This document shows positions 1 through 64,000 of a stretch of 64,000 nucleotides of DNA, in pieces. The notes under the pieces are model-generated. The model ran no database searches. It was not told the origin of the DNA and saw only the letters and a list, made by a program, of their open reading frames with translations. The position numbers and the translations under genes were made by a program. Origin of the DNA: Lysobacterales bacterium (lineage in GTDB: Bacteria > Pseudomonadota > Gammaproteobacteria > Xanthomonadales > SZUA-5). The DNA lies in contig JALHMG010000004.1 of NCBI GenBank assembly GCA_022844135.1, positions 1 to 64,000 on the forward strand. The letters are read 5' to 3'. The first letter of the stretch is position 1. The number at the start of each line of letters is the position of its first letter.

Positions 1-74
1 GGTCCGGCCTGGCGGCGCAGCCGCCAGTCGTTCGAGAGGGCGCATCGCATGCGATGCAAGCTTGCCCTCTCTCA

Positions 75-118
75 CCCTTCGCGATCTTCCGCGTTCCCTC
101 ATGAAATATGCGGGCTAA
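75..118 (+). repeat. 44-bp repeat, copy A (inverted partner at 1639-1682)
   Basis: This stretch is the exact reverse complement of 1639-1682, with no mismatch over 44 bp by eye. Its right part, beginning CCTCATGAAATATGCGGG, also recurs at 1871-1892 with small differences. The flanks do not match, so the similarity is confined to this segment. It lies left of the first attC site in DNA with no convincing gene. It could be an end of a small non-autonomous element, part of a duplicated cassette end, or a shared non-coding cassette segment. I see no transposase. Confidence 0.75.
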
Positions 119-273
119 GATGTTGCCCATACAGCGCCTCGAAACGGACCTGCTCCGATGCTTCCATCGTCCTTCTCCCTCCGTGCGCACGCGAGATTGC
201 GTGCGCGAGAAAAGGTGCTCCGATGGCCGGGAAATTTCAGCTACGATGGCCGTTCCTGCCGCGTAGCGGCTTG

Positions 274-402
274 GTTCAACCCCTCGCTCGAGCCGACCCG
301 CTACGGCAGGCGCTGTAAGCCGGGCAATGGGTACGGTGTACATTTTCCGTTGCCCGGCTTACAGCGCCTGCCTCCGCGGTCGTCTCAGCTCGAACGTTAG
401 CT
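274..402 (+). other. integron attC site, long hairpin type
   Basis: A match to the R'' box (GTTCAAC, 274-280) and an R'-like box (GTTAGCT, 396-402) bracket 129 bp, inside the usual 57-141 bp attC range. The R' differs from GTTRRRY at one position. After R'' comes TCGAGCCGACC, resembling the L'' segment of many attC sites. The centre is a perfect 23-bp inverted repeat (305-327 with 350-372, 22-nt loop), so the single strand would fold into a long hairpin. The G/TT crossover at 396/397 would be the left boundary of the next cassette. Confidence 0.7.
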
Positions 403-419
403 TTCTGAGGACGCGTTCC

Positions 420-770
420 ATGAGCTGGGAGTCTTTTGTCGCAGCTATTCAGTCGCTCGGGCTAGAGACGTCGCTGATGGTCCGAGGTGCAGGTGCCCCG
501 ACAGGTTGGGGGAAGCTGTTGCTCATGCCAACGCCTGGCTACATTGAGACAGGAAGCGGGCCAGTCCGACTTGCTGACGTTGAATGGCTTGCAGTAAACC
601 CAATTCAGATTGTGCATAGAGGCAATAGAATCCCGCCCTCCAAGATTGATCGTTCGGCAGAGTTGAGCGGGCTCCTTCACCATGCAAAAGCAGCTTCACT
701 GATCGATGGCGACATCATTAAGGTGTTTGGGTTCAATCATGAAGCTATGCCCTTCGGGTCAGAAAGCTAA
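420..770 (+). CDS. integron cassette protein of unknown function
   Basis: A 116-aa protein starting MSWESFVAAIQ that occupies nearly all of the interval between two attC sites. I chose the ATG at 420 because it lies just inside the cassette boundary; an in-frame TTG further upstream would place the start inside the attC hairpin. The stop codon TAA is embedded in the R'' box of the next attC (765-771), a typical cassette arrangement. There is no signal peptide or membrane segment and I recognise no family. Like most cassettes it carries no obvious promoter, so expression probably depends on read-through from outside. Confidence 0.7.
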   Translation: MSWESFVAAIQSLGLETSLMVRGAGAPTGWGKLLLMPTPGYIETGSGPVRLADVEWLAVNPIQIVHRGNRIPPSKIDRSAELSGLLHHAKAASLIDGDIIKVFGFNHEAMPFGSES

Positions 771-818
771 CGAATAGGGATAGATCGCGCGAAGCCGCGA
801 TCTTATCCCGGGTTGAAC
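765..818 (+). other. integron attC site, short type
   Basis: R'' is AGCTAAC (765-771) and R' is GTTGAAC (812-818), an exact GTTRRRY match. Between them lies an imperfect hairpin pairing 777-789 with 796-809; one arm has a single extra base, as expected of the extrahelical bases of attC sites. The 13 bp ending the cassette (759-771) are the exact reverse complement of the 13 bp that begin it (396-408), which is how the two halves of one cassette's own attC should relate. This is the strongest evidence that 397-812 is a gene cassette. Confidence 0.8.
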
Positions 819-1164
819 AAGCCCGGTCTCGTTGGATGCGGTCATCTATATAGGGGAAAGGAATTCGCGCTTTGGCTGTTGGCTGGCGCGGTGCCGCCCG
901 GTGCTGATTGGCTGTGGGCCATCGCTGAACGCTGGCCGAGTTTAGCCGCGCTCTGCGCTGAGCGGTGCGTTTGGGTGGCGGTTGAATCGGTGAAGTGAAG
1001 CGGTGCGCGATCTCCTTTACTAGCACATCGGCGGACGCGGTTTTTGTTCGCGCTGATGGAGGAGCACGCGCAGGATCAATTGAACGAGCCTGAGCCGAGC
1101 CTTGGCCTTGCCGTGCAAGAACCCGTAGTCGCGCACGCGCAGCAAGCTGTGCCATTCTTGCCGC
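772..1164. other. attC remainder and non-coding stretch upstream of hicA
   Basis: Beyond the attC site the stretch to the hicA start has no ORF I can support. A 61-codon frame at 813-998 opens with the TTG of the attC R' box and looks like chance. A second GTTRRRY-like heptamer (GTTGGAT, about 831) occurs but has no matching R'' box. The hicAB promoter, if it has its own, would be here, but no clear -35/-10 pair stands out. Confidence 0.5.
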
Positions 1165-1350
1165 ATAAAAGTCAAAGACCTCATTGCGCTCATTGAAGCA
1201 GATGGCTGGCGCCAGGTGCGACAAAAGGGAAGTCACCGGCAGTTTCATCATCCTTCGAAGCCGGGTACGGTCACCGTTGCCGGCAAGCCCAGTGTCGAAG
1301 TTCCGCCCGGCACACTCAACAGCGCGTTGAAGCAAGCTGGGCTTGAGTAA
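1165..1350 (+). CDS. hicA: HicA-family mRNA interferase toxin, no normal start codon
   Basis: A 61-codon frame reading KVKDLIALIEADGW, then the GSHRQF motif holding the catalytic histidine, then KPGTVTVAG and PGTLNSALKQAGLE: a nearly full-length HicA dsRBD-like toxin that cleaves mRNA. In relatives the start is ATG immediately before KVKDL; here that codon is ATA (1165-1167). An in-frame TAG lies a few codons upstream with no ATG, GTG or TTG between. It is either silenced by loss of its start, very weakly started from ATA, or carries a sequencing error. It sits 11 bp upstream of hicB in the usual order. Confidence 0.75.
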   Translation: MKVKDLIALIEADGWRQVRQKGSHRQFHHPSKPGTVTVAGKPSVEVPPGTLNSALKQAGLE

Positions 1351-1361
1351 GGAGTGAGCTT

Positions 1362-1580
1362 ATGCGTTACATGGTTGTGGTTGAAAAGGGACCAAGCAGC
1401 TATGGCGCTTATGTGCCTGACCTTCCGGGGTGCGTCGCAGCGGGCGAGTCCGAGCAAGAGGTTCTTGCGCTCATCCAGGAAGCCATTGAGTTCCATCTTG
1501 AAGGCCTCCGAGACATGGGACAGCCTTTTCCGGCACCGCATTCGTCTAGCCGTTTTGTTGACGTTGCCGCCTGGTCGTGA
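1362..1580 (+). CDS. hicB: HicB-family antitoxin
   Basis: A 72-aa protein opening MRYMVVVEKGPSSYGAYVPD and continuing LPGCVAAGES, the hallmark of the HicB partial RNase H-like fold that binds and neutralises HicA. A good ribosome site (AAGGAG, 1349-1354) overlaps the end of hicA, favouring the ATG at 1362. The C-terminus is short, so a DNA-binding domain is minimal or absent, as in many short HicB proteins. The stop is directly followed by an attC-like R'' box, placing the pair inside an integron array, where toxin-antitoxin cassettes are known to stabilise arrays. Confidence 0.85.
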   Translation: MRYMVVVEKGPSSYGAYVPDLPGCVAAGESEQEVLALIQEAIEFHLEGLRDMGQPFPAPHSSSRFVDVAAWS

Positions 1581-1644
1581 GCCCAACAGCAAGCTCAAGC
1601 GGACCGCCGCTCTGCTGGGTTGCTTCGATCGAAGATCGTTAGCC
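1581..1644 (+). other. probable attC site, partly degenerate
   Basis: Directly after the hicB stop come GCCCAAC (1581-1587, fits RYYYAAC) and then CTCAAGCGGACCGCCGC, very like the left arm of many gammaproteobacterial attC sites. The expected right arm is missing or rearranged: instead of a complementary GCGGC...TTGAG segment there is a short unrelated stretch before GTTAGCC (1638-1644), a one-mismatch R'. I read it as an attC whose right half has been disturbed, with the 44-bp repeat copy B starting exactly at the crossover TT (1639). Confidence 0.5.
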
Positions 1645-1682
1645 CGCATATTTCATGAGGGAACGCGGAAGATCGCGAAGGG
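1639..1682 (-). repeat. 44-bp repeat, copy B
   Basis: This is the exact reverse complement of 75-118. Its left edge coincides with the T after G in the presumed attC crossover GTTAGCC. It is followed by a 12-bp inverted repeat (1683-1694 with 1751-1762). With copy C at 1871-1892, which lies in opposite orientation, it brackets about 254 bp like a pair of terminal inverted repeats. Confidence 0.75.
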
Positions 1683-1870
1683 CTTTGCGCCGGAATCGAG
1701 GCGGGAGGAGAAGGAATGGTTGTTCCATTGCGACGACGAGCAACGAAGAGTCCGGCGCAAAGAACGAGCGAGGGCCGTGTTAGCGAGGAAATGGCAGCGA
1801 ACACTCTGTCAGTACGACCAACTCGATGATTTCCGGGCTGCAACAACGAAACTAAGCCATTTCATCGCGA

Positions 1871-1892
1871 CCTCATGAAATATGCGGGTTAG
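1871..1892 (+). repeat. short third repeat copy C, ending in a canonical attC R' box
   Basis: CCTCATGAAATATGCGGG followed by TTAG matches the right end of copy A with two differences, and runs into GTTAGGC (1888-1894), an exact GTTRRRY heptamer. The bracketed stretch 1683-1870 contains no ORF that I believe. No clear RYYYAAC partner lies at the right distance to the left, so I do not call a full attC here. Confidence 0.55.
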
Positions 1893-1926
1893 GCGGCTTA
1901 GCTTCGTCGTTGGCCTGGGTGCGCGA

Positions 1927-2172
1927 ATGTGGAACGCCCCGGAGGGAAAGTATGAAGGTCTGGACCTAGACCAGGTTTCTCGCGAGGCGCATGAACTTGG
2001 GTCCCGTCGAGGAAAAGATGCCTACCTCTCGGCAATCCGGCTTTCAAGACTGGCGCATGAGCGCGGAGATGAACTGGGGTCGCGCTTTTGGGCGGCCGTG
2101 CACGATCGACTGAGGCCGAGATACATTCTGATCATCGCGGGCGGCGTTGAGCTGCCCACCGCCCGGCGCTGA
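1927..2172 (+). CDS. hypothetical protein, possible last cassette
   Basis: An 81-aa frame from the ATG at 1927 (an earlier in-frame ATG at 1882 lies inside repeat copy C and the R' box, so I prefer the later one). It contains a charged helical stretch around DQVSREAHELGSRRGKDAYL and ends shortly after the hydrophobic run RYILIIAGGVELP. I recognise no family. It follows the GTTAGGC box as a cassette gene would, but no attC was found after it, so it may be the truncated right edge of the array. Confidence 0.45.
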   Translation: MWNAPEGKYEGLDLDQVSREAHELGSRRGKDAYLSAIRLSRLAHERGDELGSRFWAAVHDRLRPRYILIIAGGVELPTARR

Positions 2173-2443
2173 TATGTGTAGCGTTTGCCAGCTTTCAGCT
2201 GGCGACCGGTGAAGTCCACCAATTCGATGGACTGCTGATTGCTCAACGGCAATCGAGCGCGTTGTCCACGATCGCGCCGAATCCGGCGCCGACGCCTGCA
2301 ATCGTCCCATGTGAATTCGTGATCGTCGCCACAAATTGGTGCACCGCGCTGCGGGATCGAGCGCCTGTGCGCAGCTCAACAGACAGTGTCCGACTACACT
2401 CAATGCACGCTGCGCAAACATTGTGTCATCGAGGAATCGCGCC

Positions 2444-4303
2444 ATGCTCGCTAGATTTTTCTGGCCTATAGGTCTGCTGTTGGGAACAGCGGCGTGGCTG
2501 GTGTCTTCCAGCTCGCAAACATCGACCGACCTGGTGTTCACTGATGGCTTCGAGCCGGCGCCGATCACAATCATCCCGGCTAATGCGATTGCGCCGTGGC
2601 CGGCACTGCGCCTGGTGGATGCGCTGGCGTTTTCGTCGCGATCGGGCCTCACAACCGTCTGGGGCTCGTACTGGGAAACCTCCGAAAGCGCGTTCACCGT
2701 GCAAGCTGTTGGGCAGTCGCAGGAGCTGGGTAACGCCGCTGGCGGCAATCATGCGGTGTACAACGATATCGATCTAGGCACCGGCGTCGACAGCATGATG
2801 CTGCGCGTTTCGCTCCCGCTGGGCGGCGGCGCCGGCAGCAATACGGTCGAGATCCGTTCCGGCTCGGTCGGCGGCACGCTGCTCGGCACCTGCAGCGTCG
2901 GCAGCACCGGCGAGGCGGAGTCGTATCGCACGATTCGCTGTCCGGTCGATCCGCAACTGGCGCGCGGCACCTTGAATCTCGTGTTCCGCTTCGTCGGCAC
3001 GCAAACCAGCATGCGCTTTAACTGGTTCGCGTTTTATGCGCGCGGCATGAACTTGCAAATCGACTTGATCATCAAGGACCAGGCCACCAACATGGTCAAT
3101 CGCCCCGCGCCGATCACGCCCATGGCCGGAACGCCGGTGCGCAATCGCAACCAGCTCCCAGCGTCGAACCTGGTGTTAGCGCACACCTTCGGCCAGTGGT
3201 CGCCAGGCGCGGTCGGCGAGTGCCCGAAATGGATGCACGACAGTTATTGGGTGCAGGGCGACGATGGCAAAGTGTATCCAACCTGGCATCCGCCGGTGGA
3301 TTTCGATCCGGATGCCCGTACGTATTGCACTTATGGTCATGATCATGGCGACGATCCGCGTGGCTCGGAGGTTTTCGATGTAGCAGGGATGCCGCCGTTC
3401 GGTTATGTCAACGAGCAGGATTCGCCGGGCAATCCCGCGTTGCAGCGACGCGAGGATCATGTCGGGCACAAGGTGCTGGTGGCGAACAACTGGCGGATGT
3501 ACCGGGCCAATGGTGGGCAAATCGAATCTTGCGATGTCGTCGTCAAGCAGCACATGGGTTCGCATTCTCCGGATGCCTTGGTCAACACGGCCCACGAAGT
3601 GTTCGTTGCCGGCCGGTGCGCAGGTATGCAGCCGTTCAACGTCAAACACTTTGCGTTGTTCGGCGCGCCGGGAAGTTTCAAGGAGGCGGAGGCGCCGGAC
3701 TGCGGTCTGAATGTCACGCCAGGGCTGCCAGCGAATCCCAGCAATCAGCCCAACGGTGGCATCCATCGCGCCATTCCCACGCGCGATTGCTATTTGCGCG
3801 GCTCGCCAGATCAACAAAGCGCGAATGTCGGCAGGCGCACGGTTGAGTTCTGGCTCACCAGCATGGTGGGCGGCAATCTGTACACAGCGGTCGTCAACCC
3901 CTCGCGTTTTTACGATCAGACCACCACCAGCAAGATCGGGCGCACAGTCGATTTCTGTTACACCGCCGGCCATCCGCTGGCGGCGACGCTGGCGTGCAGC
4001 GTTACCGTGGCAGCCAGCCCCACGCCAGTGCCGTGGGACGACCCGCGCTCGGCCTTCCGCGGCGCGCTGCACGCCGGTCACCACTTCTCGGCACTGCAGT
4101 TCGCCAATTCGCCTAATGCGGTGGTTTACACCAATTCCTACGGCCAGAACGCACGCACCGCGCCCGATCCGGCCCTGGGCGTGACGGTCAGGCAACTGGT
4201 TCCAACAACGGGCTTCTATCTCCGCGTCGATGGACACGACAGCTTGTTCCCGACGGTCGACTATTCGGCAGGTGGTCGCAATGGCGTTCGTCCACCGAAT
4301 TGA
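2444..4303 (+). CDS. exported protein with CBM6-like module and unknown His/Cys-rich domain
   Basis: A 619-aa protein. I chose the ATG at 2444 because it has a nearby GAGGAA site and begins a clear signal peptide (MLARFFWPIGLLLGTAAWLV). Residues 30-38 carry VFTDGFEPA, a short motif seen again in the protein at 52950. About residues 50-205 look like a family 6 carbohydrate-binding module: GGNHAVYNDIDLGTGVD, then GSVGGTLLGTC, and the closing NWFAF. The remaining 400 residues include GHDHGDD (H299, H301) and several cysteines, suggesting a disulphide-rich secreted domain, perhaps metal-binding or enzymatic; I cannot name its family. The next gene follows after 49 bp, probably in one transcript. 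Confidence 0.8.
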   Translation: MLARFFWPIGLLLGTAAWLVSSSSQTSTDLVFTDGFEPAPITIIPANAIAPWPALRLVDALAFSSRSGLTTVWGSYWETSESAFTVQAVGQSQELGNAAGGNHAVYNDIDLGTGVDSMMLRVSLPLGGGAGSNTVEIRSGSVGGTLLGTCSVGSTGEAESYRTIRCPVDPQLARGTLNLVFRFVGTQTSMRFNWFAFYARGMNLQIDLIIKDQATNMVNRPAPITPMAGTPVRNRNQLPASNLVLAHTFGQWSPGAVGECPKWMHDSYWVQGDDGKVYPTWHPPVDFDPDARTYCTYGHDHGDDPRGSEVFDVAGMPPFGYVNEQDSPGNPALQRREDHVGHKVLVANNWRMYRANGGQIESCDVVVKQHMGSHSPDALVNTAHEVFVAGRCAGMQPFNVKHFALFGAPGSFKEAEAPDCGLNVTPGLPANPSNQPNGGIHRAIPTRDCYLRGSPDQQSANVGRRTVEFWLTSMVGGNLYTAVVNPSRFYDQTTTSKIGRTVDFCYTAGHPLAATLACSVTVAASPTPVPWDDPRSAFRGALHAGHHFSALQFANSPNAVVYTNSYGQNARTAPDPALGVTVRQLVPTTGFYLRVDGHDSLFPTVDYSAGGRNGVRPPN

Positions 4304-4352
4304 TGGTGCGCATGGACGGCGGTCGACTTAGCCGGGCCGGGCAGCCGCAGCG

Positions 4353-5057
4353 ATGATGGAATCCATCGACATTGGACGCCGCAGCGCGCTGCAGCGAATG
4401 CTTGCGCTGGCGGGCATCGCCGCCATCGGCGGCTGCTCGCGCACGCGGCACGGGGCGTTTCGGGCGCTGTACGCCACGCCATCCGGCGCGCGCGTCGCCT
4501 TCGACTATTGGGACACGCGCCACTATCGTTTCACGCCGGTCAACGGCGGCATCGATACCTGGGTGGTGGACGCAACGATCTACCTGGTGATTGCACCATC
4601 GCTGGCCTTCGCCAATCGCGGCACCTTGCATCGCGTGGGACCGGCCGCGCCGCTGCCGCGCGCCAACTCATCGGTGAAGGCCGAGCTGCGTTCCAGCGCG
4701 CTCCCTGCAGCAACCGTGGCTGCCTGGGCGTTGAACACGCCGGTGTTCGACATCGCCGTTGCTGGGATAGCGCCGGGCACTGCGCTCGACATCACCGTAG
4801 CCGAGTTGCCGGCATTGGCGCATGCCCAGTTCGTCGCCGATCAATGCATGCGAAGTGCGATGGACATGACGCTGTGCAGCGCTTCGATCAGTCAGCTGCT
4901 TGCTGCCTGGCCGGCGCACTTGACCGGCCAGGGTTTCGCCGCGCTCGCATCTTCAGCAGGTGTGCACTTGATCGAGCCGTTGAGCGAGTTGCAAGAGTCG
5001 CTGCGGTTGCCTCAAGACTACGAGTTCCAGGACCTTGGGCGATTTCTCGGCCGGTAG
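4353..5057 (+). CDS. exported hypothetical protein, Tat/lipoprotein-like N-terminus
   Basis: A 234-aa protein. The N-terminus reads GRRSALQRMLALAGIAAIGGC: twin arginines, a hydrophobic stretch and a lipobox-like IGGC around residue 28, suggesting a Tat-exported lipoprotein. The mature part is rich in Ala and Leu and contains no motif I recognise. Two ATGs in tandem (4353, 4356) are possible starts. It lies 49 bp behind the CBM6-like exported protein and probably shares its transcript, ending at the hairpin at 5163-5193. Confidence 0.65.
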   Translation: MMESIDIGRRSALQRMLALAGIAAIGGCSRTRHGAFRALYATPSGARVAFDYWDTRHYRFTPVNGGIDTWVVDATIYLVIAPSLAFANRGTLHRVGPAAPLPRANSSVKAELRSSALPAATVAAWALNTPVFDIAVAGIAPGTALDITVAELPALAHAQFVADQCMRSAMDMTLCSASISQLLAAWPAHLTGQGFAALASSAGVHLIEPLSELQESLRLPQDYEFQDLGRFLGR

Positions 5058-5162
5058 GGCGCTCGGAGACACATGAGCGTTGTTGGCCATCGCTACGGAT
5101 CCGATCGACGGCAATGCGGCCAGCATGGACATCTTGACTATGGGCAATCCGCATCATGGGTA

Positions 5163-5193
5163 GAAGTGGACCGGCGGCGCCGGCCACTTCTTT
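5163..5193. terminator. hairpin between convergent genes
   Basis: GAAGTGG and CCACTTC enclose an inner CCGG/CCGG pairing with one bulged A, followed by TTT. It sits between the genes ending at 5057 (+) and 5239 (-) and could end transcription of the plus-strand pair. Confidence 0.6.
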
Positions 5194-5238
5194 ACTCGTA
5201 ACGTGGATGCCCGAACACTCAGCAATTTGTACGCTCGC

Positions 5239-5967
5239 TCACCAGCGATTAAACCAGATGCGGTAATCGCCGGGGGCGTTGTTGTTGTACAAGATCCCGA
5301 TCTCGGACAGTCGCGGACTGACGGTGTCGGGTATGTACACATATGCGGTGCTCTCATGCGACAGCTCTGCACAACTGAGTTTCACGGCCCAGGCGTTGGG
5401 AAACGCCTTGCGGATGTCGATCGTCGCGCACGGCTTCGGCTGCGGATCAGTCGGGTCCTGGTACGGATAAGGCAAGTAGGCATGAGCAATGAATGAACCG
5501 GTGAGCGCCGATTGGTAAGTGATCCGGACTCTTTGTTCGCTCGGTTCTACACTGAGCTCCATTGATGCCGTGTCGCCGCTGGTTGCCGAGTCGAAAAACA
5601 GCGACAGGAAAGCAAAATCTCCGCCGGCGACTGGATCGCTGAGCCTGGCTCCCCGAATCTCGGCGCGGAACGGTCCGGTTGGCGTGGCGCGCAGGTCGCG
5701 CACCAGCGTGCCGGCCACATATTCCGGGGCGCCTCCGAGGGGCGGCGGTTCGACGATGATTTCGCAACCTATATCGCCCCTTGTCGGGGCCACGCCCAGA
5801 CCGTGGAACCCCAGGGCTCGTCCATGTTGCAAGCGAAAAAGGCTGGAGGTTACATCTACAGTGACAGCACCATCGATTCCGTCTAGTTCGCAGAAGACTT
5901 CGTCCGGTGCGGCCATGGCGGTGCTGCAACCGAGCGCCAGCGCGAGACAGAGAATGCGACGTTTCAT
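5239..5967 (-). CDS. secreted hypothetical protein coupled to the Ser/Thr kinase gene
   Basis: A 242-aa protein with a clear Sec signal peptide (MKRRILCLALALGCSTAMA, cleavage after AMA). The mature region has four or five cysteines and looks beta-rich; no family recognised. Its ATG overlaps the stop of the upstream kinase gene by four bases (ATGA), so it is co-transcribed and probably translationally coupled to the kinase. That position makes it a candidate extracytoplasmic partner, ligand sensor or output of the kinase, which is inference. Confidence 0.75.
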   Translation of the reverse strand: MKRRILCLALALGCSTAMAAPDEVFCELDGIDGAVTVDVTSSLFRLQHGRALGFHGLGVAPTRGDIGCEIIVEPPPLGGAPEYVAGTLVRDLRATPTGPFRAEIRGARLSDPVAGGDFAFLSLFFDSATSGDTASMELSVEPSEQRVRITYQSALTGSFIAHAYLPYPYQDPTDPQPKPCATIDIRKAFPNAWAVKLSCAELSHESTAYVYIPDTVSPRLSEIGILYNNNAPGDYRIWFNRW

Positions 5968-8519
5968 GGTTTTCTCTCCTTGGGTGATTGTGGTGTGGAT
6001 TGGATAGGAAGCAGCATTTCGTTTTGCGCCATGCGCAAAGCAATGGAGTCGTCGGGCAGCTGATCGAGTCGATCTCGGATCGTTGCCAAACGCCGTGTGG
6101 CGGCGTCGGCCTGCCCCGAGCGGTGTTCTGCGATGCCCGCCAGGAGTTCGAGTTCAACAAGGCTCTTCGCCGAGTCGTCCGGGCTTGAGGCGAGAATTCG
6201 GCGCGCGTTGTCGACCGCCTGGATAGCGTTCTGAGCCTGGTTGGCGGCAAGCAAGGCGGCTGCGTGACGCGCCCAGAAGAACCCCAGTTGGCGTGTATCC
6301 GGCGGCCACAATTTGTGGCCGATATCGAGAGCGATCTGACTGAACCGAAGGGCATTGACCGCATCGATGGGTTCGCGCAGAAACGCAGCCGAGCCGTTGA
6401 ACGCGATGGTGGCGCGCGTGGCGCTGGTATCGCCTTCGATGTCTGCCGATCGGTTGAGCGCGTCTTCGAATGCCTGACGCGATTCGAGAAGCTCGCCCCC
6501 TTGGAGCAGGTCCAAAGCGTACGATGCCTGCGCCATCAAATAGCTGCGGTGTTGTTCGCCATACAACTGGCCCGCGATCTCCAGCGTCTTGCGCGTTGCC
6601 TGCAGTGCTTGCGCATGACGCCCCGAGCGACGATAGAGCCGGCCTGCCAGGCGCCAAAGCGTCAGCGTATCGTTGTTGATGGATCGATCTGTTTCCAGAG
6701 ACTTGAGCAGCGACTCTGCTTGCCGGACCGCGTCGTCGGAGGAATCCGCGTCCAGGCTGAGGACCTGTATCGACGCAATTTTTGCGCTCACGGTCAGTGG
6801 ATGCTGCTCGCCGAGCCAGCGCACCGAATCGGCGTACAACTGATCGGCCAGTGGCTTGATGGGTACTTGATTAAGCTGCCGCTCGACACTCAGGCCGAGA
6901 TGTCGGAATCGAAAATGCCACACATCCGGCGGTTGAATTGCGGCCAGCATCCTGGCGACCTGCGCACGCGCTCCGATAGCGTCGCCGCGGGCGAACCCGG
7001 CCGCCTGGCGCCAGTACTCCGCAGCAATCCTGAAGTCGTCGGACTCACTCAATCCAACCGCCTGCCCGGCGAGTTCACCAGCAATATCGAATGCGCCGAG
7101 CGAGTAGTAAACTTCAGCCAGTGTGGTCAGGAGAGTGGCGTTCGTATCCGAGTCGAGCCCCGTGTGGCGGGCAATCGCCAGCCGGGCTTGATCTACGATC
7201 TGCCGAGCGCTGACTTCATTGCCTTCGGTTCGATTCGGGTCCGCAGCGCGAAATGCTTCGACCAGCAAATCGCTGACCACAGTCGCGCGCTCGCGTTCGG
7301 CGATCGCGACATCGCGCTGATGGCGAAAGATCAGGCCTGCAGCGATCAGGCCGGCGACCAACAAAGCACTCAGTACGCTGGCGACGCGATGCCGTTGGTA
7401 CAGCCGGCGCAGTCGGTACAGTCGTTCTCCGGCCCGCAAGCTGATGGGTTCGAGCGCGATAACGCGCTGCAAGTCGTCGGCCAATGCTGCGGCGCTGGGA
7501 TAGCGCTGTGTTGGCTCCTTTTCCAGGCAATGGAGGACGATGCTGTCGATGTCGCCTTTGAGCGCGCCTGGCTGATAAGGCAGCCCATTTCCGGCACGCG
7601 CGCTCGGCGGCGGCGGTGCGGTTGATAGCAATAATTCGCGTGCCGCCGCAAAAGGCATGCTTTCCAGGTCGAACGGTGCGCGCCCCGCGAACAGCTCGTA
7701 ACACAATCCACCCAGGCCGTAGACGTCGACCGTGGCGCCGTCGTCTGTGCCGCGAATCTGTTCCGGCGCGGCATAGGCGAGCGAAAAATACTGCTGTCCG
7801 TCGCCGTCCTCGGATGCGGCTTGAGCCGAACCATCGACGGTGTCCGCGAGACCGAAATCGAGCAACTTTGGAACACCGCGAGCGTCGACAATGACATTGC
7901 CCGGCTTGACGTCGCGATGCAGGATCAAGTGCCGGTGCGCGTGTTCTACGGCGCGCGCGACGGCAAGCGCCAGATGCAGCCGGTCCCGCAGGTTCAACTG
8001 TTGGCGGGCGGCATAATCGAGCAGCGGTATGCCATCGATGTACTCGAGAATGACGTAGGGCATGCCGTCCGGCGTTTCGCCAGCATCGATGAATCGCGCG
8101 ATATTCGGATGCTCGAGTTTGGCCAATAGACGGCGCTCGCGCCGGAAACGCTCGCCCAGGCCGACCGCATCCAGACTGGTGCGCAGCGTTTTGATCGCCA
8201 CCGCGTGATCGGCGCGACCGTCGCACCGTCTCGCGAGATAAACATGTCCCATGCCACCGGCGCCGAGCAGATGTTCAATCCGGTAGGCACCCAGCACCGT
8301 GCCGGCCGGGAGCACGGTCATAGCGGCCAGTCGCGAAACCGCGGTTTCCGTGCGCACCGGATTGGCATCGGCGTCGAGCAACGCACGCAATTGCTGAGCC
8401 AGGGCAGGGTCGGCGCCTTCGATTTCGTCGAGCCGTTGCGCGCGCAGGTCCGCCTCGACGTCGATCAGCTCGTCGAACAAGCGGTACATCTGCGCTAACT
8501 GGTCGGCTTCGATGTTCAT
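5964..8519 (-). CDS. membrane Ser/Thr protein kinase with TPR-like C-terminus
   Basis: An 851-aa Hanks-type kinase from the ATG at 8519 (a TTG seven codons upstream is possible). Kinase landmarks: GAGGMGHVYL near residue 86, VAIK (K110), HRDVKPGN (about 201-208), DFG (221-223), APEQIRG, and DVYGLG. One membrane segment is visible at about 379-398, placing the kinase inside and roughly 450 helical, TPR-like residues outside. The intact catalytic residues predict activity. The gene diverges from an ECF sigma factor of the type that lacks a classical anti-sigma factor; in Vibrio the EcfP sigma of that class is activated by the kinase PknT. A four-base overlap ties it to the secreted protein downstream. 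Confidence 0.9.
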   Translation of the reverse strand: MNIEADQLAQMYRLFDELIDVEADLRAQRLDEIEGADPALAQQLRALLDADANPVRTETAVSRLAAMTVLPAGTVLGAYRIEHLLGAGGMGHVYLARRCDGRADHAVAIKTLRTSLDAVGLGERFRRERRLLAKLEHPNIARFIDAGETPDGMPYVILEYIDGIPLLDYAARQQLNLRDRLHLALAVARAVEHAHRHLILHRDVKPGNVIVDARGVPKLLDFGLADTVDGSAQAASEDGDGQQYFSLAYAAPEQIRGTDDGATVDVYGLGGLCYELFAGRAPFDLESMPFAAARELLLSTAPPPPSARAGNGLPYQPGALKGDIDSIVLHCLEKEPTQRYPSAAALADDLQRVIALEPISLRAGERLYRLRRLYQRHRVASVLSALLVAGLIAAGLIFRHQRDVAIAERERATVVSDLLVEAFRAADPNRTEGNEVSARQIVDQARLAIARHTGLDSDTNATLLTTLAEVYYSLGAFDIAGELAGQAVGLSESDDFRIAAEYWRQAAGFARGDAIGARAQVARMLAAIQPPDVWHFRFRHLGLSVERQLNQVPIKPLADQLYADSVRWLGEQHPLTVSAKIASIQVLSLDADSSDDAVRQAESLLKSLETDRSINNDTLTLWRLAGRLYRRSGRHAQALQATRKTLEIAGQLYGEQHRSYLMAQASYALDLLQGGELLESRQAFEDALNRSADIEGDTSATRATIAFNGSAAFLREPIDAVNALRFSQIALDIGHKLWPPDTRQLGFFWARHAAALLAANQAQNAIQAVDNARRILASSPDDSAKSLVELELLAGIAEHRSGQADAATRRLATIRDRLDQLPDDSIALRMAQNEMLLPIQSTPQSPKERKP

Positions 8520-8957
8520 CGATCTGTCTGACGTCGGCAATCAACCGGCATTGGTTCTCAAACGCGTACCGGTGTGGGCGCGCCGATCAGAATGATTTGT
8601 CAATCTGTGCAAAAAGCTGGGTTGGTACGAAAGGTTGCCAGCGTCAACACGTGCGACCGATGTGGTTTCTCAACGCAAGTCATTGATTCCAATGGATCTG
8701 GTTGCATCCTTACATTGAACGCTTGCAGATCTTGCAATTCGCCGATGTGCGCGAAAAGGTACGATCACTTTAAGGGCGTTGCAAGCTTAAGTCGCGGCGT
8801 GCGCGCCCTCCGGGTCTTGGTTCGCGGCAGTTGGGATACAAGCGTCGGAACTGAAGGCGCTATGCATAGTCGATCTTTGTGCTTGAGGCGTCGATAGTCG
8901 CACCACCATCGGCGCTTCGTTTTGACCCAGGGCGATTTTCAGGAGACGAATGTCGAT
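8520..8957 (+). promoter_or_regulatory. divergent kinase/sigma intergenic region with candidate ECF promoter
   Basis: This 438-bp gap is less G+C rich than its neighbours and separates the divergent kinase and sigma genes. On the plus strand, GGAACT (8847-8852), a 16-bp spacer and GTCGAT (8869-8874) resemble an ECF-type -35/-10 pair about 84 nt before the sigma start, which would fit autoregulation. A 107-codon frame at 8574-8897 contains two CxxC pairs but has no good ribosome site; I do not call it. Confidence 0.4.
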
Positions 8958-9530
8958 ATGGGCAACATTACGGCGCTGCTGCAGGATTGGCGCTCTGGCA
9001 ATGCGGCGGCCGAGAGCGAGTTGATCTCCCTGCTATATCCAGTATTGCGCGAGCAGGCTCATGCGCAATTGCGCCGCGCGGCGAACGCAACGCTGCAGAC
9101 GACGGAATTGGCAAACGAGGCGTACGTCCGGCTGCGCGAGCAACTGGGTGTCGATTGGCAGAACCGGCAGCATTTTCTGGCGATCGCGGCGACGGTCATT
9201 CGGCGTGTGCTGGTGGATTACTTGCGGGCGCGCGCCGCCGAGAAGCGCGGCGGCGGTTTGGCAGTGATGCCGATCCACGAGTTGCTGGACAGCGATCATC
9301 CCTTGGGTAGCGATGGGCTGGACTGGATCGCTCTCGATGAAGCGCTCACCAAATTCGCCAAGGTTGAGCCGGCAACCGCCAGAGTCGTCGAATTGCGGCT
9401 CTTCGGTGGCCTCTCCGTCGAAGAAATTGCGGAGGTGACGGAGACGTCGATCGCGACGGTCGGTCGGCAATGGCGTTTTGCGCGCGCGTGGATCGCGACC
9501 AGTCTGATGATTGCTAACCAGCCACGGTGA
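8958..9530 (+). CDS. ECF-type RNA polymerase sigma factor (ECF43/TIGR02999-like)
   Basis: A 190-aa protein with sigma-70 region 2 (about 5-95) and region 4 (about 120-185, helix-turn-helix around LSVEEIAEVTETSIATVGR). The stretch HFLAIAATVIRRVLVDYLRARAAEKRGG is the hallmark of the TIGR02999 group, which is often paired with Ser/Thr kinases in Xanthomonadales and planctomycetes. I chose the ATG at 8958, preceded by CAGGAGA; the frame is open from a TTG at 8922. No anti-sigma gene is adjacent. The divergent kinase is the likely regulator, by analogy with EcfP-PknT of Vibrio; targets are unknown. Confidence 0.88.
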   Translation: MGNITALLQDWRSGNAAAESELISLLYPVLREQAHAQLRRAANATLQTTELANEAYVRLREQLGVDWQNRQHFLAIAATVIRRVLVDYLRARAAEKRGGGLAVMPIHELLDSDHPLGSDGLDWIALDEALTKFAKVEPATARVVELRLFGGLSVEEIAEVTETSIATVGRQWRFARAWIATSLMIANQPR

Positions 9531-9705
9531 TGGCCAGCTCCCGAGTCGCGCTGGATGGGTTGGATAATCCAAGTCACGGGCGCTGTCGGTACTGAACGAA
9601 ATCCTGGCGAATCGTGATGCGCGCTCAGTGCGCGGGCTTGTCGACAGCCCTCGATGATCGTTAGAATCGCGGGCTCGGAAGTTTTCTCATCACGGATGGT
9701 GCGTC

Positions 9706-9831
9706 ATGAAAGTTCTCTCTTCGCTCAAGTCTGCCAAGTCGCGCCATCGCGATTGCAAAGTCGTACGCCGTCGCGGCAAAGTCTTTGTGATCTGCAAGAG
9801 CAATCCGCGCTTCAAGGCACGTCAGCGCTGA
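9706..9831 (+). CDS. ykgO: 50S ribosomal protein L36, zinc-independent (type B) paralogue
   Basis: A 41-aa protein ([20 protein letters not shown] ... [12 protein letters not shown]) of the large ribosomal subunit. It lacks the first zinc-binding cysteine and the histidine of ordinary L36, as in E. coli YkgO, the paralogue that replaces zinc-bound RpmJ when zinc is scarce. It stands alone and is followed at once by a strong terminator. I see no obvious Zur palindrome upstream. Identification is firm because of the near-identical motif order to YkgO. Confidence 0.93.
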
Positions 9832-9852
9832 CGCACTCGCGTTTGCGTATAG

Positions 9853-9880
9853 AAAAGGCCGCCCAGAGCGGCCTTTTTTT
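9853..9880 (+). terminator. Rho-independent terminator after rpmJ2
   Basis: AAAAGGCCGC and GCGGCCTTTTTTT form a ten-base stem with a six-base loop and a run of seven T, 22 bp after the ykgO stop. It is the clearest intrinsic terminator in the window. Confidence 0.9.
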
Positions 9881-9993
9881 GTGCGCGTCGTCAAATGCAA
9901 CGATGCTGCAGTGTGGCCGGACGACGCGACCCTGATAGATTCCCCGGCCGGAAGCGCGATCCCGCCTTCCGCGATCAGAATGGGGAACGATCC

Positions 9994-10407
9994 ATGAGTA
10001 TTGTCAGTGAATTCCGCGATTTCGCGATGCGCGGCAACGTCGTCGATTTGGCGGTGGGTGTCATCATCGGCGGCGCTTTCGGCAAGATTGTCAGCGTGAT
10101 GGTGGAGAAAGTGCTGATGCCGCCAATCGGACTGTTGACCGGCGGCATCGATTTCGCCGACAAGAAATTCGTCATCCAGTCGGCGGTGATGGAGGCTGAA
10201 AAAGTCGTCACGCCGGAAGTCGCCATCGGCTATGGCGAGTTCATCAACGCGATGATCCAATTCATCATCGTCGCCTGGGCGCTATTCCTGGTGATCAAGG
10301 CAATGAACCGAATCAAGAAGAAAGCTGAGGCCGCGCCGCCGCCGGCCGCGCCGCCCGAAGATGTGGTCCTGTTGCGCGAGATTCGGGACTTGCTCAAGAA
10401 GCCTTGA
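9994..10407 (+). CDS. mscL: large-conductance mechanosensitive channel MscL
   Basis: A 137-aa inner membrane protein that opens under membrane tension to release solutes during hypo-osmotic shock. The start at 9994 gives the family's characteristic MSIVSEFRDFAMRGNVVDLAVGVIIGGAFGKIV, with a GGGGA site upstream. TM1 covers about residues 15-40 and TM2 about 80-103, followed by the basic cluster NRIKKKAE and a C-terminal helix ending LLREIRDLLKK. The periplasmic loop is normal in length. It stands as a single gene. Confidence 0.96.
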   Translation: MSIVSEFRDFAMRGNVVDLAVGVIIGGAFGKIVSVMVEKVLMPPIGLLTGGIDFADKKFVIQSAVMEAEKVVTPEVAIGYGEFINAMIQFIIVAWALFLVIKAMNRIKKKAEAAPPPAAPPEDVVLLREIRDLLKKP

Positions 10408-10534
10408 GACGCCTGGCGCGCTCGGGTGGGGACTGAGCGCGCCGTCGACAACTGCCTTGGTCTCCCATGCGCACACGCACTCAGCAATGCAGTTTGGCAT
10501 CATCGGGCGTCCTCGTCCTTCTCTGTGAACCCAC

Positions 10535-11749
10535 GTGCACGCATTTCTTCGCGATCACTTCGCGATTCCAACGCATGGCGAACCCTGGGCGTATTTCTGC
10601 GGTAATTCGCTGGGATTGATGCCGCGCTCGGTGCCGTCTGCGCTGGCGCGGGTGACCGAACAATGGGCTACCTTGGCCGTAGAGGCGCATTTCACGGATC
10701 GCGATGCCTGGATGCCGTATCACGAGCGCGTGCGCGACAGCCTGGCGCGTCTGGTGGGCGCCAGGCCGCTCGAAGTCGTGGCGATGAATACGCTGACCAC
10801 CAATCTGCATCTGATGTTGGCCAGTTTCTATCGGCCCAAGGGCGAACGGCGAGCGATTCTGATTGAAGCGCGCGCTTTTCCATCCGATCGCCATGCGGTC
10901 GCATCGCAAATCGAGCTGGCTGGCGGCGATCCGAAGCGCGATTTGATCGAGTTGGCGCCGCTGCCCGGTGAGTACACGCTACAACCAGCGCAAATCGACG
11001 CAACCATCGCGGCGCTCGGCGAGCGTCTGGCGCTGGTGCTGTGGCCGGGCGTGCAGTATGCGACCGGGCAGCGCTTCGATCTGGCGCGTATTGCCGCTGC
11101 CGCACATGCCGTGGGCGCCGCTGCGGGATTCGATCTGGCACACGCAGTCGGCAACGTACCGGTGGACTTGCACGACGCCAAGGCCGACTTCGCCGTCTGG
11201 TGCAGCTACAAGTATTTGAACGCCGGACCCGGTGCGATTGCCGGATGCTTCGTTCACGAACGCCACGCCGAGGCGGAGTTGCCGCGCATGGCCGGTTGGT
11301 GGGGCCACGATGCCGGCACACGCTTCCAGATGGGCCCGGAGTTTCGGCCGACGCCCGGCGCCGATGGTTGGCAGCTGTCGAACCCGTCGATTTTTGCGCT
11401 CGCGCCGCTGCGCGCTTCGCTGGACTTGTTCGACAGGGTAGGCATCGACGCTTTGCGCCAACGTTCATTGGAGTTCACGGGTTATCTGGCCTCCGTCATC
11501 GATGCCGAGTTTGCCGACTCTCTGCAAATTCTGACGCCGGCAGATCCGTTGCAGCGCGGTTGCCAGTTATCGCTGCGTGTCCGCGCCGGGCGCGATGCGG
11601 GTAAGTCTTTGCACGCAGCGATGCACGCACGCGGGGTGATCGGCGATTGGCGGGAACCAGACGTGATCCGCGTGGCGCCCGCGCCGTTGTACAACGATGG
11701 CGACGATATCGCTCGCTTGCTGCAAGCGCTGAGGGAAGGCCTGTCGTGA
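10535..11749 (+). CDS. kynU: kynureninase
   Basis: A 404-aa PLP enzyme that splits kynurenine or 3-hydroxykynurenine into alanine and (3-hydroxy)anthranilate. Family marks are YFCGNSLGLMP near the N-terminus, the aspartate-containing FDLAHAVGN, and CSYKYLNAGPG with the PLP lysine at K226. The frame opens with GTG at 10535 just after an in-frame stop; it is a little shorter at the N-terminus than most relatives and has no strong ribosome site. Its stop overlaps the start of kmo (GTGA), so the two are coupled. With kmo it implies tryptophan breakdown toward 3-hydroxyanthranilate, hence quinolinate and NAD as described in Xanthomonas. Confidence 0.93.
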   Translation: MHAFLRDHFAIPTHGEPWAYFCGNSLGLMPRSVPSALARVTEQWATLAVEAHFTDRDAWMPYHERVRDSLARLVGARPLEVVAMNTLTTNLHLMLASFYRPKGERRAILIEARAFPSDRHAVASQIELAGGDPKRDLIELAPLPGEYTLQPAQIDATIAALGERLALVLWPGVQYATGQRFDLARIAAAAHAVGAAAGFDLAHAVGNVPVDLHDAKADFAVWCSYKYLNAGPGAIAGCFVHERHAEAELPRMAGWWGHDAGTRFQMGPEFRPTPGADGWQLSNPSIFALAPLRASLDLFDRVGIDALRQRSLEFTGYLASVIDAEFADSLQILTPADPLQRGCQLSLRVRAGRDAGKSLHAAMHARGVIGDWREPDVIRVAPAPLYNDGDDIARLLQALREGLS

Positions 11750-13080
11750 GCGCACCGATTGTCATTGCTGGCGCGGGACTCGCCGGGTCGCTACTGGCGG
11801 CGCAGTTGGCGCTGCGCGGCGAGCGAGTGGCAGTCTACGAGAAGCGCGGCGATAGCCGGCGCGAGGAAGTCGCGGCTGGCCGGTCGATCAATCTGGCGTT
11901 GGCCGAGCGGGGATGGGAAGGCTTGCGCCGCGCCAATGCCGTCGAAGCGGTGCGGCGTTTCGCCTTGCCGATGCGTGGCCGGATGATCCATGACCGTGCC
12001 GGCGCGCAATCTCTTCAGCCTTACGGTGTGCGCAGCGATGAGATCATCTACTCGGTGCATCGCGGTCATTTGAATCAGTGTCTTTTGGATGTCGCCCAGG
12101 CGGCCGGGGCAGAACTACACTTCGATGCGCCGCTGGTGCGCGTCGACTTCGATGCGCGCACCGCAACCTTCGCCCACCGAGCCGTTCCATTTGCAGTTTT
12201 GATCGGTGCCGATGGCGCCGGGTCGGCGCTGCGCGCGGCGATGAACGCCGAGGCGCCGCTTGCCGATCGCACGGAATTTCTCGACCACGGCTACAAGGAA
12301 CTACGCATCGCGCCAAAGGGCGACAAATTCGCGATGGACCCTGAGGCGCTGCATATCTGGCCGCGCGGCGGTTATATGCTGATCGCGCTGCCGAACCCAG
12401 ATCGCAGCTTCACTGCGACCTTGTTTCTGGCGAACGGGCCGGGCGCGGACGGCGCCAACTTCGCAGCGATTTCCGACGTCGCGGCCGCGCGGGCTTTTTT
12501 CGCACGGGAGTTTGCCGACGCGTTGGCGCTGATCGAAGATTTCGATACGCAATGGTCGACGCACCCGGTGGGGCTGCTCGGCACGCTGCACTGCCCGCGC
12601 TGGAATCATGGCGATCGTGCGCTGCTGATCGGCGATGCGGCGCACGCGATCGTGCCGTTCCATGGTCAGGGAATGAATTGCGCGTTCGAAGACTGTGTGG
12701 CATTGATCGATAGCATCGAGCGTCATCGCGGCGAGGTTGGGGTGGATTGGTCGACCGTCTTTGGGCAGTTCGACGATGAGCGGCGCCCCAATACCGAAGC
12801 CATCGCGCAAATGGCGCTGGAAAACTACATCGAGATGCGCGACAGCGTGAGCGATCCCGCTTACCAGCTCCGGCGTAGCTTGGAGTTAGAGATTGCGCGG
12901 CGTACTGAACTGTATCGACCGCGTTATGCGCAAGTGATGTTTTCCAGCGTGCCGTACGCCATCGCGCTGGAGCGCGGACAGCGCCAACGCGAGATGCTGC
13001 TGGCGCTGACTGCCGGCAAATCGCGACTCGACGAGATCGATATCGATGCTGCGGTAGCGGCCGCGAATGCGCTGCAATGA
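11746..13080 (+). CDS. kmo: kynurenine 3-monooxygenase
   Basis: A 444-aa FAD-dependent aromatic hydroxylase converting L-kynurenine to 3-hydroxykynurenine with NADPH and oxygen. The N-terminal dinucleotide fold is IVIAGAGLAGSLLA (residues 5-18), the conserved GRSINLAL follows, then IGADGAGSALR and GDAAHAIVPFHGQGMN (about 295) for flavin contact. I start it at the GTG at 11746, which overlaps the kynU stop in GTGA and puts the Rossmann motif at the very N-terminus as usual. The C-terminal hydrophobic region is present. tdo, kynB and haaO are not in this window. Confidence 0.94.
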   Translation: MSAPIVIAGAGLAGSLLAAQLALRGERVAVYEKRGDSRREEVAAGRSINLALAERGWEGLRRANAVEAVRRFALPMRGRMIHDRAGAQSLQPYGVRSDEIIYSVHRGHLNQCLLDVAQAAGAELHFDAPLVRVDFDARTATFAHRAVPFAVLIGADGAGSALRAAMNAEAPLADRTEFLDHGYKELRIAPKGDKFAMDPEALHIWPRGGYMLIALPNPDRSFTATLFLANGPGADGANFAAISDVAAARAFFAREFADALALIEDFDTQWSTHPVGLLGTLHCPRWNHGDRALLIGDAAHAIVPFHGQGMNCAFEDCVALIDSIERHRGEVGVDWSTVFGQFDDERRPNTEAIAQMALENYIEMRDSVSDPAYQLRRSLELEIARRTELYRPRYAQVMFSSVPYAIALERGQRQREMLLALTAGKSRLDEIDIDAAVAAANALQ

Positions 13081-13115
13081 GGTGTGGCGAACGGCGCGAT
13101 AAGTCGCCGGCGGTT

Positions 13116-15527
13116 TTAGGCACTGCGATGCAGCAATTCGGTTAGCGCAGCACTGAGCGCTTCGATGCGGAAGGGTTTGCGCAGGAACATCGTCACGTTG
13201 TCTTCCGCGCACAAATCGGCGGCATGTTGCTTGGAGTAGCCGCTGATGAACAACACCGGCAGATCTTTTCTAGCCATCCGCAACTCCTTGGCGACGACCG
13301 ATCCGTCCTTCTCCGGCATCGTCAAATCGATGACCGCAGCATGGAAGCGCATCGGCTGTTCGGCAAAGGCCGCGATCGCGTCGTTGCCCACCAGATACGC
13401 GCTCACGTTGTAGCCGCATTGCTCGAGCATGACCACGGTGATCGCCAGGACGTCCTCGTCGTCGTCGATCGCAAGAATTTCGATGGATTCCGGGACCGCC
13501 GCGATTGAGGTCGACGCAACCGGATTCCCAGCTGCTTCTGGCGGCGGATCGATCAGCGGCAGGTACAGCTTGAACTCGGTGCCGATGCCTTTCTCTGTGG
13601 TCAACCGAATCGATCCGCCCGACTCGCGAATGATGCCCTGAACCACCGACAGCCCCAGACCGCGGCCGGTCGACTTGGTGGTGAAAAATGGCTCGAAGAT
13701 ACGCCGGGCTGTGGCCTCGTCCATACCCGGACCGTCGTCGCGAACGGAAATCTCGACATACCTGTCGGCGCTGGCGATAGGCCATTGCAAGTTCACCGGT
13801 CTCAACTCCGCTGCCGCTATCGATTGCGCGCGGATACGCACCGTGCCCTGGCCCTCGCCGATGGCGTCGACGGCGTTTTGCACGAAGTTCAAGATGACCT
13901 GCTCGAACTGCGTTTCATCGCCGCGCACGAACAGCGGTCGCGATTCGATTTGATAGCGCAGTCGCACCGTGCGCCCAGCCGATGCGCGTAGGAGCGGTTC
14001 GAGCGAATCCAGCAGCGCCGCCAGATCAATTGGCGCGCGCCGGTTCGACAGTTTGCCGGCATACGCCAACATACGCTCGGTCAAGCTCTCCATGCGCACC
14101 ATCACGCTTTCGACGGTATGCAAGTAACGACCCAGGGAGGAGTCGGGTTTGACTGCGGCCAATGCCAGATTCAGCTGGCCCATGGCAGCCATCAACATGT
14201 TGTTGAGGTCGTGGGCGATGCCGCCTGCCATCACGCCAAGGCTCTCGGCTTTTTGCGCCTGAAAGACCTGACGCTGAAGATTTTCGCGCTCCTGGATGCG
14301 CTGATAGTCGTCGGTCTTGTCCAGAAGTACCGCAGAAAACACGCCGTTGGAATCGTTCGCATCACGCCTTTCCATGCGCATATGCGTTCGCAGCCAGCGT
14401 TCGGTGCCATCCGGCAGCGAGATTGGGTAATCGATGGTCTCGAGCTCGCCGCTACGCAACAGCGCAAACAGTCGATCGCGCAGGGCATCGCGGTGGCTGG
14501 GAGACACCAACGCCAGAAGCTCTTCGGTACTGACCGCATGCGGCTGTGGCTGGCCGTAGAGTTCGGCATAGGCGCCAACCAACTCGGCGCGCATCGTTGC
14601 GCGGTCGATGCGCAGCGCGCCGATGCGGGCGTCGCGCAAGATTTGGTCGAGCCATTGATGACGGTCGATCAGCGTCATCCGTTCCAGCTGCGAGCTTTTG
14701 GCGTCCGTGCCGACAAAAACGAAGAACTGCTGGCGTTCGCCCGGGCGCATAAAGGTCGACCCATCGACGTTGAGCCAGCGCTCTTCGCCGCTCAGGCAGC
14801 GTATCCGCCAGATGGTATTCAGAGCGCCGGTGGCGAGCAATTGCCGTGCCCATTTCGCGCGTTTATCGACGTCTTCAGGAAAGCACAAGTCGTCGATGGA
14901 AAAACCGGTTACCTCGTTTGCGTCGCAGCCGAATGCTGCACAGAAGGCGGCGTTCGCGAGTACGAGCCGACCGCGCGGATCCAGAATCCAGATGCAAGCG
15001 GCGGACGTGTGCAGCAAAGATTCCAACTGCCGGGCACTGTTCTGCGCTTCGTATTCTGCGCTCACATCGCGCGAGACGCCTGTTACATGGGCGATGCTGC
15101 CATCTGCGCCGCGTCTGACAATCGACGCCGACCGCAACCATCGAATCTGATTGCCGACCACAACCCGATAGTCGATGGACGGCAATATCCCAGACTGCGG
15201 GTTGCTCCAGCGTTCGCGCAGGAAGCGTCGATCATCCGGATGCACGGACTCCAGCCAGGCTTCGATATCGACCGCGACAGCAGCGCTCTGCGGAATGCCC
15301 AGCAGCCGCCGATAGCCGGGCGAGGCGGTGAACTCGATCCCCGGCCGCCAATGGAAAAACTCGACATCGGCGACGCGCAGCAGCAGCCGCAACTGCTCGT
15401 TGTCGGCGTCGAGATTCGCGACCAGGCTCTCTCTCTCAGAAAGCGCAGATCGCCGCAGAGCGGCCAGCTCGGCTTCGAGCGCCTCCGTGCGCGCCTGTAG
15501 CTCGCTTAGCTGTCGCGACGCAGCCAA
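13116..15527 (-). CDS. hybrid sensor histidine kinase, three PAS domains and a receiver
   Basis: An 803-aa cytoplasmic sensor. An N-terminal coiled coil (about 1-45) is followed by three PAS-like domains (about 50-155, 165-275, 290-405), a HisKA domain with AHDLNN (H439), an HATPase domain (NFVQNAVDA, DDGPGM, GRGLGLSVVQG) and a C-terminal receiver (IDDDEDV, phospho-acceptor D734 in AVIDLTMPEKDG). No membrane segment is visible. The start is a TTG, chosen because AGGAG lies eight bases upstream inside the end of the overlapping GNAT gene (22-bp overlap), implying translational coupling. No separate response regulator is adjacent. Confidence 0.87.
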   Translation of the reverse strand: MAASRQLSELQARTEALEAELAALRRSALSERESLVANLDADNEQLRLLLRVADVEFFHWRPGIEFTASPGYRRLLGIPQSAAVAVDIEAWLESVHPDDRRFLRERWSNPQSGILPSIDYRVVVGNQIRWLRSASIVRRGADGSIAHVTGVSRDVSAEYEAQNSARQLESLLHTSAACIWILDPRGRLVLANAAFCAAFGCDANEVTGFSIDDLCFPEDVDKRAKWARQLLATGALNTIWRIRCLSGEERWLNVDGSTFMRPGERQQFFVFVGTDAKSSQLERMTLIDRHQWLDQILRDARIGALRIDRATMRAELVGAYAELYGQPQPHAVSTEELLALVSPSHRDALRDRLFALLRSGELETIDYPISLPDGTERWLRTHMRMERRDANDSNGVFSAVLLDKTDDYQRIQERENLQRQVFQAQKAESLGVMAGGIAHDLNNMLMAAMGQLNLALAAVKPDSSLGRYLHTVESVMVRMESLTERMLAYAGKLSNRRAPIDLAALLDSLEPLLRASAGRTVRLRYQIESRPLFVRGDETQFEQVILNFVQNAVDAIGEGQGTVRIRAQSIAAAELRPVNLQWPIASADRYVEISVRDDGPGMDEATARRIFEPFFTTKSTGRGLGLSVVQGIIRESGGSIRLTTEKGIGTEFKLYLPLIDPPPEAAGNPVASTSIAAVPESIEILAIDDDEDVLAITVVMLEQCGYNVSAYLVGNDAIAAFAEQPMRFHAAVIDLTMPEKDGSVVAKELRMARKDLPVLFISGYSKQHAADLCAEDNVTMFLRKPFRIEALSAALTELLHRSA

Positions 15528-16093
15528 AACTGCATCTCCTGAGGAGTCTCAATGGCGCAACCAAGCTCGCGCCAGGAAAAAGTCGCCCTCATTCCTTGCT
15601 GCGGCGAATACCCGCGCCCGCGCCAGAAAGGCTCCAGCGTGCGCGCATTTTCGGGTCGGCGCGGATCGTCGGCGCTGCGAACGACCGCGCAGAAGGCCGT
15701 AAGCGTGAAGCCCAGTTGGCGCGCGTGATGTTCGCGCGCATCGAAAAACCGATGCCCCAACCCTTTACCGCGATAGCTGGGCAGCAGTACCGATTCCCCG
15801 AAGTAGAAGACCGATTCGATGGCTATCCCCGATTGCTTGAACGGGGCCTGGCAGTAGTCAGGTTCGTCGCTGAGCGGAACACCAGTGGCGCAACCCACCA
15901 GCGATTCTCCATCGCGCGCCAGAACGAACACGGCGCGGGGCGATTGCGCGTAGGTTTGCAGATAACTTTCCTCGTAGCCAAGGTCGCCATCGTAAAGATA
16001 AGGCCATTGTCGGAACACCTGGATCCGCAACTGCGCAAGTGTCGGCAGGCAATTTCTCGCCTGCGCCCCAGTAGCGATCTGCACGCTGATCAC
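15506..16093 (-). CDS. GNAT-family N-acetyltransferase
   Basis: A 195-aa protein with the GNAT core: a beta strand VFVLARDGESLVGCATGVPL, then VLLPSYRGKGLGHRFFDA, where RGKGLG is the acetyl-CoA loop. The substrate is not predictable. I start it at the GTG at 16093, which overlaps the stop of the upstream phosphodiesterase gene (GTGA); the open frame runs further upstream only inside that gene. It in turn overlaps the histidine kinase gene by 22 bp. It is the middle gene of a compact three-gene operon. Confidence 0.8.
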   Translation of the reverse strand: MISVQIATGAQARNCLPTLAQLRIQVFRQWPYLYDGDLGYEESYLQTYAQSPRAVFVLARDGESLVGCATGVPLSDEPDYCQAPFKQSGIAIESVFYFGESVLLPSYRGKGLGHRFFDAREHHARQLGFTLTAFCAVVRSADDPRRPENARTLEPFWRGRGYSPQQGMRATFSWRELGCAIETPQEMQFWLRRDS

Positions 16094-16962
16094 AGACCGC
16101 TCCAATGCTTGCGCGCACGTAACAGGGTCGCTGGGAAATCGCCGAACAACCCATCGCATCCGGCTGCGAAAGCCGCCATCGCTTCTGCGTACGGATCTGC
16201 GCCGACGTCGTCATCGCGGAACGTCCAGGCATGCACCACCTGGCCCGAGCGATGCGCCGCTGCGATGAATGCTGCGCCATCGGGGCTCATCAACGCGCTC
16301 TTGCTGATGCCGTAGCCGTCGACATCGGCGCAAAGCTCCGGCAGTTGCACCGAAAGCAGCGTCGTGCGCAGCCCCAGTTCGCGCTTAACCGCCAAAAGTG
16401 TGGGTAATTCGAAACACTGGATCCATACCGGAGCTGAGCTGCCGGTCCAACCGTGCCTGGCCAGATCGGCGCTCAACGCGCGCAGCATCGATAAACCACG
16501 CTCGGCAAAATACGAGGGGTGCTTGAGCTCCGGATAGACGACGAGCGGCTTATTGCGCCGGCGTCGTTCTTGTTCGAGCAGACGCAAAACGCTGGCAAAG
16601 CTTGGGATGGCGAACTCGCCATCGCGCTCCCTCGGCCGTTTCGCGTGCGGCTGAATTGCGCGCAGCGCACCAAGCTCGTCGGCGCTAAATTCGGCAATCC
16701 ACCAATCCTTATGGTCGCCATCGCGGCGCCGCCGCCCGGCAAATTGGGGATGCGCCGCTACGTTTGTGGAGCGCGCCAGACCAAGGTCGTGGCGAGCATG
16801 CAGCACGCCATCGGCACTTAATACCAAGTCCGGTTCGATAACGTCTGCGCCTTGCTCGATGGCGAGCGCATAGCCAGGCAGTGTGTGTTCGGGCAACAGG
16901 CCGCTCGCACCGCGATGCGCGATGACCCAGGGATGTTCGAAAGGCTGCCAGCGCGAGTGCAC
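16090..16962 (-). CDS. ugpQ: glycerophosphodiester phosphodiesterase
   Basis: A 290-aa GDPD enzyme that hydrolyses glycerophosphodiesters to glycerol-3-phosphate and an alcohol. Visible marks: VIAHRGASGLLPEHT (catalytic His and Arg), EPDLVLSADGVLHARHD (metal-binding Glu and Asp, second catalytic His), and a C-terminal WTFRDD. No signal peptide, so probably cytoplasmic like UgpQ; the symbol is by family resemblance. It starts with GTG and leads the operon GDPD-GNAT-histidine kinase on the minus strand. Confidence 0.87.
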   Translation of the reverse strand: MHSRWQPFEHPWVIAHRGASGLLPEHTLPGYALAIEQGADVIEPDLVLSADGVLHARHDLGLARSTNVAAHPQFAGRRRRDGDHKDWWIAEFSADELGALRAIQPHAKRPRERDGEFAIPSFASVLRLLEQERRRRNKPLVVYPELKHPSYFAERGLSMLRALSADLARHGWTGSSAPVWIQCFELPTLLAVKRELGLRTTLLSVQLPELCADVDGYGISKSALMSPDGAAFIAAAHRSGQVVHAWTFRDDDVGADPYAEAMAAFAAGCDGLFGDFPATLLRARKHWSGL

Positions 16963-17077
16963 GAACGAATCCTAAGCCCACGGGAACCCGAGACTAAGCC
17001 AGAAATCACCCAGGGCTGAAGGTCGACCACGCTTTTTTGCAATTCCGTCCCATCTGAATACGATTGATTAGATACGT

Positions 17078-17821
17078 TCACGCGTTGCGCCGCTTGATCG
17101 CCATCCACAAGCTGCGCAGATTGCGAAGCTCGAAGCGAAACCAGAAACCCACATAGCAGCCGTTGGTTCGGAACTCGGGATTGATGGCGCGATAGGCTTG
17201 AGCGGCGGGGCGCTCGAAATAGGCGGCCGGATAGGATTCGAGCGTTTGCGCGGTCGGGTAGATATTGACGAAGAAAGTGTGGTCGGGGCGAATGAGAAAG
17301 CCGCTATAACTGGCCATTCGCGCGAAGGCAGCGTCGATCTTGGGGCTGTCGCGATCGGCCCTCGGGGCCGGAAAAAACTCGTAATGTGCGAGGGCTTCGG
17401 TGATCGAGACAAAGCCGAATATCGCAGCGATCGAGAGGCGAACGACCGGCGTCAACGGCATCGCCAGGCGACGTTCCGCGTAGTACAGCAAGCCGGAATA
17501 CAGGTGCAAAGCACGGCGGCGAACGCTTGGATGCATGCGCAGCTTGCCGCCCATGATGAACTGTATGCCGTCAGCCACCGCGTGGCGCCAGAACTGAAAT
17601 CCCAGCACTCGACCATCCAAGCCCCTGAAGATGTGAACCGAGTCATTGGCGGCGACATGCTTGGCGAACTGCTGAAGATCTTCCTGCATCAAGGAATTGG
17701 CTAACGCGTGCAGTTCGGCGACCTCGTTCTGCTGCAGTGAGCTCACGGCACGGATCTGCATGCGCACCGGTGAACGGAGCCGGCGGAGCAGCAGATTTCC
17801 CAGAATTTGCAATTGGCGCAT
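17078..17821 (-). CDS. hypothetical protein divergent from rpoN
   Basis: A 247-aa protein of unknown family. I chose the ATG at 17821, preceded by GGGAAAG, over upstream in-frame codons that would run into the rpoN leader. The first third (AELHALANSLMQEDLQQF ... HIFRGLDGRVLGFQFWRH) faintly recalls an acetyltransferase core, but no acetyl-CoA loop is evident. A hydrophobic stretch lies around VVRLSIAAIFGFVSI. It occupies the site where many gammaproteobacteria carry lptB upstream of rpoN. I cannot assign a function. Confidence 0.6.
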   Translation of the reverse strand: MRQLQILGNLLLRRLRSPVRMQIRAVSSLQQNEVAELHALANSLMQEDLQQFAKHVAANDSVHIFRGLDGRVLGFQFWRHAVADGIQFIMGGKLRMHPSVRRRALHLYSGLLYYAERRLAMPLTPVVRLSIAAIFGFVSITEALAHYEFFPAPRADRDSPKIDAAFARMASYSGFLIRPDHTFFVNIYPTAQTLESYPAAYFERPAAQAYRAINPEFRTNGCYVGFWFRFELRNLRSLWMAIKRRNA

Positions 17822-17991
17822 GAGCCACTTTCCCGTTCCGAAAACGCACAGTCGATGAGGCCATGCTTGAGCGCCGATCAAGCCAGTTCGGTGCCGTATA
17901 GCCATGCCGAGGAGGGTTAACGCCACCCGGCTCTCCTCAAAGCCGGCAGGCCATGCCATGCTAGACCTATGAAGCCCAGTTTCGAACCCGC

Positions 17992-19416
17992 ATGAAGCCG
18001 GCCCTGCAACTGCGCGTCGGCCAATCGCTGACGCTGACGCCACAGCTCAAACAGGCGATCCGATTGCTCACGCTGTCGACGTTGGAATTGCAATCCGAGC
18101 TGATGCAGGCGGTCGAAGACAACCCCATGCTCGAGTGGGACGAGACGCCCGATGTAGCTGTGCCGGAGACCGATTCGACGGGCACCACCGAGCCCAGCGA
18201 GGGTGCGCAGGCGGAAGCCGCTGAGCGCGACGAGCGCGAGCCAGATAGCGTCGAGGACCTGCTCGACATCCCCGATTTCGGCAGCAGCAAAGGCGAAACC
18301 GATAACGAAGACGGCGGCGAGACGCACGAGCGCGTCTCGGACGCCCCACTGCTGATCGACCATTTGCTTTGGCAGCTGCACCTCTCGCAACTCAGTCAGC
18401 GCGACCGTGCCATCGCAACCGCGATTGTCGAGGCCTTGGACGATGATGGCTATCTGCGCGAACCCGATGACGTCATCATCGATGCGGTGCGCCCCGTTGA
18501 GATCGAGGCCGATGAAGTCGAAGCGGCGCGCCATTATGTCCAGCAACTCGATCCGATTGGCGTCGCCAGCCGCGACTTGCGCGAATGCCTGACTGTGCAG
18601 CTGGCGCAATGGAAGGACGACGATGCCCACCCGTTGGCTCTGCGCATCGCCGAGAAGCATCTGGAAGCGCTATCGCGACCCGATCGCAGCAAGTTGGCGC
18701 GCGAGCTCGGCGCTTCCGAGGCAGAGGTGGATGCTGCGGTGAGCCTGCTGCGCCGATGCTCGCCTCGCCCCGGCGCGCGCTTCTCGCCGGTGGCCGCCGA
18801 ACACGTCATTCCGGATGTCTTCGTTTTCAAGCGCGCAGGACGCTGGGATGTGGGACTCAACCCGTCGGTGGCACCCAAGATTCGCGTCAACGATCATTAC
18901 GCCAATCTGCTGCGCAAATGTGGTCGCGATGAGGGAACGGCGCTTAAGGGGCAGCTGCAGGAAGCGCGCTGGTTGCTCAAGAGCCTGGAGCAGCGCGAGC
19001 AGACGGTGCTCAAAGTTGCGCGGGTCATCGTCGAACGCCAGGAAGCGTTTTTCGAGCGCGGGGCGGAAGCGATGAAGCCGATGGTGCTGCGCGAGGTAGC
19101 CGACGAGATCGGCATGCACGAGTCCACCGTCAGTCGTGTAACCACGCGCAAATACTTGCACTCGCCACGCGGCACGCTGGAATTCAAGTACTTCTTTTCC
19201 AGCCACGTCGCCACTAAAGACGGCGGCGAGGCATCCAGTACTGCGATCCAGGCGATGATCAAGAAATTGATCGATGAGGAACCTGCGCAGAAGCCGCTAT
19301 CCGATAGCGCGCTGGCCGAGGAGCTGAAGCGTCGCGGCATCCTGGTAGCCAGGCGCACCGTTGCGAAGTATCGTGAGGCGATGCGGATTCCCTCTTCCAA
19401 TGAACGCGTTCGCTAG
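17992..19416 (+). CDS. rpoN: RNA polymerase sigma-54 factor
   Basis: A 474-aa sigma-54, which directs transcription of nitrogen, motility and other genes with enhancer-binding activators. Region I begins LQLRVGQSLTLTPQLKQAIRLL; an acidic region II spans about 50-125; the core-binding and DNA-binding domains follow, with the helix-turn-helix AEELKRRGILVARRT leading into the RpoN box ARRTVAKYREAM near the C-terminus. It heads the conserved cluster hpf-ptsN-hprK-rapZ-PTS. The divergent upstream gene is not lptB, so the usual lipopolysaccharide export genes are absent here. Confidence 0.97.
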   Translation: MKPALQLRVGQSLTLTPQLKQAIRLLTLSTLELQSELMQAVEDNPMLEWDETPDVAVPETDSTGTTEPSEGAQAEAAERDEREPDSVEDLLDIPDFGSSKGETDNEDGGETHERVSDAPLLIDHLLWQLHLSQLSQRDRAIATAIVEALDDDGYLREPDDVIIDAVRPVEIEADEVEAARHYVQQLDPIGVASRDLRECLTVQLAQWKDDDAHPLALRIAEKHLEALSRPDRSKLARELGASEAEVDAAVSLLRRCSPRPGARFSPVAAEHVIPDVFVFKRAGRWDVGLNPSVAPKIRVNDHYANLLRKCGRDEGTALKGQLQEARWLLKSLEQREQTVLKVARVIVERQEAFFERGAEAMKPMVLREVADEIGMHESTVSRVTTRKYLHSPRGTLEFKYFFSSHVATKDGGEASSTAIQAMIKKLIDEEPAQKPLSDSALAEELKRRGILVARRTVAKYREAMRIPSSNERVR

Positions 19417-19485
19417 TGCCACGCACTCGAGCGCTTCGTGGCCCTCGCACCGCGCGAGGCAATGTGGGTAACAAGGAGTTATGCG

Positions 19486-19791
19486 ATGAATCTAACAATC
19501 TCGGGTCACCAGCTGGATATCACCGAAGCGCTGCGGGCATATGGCGAAAACAAGATGCAGCATCTGCTGGAATCCTTCGAGAGGGTTATCGACGTGCACA
19601 TGATTCTTGGTACTGAAAAACTCGATCAGTACGCCGAAGCCACGGTGCACTTGCGTGGCAAAAAAGTGTTCGCCAAAGCCCAGGGCCAGGACGCCTACGC
19701 GGCGATCGACGGATTGATCGACAAACTCAAGGGCCAATTGGTCCGCCATAAGGAGCGGCTGAGCGAACACCGCGCCACCGCGAACGGCTGA
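19486..19791 (+). CDS. hpf: ribosome hibernation promoting factor
   Basis: A 101-aa short-form HPF/YfiA protein that binds the 30S subunit and supports 100S dimer formation in stationary phase. It begins MNLTISGHQLDITEALRAY, the family N-terminus, after AAGGAGT with good spacing. The basic patch VHLRGKKVFAKAQG and DAYAAIDGLIDKLKGQLVRHK are typical. It lacks the C-terminal extension of long HPF. It sits 70 bp behind rpoN, as in other proteobacteria, and probably shares its transcript. Confidence 0.95.
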   Translation: MNLTISGHQLDITEALRAYGENKMQHLLESFERVIDVHMILGTEKLDQYAEATVHLRGKKVFAKAQGQDAYAAIDGLIDKLKGQLVRHKERLSEHRATANG

Positions 19792-19809
19792 TCCGGATTT
19801 TCTGACGCG

Positions 19810-20286
19810 ATGCATCTGATCGATATCCTCACGCGTCGGCGAGTGATCGCCGACGCCAAAGTCGCGAGCAAGAAGCGCTTGCTGGAACTGGCAGCCAGCC
19901 TGCTGTGCGCCGATCTGGGCGGCGGATCTGGCACCGAGCGGCTGGCCTTCGAGGCCCTGATTGCGCGCGAGCATCTGGGGTCGACGGGCCTCGGCAGCGG
20001 CGTGGCGATTCCGCACGGACGTGTCGCGGCCGATGTTCCGCCCACGGCTGCGTTCATACGTCTCGCCAAGCCGCTCGATTTCGACGCCGCGGACGGCGAA
20101 CCTGTCGATCTGGTGCTTGCGCTCATCGTTCCGGATCACTTCACTAATCAACATCTGGCGCTGCTGGCGCAAGTCGCCGAACTATTCAGTCAAAGCGATA
20201 TCTGCGCGCAGTTGCGCAACGCCAAGGGCAACGCCGAGCTCTTCGATGTGTTGAGCGCGCACACGCTCAAGGTCACCGACGGATGA
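19810..20286 (+). CDS. ptsN: PTS IIA-like nitrogen regulatory protein EIIA-Ntr
   Basis: A 158-aa phosphocarrier in the nitrogen PTS; it takes phosphate from the HPr-type carrier and regulates potassium uptake, nitrogen and stress responses rather than sugar import. The phosphorylated histidine lies in GSGVAIPHGR (His near residue 73). The C-terminal LLAQVAELFSQSDICAQL fits the EIIA fold. Its stop overlaps hprK by four bases. No sugar-specific EIIB or EIIC is nearby. Confidence 0.94.
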   Translation: MHLIDILTRRRVIADAKVASKKRLLELAASLLCADLGGGSGTERLAFEALIAREHLGSTGLGSGVAIPHGRVAADVPPTAAFIRLAKPLDFDAADGEPVDLVLALIVPDHFTNQHLALLAQVAELFSQSDICAQLRNAKGNAELFDVLSAHTLKVTDG

Positions 20287-21239
20287 GCCCGCGCTCTGTC
20301 AGCAGCCATCAGTTGTTCGACGACGTGCGATCGCGTCTGGAGTTGACGTGGCTGGTAGCGCACGAGGGCGGCGACAAGACCATCGAAATTGGCGAGGGCC
20401 GCTCGCGTCGACCGGCGCTGGTTGGCTATTTGAACCTGATCCATCCGAACAAGATTCAACTTCTCGGCAGCGAGGAGATGGCCTATCTCGACGGCCAGTC
20501 GCCGGCGCAACGTCGCAGCACGCTAAAGCGCATGATGAAGTTGTCTCCGTCGGCGGTGATTCTCACCAAACCGATCGAACCGCCCGAGGACCTGCTCGTC
20601 GCGGCGAAAGCCGCGCAAGTTCCGGTCTGGCGAACGCCCAAGCGCGGCCACGATGTGTTGACCTATCTTCAATACCATCTGGCGCGCGCCCTGGCGCCGC
20701 GCGGTTCGCTGCATGGCGTGTTCCTTGAAGTGTATTCGATTGGCGTGCTGATCACCGGGGAGGCCGGTGCCGGCAAGAGTGAGCTTGCGCTGGAGTTGAT
20801 CACGCGCGGCCATCGCCTGATCGCCGACGATGCGCCGGAATTCACACTGATCGCTCCCGACGTCATCGACGGTACTTGCCCGGAGTTGTTGCAGGATTGC
20901 CTGGAGGTGCGCGGTCTGGGCGTGCTCAATGTGCGCGAGATGTTTGGCGATACTGCCGTCAAACGCAATAAATATCTGCGCTTGATAGTGCACTTGGGAC
21001 CGATGGTGGCCGACGGCGATCACGACGGTATGAAGCGTTTGTACGGCGATGTCAGCACGCTCAAAGTTTTCGATGTCGAGATTCCGCGGCTTGTGATCCC
21101 GGTGGCGCCAGGCCGCAATCTCGCGGTGCTTGTCGAGGCGGCGGTGCGCAATCATGTGCTGAAGAGCAAAGGGTTCGATGCCGCGCAGACCTTTATCGAT
21201 CGTCAGGCGCACCAGATGAAGCGAGCCAGGCCATGGTGA
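20283..21239 (+). CDS. hprK: HPr kinase/phosphorylase
   Basis: A 318-aa bifunctional enzyme that phosphorylates HPr on Ser46 and removes that phosphate. The C-terminal catalytic domain has the Walker A loop GEAGAGKS (about 158-165), ADDAPEF, and the family signature LEVRGLGVLNVREMFG. The N-terminal domain (1-130) contains KRMMKLSPSAVILTKPIEPP. It overlaps ptsN by four bases and rapZ by seven. The HPr encoded downstream keeps a serine in NAQSILGVMM, so a substrate is present. Confidence 0.95.
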   Translation: MSPRSVSSHQLFDDVRSRLELTWLVAHEGGDKTIEIGEGRSRRPALVGYLNLIHPNKIQLLGSEEMAYLDGQSPAQRRSTLKRMMKLSPSAVILTKPIEPPEDLLVAAKAAQVPVWRTPKRGHDVLTYLQYHLARALAPRGSLHGVFLEVYSIGVLITGEAGAGKSELALELITRGHRLIADDAPEFTLIAPDVIDGTCPELLQDCLEVRGLGVLNVREMFGDTAVKRNKYLRLIVHLGPMVADGDHDGMKRLYGDVSTLKVFDVEIPRLVIPVAPGRNLAVLVEAAVRNHVLKSKGFDAAQTFIDRQAHQMKRARPW

Positions 21240-22111
21240 CCGAGACGCCGCAAAAGGTTCGTCTGGCGGTGGTATCCGGACTGTCGGGATCGGGCAAAAC
21301 GGTCGCCCTGCACACGCTGGAGGATCTCGGCTTCTATTGCATCGACAATCTCCCCGCAGGATTGTTGCGCACGCTCGCCGAGCACACCTTGGCGAAAGGC
21401 GAAGGTAGCTATCCGCGCGTCGCAGTAGGCATCGATGCGCGCACCGCGGGCGCCGCGAGCGCCGACTTGCCGCAAGCGTTCTCCGAATTGGCCGAATTGG
21501 GCTTCCCGCCGTTCCTGGTATTTCTCGATGCCGGCGATATGACGCTGCTTAAGCGCTATAGCGAAAGCCGGCGCCGCCATCCGCTCGGTTGCGAAGGCTT
21601 GTCGCTGAGCGATGCGATCGCGCGCGAGCGTGCGCTCTTGAAACCGCTGAAGCAAATCGCCGATGCGGAAATCGATACCAGCGACATTAACGTGTACCAG
21701 TTGCGCCGCCGGATCCTGGAGGTTCTGGGTATTTCGGCAAGTGGCGTTTCGTTGATGTTCGAGTCCTTCGCGTTCAAGCGCGGCGTGCCGTCCGAGGCGG
21801 ACTTCGTGTTCGACGCACGCGCCTTGCCTAACCCGCATTGGGAATCGAAGCTGCGGCCATTGTCCGGGCGCGATGCGGCGGTGCGCGAGTATTTTGAGGC
21901 GCGTCCACAAGTCGGCGAGTTCGCCGACGACGTTGAGCGGTTCCTGAAGCGCTGGCTACCGCGTTTCGATCCATCGGAGCGCAGCTATTTGACTGTGGCG
22001 ATCGGATGTACCGGCGGGCGGCATCGTTCGGTGTACATCGCTGAGATTTTGCAACAGCGCTTTCGTGAGCTGGGCGGCGAAGTGCTCTGTTTCCATCGGG
22101 AGCTGGCATGA
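21233..22111 (+). CDS. rapZ: RNase adapter protein RapZ
   Basis: A 292-aa protein which, in enterobacteria, binds GlmZ-type small RNA and recruits RNase E, linking cell-wall precursor sensing to glmS. The N-terminus has Walker A GLSGSGKT (15-22); CIDNLPAGLL and LMFESFAFKRGVP follow; the C-terminal GCTGGRHRSVYIAE is the conserved RNA-binding and ligand region. Its start overlaps hprK and its stop overlaps the EIIA gene by four bases. Whether GlmY/GlmZ RNAs exist in this lineage is doubtful, so its role here may be different. Confidence 0.95.
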   Translation: MVTETPQKVRLAVVSGLSGSGKTVALHTLEDLGFYCIDNLPAGLLRTLAEHTLAKGEGSYPRVAVGIDARTAGAASADLPQAFSELAELGFPPFLVFLDAGDMTLLKRYSESRRRHPLGCEGLSLSDAIARERALLKPLKQIADAEIDTSDINVYQLRRRILEVLGISASGVSLMFESFAFKRGVPSEADFVFDARALPNPHWESKLRPLSGRDAAVREYFEARPQVGEFADDVERFLKRWLPRFDPSERSYLTVAIGCTGGRHRSVYIAEILQQRFRELGGEVLCFHRELA

Positions 22112-22497
22112 GCGTCGGCGTGTTGCTGGTGACGCACCCCGGTATCGGCAGCAGCATTTTGGCCGCCGCGCAACGAGTGTTGCGCGTGATGCCGCTTAAG
22201 GTCTCGGTGTTCGAGGTGCCGTGGGATGTCGACGATCGCGAGGCCTACGCGCGGCGTTTGAATCAGGAGCTTCGTGAATTGGATCAGGGGCAGGGCGTCC
22301 TGGCGCTTGTAGATTTGTACGGCGCCTCGCCGTTCAATATGGCGGTCAGTCAAGAGCCGGGTCGCACCGTATCGCGCGTTTCCGGATTAAACCTGCCGAT
22401 GCTGTTGCGCGTCTTCAATTATGCAGAAAAGGACTTGGATGGCCTCGTTGCGGTTGCGCGCGATGGCGGACGGAACGGAGTCATAGGCGATGGCTGA
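22108..22497 (+). CDS. PTS EIIA component, mannose/fructose (ManX) type
   Basis: A 129-aa single-domain EIIA of the mannose family. It begins MSVGVLLVTHPGIGSSIL with the phosphorylated histidine at residue 10, and has LVDLYGASPFN. With no EIIB, EIIC or EIID nearby, it is probably regulatory rather than part of a transporter; in related organisms such orphan EIIA proteins accompany HPr and EI. The gene overlaps rapZ by four bases and ptsH by eight. Confidence 0.9.
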   Translation: MSVGVLLVTHPGIGSSILAAAQRVLRVMPLKVSVFEVPWDVDDREAYARRLNQELRELDQGQGVLALVDLYGASPFNMAVSQEPGRTVSRVSGLNLPMLLRVFNYAEKDLDGLVAVARDGGRNGVIGDG

Positions 22498-22759
22498 ACG
22501 CGAGATCACGGTAAGCAACAGGCTTGGACTGCACGCCCGCGCGGCGGCAAAACTGGTGCAAACCAGCGGCCAGTTCGCGTCGCGCGTTACCTTGCTGTGC
22601 CGCGGCCGGGAGGTCAACGCGCAAAGCATCCTCGGCGTGATGATGCTCGCGGCCGGCAAAGGCACCGCGCTCACCGTGCGCACCCAGGGCGATGATGAAG
22701 AAGCCGCCCTCGCTGCGGTTGCGGCTTTGTTCGAACGCAAGTTCGATGAGGCGGATTGA
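22490..22759 (+). CDS. ptsH: phosphocarrier protein HPr
   Basis: An 89-aa phosphocarrier. GLHARAAAKLV contains the active histidine (His near 16) phosphorylated by EI, and NAQSILGVMMLAA contains the regulatory serine targeted by HPr kinase, encoded three genes upstream. Downstream, 225 bp of C-rich sequence separate it from ptsI, a gap larger than any other in the cluster. Confidence 0.95.
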   Translation: MAEREITVSNRLGLHARAAAKLVQTSGQFASRVTLLCRGREVNAQSILGVMMLAAGKGTALTVRTQGDDEEAALAAVAALFERKFDEAD

Positions 22760-22984
22760 TGAGGCCCAGGGATGTGGCACGAATAGTCCTCGACATGACG
22801 CGGGGGCAAGGGTCGGGGGGGCGGGGGCGAGCGCAAATCGTCGCGCCAGCCTGCGTACACCCTTCGCCAGTTCCCAGCGGCCAACACGAATACGCGCAGG
22901 CGCACGGCCCCCGCCGCCTGCCCCCTGCGCCTGGGTCGCTGGCTAAATCTTGCCGCAACACCGATGCATGCGAGGCCCCTTAAC

Positions 22985-24706
22985 ATGGCGCTGCTGCTCA
23001 GTGGTCAGGCAGCATCCAAAGGCATCGGCATCGGTCGCGCTCGGGTGCTGGAAGTCGGTGGCGTCGAGGCGCCCGAGTACACGCTGGAACCCGACCAGAT
23101 CGGCTCGGAAATCGAGCGTTTCCGGGCCGCCGTTGCGCAGGCGCGAGCGGGCCTCAGGACCATTGCCGATCGTCTGGAGCAACAGGTTTCCAGCGAGGTC
23201 CGCGACTTCATCGAAACGCATTTGTTGATGCTCGAAGACGATGCGCTTGTCGAGGCGCCGGTCGAGTTCATTCGAGGTCGCGCGTGCAACGCGGAGTGGG
23301 CGCTGAAGCAAGCGCGCGATCAGTTGATGGCCGCATTCGATCAAATGCAGGACGACTACTTCCGCTCGCGCCGGGATGATGTCGATCAAGTTGCCAAACG
23401 CATTGCGGGCGCATTGGCGAATCGCGAGTCGCGGACGCTGATGGCCGAGGACGATTCGCTGGCGGATACGGTGATCGTGGCCGACGATATCGAGCCGGCT
23501 GAATTGACAGGTCTCGCCGATCGCGGGCTGGCGGCGTTCATGATCGAGAGCGGCGGCCCGCAATCGCATAGCTCGATTCTGGCGCGCTCGATGGGTGTGC
23601 CGTGCATCGTCGGCGTGCGCGGCGCGCGCCAAATGGTCAGCGAAGGCCAGCTCTTGATTGTCGACGGCGAGCGCGGATTCGCACTCATCGATCCCGATGG
23701 CGAGCGCCTGACACGTTATCGCGAGCGCCAGGTCGAGCAGCGGCGCCGCCAGAGCGCCTTGCAGCGCCTCGCGAGCGTCGCGCCGCGCACGGCCGACGAG
23801 GTCGCGATTTCGCTGTGGGCCAACGCCGAGCAGGTCAAAGATATCGAAATGGCGCTGCGCAATGGCGCTGCGGGTGTCGGCCTGTTTCGAACCGAATTTC
23901 TGTACCTCAATCGGAACAGCGCACCGGACGAGGACGAGCAGTACGCCGCATGTGTGGCCACCATTGGGCTCATGGGCGGTAAGCCGGTCACCTTTCGAAC
24001 GCTGGATGTCGGTGCCGACAAGCAGTTGAATCTGGGTCAGGATCCGCACGAACCCAATCCCGCGCTTGGCCTGCGCGGCATCCGCTTGAGCCTCAGGTTC
24101 CCGGACATTTTTCGCACGCAGCTTCGCGCCATTTTGCGCGCAGCGGCGCTGGGTCCGGTGAGTTTGCTGCTGCCGATGATCAACGGCTGCGAAGATGTGC
24201 TGCAGACGCGCAAGCTGGTCAAGGAAGTCGGCGAGGAGTTGCGTGGCGCCGGCATCGCGTGCGATCCCAACATCGCCATTGGCGGCATGATCGAAGTGCC
24301 CGCTGCCGCACTCGCCGCGCCGCAGCTCCTCGATATTCTCGACTTCGTCTCGATCGGCACCAACGATCTGATCCAGTACACGCTCGCCACCGATCGCGGC
24401 AATCAGGCTGTCGCTCGCTGGTACGATCCGCTGCATCCGGCCGTGCTGCGCCTCATCAGCGCCGTGATCGATACCGCCCAGGCCTATGGCAAACCCGTGG
24501 CCCTTTGTGGCGAAATGGCGGGCGACACGCGCTACACGGCGCTCCTGCTGGCGCTCGGACTCAAGGATTTCAGCCTGCATCCGCGCGGCATCCTGGAACT
24601 CAAGGAAACCTTGTCCAAATTGCATCGCAAGCCGCTGCTGGCGCTCAAACGCGACATTCTGGCGGCGACGAGTGCCGATGCGGTAGCGAGCGTGTTGCGG
24701 ATGTAG
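22985..24706 (+). CDS. ptsI: PTS enzyme I (phosphoenolpyruvate-protein phosphotransferase)
   Basis: A 573-aa EI that takes phosphate from phosphoenolpyruvate and passes it to HPr. The N-terminal HPr-binding domain leads to the histidine signature SGGPQSHSSILARSMGVP; the C-terminal PEP domain has GLFRTEFLYL, GIRLSLRFPDIF, and the GTNDLIQYTLATDR signature with the catalytic cysteine in VALCGEMAGD. I prefer the ATG at 22985; another at 22964 is in frame and neither has a strong ribosome site. No GAF domain, so this is not EI-Ntr (PtsP). Confidence 0.95.
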   Translation: MALLLSGQAASKGIGIGRARVLEVGGVEAPEYTLEPDQIGSEIERFRAAVAQARAGLRTIADRLEQQVSSEVRDFIETHLLMLEDDALVEAPVEFIRGRACNAEWALKQARDQLMAAFDQMQDDYFRSRRDDVDQVAKRIAGALANRESRTLMAEDDSLADTVIVADDIEPAELTGLADRGLAAFMIESGGPQSHSSILARSMGVPCIVGVRGARQMVSEGQLLIVDGERGFALIDPDGERLTRYRERQVEQRRRQSALQRLASVAPRTADEVAISLWANAEQVKDIEMALRNGAAGVGLFRTEFLYLNRNSAPDEDEQYAACVATIGLMGGKPVTFRTLDVGADKQLNLGQDPHEPNPALGLRGIRLSLRFPDIFRTQLRAILRAAALGPVSLLLPMINGCEDVLQTRKLVKEVGEELRGAGIACDPNIAIGGMIEVPAAALAAPQLLDILDFVSIGTNDLIQYTLATDRGNQAVARWYDPLHPAVLRLISAVIDTAQAYGKPVALCGEMAGDTRYTALLLALGLKDFSLHPRGILELKETLSKLHRKPLLALKRDILAATSADAVASVLRM

Positions 24707-24736
24707 CCAGGCGGTTGAAATCGAACGATTTGCCGA

Positions 24737-25402
24737 CTAGCGCAGCAACGCCGGCAATTGCTCGCTGATGCTGACCAGCATTGCGATAGCGCTGGCGCTT
24801 TCGTCCCAATCGGCGGCGGCGGGCAGATCGGCGCGGATTTCCTCGCTCAAGGTACTGGCACGGGCCTGGGCTTCGTTGACTTCCGCTTCTTCCAAGAGCC
24901 TTTCGGTGGCGCGGATACTGTTGGCCAGCATAAGCAGGGCGACGCTGCGCATCGAGGTGCGCTCGCCGATCGCGGCGTCGCGCAAGTGCGCCAAGGCTTC
25001 GTTGCGCGCGCGGGTCGAGCGCACCGGATAGCGGCGCGCGCCGAACAGCCAATAGCGTTTGCTGCTGCCAGGGTGCAACAGGCCGCGATCGACGAGACTG
25101 TCGAAATGCCGCGCGACGACTCGGCTTACGCCATAGCGCGTAGTCGAGATCATGGCTCCGGTCGGCTGCACGCCGCGCGCTTTGATGGCGCGCAGCGTTT
25201 CATCGATCAGCGGATGGAAGTTCGGCAGGTCGTCGACGACATGCACGCCTTGCGGTGTCCAGCCGACCTGTTTTTGCACGGCCAATTCGGCAAGCAGGCA
25301 GGCACTGAGAAACATCGGTGCCTGGACCACCGCCAAGCCCGGCAGCGGCAGGCCAGATTCGACATCAAGCGACATCAGCAGCAGGTCTTCGCCGATCAGC
25401 AC
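24737..25402 (-). CDS. GPP34 (Golgi phosphoprotein 3-like) family protein
   Basis: A 221-aa protein resembling the GPP34 domain: LIGEDLLLMSLDVESGLPLP at the start, then SACLLAELAVQKQVG, RHFDSLVDRGLLHP and the helical C-terminal half. In eukaryotes the domain binds phosphatidylinositol-4-phosphate on Golgi membranes; bacterial members are mostly actinobacterial and of unknown role, perhaps lipid-associated. It starts with GTG and follows the metallopeptidase gene by 46 bp on the same strand, so the two may be co-transcribed. Assignment rests on the overall pattern and order of motifs. Confidence 0.72.
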   Translation of the reverse strand: MLIGEDLLLMSLDVESGLPLPGLAVVQAPMFLSACLLAELAVQKQVGWTPQGVHVVDDLPNFHPLIDETLRAIKARGVQPTGAMISTTRYGVSRVVARHFDSLVDRGLLHPGSSKRYWLFGARRYPVRSTRARNEALAHLRDAAIGERTSMRSVALLMLANSIRATERLLEEAEVNEAQARASTLSEEIRADLPAAADWDESASAIAMLVSISEQLPALLR

Positions 25403-25448
25403 GGGCTTATCCTGTTCGCCTCGCGAATGGGCGAGGGCGGCACGAAGC

Positions 25449-27266
25449 TTACCACCCGCAGCTCTGTCCCTGGTTCTGCTCGATCAACCACTGATTGAGC
25501 GGTTGGAAGTATTCGAGCACGGCGTCGGCTTGCATGCGTTCGCTGCCGGTGAACTCCTTCAACGTAACCTGCCAGGGCTGGCTGGCGCCGGCGCCCAGCA
25601 GTTTCCACAATTTCCCGCCGACCTCCTTATTGCCGAAGATCGAGCAGGTGTGCAGCGGGCCTTGATGCTTCATCTGCTGGCACATTGCGCGCTGGAACTG
25701 GAATTGGAGAATGTGGGCGAGGAAATAGCGCGTGTATGGCGTATTCGCCGGAACGTGATACTTGGCCGCAGGGTCGAATGCGCTCTCATCGCGCGCGACT
25801 GGCGGCACCACTCCCTGGTACTTCTTCTTCAGGTCCCACCAGGCGCTGTTGTAGCTGGACGGCGCAATCGAAGCATCGAAAACGCCCCATCGCCACTGAT
25901 CGATGAGTTTGCCGAAGGGCAGGAAGGCGACTTTCTCCAGCGCCAGTTTCATTTGTGCGTTGATGATGGCCTCGTTCGACTCGCTGGCCGCATCCACCAG
26001 CCCGATCTGCGCCAGGTAACCTGGCGTCAGCGATAGCACTACGGTGTCGCCGATGGCTTCATGAAAGCCATCGTTGGCGCCGGTCTGGTACAGCGGCGGT
26101 TGGCCGTGGTACGCGAGGTAATAGTAGATGTGACCGAGTTCGTGATAGATCGTGCGCAGGTTTTCTTCGTCCGGCACGATGCACATCTTGATGCGCACAT
26201 CGCCCTTCATATCCATGTCCCAGGCGCTGGCGTGGCATTGCACGTCGCGATCAGCCGGTTTGGTGAGCATCGAGCGCTCCCAAAAAAGCTCTGGAAGCGC
26301 GGGCATTCCGAGCGAGGTGTAAAAGCTTTCGGCCTGACGCGTCAACTTGACGGCATCGTAACCTTGCTTCTCGAGGCCGGCGGTGACGTCCAAACTGTCG
26401 ATGCCGGCGAATGGTTCGACGAGCGGATAAACATTGCTCCAATCCTGCTGCCACATGTTGCCGAGCACGTGGCCCGGAATCGGTCCGGTCTTAGGTACTT
26501 CGGCATCGCCATAGTGGCCGTTCAATCGATTGCGCACGTAACAATGCAATTGTTTGTACAGCGGCTCGACTTCGCTCCACAGGCGCTCGGTTTCGGCCGC
26601 GAAGTCGGCGGCTGGCATGTCGTAGCCGCTGCGCCAGAGATCGCCCGTGTCCTTAAATCCATAGGCCTGCGCACCCTTGTTCATCAGCTCGGCGAAGCGC
26701 TGGTAGTCGCTGCGGGAGGCGCTGGCGGTGTCGTGCCAATCGAGCCAGGCTTTCTTCAGTGCAGCCGGATCGCGGCTGGTGGCAAGCACATTCGATAACT
26801 GCAACAGATCGCGGCAGGTTGCCGGGTTGGCTGGATCGTCGCAGGCCTTGCCCGCGCCATAGGCAGCTTCGAGCCGGGCCGACAGCTCGGTCAGTTCGGC
26901 CTGGTCTTTGCTGTCGGTGGGCGGCAATACGGTGCGGCCACTCAGCATCAAGCCGAAGGATCGCTTGGTGTTGGCATCCAGCTCGATGCCTTGAAAGCGG
27001 CGCATCTCGTTGAGCAAATCGGCCTGATAAGCCAGATCGCGCTCGTTGGCTTTGGCTGCCAGAAATTGCGAGTCGGCGTTGATGTAGGTGGCAGCGATCC
27101 ATTGCGCCGCCGCCGCTTCTCGCGCGCGTGCATATGCCTCGTTGTTGACGCGCTGCACCAGCACCGCCGCGCCACTGGCGTCGGGTGCGTCCTTTGCCGC
27201 GTTCGGTGGCGGCGGCGTGCAGCCGGCGAGTACAGCGCAGATGGCGATCGGTAGTAGGCGATTCAT
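25449..27266 (-). CDS. M2-family (ACE-like) peptidyl-dipeptidase, lipoprotein
   Basis: A 605-aa zinc metallopeptidase of the angiotensin-converting enzyme family, removing C-terminal dipeptides. The zinc motif HELGH is at 375-379, with HEAIGD downstream supplying the third ligand. The ATG at 27266 opens a lipoprotein signal (MNRLLPIAICAVLAGC), so the enzyme is likely anchored in the periplasm or outer membrane; an upstream in-frame start would spoil the signal. Length is typical of single-domain bacterial ACE homologues such as that of Xanthomonas. Role is probably peptide scavenging. Confidence 0.92.
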   Translation of the reverse strand: MNRLLPIAICAVLAGCTPPPPNAAKDAPDASGAAVLVQRVNNEAYARAREAAAAQWIAATYINADSQFLAAKANERDLAYQADLLNEMRRFQGIELDANTKRSFGLMLSGRTVLPPTDSKDQAELTELSARLEAAYGAGKACDDPANPATCRDLLQLSNVLATSRDPAALKKAWLDWHDTASASRSDYQRFAELMNKGAQAYGFKDTGDLWRSGYDMPAADFAAETERLWSEVEPLYKQLHCYVRNRLNGHYGDAEVPKTGPIPGHVLGNMWQQDWSNVYPLVEPFAGIDSLDVTAGLEKQGYDAVKLTRQAESFYTSLGMPALPELFWERSMLTKPADRDVQCHASAWDMDMKGDVRIKMCIVPDEENLRTIYHELGHIYYYLAYHGQPPLYQTGANDGFHEAIGDTVVLSLTPGYLAQIGLVDAASESNEAIINAQMKLALEKVAFLPFGKLIDQWRWGVFDASIAPSSYNSAWWDLKKKYQGVVPPVARDESAFDPAAKYHVPANTPYTRYFLAHILQFQFQRAMCQQMKHQGPLHTCSIFGNKEVGGKLWKLLGAGASQPWQVTLKEFTGSERMQADAVLEYFQPLNQWLIEQNQGQSCGW

Positions 27267-27354
27267 GGCGGGCAGGGCAGGTTCGTCGTGCAATTGTGTC
27301 GGTTTGGACAGTTCCGTCCCGGACTCTCAGAAAGGGAGAGGATCAGGCACTGGA

Positions 27355-27522
27355 CTATTTCGAGTGGTTCTTTCTCGCGCCGTAAACCATGGCCGCCATC
27401 CCGGCGACCCCAACGAGGGGCGCCATGCCGCGACCCAGTTGCGGATGCGTGATCCAGAACTGTGCGCCAGCGATGAGGGCGACGACGGCAATAGCGCTAA
27501 GAGCGATGACTTTCAGATTCAT
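27355..27522 (-). CDS. 55-aa two-helix membrane protein downstream of DEAD-box helicase
   Basis: A short frame, MNLKVIALSAIAVVALIAGA, then QFWITHPQLGRG, a second hydrophobic stretch MAPLVGVAGMAAMVYGA, and a basic tail RKNHSK. Two membrane helices are predicted. Its ATG overlaps the helicase stop (ATGA), strong support for a real, translationally coupled gene. I know no family. Confidence 0.65.
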   Translation of the reverse strand: MNLKVIALSAIAVVALIAGAQFWITHPQLGRGMAPLVGVAGMAAMVYGARKNHSK

Positions 27523-29519
27523 GCGCGCGGTCCACGAGGCTTGCTGCGTTTTTCGCCTGCCGATCCGCCGCCTTTGTCGGGCCTCATTTTGAGCGGGCGT
27601 CCGGCGACCCAGGTCTTCTTCAAGTGCTGCAATATTTCTTTGGGCATACCTTCGGGCAATTCGATGGTGCTGGTTTCATCGCCAATCTCGATGCGGCCGA
27701 TGAATTTGGAATCCAGCCCGGCTTCGTTCGCGACAGCACCCACAAGGTTGCCCGGCTTCATACCGTGGCTCGATCCGACCTCAACGATGAAGCGCTCGAA
27801 CACAACATCGCTGCGCGGCGTTTTGTCTTTCGCAGGGCGATCTTTGTTCTTCGATGCGAACTCGCGTTCGCGTAGAGCAGGGCGTTCGCGCGTACTGTCC
27901 GCACGCGGCTCGCGACTGGGACGCTCGTCGCGAGCCGCGGGCGCCGCAAAGCTCGTGCTATCGCTGCTCCGCTCGCGCTTAGGAGGCTCGCCGCTCCGGG
28001 ACGGCGGCTTCTCACGCGGATCGAGCTTTCGCTCCGCGCTTTCGCGTTTCGGTCGCTCGGCATACGCGCTGCGTTCACCGGTCGGGCGGGCTGCCCGTTC
28101 GGCGAAGCTTTCACGCTTGTCGCGCTTGCCGGCGAATCGCTCGTCTCGCGATGCGCGCGTCGCGTCGCGCGTCTCGACGACGGTGGCGGGCGACGGATCC
28201 TGGCCGGCGGCGAGTAACAGCGGCTTGTCGCCCTGCAACATACGAGCGACGGCTGCAGCTACATCGAGCTCCGGCACCTCGCGTTGATGCGCGAAATCGC
28301 TGATGAGCTGGCGATACAAATCGAGATCGCCGGCTTGCAGTCCCTTCTCGATGCGCTCGTAAAAGCGCGCAACGCGGCGGTCGTTGACCGCCTGAACGCT
28401 GGGTACCAACATCGGTTCGATCGGCTGGCGCGTGGCGCGCTCGATCGTACGCAGCAGATGTCGCTCGCGCGGCGTGACAAACAGGATCGCCTCGCCGCTT
28501 CTTCCCGCTCGCCCTGTTCGGCCGATGCGATGCACGTATGCCTCGCTGTCGTAGGGGATGTCGTAGTTGATGACGTGAGTGATGCGCTCGACATCCAGGC
28601 CGCGCGCCGCGACGTCGGTTGCGACGAGGATATCGAGCTGGCCATCGCGCAGCCGCTGGATGGTTTTCTCGCGCTGGACTTGCTGCAAATCGCCATTGAT
28701 CGCGGCGGCCGCGAATCCGCGCGCGTTCAGTCGTTCGGACAACTCTTCGGTACCGATCTTGGTGCGCGCGAAAATGATCATCGCTTCGAAGGGCTCGCCC
28801 TCGAGGATGCGGGTCAACGCATCGAGTTTGTTCAGGCCGCTGACTTGCCAATAGCGTTGCCGAATCTGGCTCGCGGTGGTCGTTGATGAGCGTATCGTGA
28901 CCTCGACGGGATCCTTAAGGTGCGTCTGCGCGATGCGCTTGATCGGCGGCGGCATGGTGGCTGAAAACAGAGCAACCTGACGGCCGGCGGGTGTGGCGCC
29001 GAGGATCATCTCGACATCATCGATGAAGCCCATTCTCAGCATCTCATCGGCCTCGTCGAGCACCGCGACCTTCAGCTGCGACAGGTCGAGCGTACCGCGC
29101 GTCAGGTGGTCCTTGATGCGCCCAGGGGTGCCCACCACCACATGCGCGCCGCGCTTCAAGCCGTGAAGCTGCGCGCCGTAACCTTGCCCGCCGTAAATCG
29201 GCAGCACGTGGAAGTCGGGCAGGTGCTGTGCGTAGCGTTGGAAGGCCTCGGCGACCTGAATGGCCAGCTCGCGCGTCGGTGCCAACACCAGCGATTGGGT
29301 GACCGCGCGCTTGAGATCGATACGCGCGAGAATCGGCAATGCGAACGCCGCGGTCTTGCCGGTGCCGGTTTGCGCCTGGCCCAGGACGTCCTTGCCGGCC
29401 AGCAATGGCGGGATGGTTTCGGCCTGGATCGGCGAGGGCGATTCGTAGCCCACGCTGGCGACCGCAGCCATCAATCGTTCGGGCAAGCCCAGGTCTGAGA
29501 ATTGGATTGTGCTGCTCAT
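27519..29519 (-). CDS. deaD: DEAD-box ATP-dependent RNA helicase (DeaD/CsdA type)
   Basis: A 666-aa RNA helicase. Helicase core: AQTGTGKT (motif I), PTRELA, GTPGR, DEAD, SAT, and HRIGRTGRAG. After the core comes a long charged, Arg/Glu/Ser-rich low-complexity segment (about residues 455-570), then a DbpA/CsdA-type RNA-binding domain (VGSSHGMKPGNLVGAVANEAG ... FIGRIEIGDETSTIELPEG) and a basic Gly-rich tail. This matches CsdA, involved in ribosome assembly and cold adaptation. The ATG at 29519 fits the usual N-terminus; upstream in-frame codons are unlikely. Confidence 0.93.
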   Translation of the reverse strand: MSSTIQFSDLGLPERLMAAVASVGYESPSPIQAETIPPLLAGKDVLGQAQTGTGKTAAFALPILARIDLKRAVTQSLVLAPTRELAIQVAEAFQRYAQHLPDFHVLPIYGGQGYGAQLHGLKRGAHVVVGTPGRIKDHLTRGTLDLSQLKVAVLDEADEMLRMGFIDDVEMILGATPAGRQVALFSATMPPPIKRIAQTHLKDPVEVTIRSSTTTASQIRQRYWQVSGLNKLDALTRILEGEPFEAMIIFARTKIGTEELSERLNARGFAAAAINGDLQQVQREKTIQRLRDGQLDILVATDVAARGLDVERITHVINYDIPYDSEAYVHRIGRTGRAGRSGEAILFVTPRERHLLRTIERATRQPIEPMLVPSVQAVNDRRVARFYERIEKGLQAGDLDLYRQLISDFAHQREVPELDVAAAVARMLQGDKPLLLAAGQDPSPATVVETRDATRASRDERFAGKRDKRESFAERAARPTGERSAYAERPKRESAERKLDPREKPPSRSGEPPKRERSSDSTSFAAPAARDERPSREPRADSTRERPALREREFASKNKDRPAKDKTPRSDVVFERFIVEVGSSHGMKPGNLVGAVANEAGLDSKFIGRIEIGDETSTIELPEGMPKEILQHLKKTWVAGRPLKMRPDKGGGSAGEKRSKPRGPRA

Positions 29520-29698
29520 CTTGTTGCCTGGGCTGTAAAAGGCCGCGAATTCTACGCCCCGGCGGATGAACCGGTGTCGTGACGACTGGCCCACGCGCGC
29601 GGTCCGGCGGCGGGCCTATGTTCACCGCACCCGCAGCGCCGTCAGGCTGTTGAGCCACAGGCTGCAGGTCTGCCCGACAACGCGCCTGGAGAATGCCG

Positions 29699-30811
29699 AT
29701 GTTGACCACCCGCCGTACCCTGTTGAAATTGAGTGCGCTTGGCGCCGCTGCCAGCGCTGCGCCGTCGCTGCTGTACTCGACTGTCGCGCGCGCCGAGAAA
29801 CCCCTCAACATCCTGATTCTCGGTGGTACCGGCTTCACCGGGCCACACCAGGTGCGTTACGCGCTAGCGCGGGGGCACAAGCTCACGTTGTTCAACCGCG
29901 GCCGTAAGGAAATCGAGTGGCCGGGCGAGGTTGAGGAACTGACCGGCGATCGCAACACTGGAGACGTTGGCTCGCTCAAGGATCGCAAGTGGGATGTGTG
30001 CATCGACAACCCGACGAGTGTGCCTTTCTGGGTGCGCGATGTTGGGCAAGTTCTGGCCGGCAATGTCGATCAGTACATCTTTATCTCGACGATCTCGGTG
30101 TTCAGCGACAACTCCAAACCGAACATGGCCGAAGATGGTGCGCTTGCGGTTTATGAGGGCGAGGACCCGCTCAAGGAAACGCGCGATTCGCTGATGGCGA
30201 ACATGGCGCTGTACGGCCCGCTGAAAGCTGCTTGCGAGCAGGAAGCGCAGAAGCAGTTTGGGGACAAGGCGACGATTATCCGCCCAGGTCTCATCGTTGG
30301 ACCCGGCGACGAGACCGATCGTTTCAGCTATTGGCCGGTGCGCATCGCGCAGGGCGGCGATGTGCTGGCGCCGCCGATGGATGATCCGATGCAATTCATC
30401 GATGCACGCGATCTGGCGGAATGGACTATTCGCATGGCCGAGGCACGAGCCTATGGCATCTACAACGCGACGGGACCGGATTACGAACTATCGACCGCGG
30501 CCACACTTTACGGCTGTCGCGCCGTTACCACCACCGGTGCGCGCCTGCGCTTCGCCAGCGCCGAGTTTCTGGCCGAAAACAATGTCGCACCCTGGGCGGA
30601 GATGCCCGTGTGGGTGCCAGGCAGCGGCGAAACCGCCGGCTTTGCGCGAGTGAATTGCCAAAAAGCGATCAAGGCGGGACTGACATTCCGTCCGCTCGCA
30701 ACCACTGCGGCCGAAACCATCGCCTGGTGGAACAACCTGCCAGCCGAGCGGCGCGTGCTGCGCGCTGGATTGAAGCCGGAGCGGGAGAAGGAGCTGTTGG
30801 CGAAGTTGTAG
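29699..30811 (+). CDS. Tat-exported NAD-dependent epimerase/SDR-like protein
   Basis: A 370-aa protein. It begins with a twin-arginine signal (LTTRRTLLKLSALGAAASAA), cleaved after ARA near residue 33. The mature part is an extended short-chain dehydrogenase fold: ILILGGTGFTGPHQVRYALARGH (Gly-rich NAD loop), FISTISVFSDN, YGPLKAACEQ (Tyr and Lys of the catalytic pair), and RPGLIVGPGDETDRF. GGAGA at 29688-29692 is seven bases from the ATG at 29699 but only one from that at 29693, so I take the later. Export of an SDR protein by Tat is consistent with cofactor loading before export. Substrate unknown. Confidence 0.82.
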   Translation: MLTTRRTLLKLSALGAAASAAPSLLYSTVARAEKPLNILILGGTGFTGPHQVRYALARGHKLTLFNRGRKEIEWPGEVEELTGDRNTGDVGSLKDRKWDVCIDNPTSVPFWVRDVGQVLAGNVDQYIFISTISVFSDNSKPNMAEDGALAVYEGEDPLKETRDSLMANMALYGPLKAACEQEAQKQFGDKATIIRPGLIVGPGDETDRFSYWPVRIAQGGDVLAPPMDDPMQFIDARDLAEWTIRMAEARAYGIYNATGPDYELSTAATLYGCRAVTTTGARLRFASAEFLAENNVAPWAEMPVWVPGSGETAGFARVNCQKAIKAGLTFRPLATTAAETIAWWNNLPAERRVLRAGLKPEREKELLAKL

Positions 30812-30855
30812 GGTTATCCAGCGGGCGGTATGGCTCCCTCTTGGTCTTGGTCCGC

Positions 30856-30897
30856 TTGACCATGTACTCGTCGCGCATCATGATGCGGTCGCATCAT
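30856..30897 (+). promoter_or_regulatory. vapBC promoter with overlapping palindromes
   Basis: TTGACC (30856-30861), 17 bp, then CATGAT (30879-30884) form a fair sigma-70 promoter. A perfect 12-bp palindrome GCATCATGATGC (30875-30886) covers the -10, and ATGATGCG/CGCATCAT (30880-30887 and 30890-30897) overlaps it. This is the expected place for autorepression by the VapB-VapC complex. Confidence 0.6.
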
Positions 30898-30914
30898 TGA
30901 GAGTGAGCCTTGCC

Positions 30915-31142
30915 ATGCGCACCACGATTGAGATTCCTGACCTTGCCCACCAGCGATTGAAGGTCCTCGCGCAAGCGAGGGGTGTCAGCCTGGGCAAGTT
31001 GTTGATGGAACTTAGCAATCAGGCGCTTGGACTTAACTCGGATGCAGAGGCTACTGTCATCGCTAGCCCGACCACTGGTTTTCTGAAACTGAAGCTGGGG
31101 CAACCAGTCACGTTCGAGGAACTCAAGGCGCTGGATGAGTGA
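30915..31142 (+). CDS. vapB: VapB-type ribbon-helix-helix antitoxin
   Basis: A 75-aa protein with a ribbon-helix-helix N-terminus (MRTTIEIPDLAHQRLKVLAQ ... VSLGKLLMELS), which binds the operator, and a C-terminal tail that would wrap the toxin. The ATG at 30915 follows GAGTGAG; an in-frame TTG further upstream is less likely. It overlaps the toxin gene by one base, the usual antitoxin-first order. Confidence 0.82.
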   Translation: MRTTIEIPDLAHQRLKVLAQARGVSLGKLLMELSNQALGLNSDAEATVIASPTTGFLKLKLGQPVTFEELKALDE

Positions 31143-31543
31143 TGCAAGGGTATCTGCTCGATACCAGCGTGCTGTTGGCGCTAGGACTCGACGACCACGT
31201 CAGCAATGATGTCGCTGAGCAGTGGCTGGTGAGCCAGACTGCCCCGTTTGCAACGTGCCCGCTCACGCAGCTTGGGTTTCTTCGGATCGTCAAGCAGTTG
31301 CACCGCGATATCAGCATCCACCAGATTGGCGCCATTCTTGAAAGCATCTGTAATGACGAGCGGCATTTGTTTATTGCGGCAGACCTGGACGTACGCGACG
31401 CCGACTGGCGACTGATTCTCGGGCATCAGCAGATCACCGATGCATATCTTGCAGCTCTTGCCCGTCAGAACGACCTCAAGATTGCGACGTTCGATCGAGG
31501 ATTCGTTGTTACCCATCCTGATGTCGCAGTGCTGGTTGTGTAA
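31142..31543 (+). CDS. vapC: VapC-type PIN-domain ribonuclease toxin
   Basis: A 133-aa PIN-domain nuclease. Acidic metal ligands are visible: LLDTSVLL near the start, a middle acidic cluster, ITDAYLAALA, and the C-terminal TFDRGF. Such toxins cleave tRNA or rRNA when freed from antitoxin. The start shares a base with the vapB stop (TGATG), implying translational coupling; a GTG one codon upstream is also possible. Catalytic residues appear complete. The pair lies between an SDR-like gene and the convergent PP2C gene, with no other sign of a mobile element. Confidence 0.87.
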   Translation: MQGYLLDTSVLLALGLDDHVSNDVAEQWLVSQTAPFATCPLTQLGFLRIVKQLHRDISIHQIGAILESICNDERHLFIAADLDVRDADWRLILGHQQITDAYLAALARQNDLKIATFDRGFVVTHPDVAVLVV

Positions 31544-31617
31544 GGAATTGCGTGTAGATCTCAGGAGTGTGAGCCGCTCGCGAAACTGGAGCAATTCTGG
31601 CTTGCCTGGCGCTGACA

Positions 31618-32238
31618 TTAGTCCCAGTTCGCAACGATTACGCTGATATCGTCCTGATAACCGCCATTGGCGATACGAGCCAAATCGGCGACCAGTGACG
31701 CCGCTTGACGTGGCGAGTGATTCTGGACGCACCGCACGACGTCAGACCATCTGGCGTACTTGGTCAATCCGTCCGAAGCCATCAGGAGGCGACCATCGAA
31801 GGGCTCGGGACCAAACGGCACTACGCGAGCGCCGTCGCCGAGGAGCGGCTTTCGCGATTGATTGCTCGTCAGTTCGAGCGTTTTGCCGTCAGCAAGTAGC
31901 CAAGCCTCGGAGTCGCCGCAACTAGCCCCAGACACTTCTCCGTTGCTAATCAATACAATGATTCCCGTCGAGAGCCCGCCGCGTTTCGCTATCTCCTGAT
32001 CCGCGAAAGTAAGTGCTGCCGATGGTGTGGAAAGTCGGCCGACGGCAAGAGCTTGCGCCGTTCCTATGACAATCTCTGCCGACTCCGCGCCAGAACCAAC
32101 GCCACCAGCTCCATCTGCCAACACCAAAATCCAGCTATCGCCAGATCCGAAGCACGCCGCGCGGTCCTCATTCCGCCCTCCCGAGCGAATCTCAATCGAC
32201 ACCAAAAAGTTCACTGACGCTCCCACGAACCACGTCAC
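31618..32238 (-). CDS. small PP2C-type Ser/Thr protein phosphatase
   Basis: A 206-aa compact PP2C phosphatase. Metal-binding motifs: RNEDRA near the N-terminus, VLADGAGGVGSGAESAE, CGDSEAWLL, ASDGLTKYA, and DDISVIVANWD at the end. It is shorter than usual (about 240 aa). The GTG at 32238 overlaps the stop of the alpha-2-macroglobulin gene (GTGA), so it is coupled to that gene; earlier in-frame starts lie inside it. No signal peptide, so cytoplasmic. Substrate unknown; a Ser/Thr kinase is encoded 24 kb away. Confidence 0.8.
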   Translation of the reverse strand: MTWFVGASVNFLVSIEIRSGGRNEDRAACFGSGDSWILVLADGAGGVGSGAESAEIVIGTAQALAVGRLSTPSAALTFADQEIAKRGGLSTGIIVLISNGEVSGASCGDSEAWLLADGKTLELTSNQSRKPLLGDGARVVPFGPEPFDGRLLMASDGLTKYARWSDVVRCVQNHSPRQAASLVADLARIANGGYQDDISVIVANWD

Positions 32239-35200
32239 TGCGGCTCGTTGACGATCACCCGCCGCACCACTGGCGTGCCGACCGCGCGGTTCTGTGGTCG
32301 ATACATATCCTCGGCGACGGTGGCCGGCACACTGTACGTGCCCGGCGACACGGCGCGCACGAGGTAGTAAAGATCGGCGCCAGAGCCGGCGCTCAAGCTC
32401 AGCGCGGCGACGAAGCGGTCTTCGCGGTATTCCTGATAGCGCGTGGTGCTGCCGTAGGTGCGCCATTCGTCGAGGTTGGTGCCGTCGATAGTCAGTTCGG
32501 CCAGTTGCTTGCTGTCCATCAAGTTCAAGTTTTCGATTTCCAGGCCGCCGGCCAGCGCGTCGGTGACCAACAGGTCTGCCAATTGCTCATCGGCATCCAC
32601 GCGCACGTGCACCACCAGGCCCTCGCCTTCGGTGAGCGAATCGCCGACGAAGGCTTGTCCGTTGTGGCGGAACCAGCGGGTGCTCACGCGTACACCGTTG
32701 CTGACCGCCGCCGGCGCCGCCAGCGGAATGCCGACGGTGTCCTGTACCAGGAAGAACGCGCCGCTTGAAGTGATATCTAAGCTGGCGCCAGCGCGCAAAT
32801 CCTCGATCACGAGATCACGCGAGAACCAGCCGTCGACGTTGAAGCCCTCGCGCTGCGCGCCGACGATCAATTCGCCCGCCAGCGGCGCGGGCGTGTTCGA
32901 CAGCGCTCTGGCGAGCTTGATGAGCGCCAGCTTGTCGTGTGTATTGAGATACAGCGATCCGCGCGCTTCGCGGCTCACCTCGAGGATTCGACCGCGCTCG
33001 CTGTCGGGCAACAGGCCATGCTCGATGGCCACAGCCAACGCCGCCGCGCGATCGCCCGCTGCGGAAAAGTAGTCGCCATAGTAGCCAGGCCCGCGCGCAA
33101 AGCTGGCGCCCAATGCTTTCTGCACGGCCTGCTGGGCGCGCGGCGCATCGCCAGCGAGTTTGAGCGCGGCTCCAAGGCGCATCAGCGGCAGCGGGCCGCG
33201 CGCGTGATCGGCTGAGGAATCGAACACATTGCGCAACGTGCCCAGCGGCGCTTGATTGACGCGCGCGAGCACGTAACCGGCGTGGGCGTTGAAGGCTAGC
33301 TTGATGTGATCGCCCACCTCGCCCCAACCGCGCTCCCAGGATTGCGTGCCGCCGGCAAGCAGATCCTCGCGCAGACGCTCGAGCGAGCGTTGCAGCAAAC
33401 GGGCGGGGACGCTGTAGCCAGCGCTCTGCGCGTCTTGCAGGAATTCGACCACATAGGGCGTGATCTGCGGATCCGCGTAATCGCTGCCGGGCCAGAATCC
33501 GAAGTGGCCATTGTCGAGTTGCATGGAGCTGATTCGATCGATGGCATACGCTACGTTGGTTGAGCGCTTTTCGGCACCGAAGGCAACGCCCAGGCCCTTG
33601 GCGTTGGCATCGCTCACGAGTACATACGGATAGCCCTTGCTGGTCGTCTGCTCGATACAGCCGTACGGGTACTCGGCCAAATCCGCGATCAATTGATTGA
33701 CCGCGAGCGGCGCGCGCGTCGAGGCGCTAACGCGCGAACGCACGCTGCTCGGCGCCAGACCGTCGGTGTTTTGTGTCAGATCGAGCGTGGTCGGTCCAGA
33801 GACTTGCTCGACACGCGCCAGCCGCTCGGGTGCGAAGCTTGAGCGAACGGTGATCTCGAACTGGCGCTTCAGGTCGATCTCGCCGCCGCGCGCGGACAAG
33901 GCAAATTTGCCGACGCCGACATCGCTGAGTGCGCGTAAACCGAAGGCCAGTGTGGTGCGCTCATTGTCGGCTAGTGTGATGCTGCGTGCGCCGTCGTCGA
34001 TGGCGATCGGCCCATCGGTAGCGAACGCCACCGACAGATCGAGCGGCCCTCCTGAGAGGTTGTGCAGATCGAGCGTGAGCTTGCTGCTGTCCCCCGGCGC
34101 CATCACACGAGGTGTGCTGACCTCGGCAAGCAGCGGCGCGCGTACCAGCGTTTCGCTGCTTGCCGAACCGAATCGATCCGCCGCAAAAGCGACGGCGGAC
34201 ACGCGTAGCGCGCCGTTGAAATCCGGGACGTTCAACGTCACGTTGGCCTTGCCGGCGGCATCCAGCGCCACAGCGCCGCTGAACAGGTCCACGGTGAGGA
34301 CTTTCGCAGTCGGGCGACGCGCTTGCGGCAAGCCCGGCACCGCGAGATCGCCGCCGAACTTCAGGCGCGCGCGTTCGCCGGCAAGTGCTTCGATGATGCG
34401 GCCGTAAACGTCATACGCATCGATCGCGTAACGACGTTTACCGAAAAACTCCGCGATCGGATCCGGCACCTTGAACTGCGTGATGTTGAGGATGCCAAGA
34501 TCGACCGCCGACACCGTGACCTGCGCGGTTTGCCCAGCGAGAGCGGGCGCCTCGACGCTGACCTTGAGCTGCTGATTCGGTCGCATTTCGCTCGGCGCCG
34601 ACAGGGTCACGGCGACACTGCGATCGCTGCGATCGAGCGGGACGTGGGCAATGCCGACCGCGCGCGCGGGGGTGATCTTGTCCTTCGCTGTTCCTGGACG
34701 AAAAACCAGCGCCGTGAGGTAGAGATCGTGGCGTTGCCAATCGGCTTGAAGCGGCACATCCACTGTCGCGCCCGATCGCGCATCGAACTCGATGGTGCGC
34801 AACACGCGATCGGTTTCCACCAGCAGCATGCCCGGTCCGTCATGCGGCGGCGTGATCGTCGCCACGATGGTATCGCCCGCTTTGTAGGCGGTCTTGTCGA
34901 GCGCAATCTTGACTTTCTCAGGACGCGCATCGACGCCGCGATTGTCGTCGTCGAACGACCAGCCCACGTTGAACGGTACCCGCGTAGTCAAACCGGATTC
35001 CGGATCGGTGATTTCCAATCGATGCGGTCCCCACGAGGCGTTGAATACGACACTGCCAGGGTTGTCGCCGGGAACGTCGACGGACTGCGATTCGACTTCC
35101 ACGAAACTCTGCGTGTAGTCGACTTTCCAGCCGAGGTTCTCGTCGTAATTCCAGGTGTAATCGCGGTCTTCGCGAATCAATCTGGCCGTCAGGCCGGTGG

Positions 35201-37091
35201 CCGCAACGCGGGTGCCGTCGGCTTTGACTTTCAAGACTTCGAAGCGTGCCGCTCCTTCGCCCGGCAGGTCGCCCTCGAATAGCGGTCGTACGCCGATCAA
35301 GGCATCGGCCGGCCACAGAGTGCGCTTCAGTACGCGCGATACTGGTCGGCCGCCGGTTTCGAACAGGCTGCCAATCACCGTCACAGCGACCGGGCCGGCA
35401 ACGGTACCGGGTTCGATTGCAATGGCCTGGGCGAGGGTGCCGTCGTCGCCGAGCGTGGTGTCGATCGCGTCGACCGGTTCCTTATTCGGCGGGTTGACCG
35501 GATCGCCGAAGCTATAGCCCTTGAGACCGGCAACGGGTGCGCTGTCTACCGCGTAGGTCACTTTAGCGGTAAAACGATTGCTCGCCGCAGGCGCGCCGTA
35601 CAGATAGGCACCTTCGACTTGGATGTTCAAGGACTCGCCCGGCGTCAGCGTTTGCTGCGCGCTATCGACGAGCAGCTTCATGCGTTCAGGCAAGAACTCT
35701 TCGATGCGGATCAGATAGCTATGGACGGCGCCCTGTCCACTTGGATCGGCGGAAAGCTCGAGCCGCCAGCGCCCCGTGGCCACATCGCCGGGCATCGCGC
35801 GCTCGTAGAGATAGTAGCCGGCCTCGTTGGCCTTCAGTTGCGCGCTGGCATAGGTGCGCCCATCAGGCTGTTTGAGCGTGGCGAACAGCGGCGGATTGCC
35901 GGCGATGCGACCATCGTAATCGCGCAATAGCGCGCTAATGCGTAAAGGTTCGCCGGGGCGGTAAAGGTCGCGCCCCGACCAGATAAACAAGCTGGTTTCG
36001 CCCCCGGTATTGCCGTCGATGTCGAAGTCGCTCAGATCCAACGCGGGTTGGTTGAAGGGCAGCAAGCTCAACTCATCGCCGCGGGCGGCCATCAGCACAT
36101 TGGCCGTCGAGAACGGTGCATCGAGCACGGCGATGCCATCGCCGTCGGTACTCGCGGTTTGCAGCGTGCCGCCATCGCGATCGACGAGTGTCAATTCCAC
36201 ACCGCCGAGCGCCGCTCCGCTCGACAACGAGCGGGTGGCGACAAAGGTGCGGTTACCGTGGCGGCGCGTATGCACGCCGATATCGCTGCGCACGAAGTAG
36301 CTGGTCTGGTAGTCGTAAGCGACGATCCCGGCTGGTTTCATCAGCACAAAATAGAGGCCCGACGGCGACAACTCGTCGATCTGATGCACAGGAACATGGG
36401 TGGTGCGTCGCTCGTTCGCGCCGCCGTCGGTGATGAAGCGATTGAGGTACACCGAGTCGGCGATACGCTTGAGTGCATTCAAGTCCCAGTAGCCGCGACG
36501 GCCGCCAGACTGAAACTCGCGCAAAAACCTTGGGACGCTGGCGGGACGAACGCGATAGAACTCGATGTCCACCTCCGGGACATTGATCGTCAGGATCGGC
36601 AACCCGTCGGTGCCTTGAGCAGGCAGCACGCTGCCCTGGCTCGCAAACAGGGCCGCCGGCGGCAGATCGACACTGGCCACCTCGCTGCTGTGTCCCTTGG
36701 CCAGCGAATCGCCATCGGCGCTGACGATGCCGGGCGTCACCTCGACCTTGAACGTCTCCTGTGCTTTGACGTTCGGGAAGGTGATGAGGCGATTCTCATC
36801 CTGCATGACCCACGACCCATCAACCGCCTGACCATCGCTGCCGGTCACTTTGATGTACTGATTCAAATCCTGCGCTTGGGCCAACGGTTCGGAAAAACGA
36901 ATAGTCAGGGCCGGACGATTGTCGTCGGCCTCGCCGGTGATCGAGACGATCCCGAATTCGCTGCTTCCTGCAGGCGCCAGAGGCTGTGCGCCGTCCTGGA
37001 CGGTGCCAGTCGATGTCGGTACGGCGTCGTCTTTGCAGGCGACCAGCGTCAAGGGCAGCAACAGAAGTGCGGTACGTAACCGAAAACGCAT
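32235..37091 (-). CDS. bacterial alpha-2-macroglobulin lipoprotein with thioester
   Basis: A 1618-aa periplasmic protease trap. The N-terminus is a lipoprotein signal (MRFRLRTALLLLPLTLVAC), anchoring it in the envelope. An N-terminal MG region includes PVHQIDELSPSGLYFVLMKPAG; the central A2M domain and bait region precede the thioester motif CIEQ (C1145-Q1148) within YPYGCIEQTTSKGYPY, and the C-terminal receptor-binding-like domain ends PQNRAVGTPVVRRVIVNEP. The intact thioester means it can covalently trap proteases. In E. coli the homologue YfhM is paired with PbpC; no pbpC lies here, and instead a PP2C gene overlaps the 3' end. Confidence 0.95.
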   Translation of the reverse strand: MRFRLRTALLLLPLTLVACKDDAVPTSTGTVQDGAQPLAPAGSSEFGIVSITGEADDNRPALTIRFSEPLAQAQDLNQYIKVTGSDGQAVDGSWVMQDENRLITFPNVKAQETFKVEVTPGIVSADGDSLAKGHSSEVASVDLPPAALFASQGSVLPAQGTDGLPILTINVPEVDIEFYRVRPASVPRFLREFQSGGRRGYWDLNALKRIADSVYLNRFITDGGANERRTTHVPVHQIDELSPSGLYFVLMKPAGIVAYDYQTSYFVRSDIGVHTRRHGNRTFVATRSLSSGAALGGVELTLVDRDGGTLQTASTDGDGIAVLDAPFSTANVLMAARGDELSLLPFNQPALDLSDFDIDGNTGGETSLFIWSGRDLYRPGEPLRISALLRDYDGRIAGNPPLFATLKQPDGRTYASAQLKANEAGYYLYERAMPGDVATGRWRLELSADPSGQGAVHSYLIRIEEFLPERMKLLVDSAQQTLTPGESLNIQVEGAYLYGAPAASNRFTAKVTYAVDSAPVAGLKGYSFGDPVNPPNKEPVDAIDTTLGDDGTLAQAIAIEPGTVAGPVAVTVIGSLFETGGRPVSRVLKRTLWPADALIGVRPLFEGDLPGEGAARFEVLKVKADGTRVAATGLTARLIREDRDYTWNYDENLGWKVDYTQSFVEVESQSVDVPGDNPGSVVFNASWGPHRLEITDPESGLTTRVPFNVGWSFDDDNRGVDARPEKVKIALDKTAYKAGDTIVATITPPHDGPGMLLVETDRVLRTIEFDARSGATVDVPLQADWQRHDLYLTALVFRPGTAKDKITPARAVGIAHVPLDRSDRSVAVTLSAPSEMRPNQQLKVSVEAPALAGQTAQVTVSAVDLGILNITQFKVPDPIAEFFGKRRYAIDAYDVYGRIIEALAGERARLKFGGDLAVPGLPQARRPTAKVLTVDLFSGAVALDAAGKANVTLNVPDFNGALRVSAVAFAADRFGSASSETLVRAPLLAEVSTPRVMAPGDSSKLTLDLHNLSGGPLDLSVAFATDGPIAIDDGARSITLADNERTTLAFGLRALSDVGVGKFALSARGGEIDLKRQFEITVRSSFAPERLARVEQVSGPTTLDLTQNTDGLAPSSVRSRVSASTRAPLAVNQLIADLAEYPYGCIEQTTSKGYPYVLVSDANAKGLGVAFGAEKRSTNVAYAIDRISSMQLDNGHFGFWPGSDYADPQITPYVVEFLQDAQSAGYSVPARLLQRSLERLREDLLAGGTQSWERGWGEVGDHIKLAFNAHAGYVLARVNQAPLGTLRNVFDSSADHARGPLPLMRLGAALKLAGDAPRAQQAVQKALGASFARGPGYYGDYFSAAGDRAAALAVAIEHGLLPDSERGRILEVSREARGSLYLNTHDKLALIKLARALSNTPAPLAGELIVGAQREGFNVDGWFSRDLVIEDLRAGASLDITSSGAFFLVQDTVGIPLAAPAAVSNGVRVSTRWFRHNGQAFVGDSLTEGEGLVVHVRVDADEQLADLLVTDALAGGLEIENLNLMDSKQLAELTIDGTNLDEWRTYGSTTRYQEYREDRFVAALSLSAGSGADLYYLVRAVSPGTYSVPATVAEDMYRPQNRAVGTPVVRRVIVNEPQ

Positions 37092-37300
37092 GGCGGAATC
37101 CTCAACGGGCGTGCGCCCATTCTATGCGCCGCTGAGGGCGGCTTCGTCCCGGGAACGGCTTTTGGCCCGCGCGCCCGCCAAAGGTCGTTAGCGGTCCGCA
37201 AGCTGCCATATTTGTCGCCGCGCGTTGAGTGCTTGCGATATCGCGTAATTCAGCGTCGAATTCACGCCTTGGCAATGCTGGATGCAGGGGACACTACGGC

Positions 37301-40300
37301 ATGTTACGACTGAGCCTGAAACACGCGTTGATCGGCATTGCGCTGCTGCTCAGCGGCCAGGTCTTTGCCCAGGCAGATTTGTCGGTGGCGACTACCGACA
37401 ATCCCGACCCTGTGCAAGTCAACGCCAATGTCGATTACTCGATCGTCGTCAGCAATGCCGTTGGCGGACCGCAGGCGGATGGCGTCAACGTCAATGTGTT
37501 TTCCTCGTCGGCGTTGACGCGGGTATTGCAGCCCACGCCGGGATGGACGTGCACCGGCACCAGCCCGATCAACTGCACGCTCGCCAGCTCGACCTTGGCT
37601 GCCGGCGCGTCTGCGCCGACGCTGGTGTTGCGTTTTCAGGCGCCGACCACGCCACAAACCGTGCAGATCGCGGTCACCGCGCTGCACAGCGGTTCCGATC
37701 CGAATCCAACCAATAGCTCGAACATCGTTCAATCGACGCAGGTGATCGTCGGCAGCGCGAACCTGAATGCCTCGATCTCGCCAAGCGTCACTAGCGCCAG
37801 CGTCGGCACCCCGGTGAGTTTCACGACGCAAGTCAGCAATCTTGGTCCTGGCAACGCAACCAACACCGTGGTCAATGGCGTGTTGTCCGGACCGGTCCAG
37901 TTTAGTAGTTTTTCGACGTCCGCCGCATGGAATTGCTCGTACATCGCCAATGGCGGACTTGTGCAATGCACCTATACCGCAGGCAGTCCGACAGGAACGC
38001 TCGCCAACGGCGTGACCGCCTCGAACATTGTCCTCAACGGTGTGGCCGGTCCGGGCGCGGGAACTGCCACGCTGACGATGACGCCGAGCTCTTCGGTGCC
38101 TGATCCCAGCCCGGGCGGTGCGTCTGCATCGATCAACGTCACCAATCCGCCGCCGCCTTCGGTCGATTTGTCCCTGACCAAGACCACCATCGGCGCACAG
38201 CCGATCGGCCGCGGCCAGCCATTCGTGTTTCGGCTGCAAGTGGCCAACTCCAGCGCCAGCAATCAACAGGCCAGCGGCATCACGATCAACGATCCATTAC
38301 CCACTGGCGTGACGCTGCAATCGGTCAGCGGCAGCAGCTGGACATGCACCGGAAATGTGGTGTGCAACTTCAGCGGTACGCTGGCGATCGGCCAGGCCGC
38401 GCCGGCATTGGATCTGAACGTGGTCTACAACTTGCCGGTGCCGGCGGGTGGTTCCAGCGTCACCAACGTAGCCACGGTAAGTGGCGCCGAGAACGACCCG
38501 GTCACAAACAATAACAGCGCGAGTGCGAATGCCAGTTTCCGCAGCGCCGCAGATGTCTCGCTGGCATTGACCGGCCCGTCCAGCGTGATCGCGGGCAATG
38601 CCTTCTCGGTCACGCTGGCGGCGACCAACGCCGGTCCGGACGACGCTACGGGCGTTACCACCAGCGTCACCTTCGCCTCGTCGCTCACGGTCGACAACGT
38701 CTCGGGCGGTAGCGGTTGGTCGTGTCTGGCGTCGGGGCAAAATGTCTCGTGCTCGCGCGCATCGTTGCCGGTGGGCACCAGTTCGGCTGCCGTCGTTGGC
38801 TTGTCAGCGCCAACGGCGGGCGGGCCCTTCGCCAACCCGGCGTCGATCAACTCCACCAGCTTTGATCCAAACCCGGCGAACAACGCAGCGTCGCTCGGTA
38901 TCGCCGTACAACCTCGGGTCGAGACCGTCAGTCTGACCATGAGCGACAGCGCCGATCCAGTGGGCGTCGGCGATGAGTTCGATTACGTGCTCACGGTCAC
39001 CAATACCGGAAACGTCAATCAGGATAACTTTGCGCTGGTCAACACGCTTTCCGAATTGGTCAGCTATCGCAGCTTTGGCGGCGGGGGTTGGTCATGTACC
39101 GGCCCCACAACAGCGGGCGCCGTGGTCAATTGCAGTCATCCGACCACGCTGGCCCCGAATGCCACCAGTACCCTTCGTATTCGCGCTCGCGGTGAAGCGC
39201 CGGGGACCGCAGTCAATCGCGCTCAGGTTGGCTCGGCGCAAACGGCTGCACCCGCATCGGCCAACGAATCCACGGTCATCAACTCAACGTTGGCCTTACG
39301 TCTGGAAAACGCTGCGTCGCCAGCCAGTGTTTCGGTGGGCGGAGAAATCAGTTTTGCGCTGAACGTGAGCAACACGTCTAATACCGATGCGACTGGTCTG
39401 GTGCTGGTTGACGATTTGCCGGCAGGTACGCAATTCCGCAGCGTCGATGCGCCCGGCTGGACATGCACAACCCAGGGCCAGACCGTCGATTGCCGTCGCG
39501 CCACGCTGGCGCGCAACAGCGCATCGCTGGTAACCATCAACGCAACCGCCAGCGCCGCTGGAAGCTTCGTCAACCGTGCGCAGCTGAATGCGTCGAACTT
39601 TCCGTCGACCTTGATCGCGAACGCCTCGTTCTCGGTCGCCGCGACACCAACCACCGTCGATCTGGTGCTGGATCTGACCGACTCGGCTGATCCGGTGCCA
39701 GTGGGCGAGATCTTCGAGTTGAATTCGCGCATCGTCAACTTCGGTCCGGCCACGGCGACCGGACTGACGCTCACGGTGCCATTGGCGCCCGGCATCGAAG
39801 CGGTTGGATTCTCCGGTTCGGGTTGGAGTTGCACGATCGGACCGCAGGTCACTTGCACCTTGCCGACGCTGGCGGTGAGTGCACAATCCAACGTCGCGCT
39901 GCGTTTGCGCGGCCAGCAGGCGGGAACGGTCACGCATAGCGCATCGGTCAGTTCGCAACAACCAGAAGCGACGGGAAGCAACAACACCGATACTGAGACA
40001 ACCGCGATCCAGGGCGCAGCGCCGCCCAACAACGCCGATCTGCAATTGACGGCCACCGCGCCAGCCAATGCGGCTGCGGGCGCTACTGTCGATATCAACG
40101 CCGTGTTGCGAAATCGCGGTCCGGCGGCGGCCAACACCTTGGTCGTGCGCGCCACGCCCACCGGACCTTGGACGTTGACCGGCGGCACTGGCAGCGCCGG
40201 TTTCACCTGCGCGCTGGAAGCGGGCGCCGTGGTGTGTCGCGGTTCTGGATTGCCGGCCAATCAGTCCGTTGATTTGCGACTGACCGGCCAAATCAACTCG

Positions 40301-42049
40301 AATGCCGCGGGCGCGGTTTCCGCGAGTTTGATCGCAACGGCCGCAACGCCAGATCCGGTGACCACAGACAACAATGCCAATGTGTCGATTGCAGTCACCG
40401 CAGCGCCGCCGCAGACCGCCGATCTTTCGATCGCCAAAACCGATAGCGTCGATCCTGTCGCATTCGGCGATGCCTTCAGTTACGCGCTGACGGTGCGCAA
40501 TCTGGGACCAGCTGCCGCTGCCGGGGTCGTCATTCGCGATACCTTGCCGCAGGGCATCACGTTGGTGTCGGCAACCGGCGCAGGGCTGACGTGTACCGGC
40601 ACGGTCGCCATCGAATGCCGCGGGTCGGCGCCCATTCCCTCCGGCCAATCGTTGACCGTTACCTTACAGGTGACTGCGCCAACAACGGCCGGCGTGGTGA
40701 CCAATGAAGCGACGGTCACCGCGACGACCAGCGATCCGCAGACGGCAAACAACCGCGCAACGCAAGACACCACGGTGCGCGCACCCACGGGCGTCGATGC
40801 CGAGGAAGAGATCGAGGAAGGCGTCAATCCGCTCGATCCGATTGCCAACGAAGCGGTGCAACCGACGGCGCAATTGTGCACCGGTAGCGCCGGACAGATC
40901 GCCGCGTTCTGTAACGCCTTGTTGGGGCAGGCAGCGGCTGGCACCGACGTCTCCGAAGCGGTGCGTGCCATTTACCCCGAAGAAGTGTTGTCTCAATTCA
41001 CCTCACTCAACCAATTGTCGACCGTGCAGTTTTTCAATGTCGATGCGCGAATGGCTGAGCTGCGCGGCGGCGGCGGTGGCTTCAGTTTGTCGGGGCTGAC
41101 CGTGATCGAGGGCCGGCAAGCCATCCCGCTGAGCCTGTTCAAAGGCCTGCTCGATGGCGATGATCCGAGCATCGGCGAGTCGGGCGATTTAATCAGCCCG
41201 TGGGGATTCTTCGCCAATGGCACGATCAGCCGCGGCGATCAGTCGATCGACGAGAGCGAGCGAGAGGTGGTCCAGGACTTCGACTCGATAGGTATCACTG
41301 CAGGCGTCGATTATCGCTTCAGCGCACGATTGGTGTTCGGCGCTGCGGTTGGCTACAACCAATTCAGTTCCGGCTTGACAGATCAAGGCGAGCTCGACAC
41401 CGACGGCTACACGCTCACTGGTTATGGCTCGTACTACGTCAACGACAAGGTCTATATCGACTCGCGTGTGAGTTACGGCAGCGTTTCTCTCGATCAGAAG
41501 CGCCGGATTCGCGCCACGCTCGGCAATTTCGCGGTCGACGATACGGCCAGTGGCAATACCGATGCCACACAACTCAGTTTTGCCACCAGCGTCGGCTATC
41601 ACATCAATCGCGGCGGCTGGACCATCACGCCCAACGCCTTTTTGCGCTACGTGCAAAGCGACGTCGATGGCTTTACCGAGGAGGGCAGTGCATTTGCGGT
41701 TCGCGTCGGCGGCCAGGACATCAATTCGCTGGTTTACGGCGTGGGTCTGCAGGTCAATCGGGCCTTCAGTCTCGACAACGGCGTTCTGGTTCCGAGTTTC
41801 GATCTGACCTGGAATCAGGAGACCAAGGCCGACGACACCGAGATCAGCGCGGCCTATGTCGGTGGCGACGCTGGAGAGATTTTCTTCTTGCGCCCCGAGA
41901 CGCCGGATCGCAGCTACGGTACGGTGGGATTCGGATTGGTCTACATACTCGCAAACGGGCGGCAGGCGTACCTGCAGTTCCGTGAATCGATCGGCCAGGA
42001 AGGGCTGGATCGCTCTACCGTGAACTTTGGTGCGCGGTTTGAGTTCTAA
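37301..42049 (+). CDS. DUF11-repeat autotransporter
   Basis: A 1582-aa surface protein. A signal peptide (MLRLSLKHALIGIALLLSGQVFA) is followed by about nine DUF11/Ig-like repeats, each opening with a strand such as ADLSVATTDNPDPV, VDLSLTKTTIGAQPIG, VDLVLDLTDSADPVPVG or ADLSIAKTDSVDPVAFG and closing around GWSCTG. A linker (about 1190-1320) leads to a C-terminal autotransporter beta-barrel of about 260 residues ending in FGARFEF with terminal Phe. Repeats probably form a rod presented outside the cell; adhesion is inferred. The start at 37301 follows AGGGGA. The caspase-like gene lies 66 bp downstream. Confidence 0.9.
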   Translation: MLRLSLKHALIGIALLLSGQVFAQADLSVATTDNPDPVQVNANVDYSIVVSNAVGGPQADGVNVNVFSSSALTRVLQPTPGWTCTGTSPINCTLASSTLAAGASAPTLVLRFQAPTTPQTVQIAVTALHSGSDPNPTNSSNIVQSTQVIVGSANLNASISPSVTSASVGTPVSFTTQVSNLGPGNATNTVVNGVLSGPVQFSSFSTSAAWNCSYIANGGLVQCTYTAGSPTGTLANGVTASNIVLNGVAGPGAGTATLTMTPSSSVPDPSPGGASASINVTNPPPPSVDLSLTKTTIGAQPIGRGQPFVFRLQVANSSASNQQASGITINDPLPTGVTLQSVSGSSWTCTGNVVCNFSGTLAIGQAAPALDLNVVYNLPVPAGGSSVTNVATVSGAENDPVTNNNSASANASFRSAADVSLALTGPSSVIAGNAFSVTLAATNAGPDDATGVTTSVTFASSLTVDNVSGGSGWSCLASGQNVSCSRASLPVGTSSAAVVGLSAPTAGGPFANPASINSTSFDPNPANNAASLGIAVQPRVETVSLTMSDSADPVGVGDEFDYVLTVTNTGNVNQDNFALVNTLSELVSYRSFGGGGWSCTGPTTAGAVVNCSHPTTLAPNATSTLRIRARGEAPGTAVNRAQVGSAQTAAPASANESTVINSTLALRLENAASPASVSVGGEISFALNVSNTSNTDATGLVLVDDLPAGTQFRSVDAPGWTCTTQGQTVDCRRATLARNSASLVTINATASAAGSFVNRAQLNASNFPSTLIANASFSVAATPTTVDLVLDLTDSADPVPVGEIFELNSRIVNFGPATATGLTLTVPLAPGIEAVGFSGSGWSCTIGPQVTCTLPTLAVSAQSNVALRLRGQQAGTVTHSASVSSQQPEATGSNNTDTETTAIQGAAPPNNADLQLTATAPANAAAGATVDINAVLRNRGPAAANTLVVRATPTGPWTLTGGTGSAGFTCALEAGAVVCRGSGLPANQSVDLRLTGQINSNAAGAVSASLIATAATPDPVTTDNNANVSIAVTAAPPQTADLSIAKTDSVDPVAFGDAFSYALTVRNLGPAAAAGVVIRDTLPQGITLVSATGAGLTCTGTVAIECRGSAPIPSGQSLTVTLQVTAPTTAGVVTNEATVTATTSDPQTANNRATQDTTVRAPTGVDAEEEIEEGVNPLDPIANEAVQPTAQLCTGSAGQIAAFCNALLGQAAAGTDVSEAVRAIYPEEVLSQFTSLNQLSTVQFFNVDARMAELRGGGGGFSLSGLTVIEGRQAIPLSLFKGLLDGDDPSIGESGDLISPWGFFANGTISRGDQSIDESEREVVQDFDSIGITAGVDYRFSARLVFGAAVGYNQFSSGLTDQGELDTDGYTLTGYGSYYVNDKVYIDSRVSYGSVSLDQKRRIRATLGNFAVDDTASGNTDATQLSFATSVGYHINRGGWTITPNAFLRYVQSDVDGFTEEGSAFAVRVGGQDINSLVYGVGLQVNRAFSLDNGVLVPSFDLTWNQETKADDTEISAAYVGGDAGEIFFLRPETPDRSYGTVGFGLVYILANGRQAYLQFRESIGQEGLDRSTVNFGARFEF

Positions 42050-42115
42050 ACATACGCGGTGTCCTGCACTGCCGCTGTATTGCGTTTGCAGGCTTAAGCC
42101 CTAAGGAGGTTGGAC

Positions 42116-44104
42116 GTGTCCAATCCGAAATTGCAACTTCTGAACACAGTTCTGGTCGCACTGGCAGTGGTTACACTCGGTGCGGCGCCATTGCATGCCA
42201 AGCGTGTCGAGCTGCCGCAGGGCGCTGTAACGGTCGATGAGTTGTACATCGTCGATTGCCTGTTGCCCGGTCAGGTGCGTCAATTGGGTGGGAATTTCAC
42301 CTATTTGTCGGCGCGGCGACCGATCCGCACAACGGCCAAAGACTGCGCGATTCGCGGCGGCGAGTACGTCGCTTTCGACCGTGCGAATTACGCAACTGCG
42401 CTCAAAGTCTGGCTGCCTGCCGCAAAAGAAGGTGACGTCAACGCGATGAACTACGTTGGCGAAATCTATGAGCAGGGACTGGGTGTCGAGCCCGACTATG
42501 CCACTGCTGCCGAATGGTTCCGCCGCGCTGCCGAGAAGGGCAGTTCCTCGGCCATGATCAACCTGGGCAGCATGTACGAAAGCGGCAAGGGCGTCGCGCA
42601 GGACATGACGCTGGCGATGAACTGGTATCGCAAAGCCTCAGGATTGGAAGGCGGCACGCTCGAAGTTGTGACCGACGAGCAGCGCCAACAACGCGACGCC
42701 GACGCCGCCGAACTGGAGCGCCTTCGCGGCGAGGTCGACGATTTGCGGCAGCAACTTGGTAAGGCGCGCGCATCGTTGTCGGCGCGCGAGAGCGAGTTGC
42801 AGAACTCGCAGACCGCATTGACGCAGGCGCGCGCTTCGCTGGCGGCGGCTGCGGCAGATCGCCAACGAGCGGCTGCTGCGGAGGCTCAGATCGCGGAACT
42901 GGAGCGCAAGGTCGCGGAGCAGGAGCAAGCTGTCGCCACCTCGCGCGCTGAGGCAGACGGCTTGCTCACCAAGATGGGTGTGGCCAATTCCGAGCGCGGC
43001 CCCGCGCCGCCGGGCACGTCGCCGAAAATTCAGGTGCTGGCGCCCAAGCTGGTCGCCACTCGCAGCGGCGTTCTTGCCGCGCCGCTGTTGGCGGCGGTGC
43101 CGACGTATCAGATCGTCGGCCGCGTTTATCCGGCCGAGTCGATCAAGGCGCTCAAGGTCAATGACCGCGATATGCGCGACAAAATCGACGCCGATGGCTT
43201 GTTCCAGGTCGACATCGATATCGTTGGTGGCGACGTGCCGGTGGAGATCCAGGCCATCACCAACGATGGTTTGAGCGCCGTCCAGAGTTTCCTGATCACG
43301 CGCGAACGCGCGGCATCCACCGTGGCGCAGAAGCGCGTGACCAGCAAGTTGTTTCAGCGCCGCATGCGCAGCGACCTGGGCGAGTTCCATGCGCTGGTGA
43401 TCGGTAACGATCAATATGGCGCTTTTCCCGCGTTGAGCACGGCGGTAGCCGATGCCAACGCCGTCTCCGAACAGCTCAAGAATCGCTTTGGGTACAAAGT
43501 GTCTACCCTGACCAACGTGGGTCGCGAAGCGATCATCGCCAAGCTGGCTGAGCTGACGATGGCGATGAAGAAGAACGACAATCTGCTCATTTACTTTGCA
43601 GGCCACGGTCAAATCGATGCGAACGGCCGTGGCTACTGGATCCCCGTCGATGGTCGCAGCGAGGATCCCAGCAGCTGGATCGGAAACGATCAGATCAGCG
43701 ATTACATTGGCGCCTCTGCCGCCAAGCATGTGCTGGTCGTGGCCGACTCGTGCTACTCCGGAACGCTGAGCGGCAACGCGATTCGCCCGATTCCGCTCGA
43801 CGCCAAAGAAGAAGACCTGTTGTTCATCTCGCGCGTTAAAGCGCGCACGGTGATTACCTCAGGCGGCCTGCAGCCGGTGCTCGACGATGGCGGCAGCGGC
43901 CATTCGATCTTTGCGCATGCGTTCCTGACCGCACTGAAGCAAACCGACGGCCTGTCCGAGGGTTATCGGTTGTTCGAAAACGTCACCGATCTGGTCGCGC
44001 AACGCTCCGCCGTAGCGCGCCTGCCGCAGCGCCCGCAATACTCCGCACTGCGCCATGCGGGTCATGAAGGCAGCGAGTTCTTCTTCCTGCCGAAGGATGC
44101 GTAG
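42116..44104 (+). CDS. exported Sel1-repeat, coiled-coil, caspase-like (C14) protein
   Basis: A 662-aa protein. A signal peptide (LQLLNTVLVALAVVTLGAAPLHA) leads to Sel1-like repeats (about 95-175: YATALKVWLPAAKEGDVNAM, YATAAEWFRRAAEKGSSSAM), a long coiled coil (about 190-290) and, at 420-650, a caspase-like domain: HALVIGNDQY, FAGHGQ (catalytic H497) and VVADSCYSG (C546). The dyad is intact, so proteolysis is plausible. The start is a GTG because AAGGAGG is six bases upstream; a TTG two codons earlier is too close. It follows the autotransporter by 66 bp, so may act on it or be co-expressed. Confidence 0.88.
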   Translation: MSNPKLQLLNTVLVALAVVTLGAAPLHAKRVELPQGAVTVDELYIVDCLLPGQVRQLGGNFTYLSARRPIRTTAKDCAIRGGEYVAFDRANYATALKVWLPAAKEGDVNAMNYVGEIYEQGLGVEPDYATAAEWFRRAAEKGSSSAMINLGSMYESGKGVAQDMTLAMNWYRKASGLEGGTLEVVTDEQRQQRDADAAELERLRGEVDDLRQQLGKARASLSARESELQNSQTALTQARASLAAAAADRQRAAAAEAQIAELERKVAEQEQAVATSRAEADGLLTKMGVANSERGPAPPGTSPKIQVLAPKLVATRSGVLAAPLLAAVPTYQIVGRVYPAESIKALKVNDRDMRDKIDADGLFQVDIDIVGGDVPVEIQAITNDGLSAVQSFLITRERAASTVAQKRVTSKLFQRRMRSDLGEFHALVIGNDQYGAFPALSTAVADANAVSEQLKNRFGYKVSTLTNVGREAIIAKLAELTMAMKKNDNLLIYFAGHGQIDANGRGYWIPVDGRSEDPSSWIGNDQISDYIGASAAKHVLVVADSCYSGTLSGNAIRPIPLDAKEEDLLFISRVKARTVITSGGLQPVLDDGGSGHSIFAHAFLTALKQTDGLSEGYRLFENVTDLVAQRSAVARLPQRPQYSALRHAGHEGSEFFFLPKDA

Positions 44105-44112
44105 AAAAGTAG

Positions 44113-44132
44113 GGGCGCGATTCATCGCGCCC
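44113..44132 (+). terminator. hairpin after the caspase-like gene
   Basis: GGGCGCGA and TCGCGCCC form an eight-base stem with a TTCA loop eight bases after the stop codon. There is no T run, so it may be an inefficient or Rho-assisted terminator. Confidence 0.4.
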
Positions 44133-44281
44133 GCACAAGTCGTCAGCGACAAAGCTTGTCTCCGCGATAGCATGAATTCGAGGGTTTTCGCCCCTCGCTG
44201 GGAGAAAAAGCCAATTCGCACAGTTCCCGGAACGGCCGGTTTCTTGACCCATTTACGGGCATTCGTCAGGGCAATGGGACA

Positions 44282-44659
44282 ATGCAATTTTCCGATTGCA
44301 GCACAGACGAACGCACGCTTTCTGGTCTCGCGGCAACGGCGGTTAGGTTGTTACGGTCCTCGGATTTTTCTGGCTTGGCCAATCAGTTCGGATACGGGAT
44401 TGCCTTGGGCAGAGATCCAGCAAAGGCCATTCGCGACGACCTTGAGTCGAGCCTCTTCGAGCTGTCTGCTACCGGTCTTGAGCCTTCAAGCGATCACGCC
44501 ATTACGGTGAAGTACTTTGGGCAAAACGATACGGGACTGATCGCGCTTGTTGAGTGCGTGATTCCAGCCAATAACGGTAGAAAGTTGCTAGTGGAGTTGA
44601 TCGTTACTGATGCCAAGCAAATCGTGTTGGAGCAGATCAGCGCTGCGAATGTTCGCTAA
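44282..44659 (+). CDS. hypothetical protein
   Basis: A 125-aa protein from the ATG at 44282. It is of mixed composition without signal peptide or membrane helix; the C-terminal half (HAITVKYFGQNDTGLIALVECVIPANNGRKLLVELIV) looks beta-rich. I recognise no family. It stands alone after a 178-bp gap and is convergent with the amidase gene. Its G+C is lower than that of its neighbours, a possible sign of transfer. Support is only length and coding-like composition. Confidence 0.5.
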   Translation: MQFSDCSTDERTLSGLAATAVRLLRSSDFSGLANQFGYGIALGRDPAKAIRDDLESSLFELSATGLEPSSDHAITVKYFGQNDTGLIALVECVIPANNGRKLLVELIVTDAKQIVLEQISAANVR

Positions 44660-44709
44660 GCTGAGCGATCGCAGGCGTTCGCTCAGCGTGATTCGTGCGG
44701 AGCCTCCTG

Positions 44710-46011
44710 CTACGACGACGTCGGAATCTTCAGCACCTTGCCGACATTGACCTGATCGCTGGGCAGCGCATTGGCTCTTCGGATACGGGCGACGGTGACG
44801 CCGTGACGCATCGCGATTTCGCTCAAGGTTTCGCCGCGCGCGACGACGTGCGAGCGCTGGGTAGAGTTGGCGGCGATCCAGGTGCCTGGTGGTGGTGCGG
44901 CATGGAAGTAGTCGCGCACGCCACCCAAAATCGCCTCCGCCAAGCGATTGCGATGTGCGGCATCGTTGAGCTTGCGCTCTTCTTCGGGGTTGCTGATGAA
45001 GCCGGTTTCGATCAGCACGCTCGGCACATCCGGCGAGCGCAGCACGAAGAAATTCGCGCGTTCGACATAGCGCTTGTGGGTTTTACCCATCCGCTGCAGC
45101 GAGCTCAGCAAATGCTCGGCGACTTGCGAGCTGGCCTCCAACGTCGCGCCTTGCGAAAGATCGAGCAACACCGACGCGAGCACCGTGTCTTTGTTGTTCA
45201 ACGACACGCCACCGATCAGATCGGAGCGGTTCTCGCGTTCGGCCAGATAGCGTGCCGCCTCGTTACTAGCACCGCGCGTGCTCATCACGTAGACGCTCGA
45301 TCCGCGCGCGGAGCGATTCAGCGCGGCATCGGCATGCACTGATACGAACAGATCGGCTTTCTCCTCGCGCGCCTTCTCGTAGCGATCGCGCAGCGCAACG
45401 AAGCTGTCGTCGTCGCGAATCAGCACCGCACGCATGCCGGGCTCAGCGTTGATCTTGGCGGCAAGGAGCTTGGCAACCTTTAACGTAACACGCTTCTCGT
45501 AAGTGCCCCCCGGACCTATCGCGCCAGGGTCGGCGCCTCCGTGACCGGCATCGACCGCGATCACGACATCGCGCTGCTCTGTTGACTGGTCGCTCGCAGG
45601 CGCCATTTGCGGCGCTTCGGTTTTGACCTGATCGAGTGGGCTCATATCCACGATCAGCCGATGCCGAAAGCGATCTGCGGGCGGCAGGATGAAAGATTTA
45701 GGCCGCACTGGGGCGGTCAGGTCGAACACGATTCGCAAACGACCTTCGTCCGGCTGGCCGGTGCGCACCGACTTGACCAGCCCACGGCCCTCGCCATCGA
45801 TATCGCGCTTGAGCCTCCCATCAATGATGTCGAGCACCAGGCGGTCGGGATTCTCCAGCGTAAAGACCTTGTACTCTGCCTCGCGCGACAACTCGACGAC
45901 CGCTCGTGTCTCATCTTTCATCGACTGCACGCGCACATTACGGACGTCAGCAGCGAGCGCGTTGGCGGCAAGAGCAGCGGCAATCAGTCCCAAAACAGCG
46001 CGCATAACCAT
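44710..46011 (-). CDS. amiC: N-acetylmuramoyl-L-alanine amidase (AmiC type) with AMIN and LysM domains
   Basis: A 433-aa cell-wall hydrolase that splits the septal peptidoglycan cross-link between muramic acid and L-alanine. A signal peptide (MVMRAVLGLIAAALAANALA) is followed by an AMIN domain (about 25-130, VRVQSMKDETRAVVELS ... PDRLVLDIIDG), an Amidase_3 domain (about 148-375: VIAVDAGHGGADPGAIG, VSVHADAA, LIETGFISNPEEE) and a C-terminal LysM (SHVVARGETLSEIAMRHGV). Zinc ligands His and Glu are present. A GTG four codons upstream and an ATG two codons downstream are other possible starts. Confidence 0.93.
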   Translation of the reverse strand: MVMRAVLGLIAAALAANALAADVRNVRVQSMKDETRAVVELSREAEYKVFTLENPDRLVLDIIDGRLKRDIDGEGRGLVKSVRTGQPDEGRLRIVFDLTAPVRPKSFILPPADRFRHRLIVDMSPLDQVKTEAPQMAPASDQSTEQRDVVIAVDAGHGGADPGAIGPGGTYEKRVTLKVAKLLAAKINAEPGMRAVLIRDDDSFVALRDRYEKAREEKADLFVSVHADAALNRSARGSSVYVMSTRGASNEAARYLAERENRSDLIGGVSLNNKDTVLASVLLDLSQGATLEASSQVAEHLLSSLQRMGKTHKRYVERANFFVLRSPDVPSVLIETGFISNPEEERKLNDAAHRNRLAEAILGGVRDYFHAAPPPGTWIAANSTQRSHVVARGETLSEIAMRHGVTVARIRRANALPSDQVNVGKVLKIPTSS

Positions 46012-46185
46012 TCGTCGTCTCACTGGATGAGATATTGAAGCTCAAAGTCGCAAGCTTTGACAAGTGTTTTTCAGTGCTGGCAACGATTTAGCGGCGCATG
46101 TTGAGGCTGATTGTTATGTATTCGGACAGATTCGATGTGGTTGCCTGGTCTTTCGTCGCCTTGGAGCCGTTTTGCGGCGAGCATT

Positions 46186-48255
46186 TCATTGTGGACGAGG
46201 GTGAGCCACGCCACTCAAACCGGGCTGCGGCCTTCCGAAATAGTAACCTTGTAGCGCATCGACGCCGAGCTCATGAAGAATTCGCGCTTGTTCGGCCGTT
46301 TCAACGCCCTCGGCGACCACGTGCAGGCGGTGGCCACGGGCAATCAATACGGCCGCCTCTACAACTGATCGCGCTTCGAAATCGAGTTTGAGAATGAACG
46401 ATCGATCGATTTTGATGGCGTGCAGAGGGAAGCTCTGCAGGCTACCCAGCGAAGAGTAGCCCGCTCCGAAATCGTCCAGATGAATGTGCACGCCCAGTTC
46501 GGCCAAGGTGCGCAGCACACTTAAAGTTCGCTGGCTGCTGCGTCCTTCGAAAACCGACTCGGTCACCTCAAGGGTCAGACGCGACGGCGGAACCCTGTAG
46601 TCCTCCAACGCTTGCATGACAGCGACGTCGTAACCATCCCAAACCAACTGGCGTATCGAGACGTTAATAGACACTTGTGGCGGCGCTGCAGAGCCGGCAG
46701 CGACAAAGTCGGCCAGCGCACGGCGCAAGGCCCAGTCGCCCAGTTGCCGAATGCGATCGGAGTCCTCGGCGATGGCGATGAACTCGTCGGGCGGTACCGC
46801 ACCCAAGCGCGGAGAGGTCCAGCGCATCAGCGCTTCTGCTGAGAGTACCGCATGGCTTCTGGCATCGACGATCGGCTGGTAGGCCAGCCAAACTGACTGC
46901 TCTTCCATGGCGGTTCTCAGTCCGCCAACAATTTGCAACCGGCGCTGTTGCACACGCATCAATCCGGGCTCAAAACCGACGATCTGGCCGCGGCCTTTGC
47001 GCTTGGCATCGGCGGTTGCCATGTCCGCCGCAGCAATCAGCGCAGCGCCCGTGCTCGCGCCGTGCGCATAACCGATGGTCGCCCCCAATTGCACACGCTC
47101 CAGGCCAACGTCGATTGGCGATGCCAGGCAGTCGCGCAATCGCTCGCCGTGCCTCCGCAACTCCTCGTCGCTGCCGCTAAAGCCGGACCAGACCAGGACG
47201 AATTCATCGCCGCCCCAGCGACCCAGGTGTGCATCGTCGGGCGCCGCTCCCGCCAATCGCTTCGCTACCGCAACGAGCACAGCATCGCCGGCCTCATGGC
47301 CAAGGCCGTCGTTGATCTGCTTAAAGCCGTCGAGATCGATGAAGAGCACGGCCAGCGCGGTGTTTTCGGAGTCTACTCTGCGCAATAGCTCGACCAGCCC
47401 ACGGCGGTTCAGTTGTCCAGTCAGCATGTCGCGCACCGAGATCTCGCGCAATTGCACGGTGCGCGCTTCGACTTTGGATTCCAGGTCTGCGTTCGCTTTC
47501 AAGATCGCTGCGTTGGCATCGGAAAGTCGCTCCAGCAGGATGTCGTTGCGATGCTTCAATGTCAGCGCTCGTCGCAACAGATCGTTGTTGAACCGGTGGC
47601 TGATCATTGCTACGCCGGCAAAAATGACGCCGAGCGCCGCCAGCGTCCATTGCGGCGGGTCGAGACTGAGCAAGCGAAAACTGCCCGGCACGAGCAGCAA
47701 GAACATATTCACCTGACCGAGATGGCGCAACGGTGCAAGCACGCCGGTGCCGCCGCCGACGAGCGCCGCCAGGATCACGATGAGCGCAATCAGTCCAAAC
47801 GGCTTGAGAAAGGGAATTGCCCATACCGCCATCGCAGCCCACGCCATCGGCGATACGAAGTACCCTGCTTGAAAAACGCGTCGAGCGGCCGCGTCCGACC
47901 AGCCGGCGGTGGGTTGCCCTCGCACGATCGCCCTGTGCAGCGCGCGTGCAGCTGCCCAACGTACGCAGGTCAGCACTGCCATCAGAGCCAGCCACCCCAG
48001 AACGGCAGCGCCGAGGTCTGCGTATGCCAGGAAGGCGAATCCGCTGGCCGCGAGAAAGTTGACCACCAGCAGCGGCCGCTGATTCAGCAGCGCGTGCCGC
48101 AGCAATTCGACGTCCAGATTCGGCGGCAGGAACAGAAGATCCACTTCTGAATCAGCGTTCGGCGAGAACAGTGAATCGGGCTCCGCGCCGGCATCCTTCC
48201 AGACGCCCCGTTCGGACGTCGCAAGTCGCATCTTTTGGTCAGCCGTATCGATCAC
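46186..48255 (-). CDS. membrane GGDEF-EAL protein (c-di-GMP turnover)
   Basis: A 689-aa protein. Several hydrophobic segments (about residues 60-245, a MASE-like membrane region) lead to a GGDEF domain (RWGGDEFVLV intact, FIDLDGFKQIN) and an EAL domain (AEALMRW, VTESVFEG, DDFGAGYSSL, KIDRSFI, VAEGVETAEQ, QGYYFGRP). Both active sites look complete, so it could synthesise and degrade cyclic di-GMP; which dominates cannot be read from sequence. The RXXD inhibitory site is not obvious. Start is GTG at 48255, with an ATG at 48231 as alternative. Confidence 0.9.
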   Translation of the reverse strand: MIDTADQKMRLATSERGVWKDAGAEPDSLFSPNADSEVDLLFLPPNLDVELLRHALLNQRPLLVVNFLAASGFAFLAYADLGAAVLGWLALMAVLTCVRWAAARALHRAIVRGQPTAGWSDAAARRVFQAGYFVSPMAWAAMAVWAIPFLKPFGLIALIVILAALVGGGTGVLAPLRHLGQVNMFLLLVPGSFRLLSLDPPQWTLAALGVIFAGVAMISHRFNNDLLRRALTLKHRNDILLERLSDANAAILKANADLESKVEARTVQLREISVRDMLTGQLNRRGLVELLRRVDSENTALAVLFIDLDGFKQINDGLGHEAGDAVLVAVAKRLAGAAPDDAHLGRWGGDEFVLVWSGFSGSDEELRRHGERLRDCLASPIDVGLERVQLGATIGYAHGASTGAALIAAADMATADAKRKGRGQIVGFEPGLMRVQQRRLQIVGGLRTAMEEQSVWLAYQPIVDARSHAVLSAEALMRWTSPRLGAVPPDEFIAIAEDSDRIRQLGDWALRRALADFVAAGSAAPPQVSINVSIRQLVWDGYDVAVMQALEDYRVPPSRLTLEVTESVFEGRSSQRTLSVLRTLAELGVHIHLDDFGAGYSSLGSLQSFPLHAIKIDRSFILKLDFEARSVVEAAVLIARGHRLHVVAEGVETAEQARILHELGVDALQGYYFGRPQPGLSGVAHPRPQ

Positions 48256-48405
48256 TTGCCGCCCCGCCGCAATGTACTCACCGATATAGGCGCGAGCCTC
48301 CGATCTGTGCGAAATCTGCCGGAAGAATTTACGTCCAAGGCGTGCCCGGGCGCTCGATCGGCATACATTGCCAGCGCCGAGTTCAAGTCACGCATCGTCG
48401 CAGGG

Positions 48406-50145
48406 CTACGCTTTTCCGAGGAGCCGCATGATCTCCTTGAAGCGCTTCTGCAATCCTTCCCGATCGCCCAGGTCGGCCAACAGCTTGAGCGCACTGGGAA
48501 CGAGAAAAGCGCGATCCGTGCACTCAATGATGGCCGCAATCTCCTGCATTTCGCGTTCCAAGGACTGGGTCGAGGGCATGAAACCTTCGAAGGTGGCGGT
48601 CAGGCGCTCGCGAGTCAGCTTGTCTTCGCCGGCGATCAGCGCTTCGCGCCACGCCCGCCCCACCAGCGATTCAATATCGGCGCCGGAGAGATCGCCCACA
48701 TGCGGCGTATCCGGCACATCCTCGGCCGCCAGCGGCGCGCCGAACTTCTTGGCGATCACCGTAAAGTAGGCGCGAATTTCGTCCTGGGTCTGCGGATAAA
48801 AGAGCGGAATGTGGATCTCGGCGCGGCCCTGACGCTTGATGTCGATCGGCAACAAATCCGGGCGCGCCGTGAGCAGCATCCAGACGATTTTGCCGCGATA
48901 CTCGGTGTCGCCCATGGCGTTGGCGATCATGCCGAACACGCGGCTGCCGACGCCCGAGTCGCCGCCTTGCTCGCGCTGCCCGAGCATCGCGTCGGCCTCG
49001 TCGATGATCACCATCACCGGACCCATGCCGCGCAGCACGCCCAAGACCCGTTCGAGGTTGGCTTCAGTCTCGCCGACGTATTTGCTGCGAAAGTTTTTGA
49101 GCTTCACGCACGGCATGCCAATCGAGCCGGCCAGGCACGTGGCCAGGAAGGTTTTTCCGGTGCCGACCGGGCCGTTGAACAAATAGCCCATCGGCGCAAC
49201 ATCGAGCCGGCCGCGGCGAATGATCTCGGCATCGTCCATAAGACGCTTTTTGGCGGCGTCGTGGCCGACCACCCGCTCCAAACCGAACTTGGGCTCAATG
49301 AATTCGAGCAAGTCCTGCGCCTGGCGTTCGATCAGTTGTTTTTTGCGCGCTTTGAAGCGCTTTTCGTCGAGCCGCTGACCCGTGCGGCGCGCGCTTTCGA
49401 TCAGCACGGCAAGATCCGACAACGTCACCGCGGCGGTCAGTTTCGCCAAAGAGTCGATACTGAAATCGCTGTAGCTGGCGACGTCTTGATCGCGCGTCAG
49501 CGTTTGCAGGAACGTCAAGCGTTCGGCTTCATCGGGCAACGGAATCTCGATGGCGTTGACGTGCGGGCTGGTGGCCAGTCGATCATGAAAATCCGCCAGC
49601 CGCTCGTCGATCAGCACGAACGCCAGATTGCTGCGCTTGACATAAGGATTGGCGGCCCACTTGAGCAAAGTCACCAGGTTGGCGGCGAGCTGCGTGCCGC
49701 CCCGTTCGGCGTCAGGAGCGACGAATGAGGCGAAGTCGAACAAGATCGCCACGCGGATGCGATCGGCCTCCTTGGCAGTCAGATTGTCGAGCACCAATCG
49801 ATCGAGCAAAAACAGCGCCTGCGTCGGATCGCGCGGCAATTTGTCCGGATCGCCGATACGCCGCGACAAAATCCCGACCATCTGCCGTTGGCGTTCGATA
49901 TCGCTGCCGCCCATCGCCCGAATGCCATGGGCCAGATCGTAACTGAGGACCAGATCGAAACGCCCGAACACCTGTGTGCCCAGAAACTCGTTGAGCGGCC
50001 CGTAGCGCGGCGGGGCGCTGCCTGCAAGCGGCACCAGATCGTGGGTGTTGCCGTGGAGCAAAAACATCGCCGACGTGCCGGCAAAGTACAGATCGGCAAG
50101 ACGCTTGGCCCACGCGGGCCAGAACTCGGGCAACGGTGTCGACAT
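48406..50145 (-). CDS. AAA+ ATPase with unknown N-terminal domain
   Basis: A 579-aa protein. The first 280 residues form a domain with repeated helical pieces (ALFLLDRLVLDNL, AILFDFASFVAPDAERGG, LAFVLIDERLADFHDRLA), itself ATPase-like but without a clear P-loop. The C-terminal AAA module has Walker A GPVGTGKT (about 328), Walker B MVIIDEAD, and a sensor region around VWMLLTARPDLLP, resembling Ycf46/FtsH-type AAA proteins. No membrane segment or protease site. AGGAG seven bases upstream supports the ATG at 50145. Function unknown. Confidence 0.85.
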   Translation of the reverse strand: MSTPLPEFWPAWAKRLADLYFAGTSAMFLLHGNTHDLVPLAGSAPPRYGPLNEFLGTQVFGRFDLVLSYDLAHGIRAMGGSDIERQRQMVGILSRRIGDPDKLPRDPTQALFLLDRLVLDNLTAKEADRIRVAILFDFASFVAPDAERGGTQLAANLVTLLKWAANPYVKRSNLAFVLIDERLADFHDRLATSPHVNAIEIPLPDEAERLTFLQTLTRDQDVASYSDFSIDSLAKLTAAVTLSDLAVLIESARRTGQRLDEKRFKARKKQLIERQAQDLLEFIEPKFGLERVVGHDAAKKRLMDDAEIIRRGRLDVAPMGYLFNGPVGTGKTFLATCLAGSIGMPCVKLKNFRSKYVGETEANLERVLGVLRGMGPVMVIIDEADAMLGQREQGGDSGVGSRVFGMIANAMGDTEYRGKIVWMLLTARPDLLPIDIKRQGRAEIHIPLFYPQTQDEIRAYFTVIAKKFGAPLAAEDVPDTPHVGDLSGADIESLVGRAWREALIAGEDKLTRERLTATFEGFMPSTQSLEREMQEIAAIIECTDRAFLVPSALKLLADLGDREGLQKRFKEIMRLLGKA

Positions 50146-50614
50146 CGCGCGCTCCTGTGATCGATGCGCGCATCATAGCTGGCCGGCTCAAGCTAACCTC
50201 AGCCGCCGCGATCAGCTTCCTGCATGGAATATCGCAGTAAACGACCTGCTTTTTGCGATGGCGTCACTGTCGATTTCCGCCGTCTCACTGCAGATTGCGA
50301 TCGACACGAGCGGCTGTTTGCGGCCAGTGCCTGGTCAGAGATTTCCGAACCGGCCCTCCGTTCGGGATGCCAGGTTGTATACGCCGCGCACACTTTCCTG
50401 TCACAACTTGTTGACAATTGGAAATTCGCGTTGCAGCATCCGCTGCGTTCTTTTGCACTAGCGCGTTAGTGCATTGATCGATGGGGATCGATCGATGCCG
50501 AAGCCCTGCCTCTCGGCGCGTGCGTGCAGTTTGAGGTGACGATCTTGGCCGCTCCCGCTGCGCAGCGCGGGAGAGTCCGGCGTTCGCTGCGCATCACGCC
50601 CTGGGGAGGGGTTC
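50146..50614 (+). promoter_or_regulatory. divergent intergenic region before the serine protease
   Basis: This 469-bp gap holds no credible gene. On the plus strand TTGACA (50411-50416) is a perfect -35, but the -10 at 17 bp (CAGCAT) is poor. Downstream, TGCACTA (50454-50460) and TAGTGCA (50467-50473) form a seven-base inverted repeat, a candidate operator, followed by repeated GATCGAT tetramers. A long leader would precede the protease start. Confidence 0.4.
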
Positions 50615-51787
50615 ATGAGTCGTATTCTGAGTTGGGGAGCAAGTTTCGGGTTGTTGTTGTCGGGCGTCGCCGTTGCGCAAGCACCGGCCATCATCGGCGC
50701 TCATCGCACCGCGCAAGACCGCCCGGCGAATATCGCCGAGCTCAGCAATCGAAGTACTGAAATTGCGACGCCGGATGCGGCCTACATCAAAGTGAACTTC
50801 AGCGAGGTCGAATTGCCGATCGGCTACACGCTGGAAGTGAGCAATCGCGACGGGACCGAGGTGTATCGCTATACCAGCGGGAAGCGCGATGAGTTCACGG
50901 TCGACGAGTCCCTGGGCCAGGACGGCAAGCGCAGCTTCTCGGCGATGTCGATCACCGGCAACACTGCAATCGTGCGCATTGTCGGCAAGAGCGACAGCAA
51001 AGCCGCGCCGCGGGTGGTGATCGGCAGCTATTTCGAGGGGTATCCCGAGGACGCGATGCCAGAACTCAAATCGCGCGGATTACTATCGCGAACGCCGCAA
51101 AACAAATCGATTTGCGGCATCGACGATAAGCGCGATGTCGCCTGTTATTCGACTACCAGTCTGCCGTACACCAGGAGTGGCCCGATCGCGCGGCTCCTCA
51201 TCGGCGGCTCCAGTCTGTGCACCGGCTGGCGCGTAGGCTCTGGCGATCGCATGCTGACCAACAATCACTGCTTTACGACGAGCAGCCAGGCGCGTGCCAC
51301 CGAAGTGTGGTTCAACTACCAACGCAGCAGTTGCGGCAGCACCACTAACGCGGCCACCACAAAAGTAGCTGGCAGCAGTGTGCTGAGGACCAACTCGACG
51401 CTCGACTACACGCTGTTCACGGTGGCCAGTCCATCGACAATCAGTGGCTTTGGATTCTTGAGCCTGGATGTGCGCGCGCCGGTGACCAACGAGACGATTT
51501 TCATCGTGCAACACCCGGCGGGCAAACCCAAACAGATCGGCTCGATCAGCGATCGCGATGGCAGCGTCGGCTGCCGCGTTAACGTTGCCAGTGCCACCGG
51601 TGGCGCCACAGGCAGCGATCTGGGCTACTTCTGCGACACCGAAGGTGGCAGCTCCGGATCGCCAGTCCTGGCGCGTTCCAGCGGAAAAGTGATCGGTTTG
51701 CATCACTTGGGCGGCTGCACCAATCAGGGCGTACGCATCGACCGGATTTGGCCACAAATATCCAGCTACTTCAGTGGCGTGCCGTAG
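50615..51787 (+). CDS. secreted trypsin-like serine protease
   Basis: A 390-aa S1-family protease. Signal peptide MSRILSWGASFGLLLSGVAVAQA; an N-terminal beta-rich pro-region (about 25-165) of the kind found in lysyl endopeptidases; then the catalytic domain with LTNNHC (H218), LDYTLF (D264) and GGSSGSP (S347). Six or more cysteines suggest disulphides. The layout resembles Achromobacter protease I (lysyl endopeptidase), though the specificity pocket cannot be judged by eye. AGGGG upstream supports the ATG at 50615. It leads a run of secreted proteins and ends at a strong hairpin. Confidence 0.88.
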   Translation: MSRILSWGASFGLLLSGVAVAQAPAIIGAHRTAQDRPANIAELSNRSTEIATPDAAYIKVNFSEVELPIGYTLEVSNRDGTEVYRYTSGKRDEFTVDESLGQDGKRSFSAMSITGNTAIVRIVGKSDSKAAPRVVIGSYFEGYPEDAMPELKSRGLLSRTPQNKSICGIDDKRDVACYSTTSLPYTRSGPIARLLIGGSSLCTGWRVGSGDRMLTNNHCFTTSSQARATEVWFNYQRSSCGSTTNAATTKVAGSSVLRTNSTLDYTLFTVASPSTISGFGFLSLDVRAPVTNETIFIVQHPAGKPKQIGSISDRDGSVGCRVNVASATGGATGSDLGYFCDTEGGSSGSPVLARSSGKVIGLHHLGGCTNQGVRIDRIWPQISSYFSGVP

Positions 51788-51799
51788 CGCATAGACCGG

Positions 51800-51828
51800 C
51801 ACAGGGCGGCCGAGGCCGCCCTGTGTTC
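51800..51828 (+). terminator. terminator after the serine protease
   Basis: CACAGGGCGGCC and GGCCGCCCTGTG form a twelve-base stem with a GA loop, followed by TTCT, 13 bp after the protease stop. Confidence 0.75.
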
Positions 51829-51965
51829 TAATCTCGGCCGGGCCGCCTCGTGCGACAACAGCATGGCCGCTGCAAGGCGATGCGGTTCGCCCAAAGCTCA
51901 GGTCGAAGTCGGTGGCGACCCGTTGCCGAACGCGTCTGTTCGTGCAAAATCAGCCGAGGCACTTC

Positions 51966-52940
51966 GTGACGATATTTCGAGCCTTAGCCATCGCCATACT
52001 GACGAGCGCATTCTCCGCGCATGCACCCGCCGCCGACGTATTGCCGCCGTTGCAGGCGATGAGCGATTCGAGATTGCAACTGGTGGCCGGTTCCATCGTT
52101 ACAGTGGATGCGCAGGCGGGCGAACTCACCTTCGACGTCGATTCGACCCTGCGCGGTACTTCACCGGATACGTTGCGGCTGGGCGTCGACCGCGGCGTTG
52201 CAGCTCGCTTGACGCCCGGCCCAGGCTATCTGGCGCTATATAGTGATCTGAAGCCATCGGCAAAGCCGCGCGTGCTGGTTCGCGACAGCAGCAACGCGCG
52301 CTTGCTGTCGTTCGAGGGTGTCGAAGTGTCGCTATTTCGCGATAGCGAAATGGCGCGTCGTTGGCTCAGCTCCGATCCCGTGGCATCTGCGCAACAGACG
52401 TCGTATCGCAAGCAGATTTTTTCGGGATTGGCAGCCGACGATCCGCAGTGGCGGGACTTGTGGTCTGGCGAACTGGCGCTACGCGCCAATCGACTGGCGC
52501 CGTATAACGAGCAAGAAATCGCGGCCATCCAGTCTTTCGTTGCCGGCAACGGGCCGGCGGCGGCGCGCGCTCGGCTGTTGTTGATGGCGCATGATCGCTC
52601 GCCGTTGTGGGGAGAAGGCTGGCCGGCCACTCAGGCAGCACAGGTTCTGGATCGGATGCCCCTCGTTGCGCTGGACGCCGTAGGCGAGCAGCAGCTGGCT
52701 TATGCGGCGCTGACGATCGCATTGGCGCATCCGGACGCACTTGCACCGGAACTGGCGGACCATTGGCTTGCCGCTCCACCGGTTTTTGCGGAATTGGCGC
52801 TCGGAATCGTTCGTGCGCAGGGGCGAGATGTCAAGCGCACATTGGAATCGTTGTTGGACCGCGCGCTTTTGCCAACGGCCACGCGACGTTTTCTCGAAGA
52901 TCAACACTCGCGCCTGGTGCTTCAGCCGGCGCATCGATAG
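51966..52940 (+). CDS. secreted hypothetical protein
   Basis: A 324-aa protein. The GTG at 51966 begins a signal peptide (TIFRALAIAILTSAFSAHAPAAD). The mature part starts with a short beta segment (LQLVAGSIVTVDAQAGELTFDVDSTLRG) and then is helical with alanine-rich repeats, somewhat like HEAT or TPR arrays. I recognise no family. The large secreted protein gene begins 9 bp after it, so they are probably one transcript. Confidence 0.65.
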   Translation: MTIFRALAIAILTSAFSAHAPAADVLPPLQAMSDSRLQLVAGSIVTVDAQAGELTFDVDSTLRGTSPDTLRLGVDRGVAARLTPGPGYLALYSDLKPSAKPRVLVRDSSNARLLSFEGVEVSLFRDSEMARRWLSSDPVASAQQTSYRKQIFSGLAADDPQWRDLWSGELALRANRLAPYNEQEIAAIQSFVAGNGPAAARARLLLMAHDRSPLWGEGWPATQAAQVLDRMPLVALDAVGEQQLAYAALTIALAHPDALAPELADHWLAAPPVFAELALGIVRAQGRDVKRTLESLLDRALLPTATRRFLEDQHSRLVLQPAHR

Positions 52941-52949
52941 GGGAATACG

Positions 52950-55829
52950 GTGATACGTTCGATGGTAAGTTCTGTGCTGCTAATGGCAAGTGCCACTGCC
53001 ACGGGCGGACCTGCGGTGAGCCAGGTCGGCAATGTCGAAGTCACCGTTGCAAGGGAAGTGCATCGCGATGTGTCGCGACCGATGCGCGATGTCGTTGCCG
53101 AAATGGGTCCTGCGCGACCCATGGATCCCGCCGACAACATCGTTCCAAATCAGATCCTGAGCTTCAGCGACCTCAATCCGCTGAGTGCCGGAGATGGCAC
53201 TTTGACAGCCGCGCAGCGAGCCCCGTCGGGTGATCCCGCGCCTGCGGCTTCGTTGGCCGTGAATGGCTTGCGTATCGGTTTAGGCGGCGGCGGTGTGCCG
53301 CCGGATACCACCGGCGAAGTGGGACCCGACCATTACTTTCAGTGGGTCAATACCTCCTGGGCGCTTTTCAACAAGAGCACCGGTGCTTTGGTCAGCGGAC
53401 CTACGAGCGGCAATTCGTTCTTCAGCGGGTTCGGCGGCTTGTGCCAAACCACCAATCGCGGCGACCCGCTGGTGTTGTTCGACGACATCGCCCAACGCTG
53501 GGTCGTCAGCCAATTTGCTTTCACAGCCATCACCACTGCGCCTTGGTTGCAGTGTGTGGCTGTATCGACGTCAGCCGATCCACTTGGCACCTACAATCGT
53601 TACGCGTTTTCGTACCCCAATTTCAACGACTACGGAAAGATGGGTGTGTGGGTGACTTCCGATGGGTCGCAGAACGCGTACGTGTTCACGATGCACGAGT
53701 TCAACACTGCACCGAGCTTTGTCGGTACTTCGTTCGCGTTGGTTGAGCGCGATCGAATGCTTGCAGGGCAATCGGCGCAGTTCATTCGTGTCGGCGGTAT
53801 TTCCGCTTTCGGGGCGCTGCCTTTTCACCTTGAGGGCGTTAACCCGCTGCCGCCAGGCGCTTGCCCGATGTTCGTTCATTTCCAATCCAACGGGGCCGGC
53901 TATCGCCTTTGGGACATGTGCGTGAACTGGACGTCGGGCTCGACGAGCTTCATCGACAATCCGACGCTCCTGGCATCGACGCCATTCACTCTGGGACTGA
54001 ACGGCATCCCGCAGCTCAGCTCAACGCAACGCCTCGACAGTTTCGATGGCAATACGATGTATCTAGCCGCGCTCCGATCTTTCGGGCCGACCGGGCCACG
54101 TGAGCTGCGTGGGGTTATCAATCACGCTGTCGATGTGGGCGCCGATCAGGCCGGCACGCGTTGGATCGAATTCGGATTCACTGGCGCCATCGGAGCGTCG
54201 AGCGCTGAGCTGTTTGCGAATGGTTTCGAAGATGCGCCGCCGGCGGCGCCATCGACGCTAAGCAAGCGGATTGTCAACCAGGGTACTTTTGCGCCGGACA
54301 CGACTCATCGCTGGATGGGTGGTATCAACATTGATGCCAACGGCAACATCGGGCTGGGGTACAACGCCTCCAGCAGTACGGTCAACCCGGAGGTGCGTTA
54401 CACCGGCCGCGAACGCGGCGACCCTGCGGGTTTCATGCGCGATGAAGTAACCTGCACGCCGGCAAACACTGGCGCGCAAACCGGTCTGTTCGGTGGTCGC
54501 GCGCGTTGGGGCGATTACGCAACCATGTCGGTTGACCCCAGCAACCAGTGCACGTTCTGGTTCACTAACGAGTACTACCCGGTAACGGCAACTTCCTCCT
54601 GGAATACGCGCATCTGCGCTTTCACCTTCCCGAGTTGCGGTCAGCCAGATTTTGTATTGGAGGTCTCCGACGTCGCAGCGTGCGGTACCGGGGGGGGCGT
54701 CAGTGGTACTGTCCGCGTTGGTGCGCTGGGCGGTTTTTCTGGGAATGTTACGCTGGGCACCAGCGGCTTGCCGGGTGGCGTGAGTGCGAGCTTTGCGCCT
54801 ACGACCGCTGGACCAGGCGGACAATCGACGGTCACATTTTCTGGCGCAAACGCATTGGCAGCGGGTAGTTATCCGTTCACTGTGACGGCCACAGCCGGGC
54901 CGCTCAACCGCAGCTCCCAGGCGAGTATTAACGTGTCGTCCGCACCAGTGGCTGCCCCGTCGTTAACGGCACCGGCGAATAACGCATCGACCTTCTTGAC
55001 TCGCCCGACATTGACCTGGGGCGCTGTCGCAGGCGCAATTCGCTACCGCGCCGACATCGCGACCGATGCGGCATTCGCCAACATCGTTTCCAGCGGCACG
55101 ACGACCGGTACGTCCTTTACCAGTACCGTCAGTTTGACGCCGGGGACCAGCTATTTCTGGCGCGTTGCGAGCCAAAACAACTGCGGCGATACCTTGTCCT
55201 CGTCGCGGCAATTCACGGTCGCAGTTCCTGGCACTTGTCCGGTCGGGACGACAGCCAACGTCGTCTTCAACGATGACGTGTCCGGTTCAGCGGTTGCATG
55301 GGTCACACAATCGGTGTCTGGCGATGCAGATACTTTGTGGACGCGTCGCGTTCCGCCGGCCAATACCGGCTTGACAACTCAGGCCTGGTACGCAGGCAAT
55401 TCGACGACGACTGCGGATCAGCGATTGACCTCGCCGACCATCGTTCTGCCGGCAGCGGCACAATCACCGATATTCCTGGCTTTTGATGCGTATCACCAGT
55501 ACGAAACCGACGGCGGTACCGACTGCTACGACGGCGGTCATGTTGAGATCAGTACAAATGGTGGCGGCACGTTCACTCCGCTCACCAACGCACGCAACGT
55601 CACCGACCCATATCTCGGCGTGCTGTCGGCGGGGAATCCTGCACAAGGTACTCAGGCCTGGTGCCGCCAGCCTAAGGCTGGAACCTCAATTCGCACCGTG
55701 TTTCTGCTCGACGACTTCGCCGGGCAATCGGTGCAATTGCGATTCCGCTCCACGGCCGACTCCATTACGGTCGGGCCGGCGCCAAACGGTTGGGCAATCG
55801 ACAACATCCAGGTGTCAGGTTGCCAATAA
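52950..55829 (+). CDS. large secreted multidomain protein with FN3-like modules
   Basis: A 959-aa secreted protein. The GTG at 52950 follows GGGGA with good spacing and begins a weak signal peptide. The N-terminal half (about 100-560) looks like a beta-propeller-type fold with GGVPPDTTGEVGPDHYFQWVNT and paired tryptophans. ELFANGFED (420-428) repeats the short GFE motif seen in the 2444 protein, here between modules. Then Ig/FN3-like stretches (about 590-770, ending WRVASQNNCGDTLSSSRQF) and a C-terminal jelly-roll-like module (about 780-959) with GWAIDNIQVSGC. Function unknown; perhaps an extracellular adhesin or hydrolase accessory. Confidence 0.75.
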   Translation: MIRSMVSSVLLMASATATGGPAVSQVGNVEVTVAREVHRDVSRPMRDVVAEMGPARPMDPADNIVPNQILSFSDLNPLSAGDGTLTAAQRAPSGDPAPAASLAVNGLRIGLGGGGVPPDTTGEVGPDHYFQWVNTSWALFNKSTGALVSGPTSGNSFFSGFGGLCQTTNRGDPLVLFDDIAQRWVVSQFAFTAITTAPWLQCVAVSTSADPLGTYNRYAFSYPNFNDYGKMGVWVTSDGSQNAYVFTMHEFNTAPSFVGTSFALVERDRMLAGQSAQFIRVGGISAFGALPFHLEGVNPLPPGACPMFVHFQSNGAGYRLWDMCVNWTSGSTSFIDNPTLLASTPFTLGLNGIPQLSSTQRLDSFDGNTMYLAALRSFGPTGPRELRGVINHAVDVGADQAGTRWIEFGFTGAIGASSAELFANGFEDAPPAAPSTLSKRIVNQGTFAPDTTHRWMGGINIDANGNIGLGYNASSSTVNPEVRYTGRERGDPAGFMRDEVTCTPANTGAQTGLFGGRARWGDYATMSVDPSNQCTFWFTNEYYPVTATSSWNTRICAFTFPSCGQPDFVLEVSDVAACGTGGGVSGTVRVGALGGFSGNVTLGTSGLPGGVSASFAPTTAGPGGQSTVTFSGANALAAGSYPFTVTATAGPLNRSSQASINVSSAPVAAPSLTAPANNASTFLTRPTLTWGAVAGAIRYRADIATDAAFANIVSSGTTTGTSFTSTVSLTPGTSYFWRVASQNNCGDTLSSSRQFTVAVPGTCPVGTTANVVFNDDVSGSAVAWVTQSVSGDADTLWTRRVPPANTGLTTQAWYAGNSTTTADQRLTSPTIVLPAAAQSPIFLAFDAYHQYETDGGTDCYDGGHVEISTNGGGTFTPLTNARNVTDPYLGVLSAGNPAQGTQAWCRQPKAGTSIRTVFLLDDFAGQSVQLRFRSTADSITVGPAPNGWAIDNIQVSGCQ

Positions 55830-55838
55830 ACGGCCGCA

Positions 55839-55865
55839 GGAAGCGTGGGCTGGGCCCACGCTTCC
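55839..55865 (+). terminator. hairpin after the large secreted protein
   Basis: GGAAGCGTGGGC and GCCCACGCTTCC form a perfect twelve-base stem with a three-base loop, nine bases after the stop codon. No T run follows. Confidence 0.6.
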
Positions 55866-55984
55866 GCGTGCAGGTGGTCTGGTCCAGGGCACTTGGTGCG
55901 CGCGCCTGCATGTGCGGATGACGAAAGGCACCGTTCCCGGATGGCCAGCGTTGGTAGAGTCGCGGCAACGACCCAACCAATCCG

Positions 55985-56251
55985 ATGAACACGTTCGACC
56001 TGTTTCTGAGTCTCAGTATCGCAATCGCGCTGCCGGCTTATCTGGGTCGGGAATTGCTTGATCGCTATAGTGACGCGACGGGACAGAGCTTCGTTGAACT
56101 CCTCCAAGCCGATCTTTTCGACCCGGGTTTTGGTCTTGATTTCAGCCCGATGTCGCTCATCAATTCCTTGTTCGCGGTGGCCCTGTTTTCCGCAGCATCT
56201 TTGCTTTTCCTTGTTGTCGTCCTGGCCGTCAGCCTGATGGTGGGTACCTGA
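55985..56251 (+). CDS. small hypothetical membrane protein
   Basis: An 88-aa protein with two hydrophobic segments, one at the N-terminus (FLSLSIAIALPAYLG) and one at the C-terminus (SLFAVALFSAASLLFLVVVLAVSLMVG), separated by an acidic loop. No family recognised and no strong ribosome site before the ATG. Its composition is coding-like, but support is modest. Confidence 0.5.
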   Translation: MNTFDLFLSLSIAIALPAYLGRELLDRYSDATGQSFVELLQADLFDPGFGLDFSPMSLINSLFAVALFSAASLLFLVVVLAVSLMVGT

Positions 56252-56443
56252 CTTTTGTTGCTTCGTTCTTTGAACTCCAAAGAGCAGAGGAAGCGTCGAG
56301 GTCAGGCGTACGCATGGACGGATCGGCTGCTCGTCATCTGCGGTTCAAGACCTTAACGTCTCGTTAAACGCAAACGAAGTTTGGCCTTGTACGCTCGCGA
56401 CAATTTACGCAGTTTCGCGTCATTCAATTCACTGGAGCACTAC

Positions 56444-56977
56444 ATGAAAGCTTTGACCGCAGGCGCCCTGGCGCTTGCGATGATGAGTTCGGCGAATGCT
56501 GCCGAGCTCGACTACAGCTACCTTGAAATTGGCGGCTCGTATGTGTGGGTGAGCGATTTCGACAACGGCGAGGGCGTGTTTGGCATCGACGGCTCGGTGT
56601 TGGTGACCGAAAACCTTTACATCTCGGGCGGTATCGGTGGCGATGGCGATGCAACGTCTATCGTTATCGGGCCGGGCTTGCGCCTGGGCGTCAGCGAGCG
56701 CACCGACTTCGTCGCTGAAATCGGCGTGGCCAACGTCGACACCGATTTCGGCAGCGACACCGGCGGCGTGGCGACGGTTGGCTTGCGCAGCATGGTCAGC
56801 GATAGTGTCGAAGTGAATGGCGGCATCGGTGCCATCAATGTTTTCGACGACACCGACGTGTCGGCGAACCTCGGCGTCGTGGTACACATCAGCGATGCAG
56901 CAGCATTGACCTCGGGCGTCAGCGTTGGCAGCGATAGCGTGCGCTCGCTGAGCGTCGGCGTGCGCTTCGGTTTGTAA
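56444..56977 (+). CDS. outer membrane beta-barrel protein (Ax21-like)
   Basis: A 177-aa protein with signal peptide MKALTAGALALAMMSSANA. The mature part alternates hydrophobic and polar residues in about eight strands (YLEIGGSYVWVSDF, NLYISGGIGG, DSVEVNGGIGAINVF, SVRSLSVGVRFG), as in small beta-barrels such as Ax21 of Xanthomonas. GGAG seven bases before the ATG at 56444 sets the start. The similarity to Ax21 is in layout rather than clear identity, so the name is tentative. Confidence 0.7.
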   Translation: MKALTAGALALAMMSSANAAELDYSYLEIGGSYVWVSDFDNGEGVFGIDGSVLVTENLYISGGIGGDGDATSIVIGPGLRLGVSERTDFVAEIGVANVDTDFGSDTGGVATVGLRSMVSDSVEVNGGIGAINVFDDTDVSANLGVVVHISDAAALTSGVSVGSDSVRSLSVGVRFGL

Positions 56978-57105
56978 TCGCGGAACGATGGCGAACTCCG
57001 GTTACATGCGACCGGAGTTCGTTTGAGTTGTTGTGGCGATTGACGATTTCGACTTGCCGAGGCCAGTCGACTTCCCTAAACTTCGCGCCCCTTGCGGGAC
57101 AACGC

Positions 57106-57181
<76 letters not shown>

Positions 57182-57189
57182 TTCTCTCC

Positions 57190-57301
57190 GGTTCTCGGTT
57201 GTTAGTTCCTGGTTCTTGGTAGCCGCAGCGCGTCACCCTCCGGGTTTCTTGGCAAGCGCTTTGGTTTTTGACCAACAACCGAGAGCCAAGAACCGAGAAC
57301 C
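57190..57301. repeat. composite inverted repeat between tRNA-Lys and trpS
   Basis: Three short arms face their complements across a spacer: GGTTCTCGG (57190-57198) with CCGAGAACC (57293-57301), TCTCGGTTGTT (57193-57203) with AACAACCGAGA (57274-57284), and GGTTCTTGG (57211-57219) with CCAAGAACC (57286-57294). The units are built from GGTTCT(C/T)GG in slightly different order on each side, so no single clean hairpin forms. It resembles the simple intergenic repeats common in Xanthomonadales; the trpS start lies seven bases after it. Confidence 0.65.
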
Positions 57302-57308
57302 GAGTACC

Positions 57309-58580
57309 ATGACACACCGCGTCCTCACCGGCATCAAGCCCACCGGCACCCCACACCTTGGCAACTACGTCGGCGCCATTCGCCCGGCGATCTTGAGCAG
57401 CGTGTTGCCGGATGTCGAGTCTTTCTATTTTCTCGCGGACTATCACGCGCTCGCGGGTGGCGCCGATCCCGAGCGCGTGCATCGGTCCACTCTCGAAGTT
57501 GCGGCGAGCTGGTTGGCATTGGGTCTGGATCCCAAGCGCGCGCATTTCTATCGGCAATCCGATATTCCTGAGGTGACTGAGCTGACGTGGTTGCTCGCTT
57601 GCGTGGCGCCCAAGGGGCTGCTCAATCGCGCTCACGCTTACAAGGCGGCGGTAGACCAAAACCGCGAGCGCGGTGAGGACGAGGATGCGGGTGTGGAGAT
57701 GGGTTTGTACCTTTACCCGGTGCTGATGGCAGCCGATATTCTGTTGTTCAACGCGCATCGCGTGCCGGTGGGCAAAGATCAGATTCAGCACATCGAAATT
57801 GCGCGCGATCTGGCGCAGCGCTTCAACCATCGCTATGGCGACATCCTCACGCTGCCCGAGGCGCAAGTCGATGAATCGACGGCGACATTGCCGGGCAAAG
57901 ACGGCCGCAAGATGAGCAAGAGTTACGATAACGCGATCGCGTTATTCGCAAGCTCCAAAGCGCTCAAAGACGAGATCTTCGCGATCGTCACCAACAGCCA
58001 GCTGCCGGGCGAACCCAAGGACACCGACGGGTCTGCGTTGTTTGCGTTGTATCAGGCCTTTGCCGGCAGCGAAGAGACCCAGGCCATGCGCGCGGCGTTC
58101 GCCAATGGCATCGGGTGGGGCGAGGCCAAGCAGCGCGTGTTTGAGCGCATCGATCGCGAGATCGCGCCGGCGCGTGCGCGCTTCGACGCGCTGATGGCCG
58201 CGCCGCAGGAGATCGAAGCGATCTTGTTGCAAGGAGCGGCAGACTTACGACCGCGCGCACAGGCCCTGCTGAAGCGCATGCGCGATGCTGTCGGTCTGCG
58301 CCCGCTCGCCGCGCAGGCGGCTCTGAAAAAATCAGAGAAGAAGACCAAAGGCCCGCGCATCGTCCAGTACAAGGAGGGCGAGCGATTCAATTTCAAGCTG
58401 CAAGATAGCGCCGGCCGCGTGCTGCTCGTGGGTCCGGGTTATGCCGATGCGCGCAGCGCAGGCGCAGCGATCACCCACTTTCTGGCCGGCGAGCCGGCGG
58501 CCGACCTGGCCGCACTAATCGAAGTTGCGCAAGACCAAGACGCAATCGAAGCGGCGCGCGTTGCCCTACGGGATGCTTAA
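57309..58580 (+). CDS. trpS: tryptophanyl-tRNA synthetase
   Basis: A 423-aa class I synthetase charging tRNA-Trp. TGIKPTGTPHLGNYVGA holds the HIGH-like motif; GKDQIQHIEIARD and KMSKS (about 201-205) follow. About the last 80 residues (from KGPRIVQYKEGERFNFKL) form a C-terminal extension absent from the shorter bacterial enzymes but known in the long form of beta- and gammaproteobacteria. The ATG at 57309 gives the usual start; the upstream frame is repeat sequence. No ribosome site is evident because the repeat abuts the start. Confidence 0.95.
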   Translation: MTHRVLTGIKPTGTPHLGNYVGAIRPAILSSVLPDVESFYFLADYHALAGGADPERVHRSTLEVAASWLALGLDPKRAHFYRQSDIPEVTELTWLLACVAPKGLLNRAHAYKAAVDQNRERGEDEDAGVEMGLYLYPVLMAADILLFNAHRVPVGKDQIQHIEIARDLAQRFNHRYGDILTLPEAQVDESTATLPGKDGRKMSKSYDNAIALFASSKALKDEIFAIVTNSQLPGEPKDTDGSALFALYQAFAGSEETQAMRAAFANGIGWGEAKQRVFERIDREIAPARARFDALMAAPQEIEAILLQGAADLRPRAQALLKRMRDAVGLRPLAAQAALKKSEKKTKGPRIVQYKEGERFNFKLQDSAGRVLLVGPGYADARSAGAAITHFLAGEPAADLAALIEVAQDQDAIEAARVALRDA

Positions 58581-58631
58581 GGCTGGCTGTCTGCGCTCCG
58601 TTAGAAGCGCAAGGGCAGCAGTTAGTGCAGG

Positions 58632-59549
58632 CTAGACCGAACGGTCCAACACCATCGGCACCGGCATGAATCGCGGCTGCGGCAGGTAGTGATCTACCAG
58701 CAGGAAGCCGAAAAGGGCGGCCAGATAAACGATCGAATAGCCGAAGGTCTTGTACGCGAACAGCTCGTCGGGCGGGCGCATCAGGCGGATTGCGTAATAG
58801 AGAAAGCCGATCCCGAGGACCAGTGCGCCGCCAAGATAAAAAAAGCCCGACATGCCCGTGAGATAGGGCAATAACGTCACCATCAGAAGCAGCACGGTGT
58901 AGGCGAGGATGTGCCAGCGCGTGACTTCGACGCCGTGAGTGATCGGCAGCATCGGGATCGATACCTTCGCGTAGTCCTCGCGGCGGAAGATTGCCAGCGC
59001 CCAAAAGTGCGGCGGTGTCCAGATGAAGATGATCAGAAACAGCAGCAACGAGTGCGGATCGAGCGAGCCGGTAACAGCGGTCCAGCCGAGCACAGGCGGA
59101 GCCGCACCAGCGGCACCGCCAATGACGATGTTCTGCGGCGTGGCGCGCTTCAAGAAAAGCGTGTAAATGACCGCATAGCCGATGAGCGAAGCAAAAGTCA
59201 GCACCGCAGTCAGCGTATTCACGAACAACACCAGAATCGCCATGCTGATCGCCGCGAGAATCAGCGCGAAGATCAGCGCCTGCGTTTCCGTGAGCCGTGC
59301 GCGCGGTAGGGGTCGGTACATGGTGCGCGCCATCTGCGCATCGATACGCGCATCCAGAATCTGGTTGATCGCCGCCGCGCCCGCGGCGGCGAGGTAAATC
59401 CCGAGACTGGCCCAGATCAGCACTTTGAGCGGCGGCAACTCTGGGCGTGCCAGGAACATGCCGACGACCGCCGTAAAAACGATCAGCGCTACGACTTTGG
59501 GTTTGGTCAGCGCCCAAAAATCGTTGAAGGTTTCGATAATCGCCTTCAT
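58632..59549 (-). CDS. ctaB: protoheme IX farnesyltransferase (heme O synthase)
   Basis: A 305-aa membrane prenyltransferase adding farnesyl to heme B to give heme O. It has about eight or nine hydrophobic helices and the prenyl-diphosphate motif [19 protein letters not shown], followed by a second Asp-rich loop near the C-terminal half. The start overlaps ctaA by four bases. It is the last gene of an operon of four coupled genes supplying cytochrome oxidase with heme A and copper. Confidence 0.95.
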
Positions 59550-60670
59550 AAACTCCGAGCCGCCGCCTGGCGCGCGCGATACAGCGCAACGATCACGCTC
59601 CCGAGCAGTAGCGCCGCTACACCGTTATGCGCAGTAGCAACGGCGAGCGGCAAGTCGAACACGACGTTGCTGATGCCGAGCACGATTTGCAGCACCAGAA
59701 TACCGGCAACGGCGATCGCCAGCGATTTGGCGCCGACCAACCACAGACGCAGCGCCAGCAACCCGACGACGATGGTCGTTACCAATGCGCCCCAGCGATG
59801 TACCATGTGGATCGCGGCGCGCGCGGCGCCATCAAGGATGCCGCCTTCATAGTTAACGCCGATTTCGCGGACCAGCACGAAGCCATCCACCAAACCTTCG
59901 CCTTGCCACCAGCGGCCCAGACAGGTCGGGAATTCCGGACACGACAGCGCAGCGTAGTTAGTCGACACCCAGCCACCCAGGAAAATCTGCAGCCCGACGA
60001 TACACACAGAGAGCAACGCCAGCCCGACCGACACCGAACGCCCTCGGGTCCACCGAGCTTCGCTGTGCAGGGCAGCCCAAAGCAACAAGGCGAACGTCGT
60101 CATGCCGCCCATCAAGTGTGCTGTGACGATGATCGGCTTGAGCTGCAGTGTGACGGTCCATTTGCCGAGCAGCGCCTGGAAGATGATGAAGCCGAGCGTC
60201 GCGATCGCGAATCGGTGCGGTGTGGGCGCATCCAGCCGCCACGCAGCAATAATGGGCAGGACAATGGCAGCGGCAGCCGGCAACAACGCGAAGGTACGCC
60301 AATCGATGGTGTAGCTGGCGATCGCCGCGATCGCTAAGAGTGCTGACGCGACGATCGAAACCCGCGCCGAATTGTGCCCGCCGCTACCCATCCAGGCCAA
60401 CGCGAGCACCAGAAGCCCCAGGCCCCCGGCCAAAAAACGATGCGCCATCTCCCGCCACGCCTTCGGTACCTCGACGGCGCGCTCGGGGAATGCTTGATTG
60501 GCCGCAGCGATTTCCTCGCCCTGGTTCGGCCAGGTGATGTGCCCATAACACCCCGGCCAATCGGGACAGCCCAAGCCGGCATGCGTCAGGCGGACGTAAG
60601 CGCCCAGGACAATCACGCATAAGGTGACCGCTACGGCGATCCAGGCGAGCAATCGGAAGCGCGACATCAT
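59546..60670 (-). CDS. ctaA: heme A synthase (COX15/CtaA)
   Basis: A 374-aa membrane enzyme that oxidises heme O to heme A. Eight hydrophobic helices; [23 protein letters not shown] is the family N-terminal signature, and conserved histidines for heme lie in HRFLAGG and [18 protein letters not shown] in the second half matches the paired cysteines. Overlaps both neighbours by four bases (ATGA). Confidence 0.95.
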
Positions 60671-61179
60671 CGACCGCTCTCAGTCCACTTCAGCAAATGC
60701 GCCAGATCTTTGCGCACGTGCGTAGGGTCGGCATCGGGACGGTAGCGCATCATTGCAAAGCCATCGGGATCTATGAGCACCAGGCCACCCGGCGCCAGCT
60801 GGAGTTGCTGTTGCCACGCGGCGCTGCCCGGAAGGATTTCCACCCAGGGTCCGCTGGCCGTATTCAAGGCGCGCAAATGCAGCCGGTCCATCCGTCGACC
60901 TTGGGATTCGCGAACACGATGCAGCAAACTCAGGCGGCGTTCGCAACCCGCATCGCAGCTTGTCGGCGGGATCAGCAGCAGCGTCCAGTGTTCGCCATCG
61001 GCCAATGTTGCTTTGAGCGCTGCGCTGTCGGCAAGTTGCACAGCGGGCTTGATCAACTGGCCGTGGTTTTTTGTCGTTGTCGGATCCCAGTGGAACATGG
61101 GCGTCTGCATGGCGAAAGCGATCAACGCTGGCGCGGCGAACGCCAGTACGATCAGGATCAATTGGATTTTCTTGTTCAT
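60667..61179 (-). CDS. SCO-like cytochrome oxidase assembly protein
   Basis: A 170-aa protein with one N-terminal membrane anchor (NKKIQLILIVLAFAAPALIAFAM) and a thioredoxin-like domain. TSCDAGCERRL contains a CxxxC pair like that of Sco1, the copper chaperone for subunit II; a later HVRKDL could supply the histidine. It is shorter and more divergent than classical Sco1. The ATG at 61179 is chosen because it overlaps the SURF1 stop (ATGA). Position in the operon supports the role. Confidence 0.8.
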   Translation of the reverse strand: MNKKIQLILIVLAFAAPALIAFAMQTPMFHWDPTTTKNHGQLIKPAVQLADSAALKATLADGEHWTLLLIPPTSCDAGCERRLSLLHRVRESQGRRMDRLHLRALNTASGPWVEILPGSAAWQQQLQLAPGGLVLIDPDGFAMMRYRPDADPTHVRKDLAHLLKWTESGR

Positions 61180-61856
61180 TGCGGGAACGTTTTCCTGCGC
61201 GCGCGCCAGGCGAGCACGCCGTAAATGATGAGTACGGTGATCGAAAGTCCGAACCACTGCACCGCGTAGCCACGGTGGCGTTCGGGCGGCAACAGTTCCG
61301 CGCGTACCGACGGGGTCTGTGTGCCTTCCAATTCCAGGACCAAGTTTAGCAGTGGCGTGTCGAAGGAAGGTTCAAGGGCCGCCAAATCGAGACGAGTCAC
61401 AAGCCTGGGCCATTCTTGCCCGTCGTCGCCCAAGGCCATGCCGGCGCCGGGTGGCGGCAGCAGCACGCCCCGCAGCTCGCCTGACGGCAATGGCGGTGGC
61501 GCCAATGCGACGCTGCGGTCCGGGCGCGGCTGCCAACCCAAGTCGACCAGAATGGTGGCACCCTTGGTAGTGTTCAATGGCGCGTACCAACGTATTCCTG
61601 GTTGTCCGCGCTGCAACTGGTTGTCCAGCGCCAGAAGCCGATCGCTGACCCAGGTGCCGTTCACCAAAACCTTACGAAACGCTTGCATGTTGGCGCGGTC
61701 GAGCTGCACAGCCGGAGCCGTTTCGGCGCTCGCAACGCGCGCCAGCAAATCCGATTTGAACTCGGCGCGTTGCAACTGCCATGCACCAAGGCTCGCGAGT
61801 CCCGCAGCGACTGCGAATGCCAGAAACGTATATCCCCACCAGCGTGCTTTGCTCAC
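61176..61856 (-). CDS. SURF1 family cytochrome oxidase assembly protein
   Basis: A 226-aa protein with two membrane helices, at the N-terminus (GYTFLAFAVAAGLASLGAWQLQR) and C-terminus (FGLSITVLIIYGVLAW), around a periplasmic domain: GTWVSDRLLALDNQ and TILVDLGWQPR fit SURF1. It helps insert heme A in subunit I. The GTG at 61856 is the likely start; the frame is open further upstream. First gene of the SURF1-SCO-ctaA-ctaB operon. Confidence 0.88.
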   Translation of the reverse strand: MSKARWWGYTFLAFAVAAGLASLGAWQLQRAEFKSDLLARVASAETAPAVQLDRANMQAFRKVLVNGTWVSDRLLALDNQLQRGQPGIRWYAPLNTTKGATILVDLGWQPRPDRSVALAPPPLPSGELRGVLLPPPGAGMALGDDGQEWPRLVTRLDLAALEPSFDTPLLNLVLELEGTQTPSVRAELLPPERHRGYAVQWFGLSITVLIIYGVLAWRARRKTFPQ

Positions 61857-61924
61857 ATGACAGGTTCTTTGCACAGGAGCGCGTAAACTACCCACTCTCG
61901 CGCATCGGCGCTGTGGAGTCGCAC

Positions 61925-62143
61925 GTGCTAGTCAAGCTCGGCATCATCCTGTTTCTGGGATTCATCATCTACAACCTGGGCGCAGGTTGTTATTACATGC
62001 TCACCGATCAGGGCAAAACCGATCGCGTGGTCAAGGCGTTGTCGTGGCGCATAGGTCTGTCGATCCTGCTAATCGTGCTGATCATGATTGGGATCTACAC
62101 AGGCGTCATCACGCCCAACGACCAGTTGCGCATTTCGCGCTGA
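61925..62143 (+). CDS. twin transmembrane protein (DUF2909 family)
   Basis: A 72-aa protein with two membrane helices (KLGIILFLGFIIYNLGAG and SILLIVLIMIGIYTGV) and the family pattern YYMLTDQGKTDRVVKALSWRIG between them. Members are usually found beside cytochrome oxidase genes, as here, divergent from SURF1. I choose the GTG at 61925, giving the family start (M)LVKLG; a GTG at 61913 is also in frame. Function unknown, presumably linked to the oxidase. Confidence 0.85.
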   Translation: MLVKLGIILFLGFIIYNLGAGCYYMLTDQGKTDRVVKALSWRIGLSILLIVLIMIGIYTGVITPNDQLRISR

Positions 62144-62155
62144 ATCCAGAAAGAA

Positions 62156-62179
62156 CGAAGGCGGCCTGAGCCGCCTTCG
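62156..62179. terminator. bidirectional terminator between DUF2909 gene and dksA
   Basis: CGAAGGCGGC and GCCGCCTTCG form a ten-base stem with a CTGA loop. It lies between convergent genes and would serve both. Confidence 0.75.
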
Positions 62180-62186
62180 TCGATCG

Positions 62187-62792
62187 TCAGTCGCCCATCT
62201 GTCGCTGCCGATGCTCCCAGCGCTCCTGTGCATCCAGGCATAGCGTGGCGATGGGGCGGGCCTCCAATCGTTCAATGCCGATTTCCTCGTCGGTCTCTTC
62301 GCAGTAGCCGTAGCGACCGTCGTCGATGCGACGCAGCGCTTTGTCGATTTTGGCGATGAGCTTGCGATAGCGATCGCGAGTGCGTAGTTCCAGCGAGTTC
62401 TCGGTTTCGCGCGTAGCACGCTCGGCTTCGTCGCCGACATCGCGCACTTCGTCGCGCAGGTTCTCGATGGTCTGCTGCGATTCGTCGATCAGCTCTTGAC
62501 GCCAAATCAGCAGCTTGCGGCGGAAGTACTCAAGATGCTCATCGCTCATGTATTCCTCTTTCGAGGACGGGCGATAACCTTTGGGCAGATCCACGCGCGG
62601 CGCATACCCATCCGGCAAAGGCAAATCCGCAGGACTGACGGACGAGGGGCCATCGGCTTTGGTTTTGGCTGGTGCCTTGGTTCTGGAATCCACTTTCGGT
62701 GCGCTCTCAGCTCTTTTCGGCGCGACTTCGATTTTTTTTACGGGCGCGTCTTGCGGCGCGGCTTCAACTTTCGCTTTGGCTTTGGTGGCCAT
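62187..62792 (-). CDS. dksA: RNA polymerase-binding transcription factor DksA, two-cysteine form
   Basis: A 201-aa DksA, which acts with ppGpp on RNA polymerase. A long lysine/alanine/proline-rich N-terminal extension (about 1-60) precedes the core; the coiled coil (EEYMSDEHLEYFRRKLLIWRQ ... ETENSLELRTRDRY) carries the family tip. The zinc-finger part is YGYCEETDEEIGIERLEARPIATLC: only two of the usual four cysteines remain, so zinc binding is doubtful. This fits the Xanthomonadales form. AGGAG upstream supports the ATG. Confidence 0.92.
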   Translation of the reverse strand: MATKAKAKVEAAPQDAPVKKIEVAPKRAESAPKVDSRTKAPAKTKADGPSSVSPADLPLPDGYAPRVDLPKGYRPSSKEEYMSDEHLEYFRRKLLIWRQELIDESQQTIENLRDEVRDVGDEAERATRETENSLELRTRDRYRKLIAKIDKALRRIDDGRYGYCEETDEEIGIERLEARPIATLCLDAQERWEHRQRQMGD

Positions 62793-63006
62793 CGGAATGC
62801 AGCTCTCCTGGCAGAACGCGCGTCACCCTAAACCATAGAGACTCAGGGCCGCGCAAAATTAGCCCGCTTGTATAACAGCGGGGCATGACAGGGGCAAGCA
62901 TCATGGGGCATAGAGCACAGCAAATTTTGCCGCAGGTTGTACGCTATGCGCATTGCCGAGTGCAAAGAAGCGGCTCACCCAGCTCGACGGGCGCCGCAAC
63001 TCTGGT

Positions 63007-64000
<994 letters not shown>

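Follow-up and report, generated by a model that had tools for sequence, protein, structure and literature searches.

An ECF43-type sigma factor and Ser/Thr kinase module of a Lysobacterales bacterium with a secreted protein as its putative output

Introduction

PMC13147305 mentions a set of 1032 ECF43 proteins, yet targets of ECF43 sigma factors are described for only two modules in the passages of PMC13147305 and PMC8999054 considered here. One is a type VI secretion system, the other a regulon for polymyxin resistance. The type VI secretion system is the known target of EcfK, from the EcfK/PknS pair of Xanthomonas citri (PMC13147305). The polymyxin response is a feature of EcfP/PknT from Vibrio parahaemolyticus, for which these passages of both papers describe no secreted partner. 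In region 2.2, EcfK carries QATE and EcfP STTA, the consensus being QTTA (PMC13147305, PMC8999054).

We analysed a related module in a 64-kb stretch of DNA from a Lysobacterales bacterium, hereafter called the window. It shares with EcfP/PknT a kinase gene beside the sigma gene and a region 2.2 threonine replacing acidic residues, and with EcfK/PknS the build of the kinase. It differs from EcfK/PknS in that the sigma and kinase genes are divergent and a secreted gene overlaps that of the kinase.

Results

A divergent sigma factor and kinase pair

8958 to 9530, plus strand: sigma factor of the TIGR02999/ECF43 type, 190 aa (PF07638, 2e-45; TIGR02999, 1.6e-56)
9096 to 9107, plus strand: region 2.2 motif QTTE (alignment of 68 sigma factors)
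5964 to 8519, minus strand: Hanks-type Ser/Thr kinase, 851 aa (Pkinase, 2.3e-40; TPR_12, 2.4e-8)

The sigma factor scored 191 bits against the TIGR02999 model (cut-off 126), a family that we take to correspond to ECF43. Together with the PF07638 match, this bears out the ECF43-like assignment of the preliminary description. The reading frame is open from TTG 8922 and stops at 9530; ATG 8958 is the likely start because the Pfam match begins there, and the homologue of locus L038 starts at the equivalent residue. No anti-sigma domain was found by Pfam in the eight neighbouring proteins scanned in the window, in line with the expected lack of an anti-sigma partner.

Region 2.2 had been expected to lack acidic residues compensated by Ser/Thr. 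The threonine is indeed there: residue 49 (codon 9102-9104) falls at the position of EcfK T51 and of the EcfP phospho-Thr, both sites of phosphorylation, and a threonine occupies this position in 64 of the 68 aligned sigma factors. The acids, however, are only partly missing. With QTTE in place of DAED, they are lost at positions 1 and 3, while the glutamate at position 4 is kept, so that the motif is not wholly uncharged; Thr is followed by Glu as in EcfK (QATE), whereas EcfP (STTA) has no acid. An equivalent of the EcfK linker residue Thr106 is not evident in the window sigma factor, no obvious Ser, Thr, Asp or Glu being seen near this position in the 68-sigma alignment, in which EcfK itself is not included.

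The kinase is complete, as previously described. All catalytic motifs are present (GAGGMG, VAIK, HRDVKPGN, DFG and APEQ), the kinase lysine being residue 110, and an N-terminal extension is followed by the kinase domain (residues 79-346), one strong hydrophobic helix (residues ~379-398) as the only transmembrane segment and a TPR-containing outer part. This is the organisation of a PknS-type transmembrane kinase, and the best solved match was indeed PknS of X. citri (PDB 9eed, E 5.3e-51). In a search for EcfK itself through 101 genomes of the order, the best PknS-like kinase (59%) was found in G020, with no sigma match within the 19 kb examined there.

As a sigma/kinase pair the window module is ordinary: the source genome has 28 ECF43-type sigma ORFs, and 26 of them share their stretch with a kinase-like ORF. 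The divergent layout, correctly noted in the preliminary description, is uncommon: L016 is the only other case in the source genome, L038 and L062 are the only ones among 32 homologous loci, and L106 and L116 were found among 20 further stretches (L105 being L038 again).

A secreted gene downstream of the kinase

5239 to 5967, minus strand: secreted protein P0003, 242 aa, signal-peptide-like start, 4-base overlap with the kinase gene (5964-5967)

The ORF running from 5967 to 5239 confirms the reported overlap of a secreted protein with the kinase; its signal-peptide-like start was called by a simple home-made rule. P0003 gave no Pfam or NCBIfam match. It resembles P0004 weakly (23% over 107 residues, E 0.009), and a sequence search at E ≤ 0.01 retrieved 6 of 299 genomes of the order, the five besides its own being weak partial matches. 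Its predicted structure (pLDDT 37) was left unused, and the secreted proteins of L106-L108 are at most candidate relatives. In L038 a weak homologue occupies the same place with the same 4-base overlap, which is also seen in one module of L120. The secreted gene comes after the kinase, not after the sigma factor, in the divergent modules of the window, L038 and L106.

These observations bear on the earlier proposal that the secreted protein is an outside-in signal component. It could act in the periplasm on the TPR part, as a partner that binds a ligand or inhibits the kinase, the sigma factor having its targets elsewhere; co-translation with the kinase would then hold receptor and partner in proportion. 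Both the overlaps and the position after the kinase fit this input role, and TPRs are typically protein-binding. In addition, no complementation is obtained with a truncated PknS that lacks the periplasmic part (PMC13147305). On the other side, co-divergence of the secreted protein with the TPR part was not specific: with the kinase domain controlled for, the partial r was 0.18 (p 0.055). The kinase domain and the sigma factor do equally well given the TPR part, and a TPR-specific signal was rejected.

A sigma clade with a small Cys-rich secreted family

A kinase gene with a coupled secreted gene is not peculiar to the window. In a tree of 68 sigma factors, that of the window falls in a clade of 26 rows in which a secreted gene usually lies 3' of the kinase, an association first seen in this analysis. 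All 14 rows with a small Cys-rich secreted protein and all four with a longer one lie inside it (support 98/88), against none of the 42 others. The rows are a nonrandom sample (own-genome paralogues, nearest homologues and loci from a kinase search); L019 and the second L120 sigma factor (too short) and L105 and L112 (duplicates) had been dropped, and EcfK is not among the rows.

The commonest secreted partner in the clade is the small Cys-rich family, possibly Ig-like, for which neither Pfam nor NCBIfam gave a convincing match. When all 81 stretches were scanned with its profile, no row outside the clade was found to have it. Whole-genome searches gave 33 matches in 22 of 398 genomes of the order: 21 directly downstream of a sigma/kinase pair, five as second tandem copies there, one adjacent but inverted, two cut by contig starts and four elsewhere. 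Since 11 of the 33 had built the search profile, the same placements were counted without them (10, 5, 1, 2 and 4 of 22). A search of 369 genomes of the class, an unspecified share of them from outside the order, found the family in two, both belonging to this order. With a view to a possible Ig/FN3/PKD-like beta sandwich, the structural model (pLDDT 75) gave a best Foldseek match at E 8e-3 and VIA Z scores up to 8.6 over ~75 residues against many Ig/FN3 chains.

Modules of this kind, from Tahibacter, Pseudomarimonas and other Lysobacterales (L039-L043, L045-L048, L050, L052, L068 and others), share with the window the sigma clade, a TPR kinase and a secreted gene 3' of it. They differ in that sigma and kinase genes are co-directional and in that the secreted protein, of 141-199 aa, is Cys-rich with an Ig-like model. 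P0003 stands outside this family: its membership was rejected by hhalign against the family alignment A2 (probability 9.8). Alignment A3 matched A2 with a probability of 15.9, in the signal-peptide region only.

Two candidate promoters

8847 to 8874, plus strand: first promoter candidate GGAACT-N16-GTCGAT
8562 to 8589, minus strand: candidate promoter TGATCG-N17-CGCGT of the kinase/secreted operon, 42 bp before ATG 8519

The ECF-type promoter first suggested upstream of the sigma gene is present as an exact string, but its function found no support. For the relaxed form GGAAC-N15-18-GTC, 5 copies were counted in the window where 7.6 would be expected, and no GGAACT-type promoter was found upstream of the L038 sigma gene; GGAACT-N16-GTCGAT was rejected as sigma promoter on these grounds. 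Some counts were higher: with up to two mismatches allowed, the window has more copies of the full string than its shuffles do (14 vs 4.3), the N15-17 versions of the string occur 5 times in the genome against once for a backwards control, and the relaxed form is in mild excess in clade sigma-upstream regions (3 of 28, window included, vs 0.4 expected from shuffles).

TGATCG-N17-CGCGT appears to be the better candidate, judging from its relatives. At kinase/secreted-gene junctions, the dyad TGA(T/G)C(G/C)-N17-CG(A/C)GT was found in 20 of 30 cases; over the other spacers from 11 to 23, a single case was seen at 15. It is absent at the junctions of L106, L049, L120, L068 and L023, and in the loci L068 and L107 the top-scoring matrix site is found at another place. 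Taken alone, the window dyad is weak, with a matrix score of 5.2 and a p of 0.05 per region: at least eight other sites in the 64 kb outscore it, as does one of 24 own kinase ends (5.5). Its core occurs 41 times in the source genome. A backwards-pattern control for this core gave 0 matches and is unfair because its own core, GCTAGT, contains CTAG, which is avoided in many genomes. The same core lies upstream of the kinase of L038, the nearest orthologue, with a spacer sequence that differs from the window's.

In many junctions the first bases of the dyad are the TGA stop codon of the kinase gene, so that part of the -35-like half is fixed by it. This would suit an element other than a sigma-dependent promoter, for instance a binding site for a regulator or a feature of the mRNA where two genes meet. 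Such a nature is improbable: dyads also occur away from the stop codon, both between tandem secreted genes and in front of kinases or inverted genes, and a spacer of exactly 17 bases is what promoters typically show. Non-training dyads precede three inverted secreted genes (L053, L171 and L056) and three kinases (L107, L108 and L038), each with p ≤0.003 per region, the six regions having been picked after a whole-locus scan.

Of 29 N17 sites away from junctions in ten genomes, 8 lay 25-135 bp before a signal-peptide ORF, one of these ORFs (L221) being apparently spurious; none of the 30 N16 controls examined did so. In a replication set the fixed rule held at only 2 of 19 non-junction sites, a weak result, and N17 sites are not more frequent genome-wide than N16 sites (35 vs 45).

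Three further sites before secreted-looking ORFs were seen post hoc, outside the fixed rule, and were not counted: L294, whose ORF is truncated by the contig, L310 (+281) and L312 (+142).

Discussion

In related modules, the secreted genes are preceded by a promoter-like dyad with fixed spacing, which suggests that the secreted protein is a sigma-driven output rather than an input signal. The input role discussed above is rather doubtful: a separate dyad precedes the secreted gene in two thirds of the junctions, also when the gene is inverted, and other secreted genes carry it too. We therefore do not favour the outside-in component of the preliminary description.

Our preferred reading, to which we give a probability of roughly 0.6, is a phosphorylation-activated ECF43 module whose sigma factor would drive secreted output through the dyad, with the kinase co-induced in the window. 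By analogy with EcfP/PknT and EcfK/PknS, the periplasmic TPR part of the kinase would respond to a cue from the envelope or from outside; the kinase would phosphorylate Thr49 of the sigma factor, which would then bind RNA polymerase. Comparative genomics suggests that the active clade sigma factor would recognise TGA(T/G)C(G/C)-N17-CG(A/C)GT and transcribe secreted-protein genes, foremost the one adjoining the kinase. Because the window site faces the kinase, induction would extend to both the kinase and the secreted protein, giving positive feedback as well as a secreted product.

Output and input might also be combined, the sigma-induced protein acting back on the kinase in an extracellular or periplasmic feedback loop. 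Such a loop would join the operon coupling with the dyad, and the fast divergence and tandem copies of the secreted genes would suit a ligand; the co-divergence test, however, was not specific, and we consider the loop unlikely. It is equally a long shot that the clade as a whole consists of closed circuits, in which each sigma factor induces a rapidly diverging secreted Ig-like or all-beta protein acting on the periplasmic TPR part of its own kinase. If true, phosphorylation-activated sigma factors would have given rise to private receptor/ligand channels.

The candidate motif and partner gene are new with respect to the openly licensed PMC literature that was searched; a published precedent outside it may have been missed. 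ECF43-type modules are abundant, the source genome alone having 28 sigma ORFs. With a candidate motif and a kinase-adjoining partner gene, the output of one clade could be predicted from sequence, and a small secreted family stands out as the first product of this clade to study.

The window sigma factor, its kinase and the adjoining secreted protein

Three ORFs make up the locus:

8922 (TTG, open frame; likely start ATG 8958) to 9530, + strand: sigma factor ORF, matching TIGR02999 (191 bits) and PF07638 (2e-45)
8519-5964, - strand: Ser/Thr kinase with every catalytic motif sought and a TPR_12 match in its outer part
5967-5239, - strand: secreted ORF of 242 aa (P0003) with a signal-peptide-like start, overlapping the kinase stop by 4 bases

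Both profile matches bear out the ECF43-like assignment made in the preliminary description, and the nearest relatives of the sigma factor belong to Lysobacterales MAGs and Tahibacter. The complete kinase with one membrane helix (hydrophobic, about residues 379-398) and a TPR-like outer part was likewise recovered, as was the four-base overlap with the secreted gene. The best solved relative of the kinase is 9eed, identified in PMC13147305 as the X. citri kinase PknS. According to PMC13147305 and PMC8999054, Hanks-type kinases adjoin ECF43 sigma factors, and a Thr in region 2.2 of EcfP (Vibrio) and of EcfK (X. citri) undergoes phosphorylation. This region reads QTTE in the window (Thr residue 49 counted from ATG 8958), and Thr occupies the position in 64 of 68 aligned sigma factors. 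The proposed replacement of region 2.2 acids by Ser/Thr thus holds for the Thr but only in part for the acids, because the Glu after the Thr is kept, as in the QATE reported for EcfK. At the position of EcfK T106, the surrounding window residues include no Ser, Thr, Asp or Glu, by a tentative gapless hand count.

A phmmer search of the fetched stretches of the same genome (5.34 Mb draft, 75 contigs) found 28 sigma ORFs of this kind, usually followed by the kinase on one strand. A kinase-like ORF lay within the same stretch for 26 of them, counting one weak kinase match (L019) and one locus with two kinases for three sigma ORFs (L012); the window pair, taken by itself, thus has many counterparts in this genome.

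P0003 matched nothing in Pfam or NCBIfam, and structure prediction gave no usable model. In the closest orthologue (L038; sigma identity 68%), which is likewise divergent, a 247-aa secreted ORF also overlaps the kinase by 4 bases. The two secreted proteins are weakly similar (23% over 107 residues, E 0.009 for one comparison), and the outer parts of the two kinases share 36% identity (L038 taken as G003:C112, the same contig). Elsewhere in the window, a 234-aa lipoprotein-like ORF without Pfam or NCBIfam match (4353-5057) is convergent with the secreted gene, and positions 1595-1846 are nearly identical to a stretch after the kinase of locus L024 (translated ..GNHRVGRTDRVFAAISSLTRPSLVLCAGLFVARR..), probably a dispersed repeat of this genome.

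A small Cys-rich secreted family follows related kinases

A small secreted Cys-rich protein is found after the ECF43 kinases of many close relatives. In an alignment of 15 members (A2), several Cys and one Tyr are invariant and there is a C-E-A-W-P-Q-like core; none matched NCBIfam, and the only Pfam match was a weak one for one member (E 0.003). The predicted model resembles an Ig/FN3/PKD-like sandwich (residues 73-151, pLDDT 75), an ordinary binding fold that carries no information on function.

Searching 398 genomes of the order with the A2 profile gave at least 33 matches in at least 22 genomes: at least 21 immediately 3' of a sigma/kinase pair in the same orientation, at least 5 as second tandem copies at such pairs, at least 1 adjacent but inverted (G031), at least 2 cut by a contig start and at least 4 elsewhere (G017, G122, G176 and G127, the first two near a contig end). 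The profile had been built with 11 of these matches; the remaining 22 or more divide 10, 5, 1, 2 and 4 over the same categories, 4 of the 5 tandem copies sitting at loci already used for the profile. Among 369 genomes of the class, matches occurred in only two, both of this order.

A maximum-likelihood tree built from 68 sigma factors, a non-random sample, places the 14 small-family rows and the four whose secreted protein is longer (window, L038, L106 and L107) in one 26-row clade (98/88), and neither label occurs among the other 42 rows. A profile scan of 81 stretches agrees with these labels and brings in two further clade rows, where the family is in another orientation: inverted after the kinase in L053, and divergent from the sigma gene in L057 (3521-4000), whose kinase is cut by a contig end. 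The secreted gene thus follows the kinase on the same strand in 18/26 clade rows. Longer signal-peptide-like ORFs follow the kinase in L110 and L051, secreted-type ORFs are inverted after it in L053 and L056, and no secreted gene was seen after it in L049; L044, L057 and L054, cut by contig ends or lacking a kinase match, were outside this judgement.

Just outside the clade, two tandem secreted-looking ORFs (222-226 aa; L109:6781-8197) are convergent with an ECF43 kinase, with no dyad of the kind described below seen. No ECF43 sigma match lies within 19 kb of a PknS-like kinase in G020 C18 (L292:9359-11860), whose neighbours, by eye, resemble a response regulator and glutamine synthetase.

A promoter-like dyad precedes many of the secreted genes

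The dyad TGA(T/G)C(G/C)-N17-CG(A/C)GT, a candidate promoter, was present at 20 of 30 junctions (24 kinase/secreted and 6 secreted/secreted, with several contributed by closely related Tahibacter), against one for spacers 11-16 and 18-23 together. A slightly wider form occurred at 22/30, with 0.05 expected from letter shuffles. A matrix trained on these 22 sites (effective number 12) detected further sites from outside its training set. They lie ahead of inverted secreted genes in L053, L171 and L056 (an Alteromonas locus) and ahead of kinases in L107, L108 and L038, each with p per region <=0.003; the regions had been picked after a whole-locus scan. The matrix found no such site at L106, L049, L120, L068 or L023; in L068 and L107 the best sites lie elsewhere in the locus. 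The best scores were 2.2 in 25 sigma-upstream regions and 5.5 in 24 kinase ends of the window's genome.

The window has its dyad ahead of the kinase:

8589-8562, - strand: TGATCG-N17-CGCGT, 42 bases before the kinase ATG

This site is weak by matrix (score 5.2, p per region 0.05). Its exact core occurs 41 times in the genome, about one per 260 kb of strand, and by our own arithmetic would fall within 250 bases by chance about once in 1000. The L038 kinase is preceded by the same core with a different spacer sequence.

Further predicted targets

In 10 genomes, TGAKCS-N17-CGAGTA gave 35 sites and the N16 control 45; because the control is no less frequent, most genome-wide N17 sites are chance occurrences. 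Under a fixed rule requiring a signal-peptide ORF of >=100 aa with its start 25-135 bases downstream, 14/35 N17 sites qualified. With the six junction sites omitted, 8/29 N17 sites qualified, one of them (L221) spurious-looking, versus 0/30 for N16 (the 30 of 45 control sites with loci; Fisher p 0.002). The result was weaker in 10 further genomes (20 sites; 2/19 qualifying, one junction aside). Among the candidate targets are a subtilase (L224) and a 280-aa secreted protein (L244:550-1392, G045 C33) whose match to phospholipase A2 (PLA2G12) stays below threshold; the latter is encoded about 5 kb away from a sigma/kinase/secreted module. Three of the 41 core sites in the window's genome qualified, one spurious-looking. 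In the most convincing case, a candidate second target there, TGATCG-N17-CGAGT lies 92 bases upstream of the gene for a 319-aa secreted protein that matched nothing in Pfam (L204:1501-2580, C20:8101). Separately, a dyad in G031 (C217:6605, L310) lies 281 bases before a 241-aa secreted ORF. This ORF is close to a further TPR kinase match, and the locus may be one more module carrying a longer secreted protein.

Secreted proteins as proposed sigma factor output

The secreted protein may instead be a sensor partner of the kinase's TPR part, but a co-divergence test lent this no support (partial r 0.18, p 0.055); results were equally good for the kinase domain and sigma factor. Neither a secreted partner gene nor the dyad came up in the openly licensed literature searched, which included portions of PMC13147305, PMC8999054 and PMC8103513 and may miss relevant papers. 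By analogy with published ECF43 work, the kinase would act on the sigma factor. From the placement of the dyads we infer, as the new element here, that the output of the clade's sigma factor would be transcription of secreted-protein genes, first the one adjoining its kinase, with the kinase gene itself as an additional target in the window.
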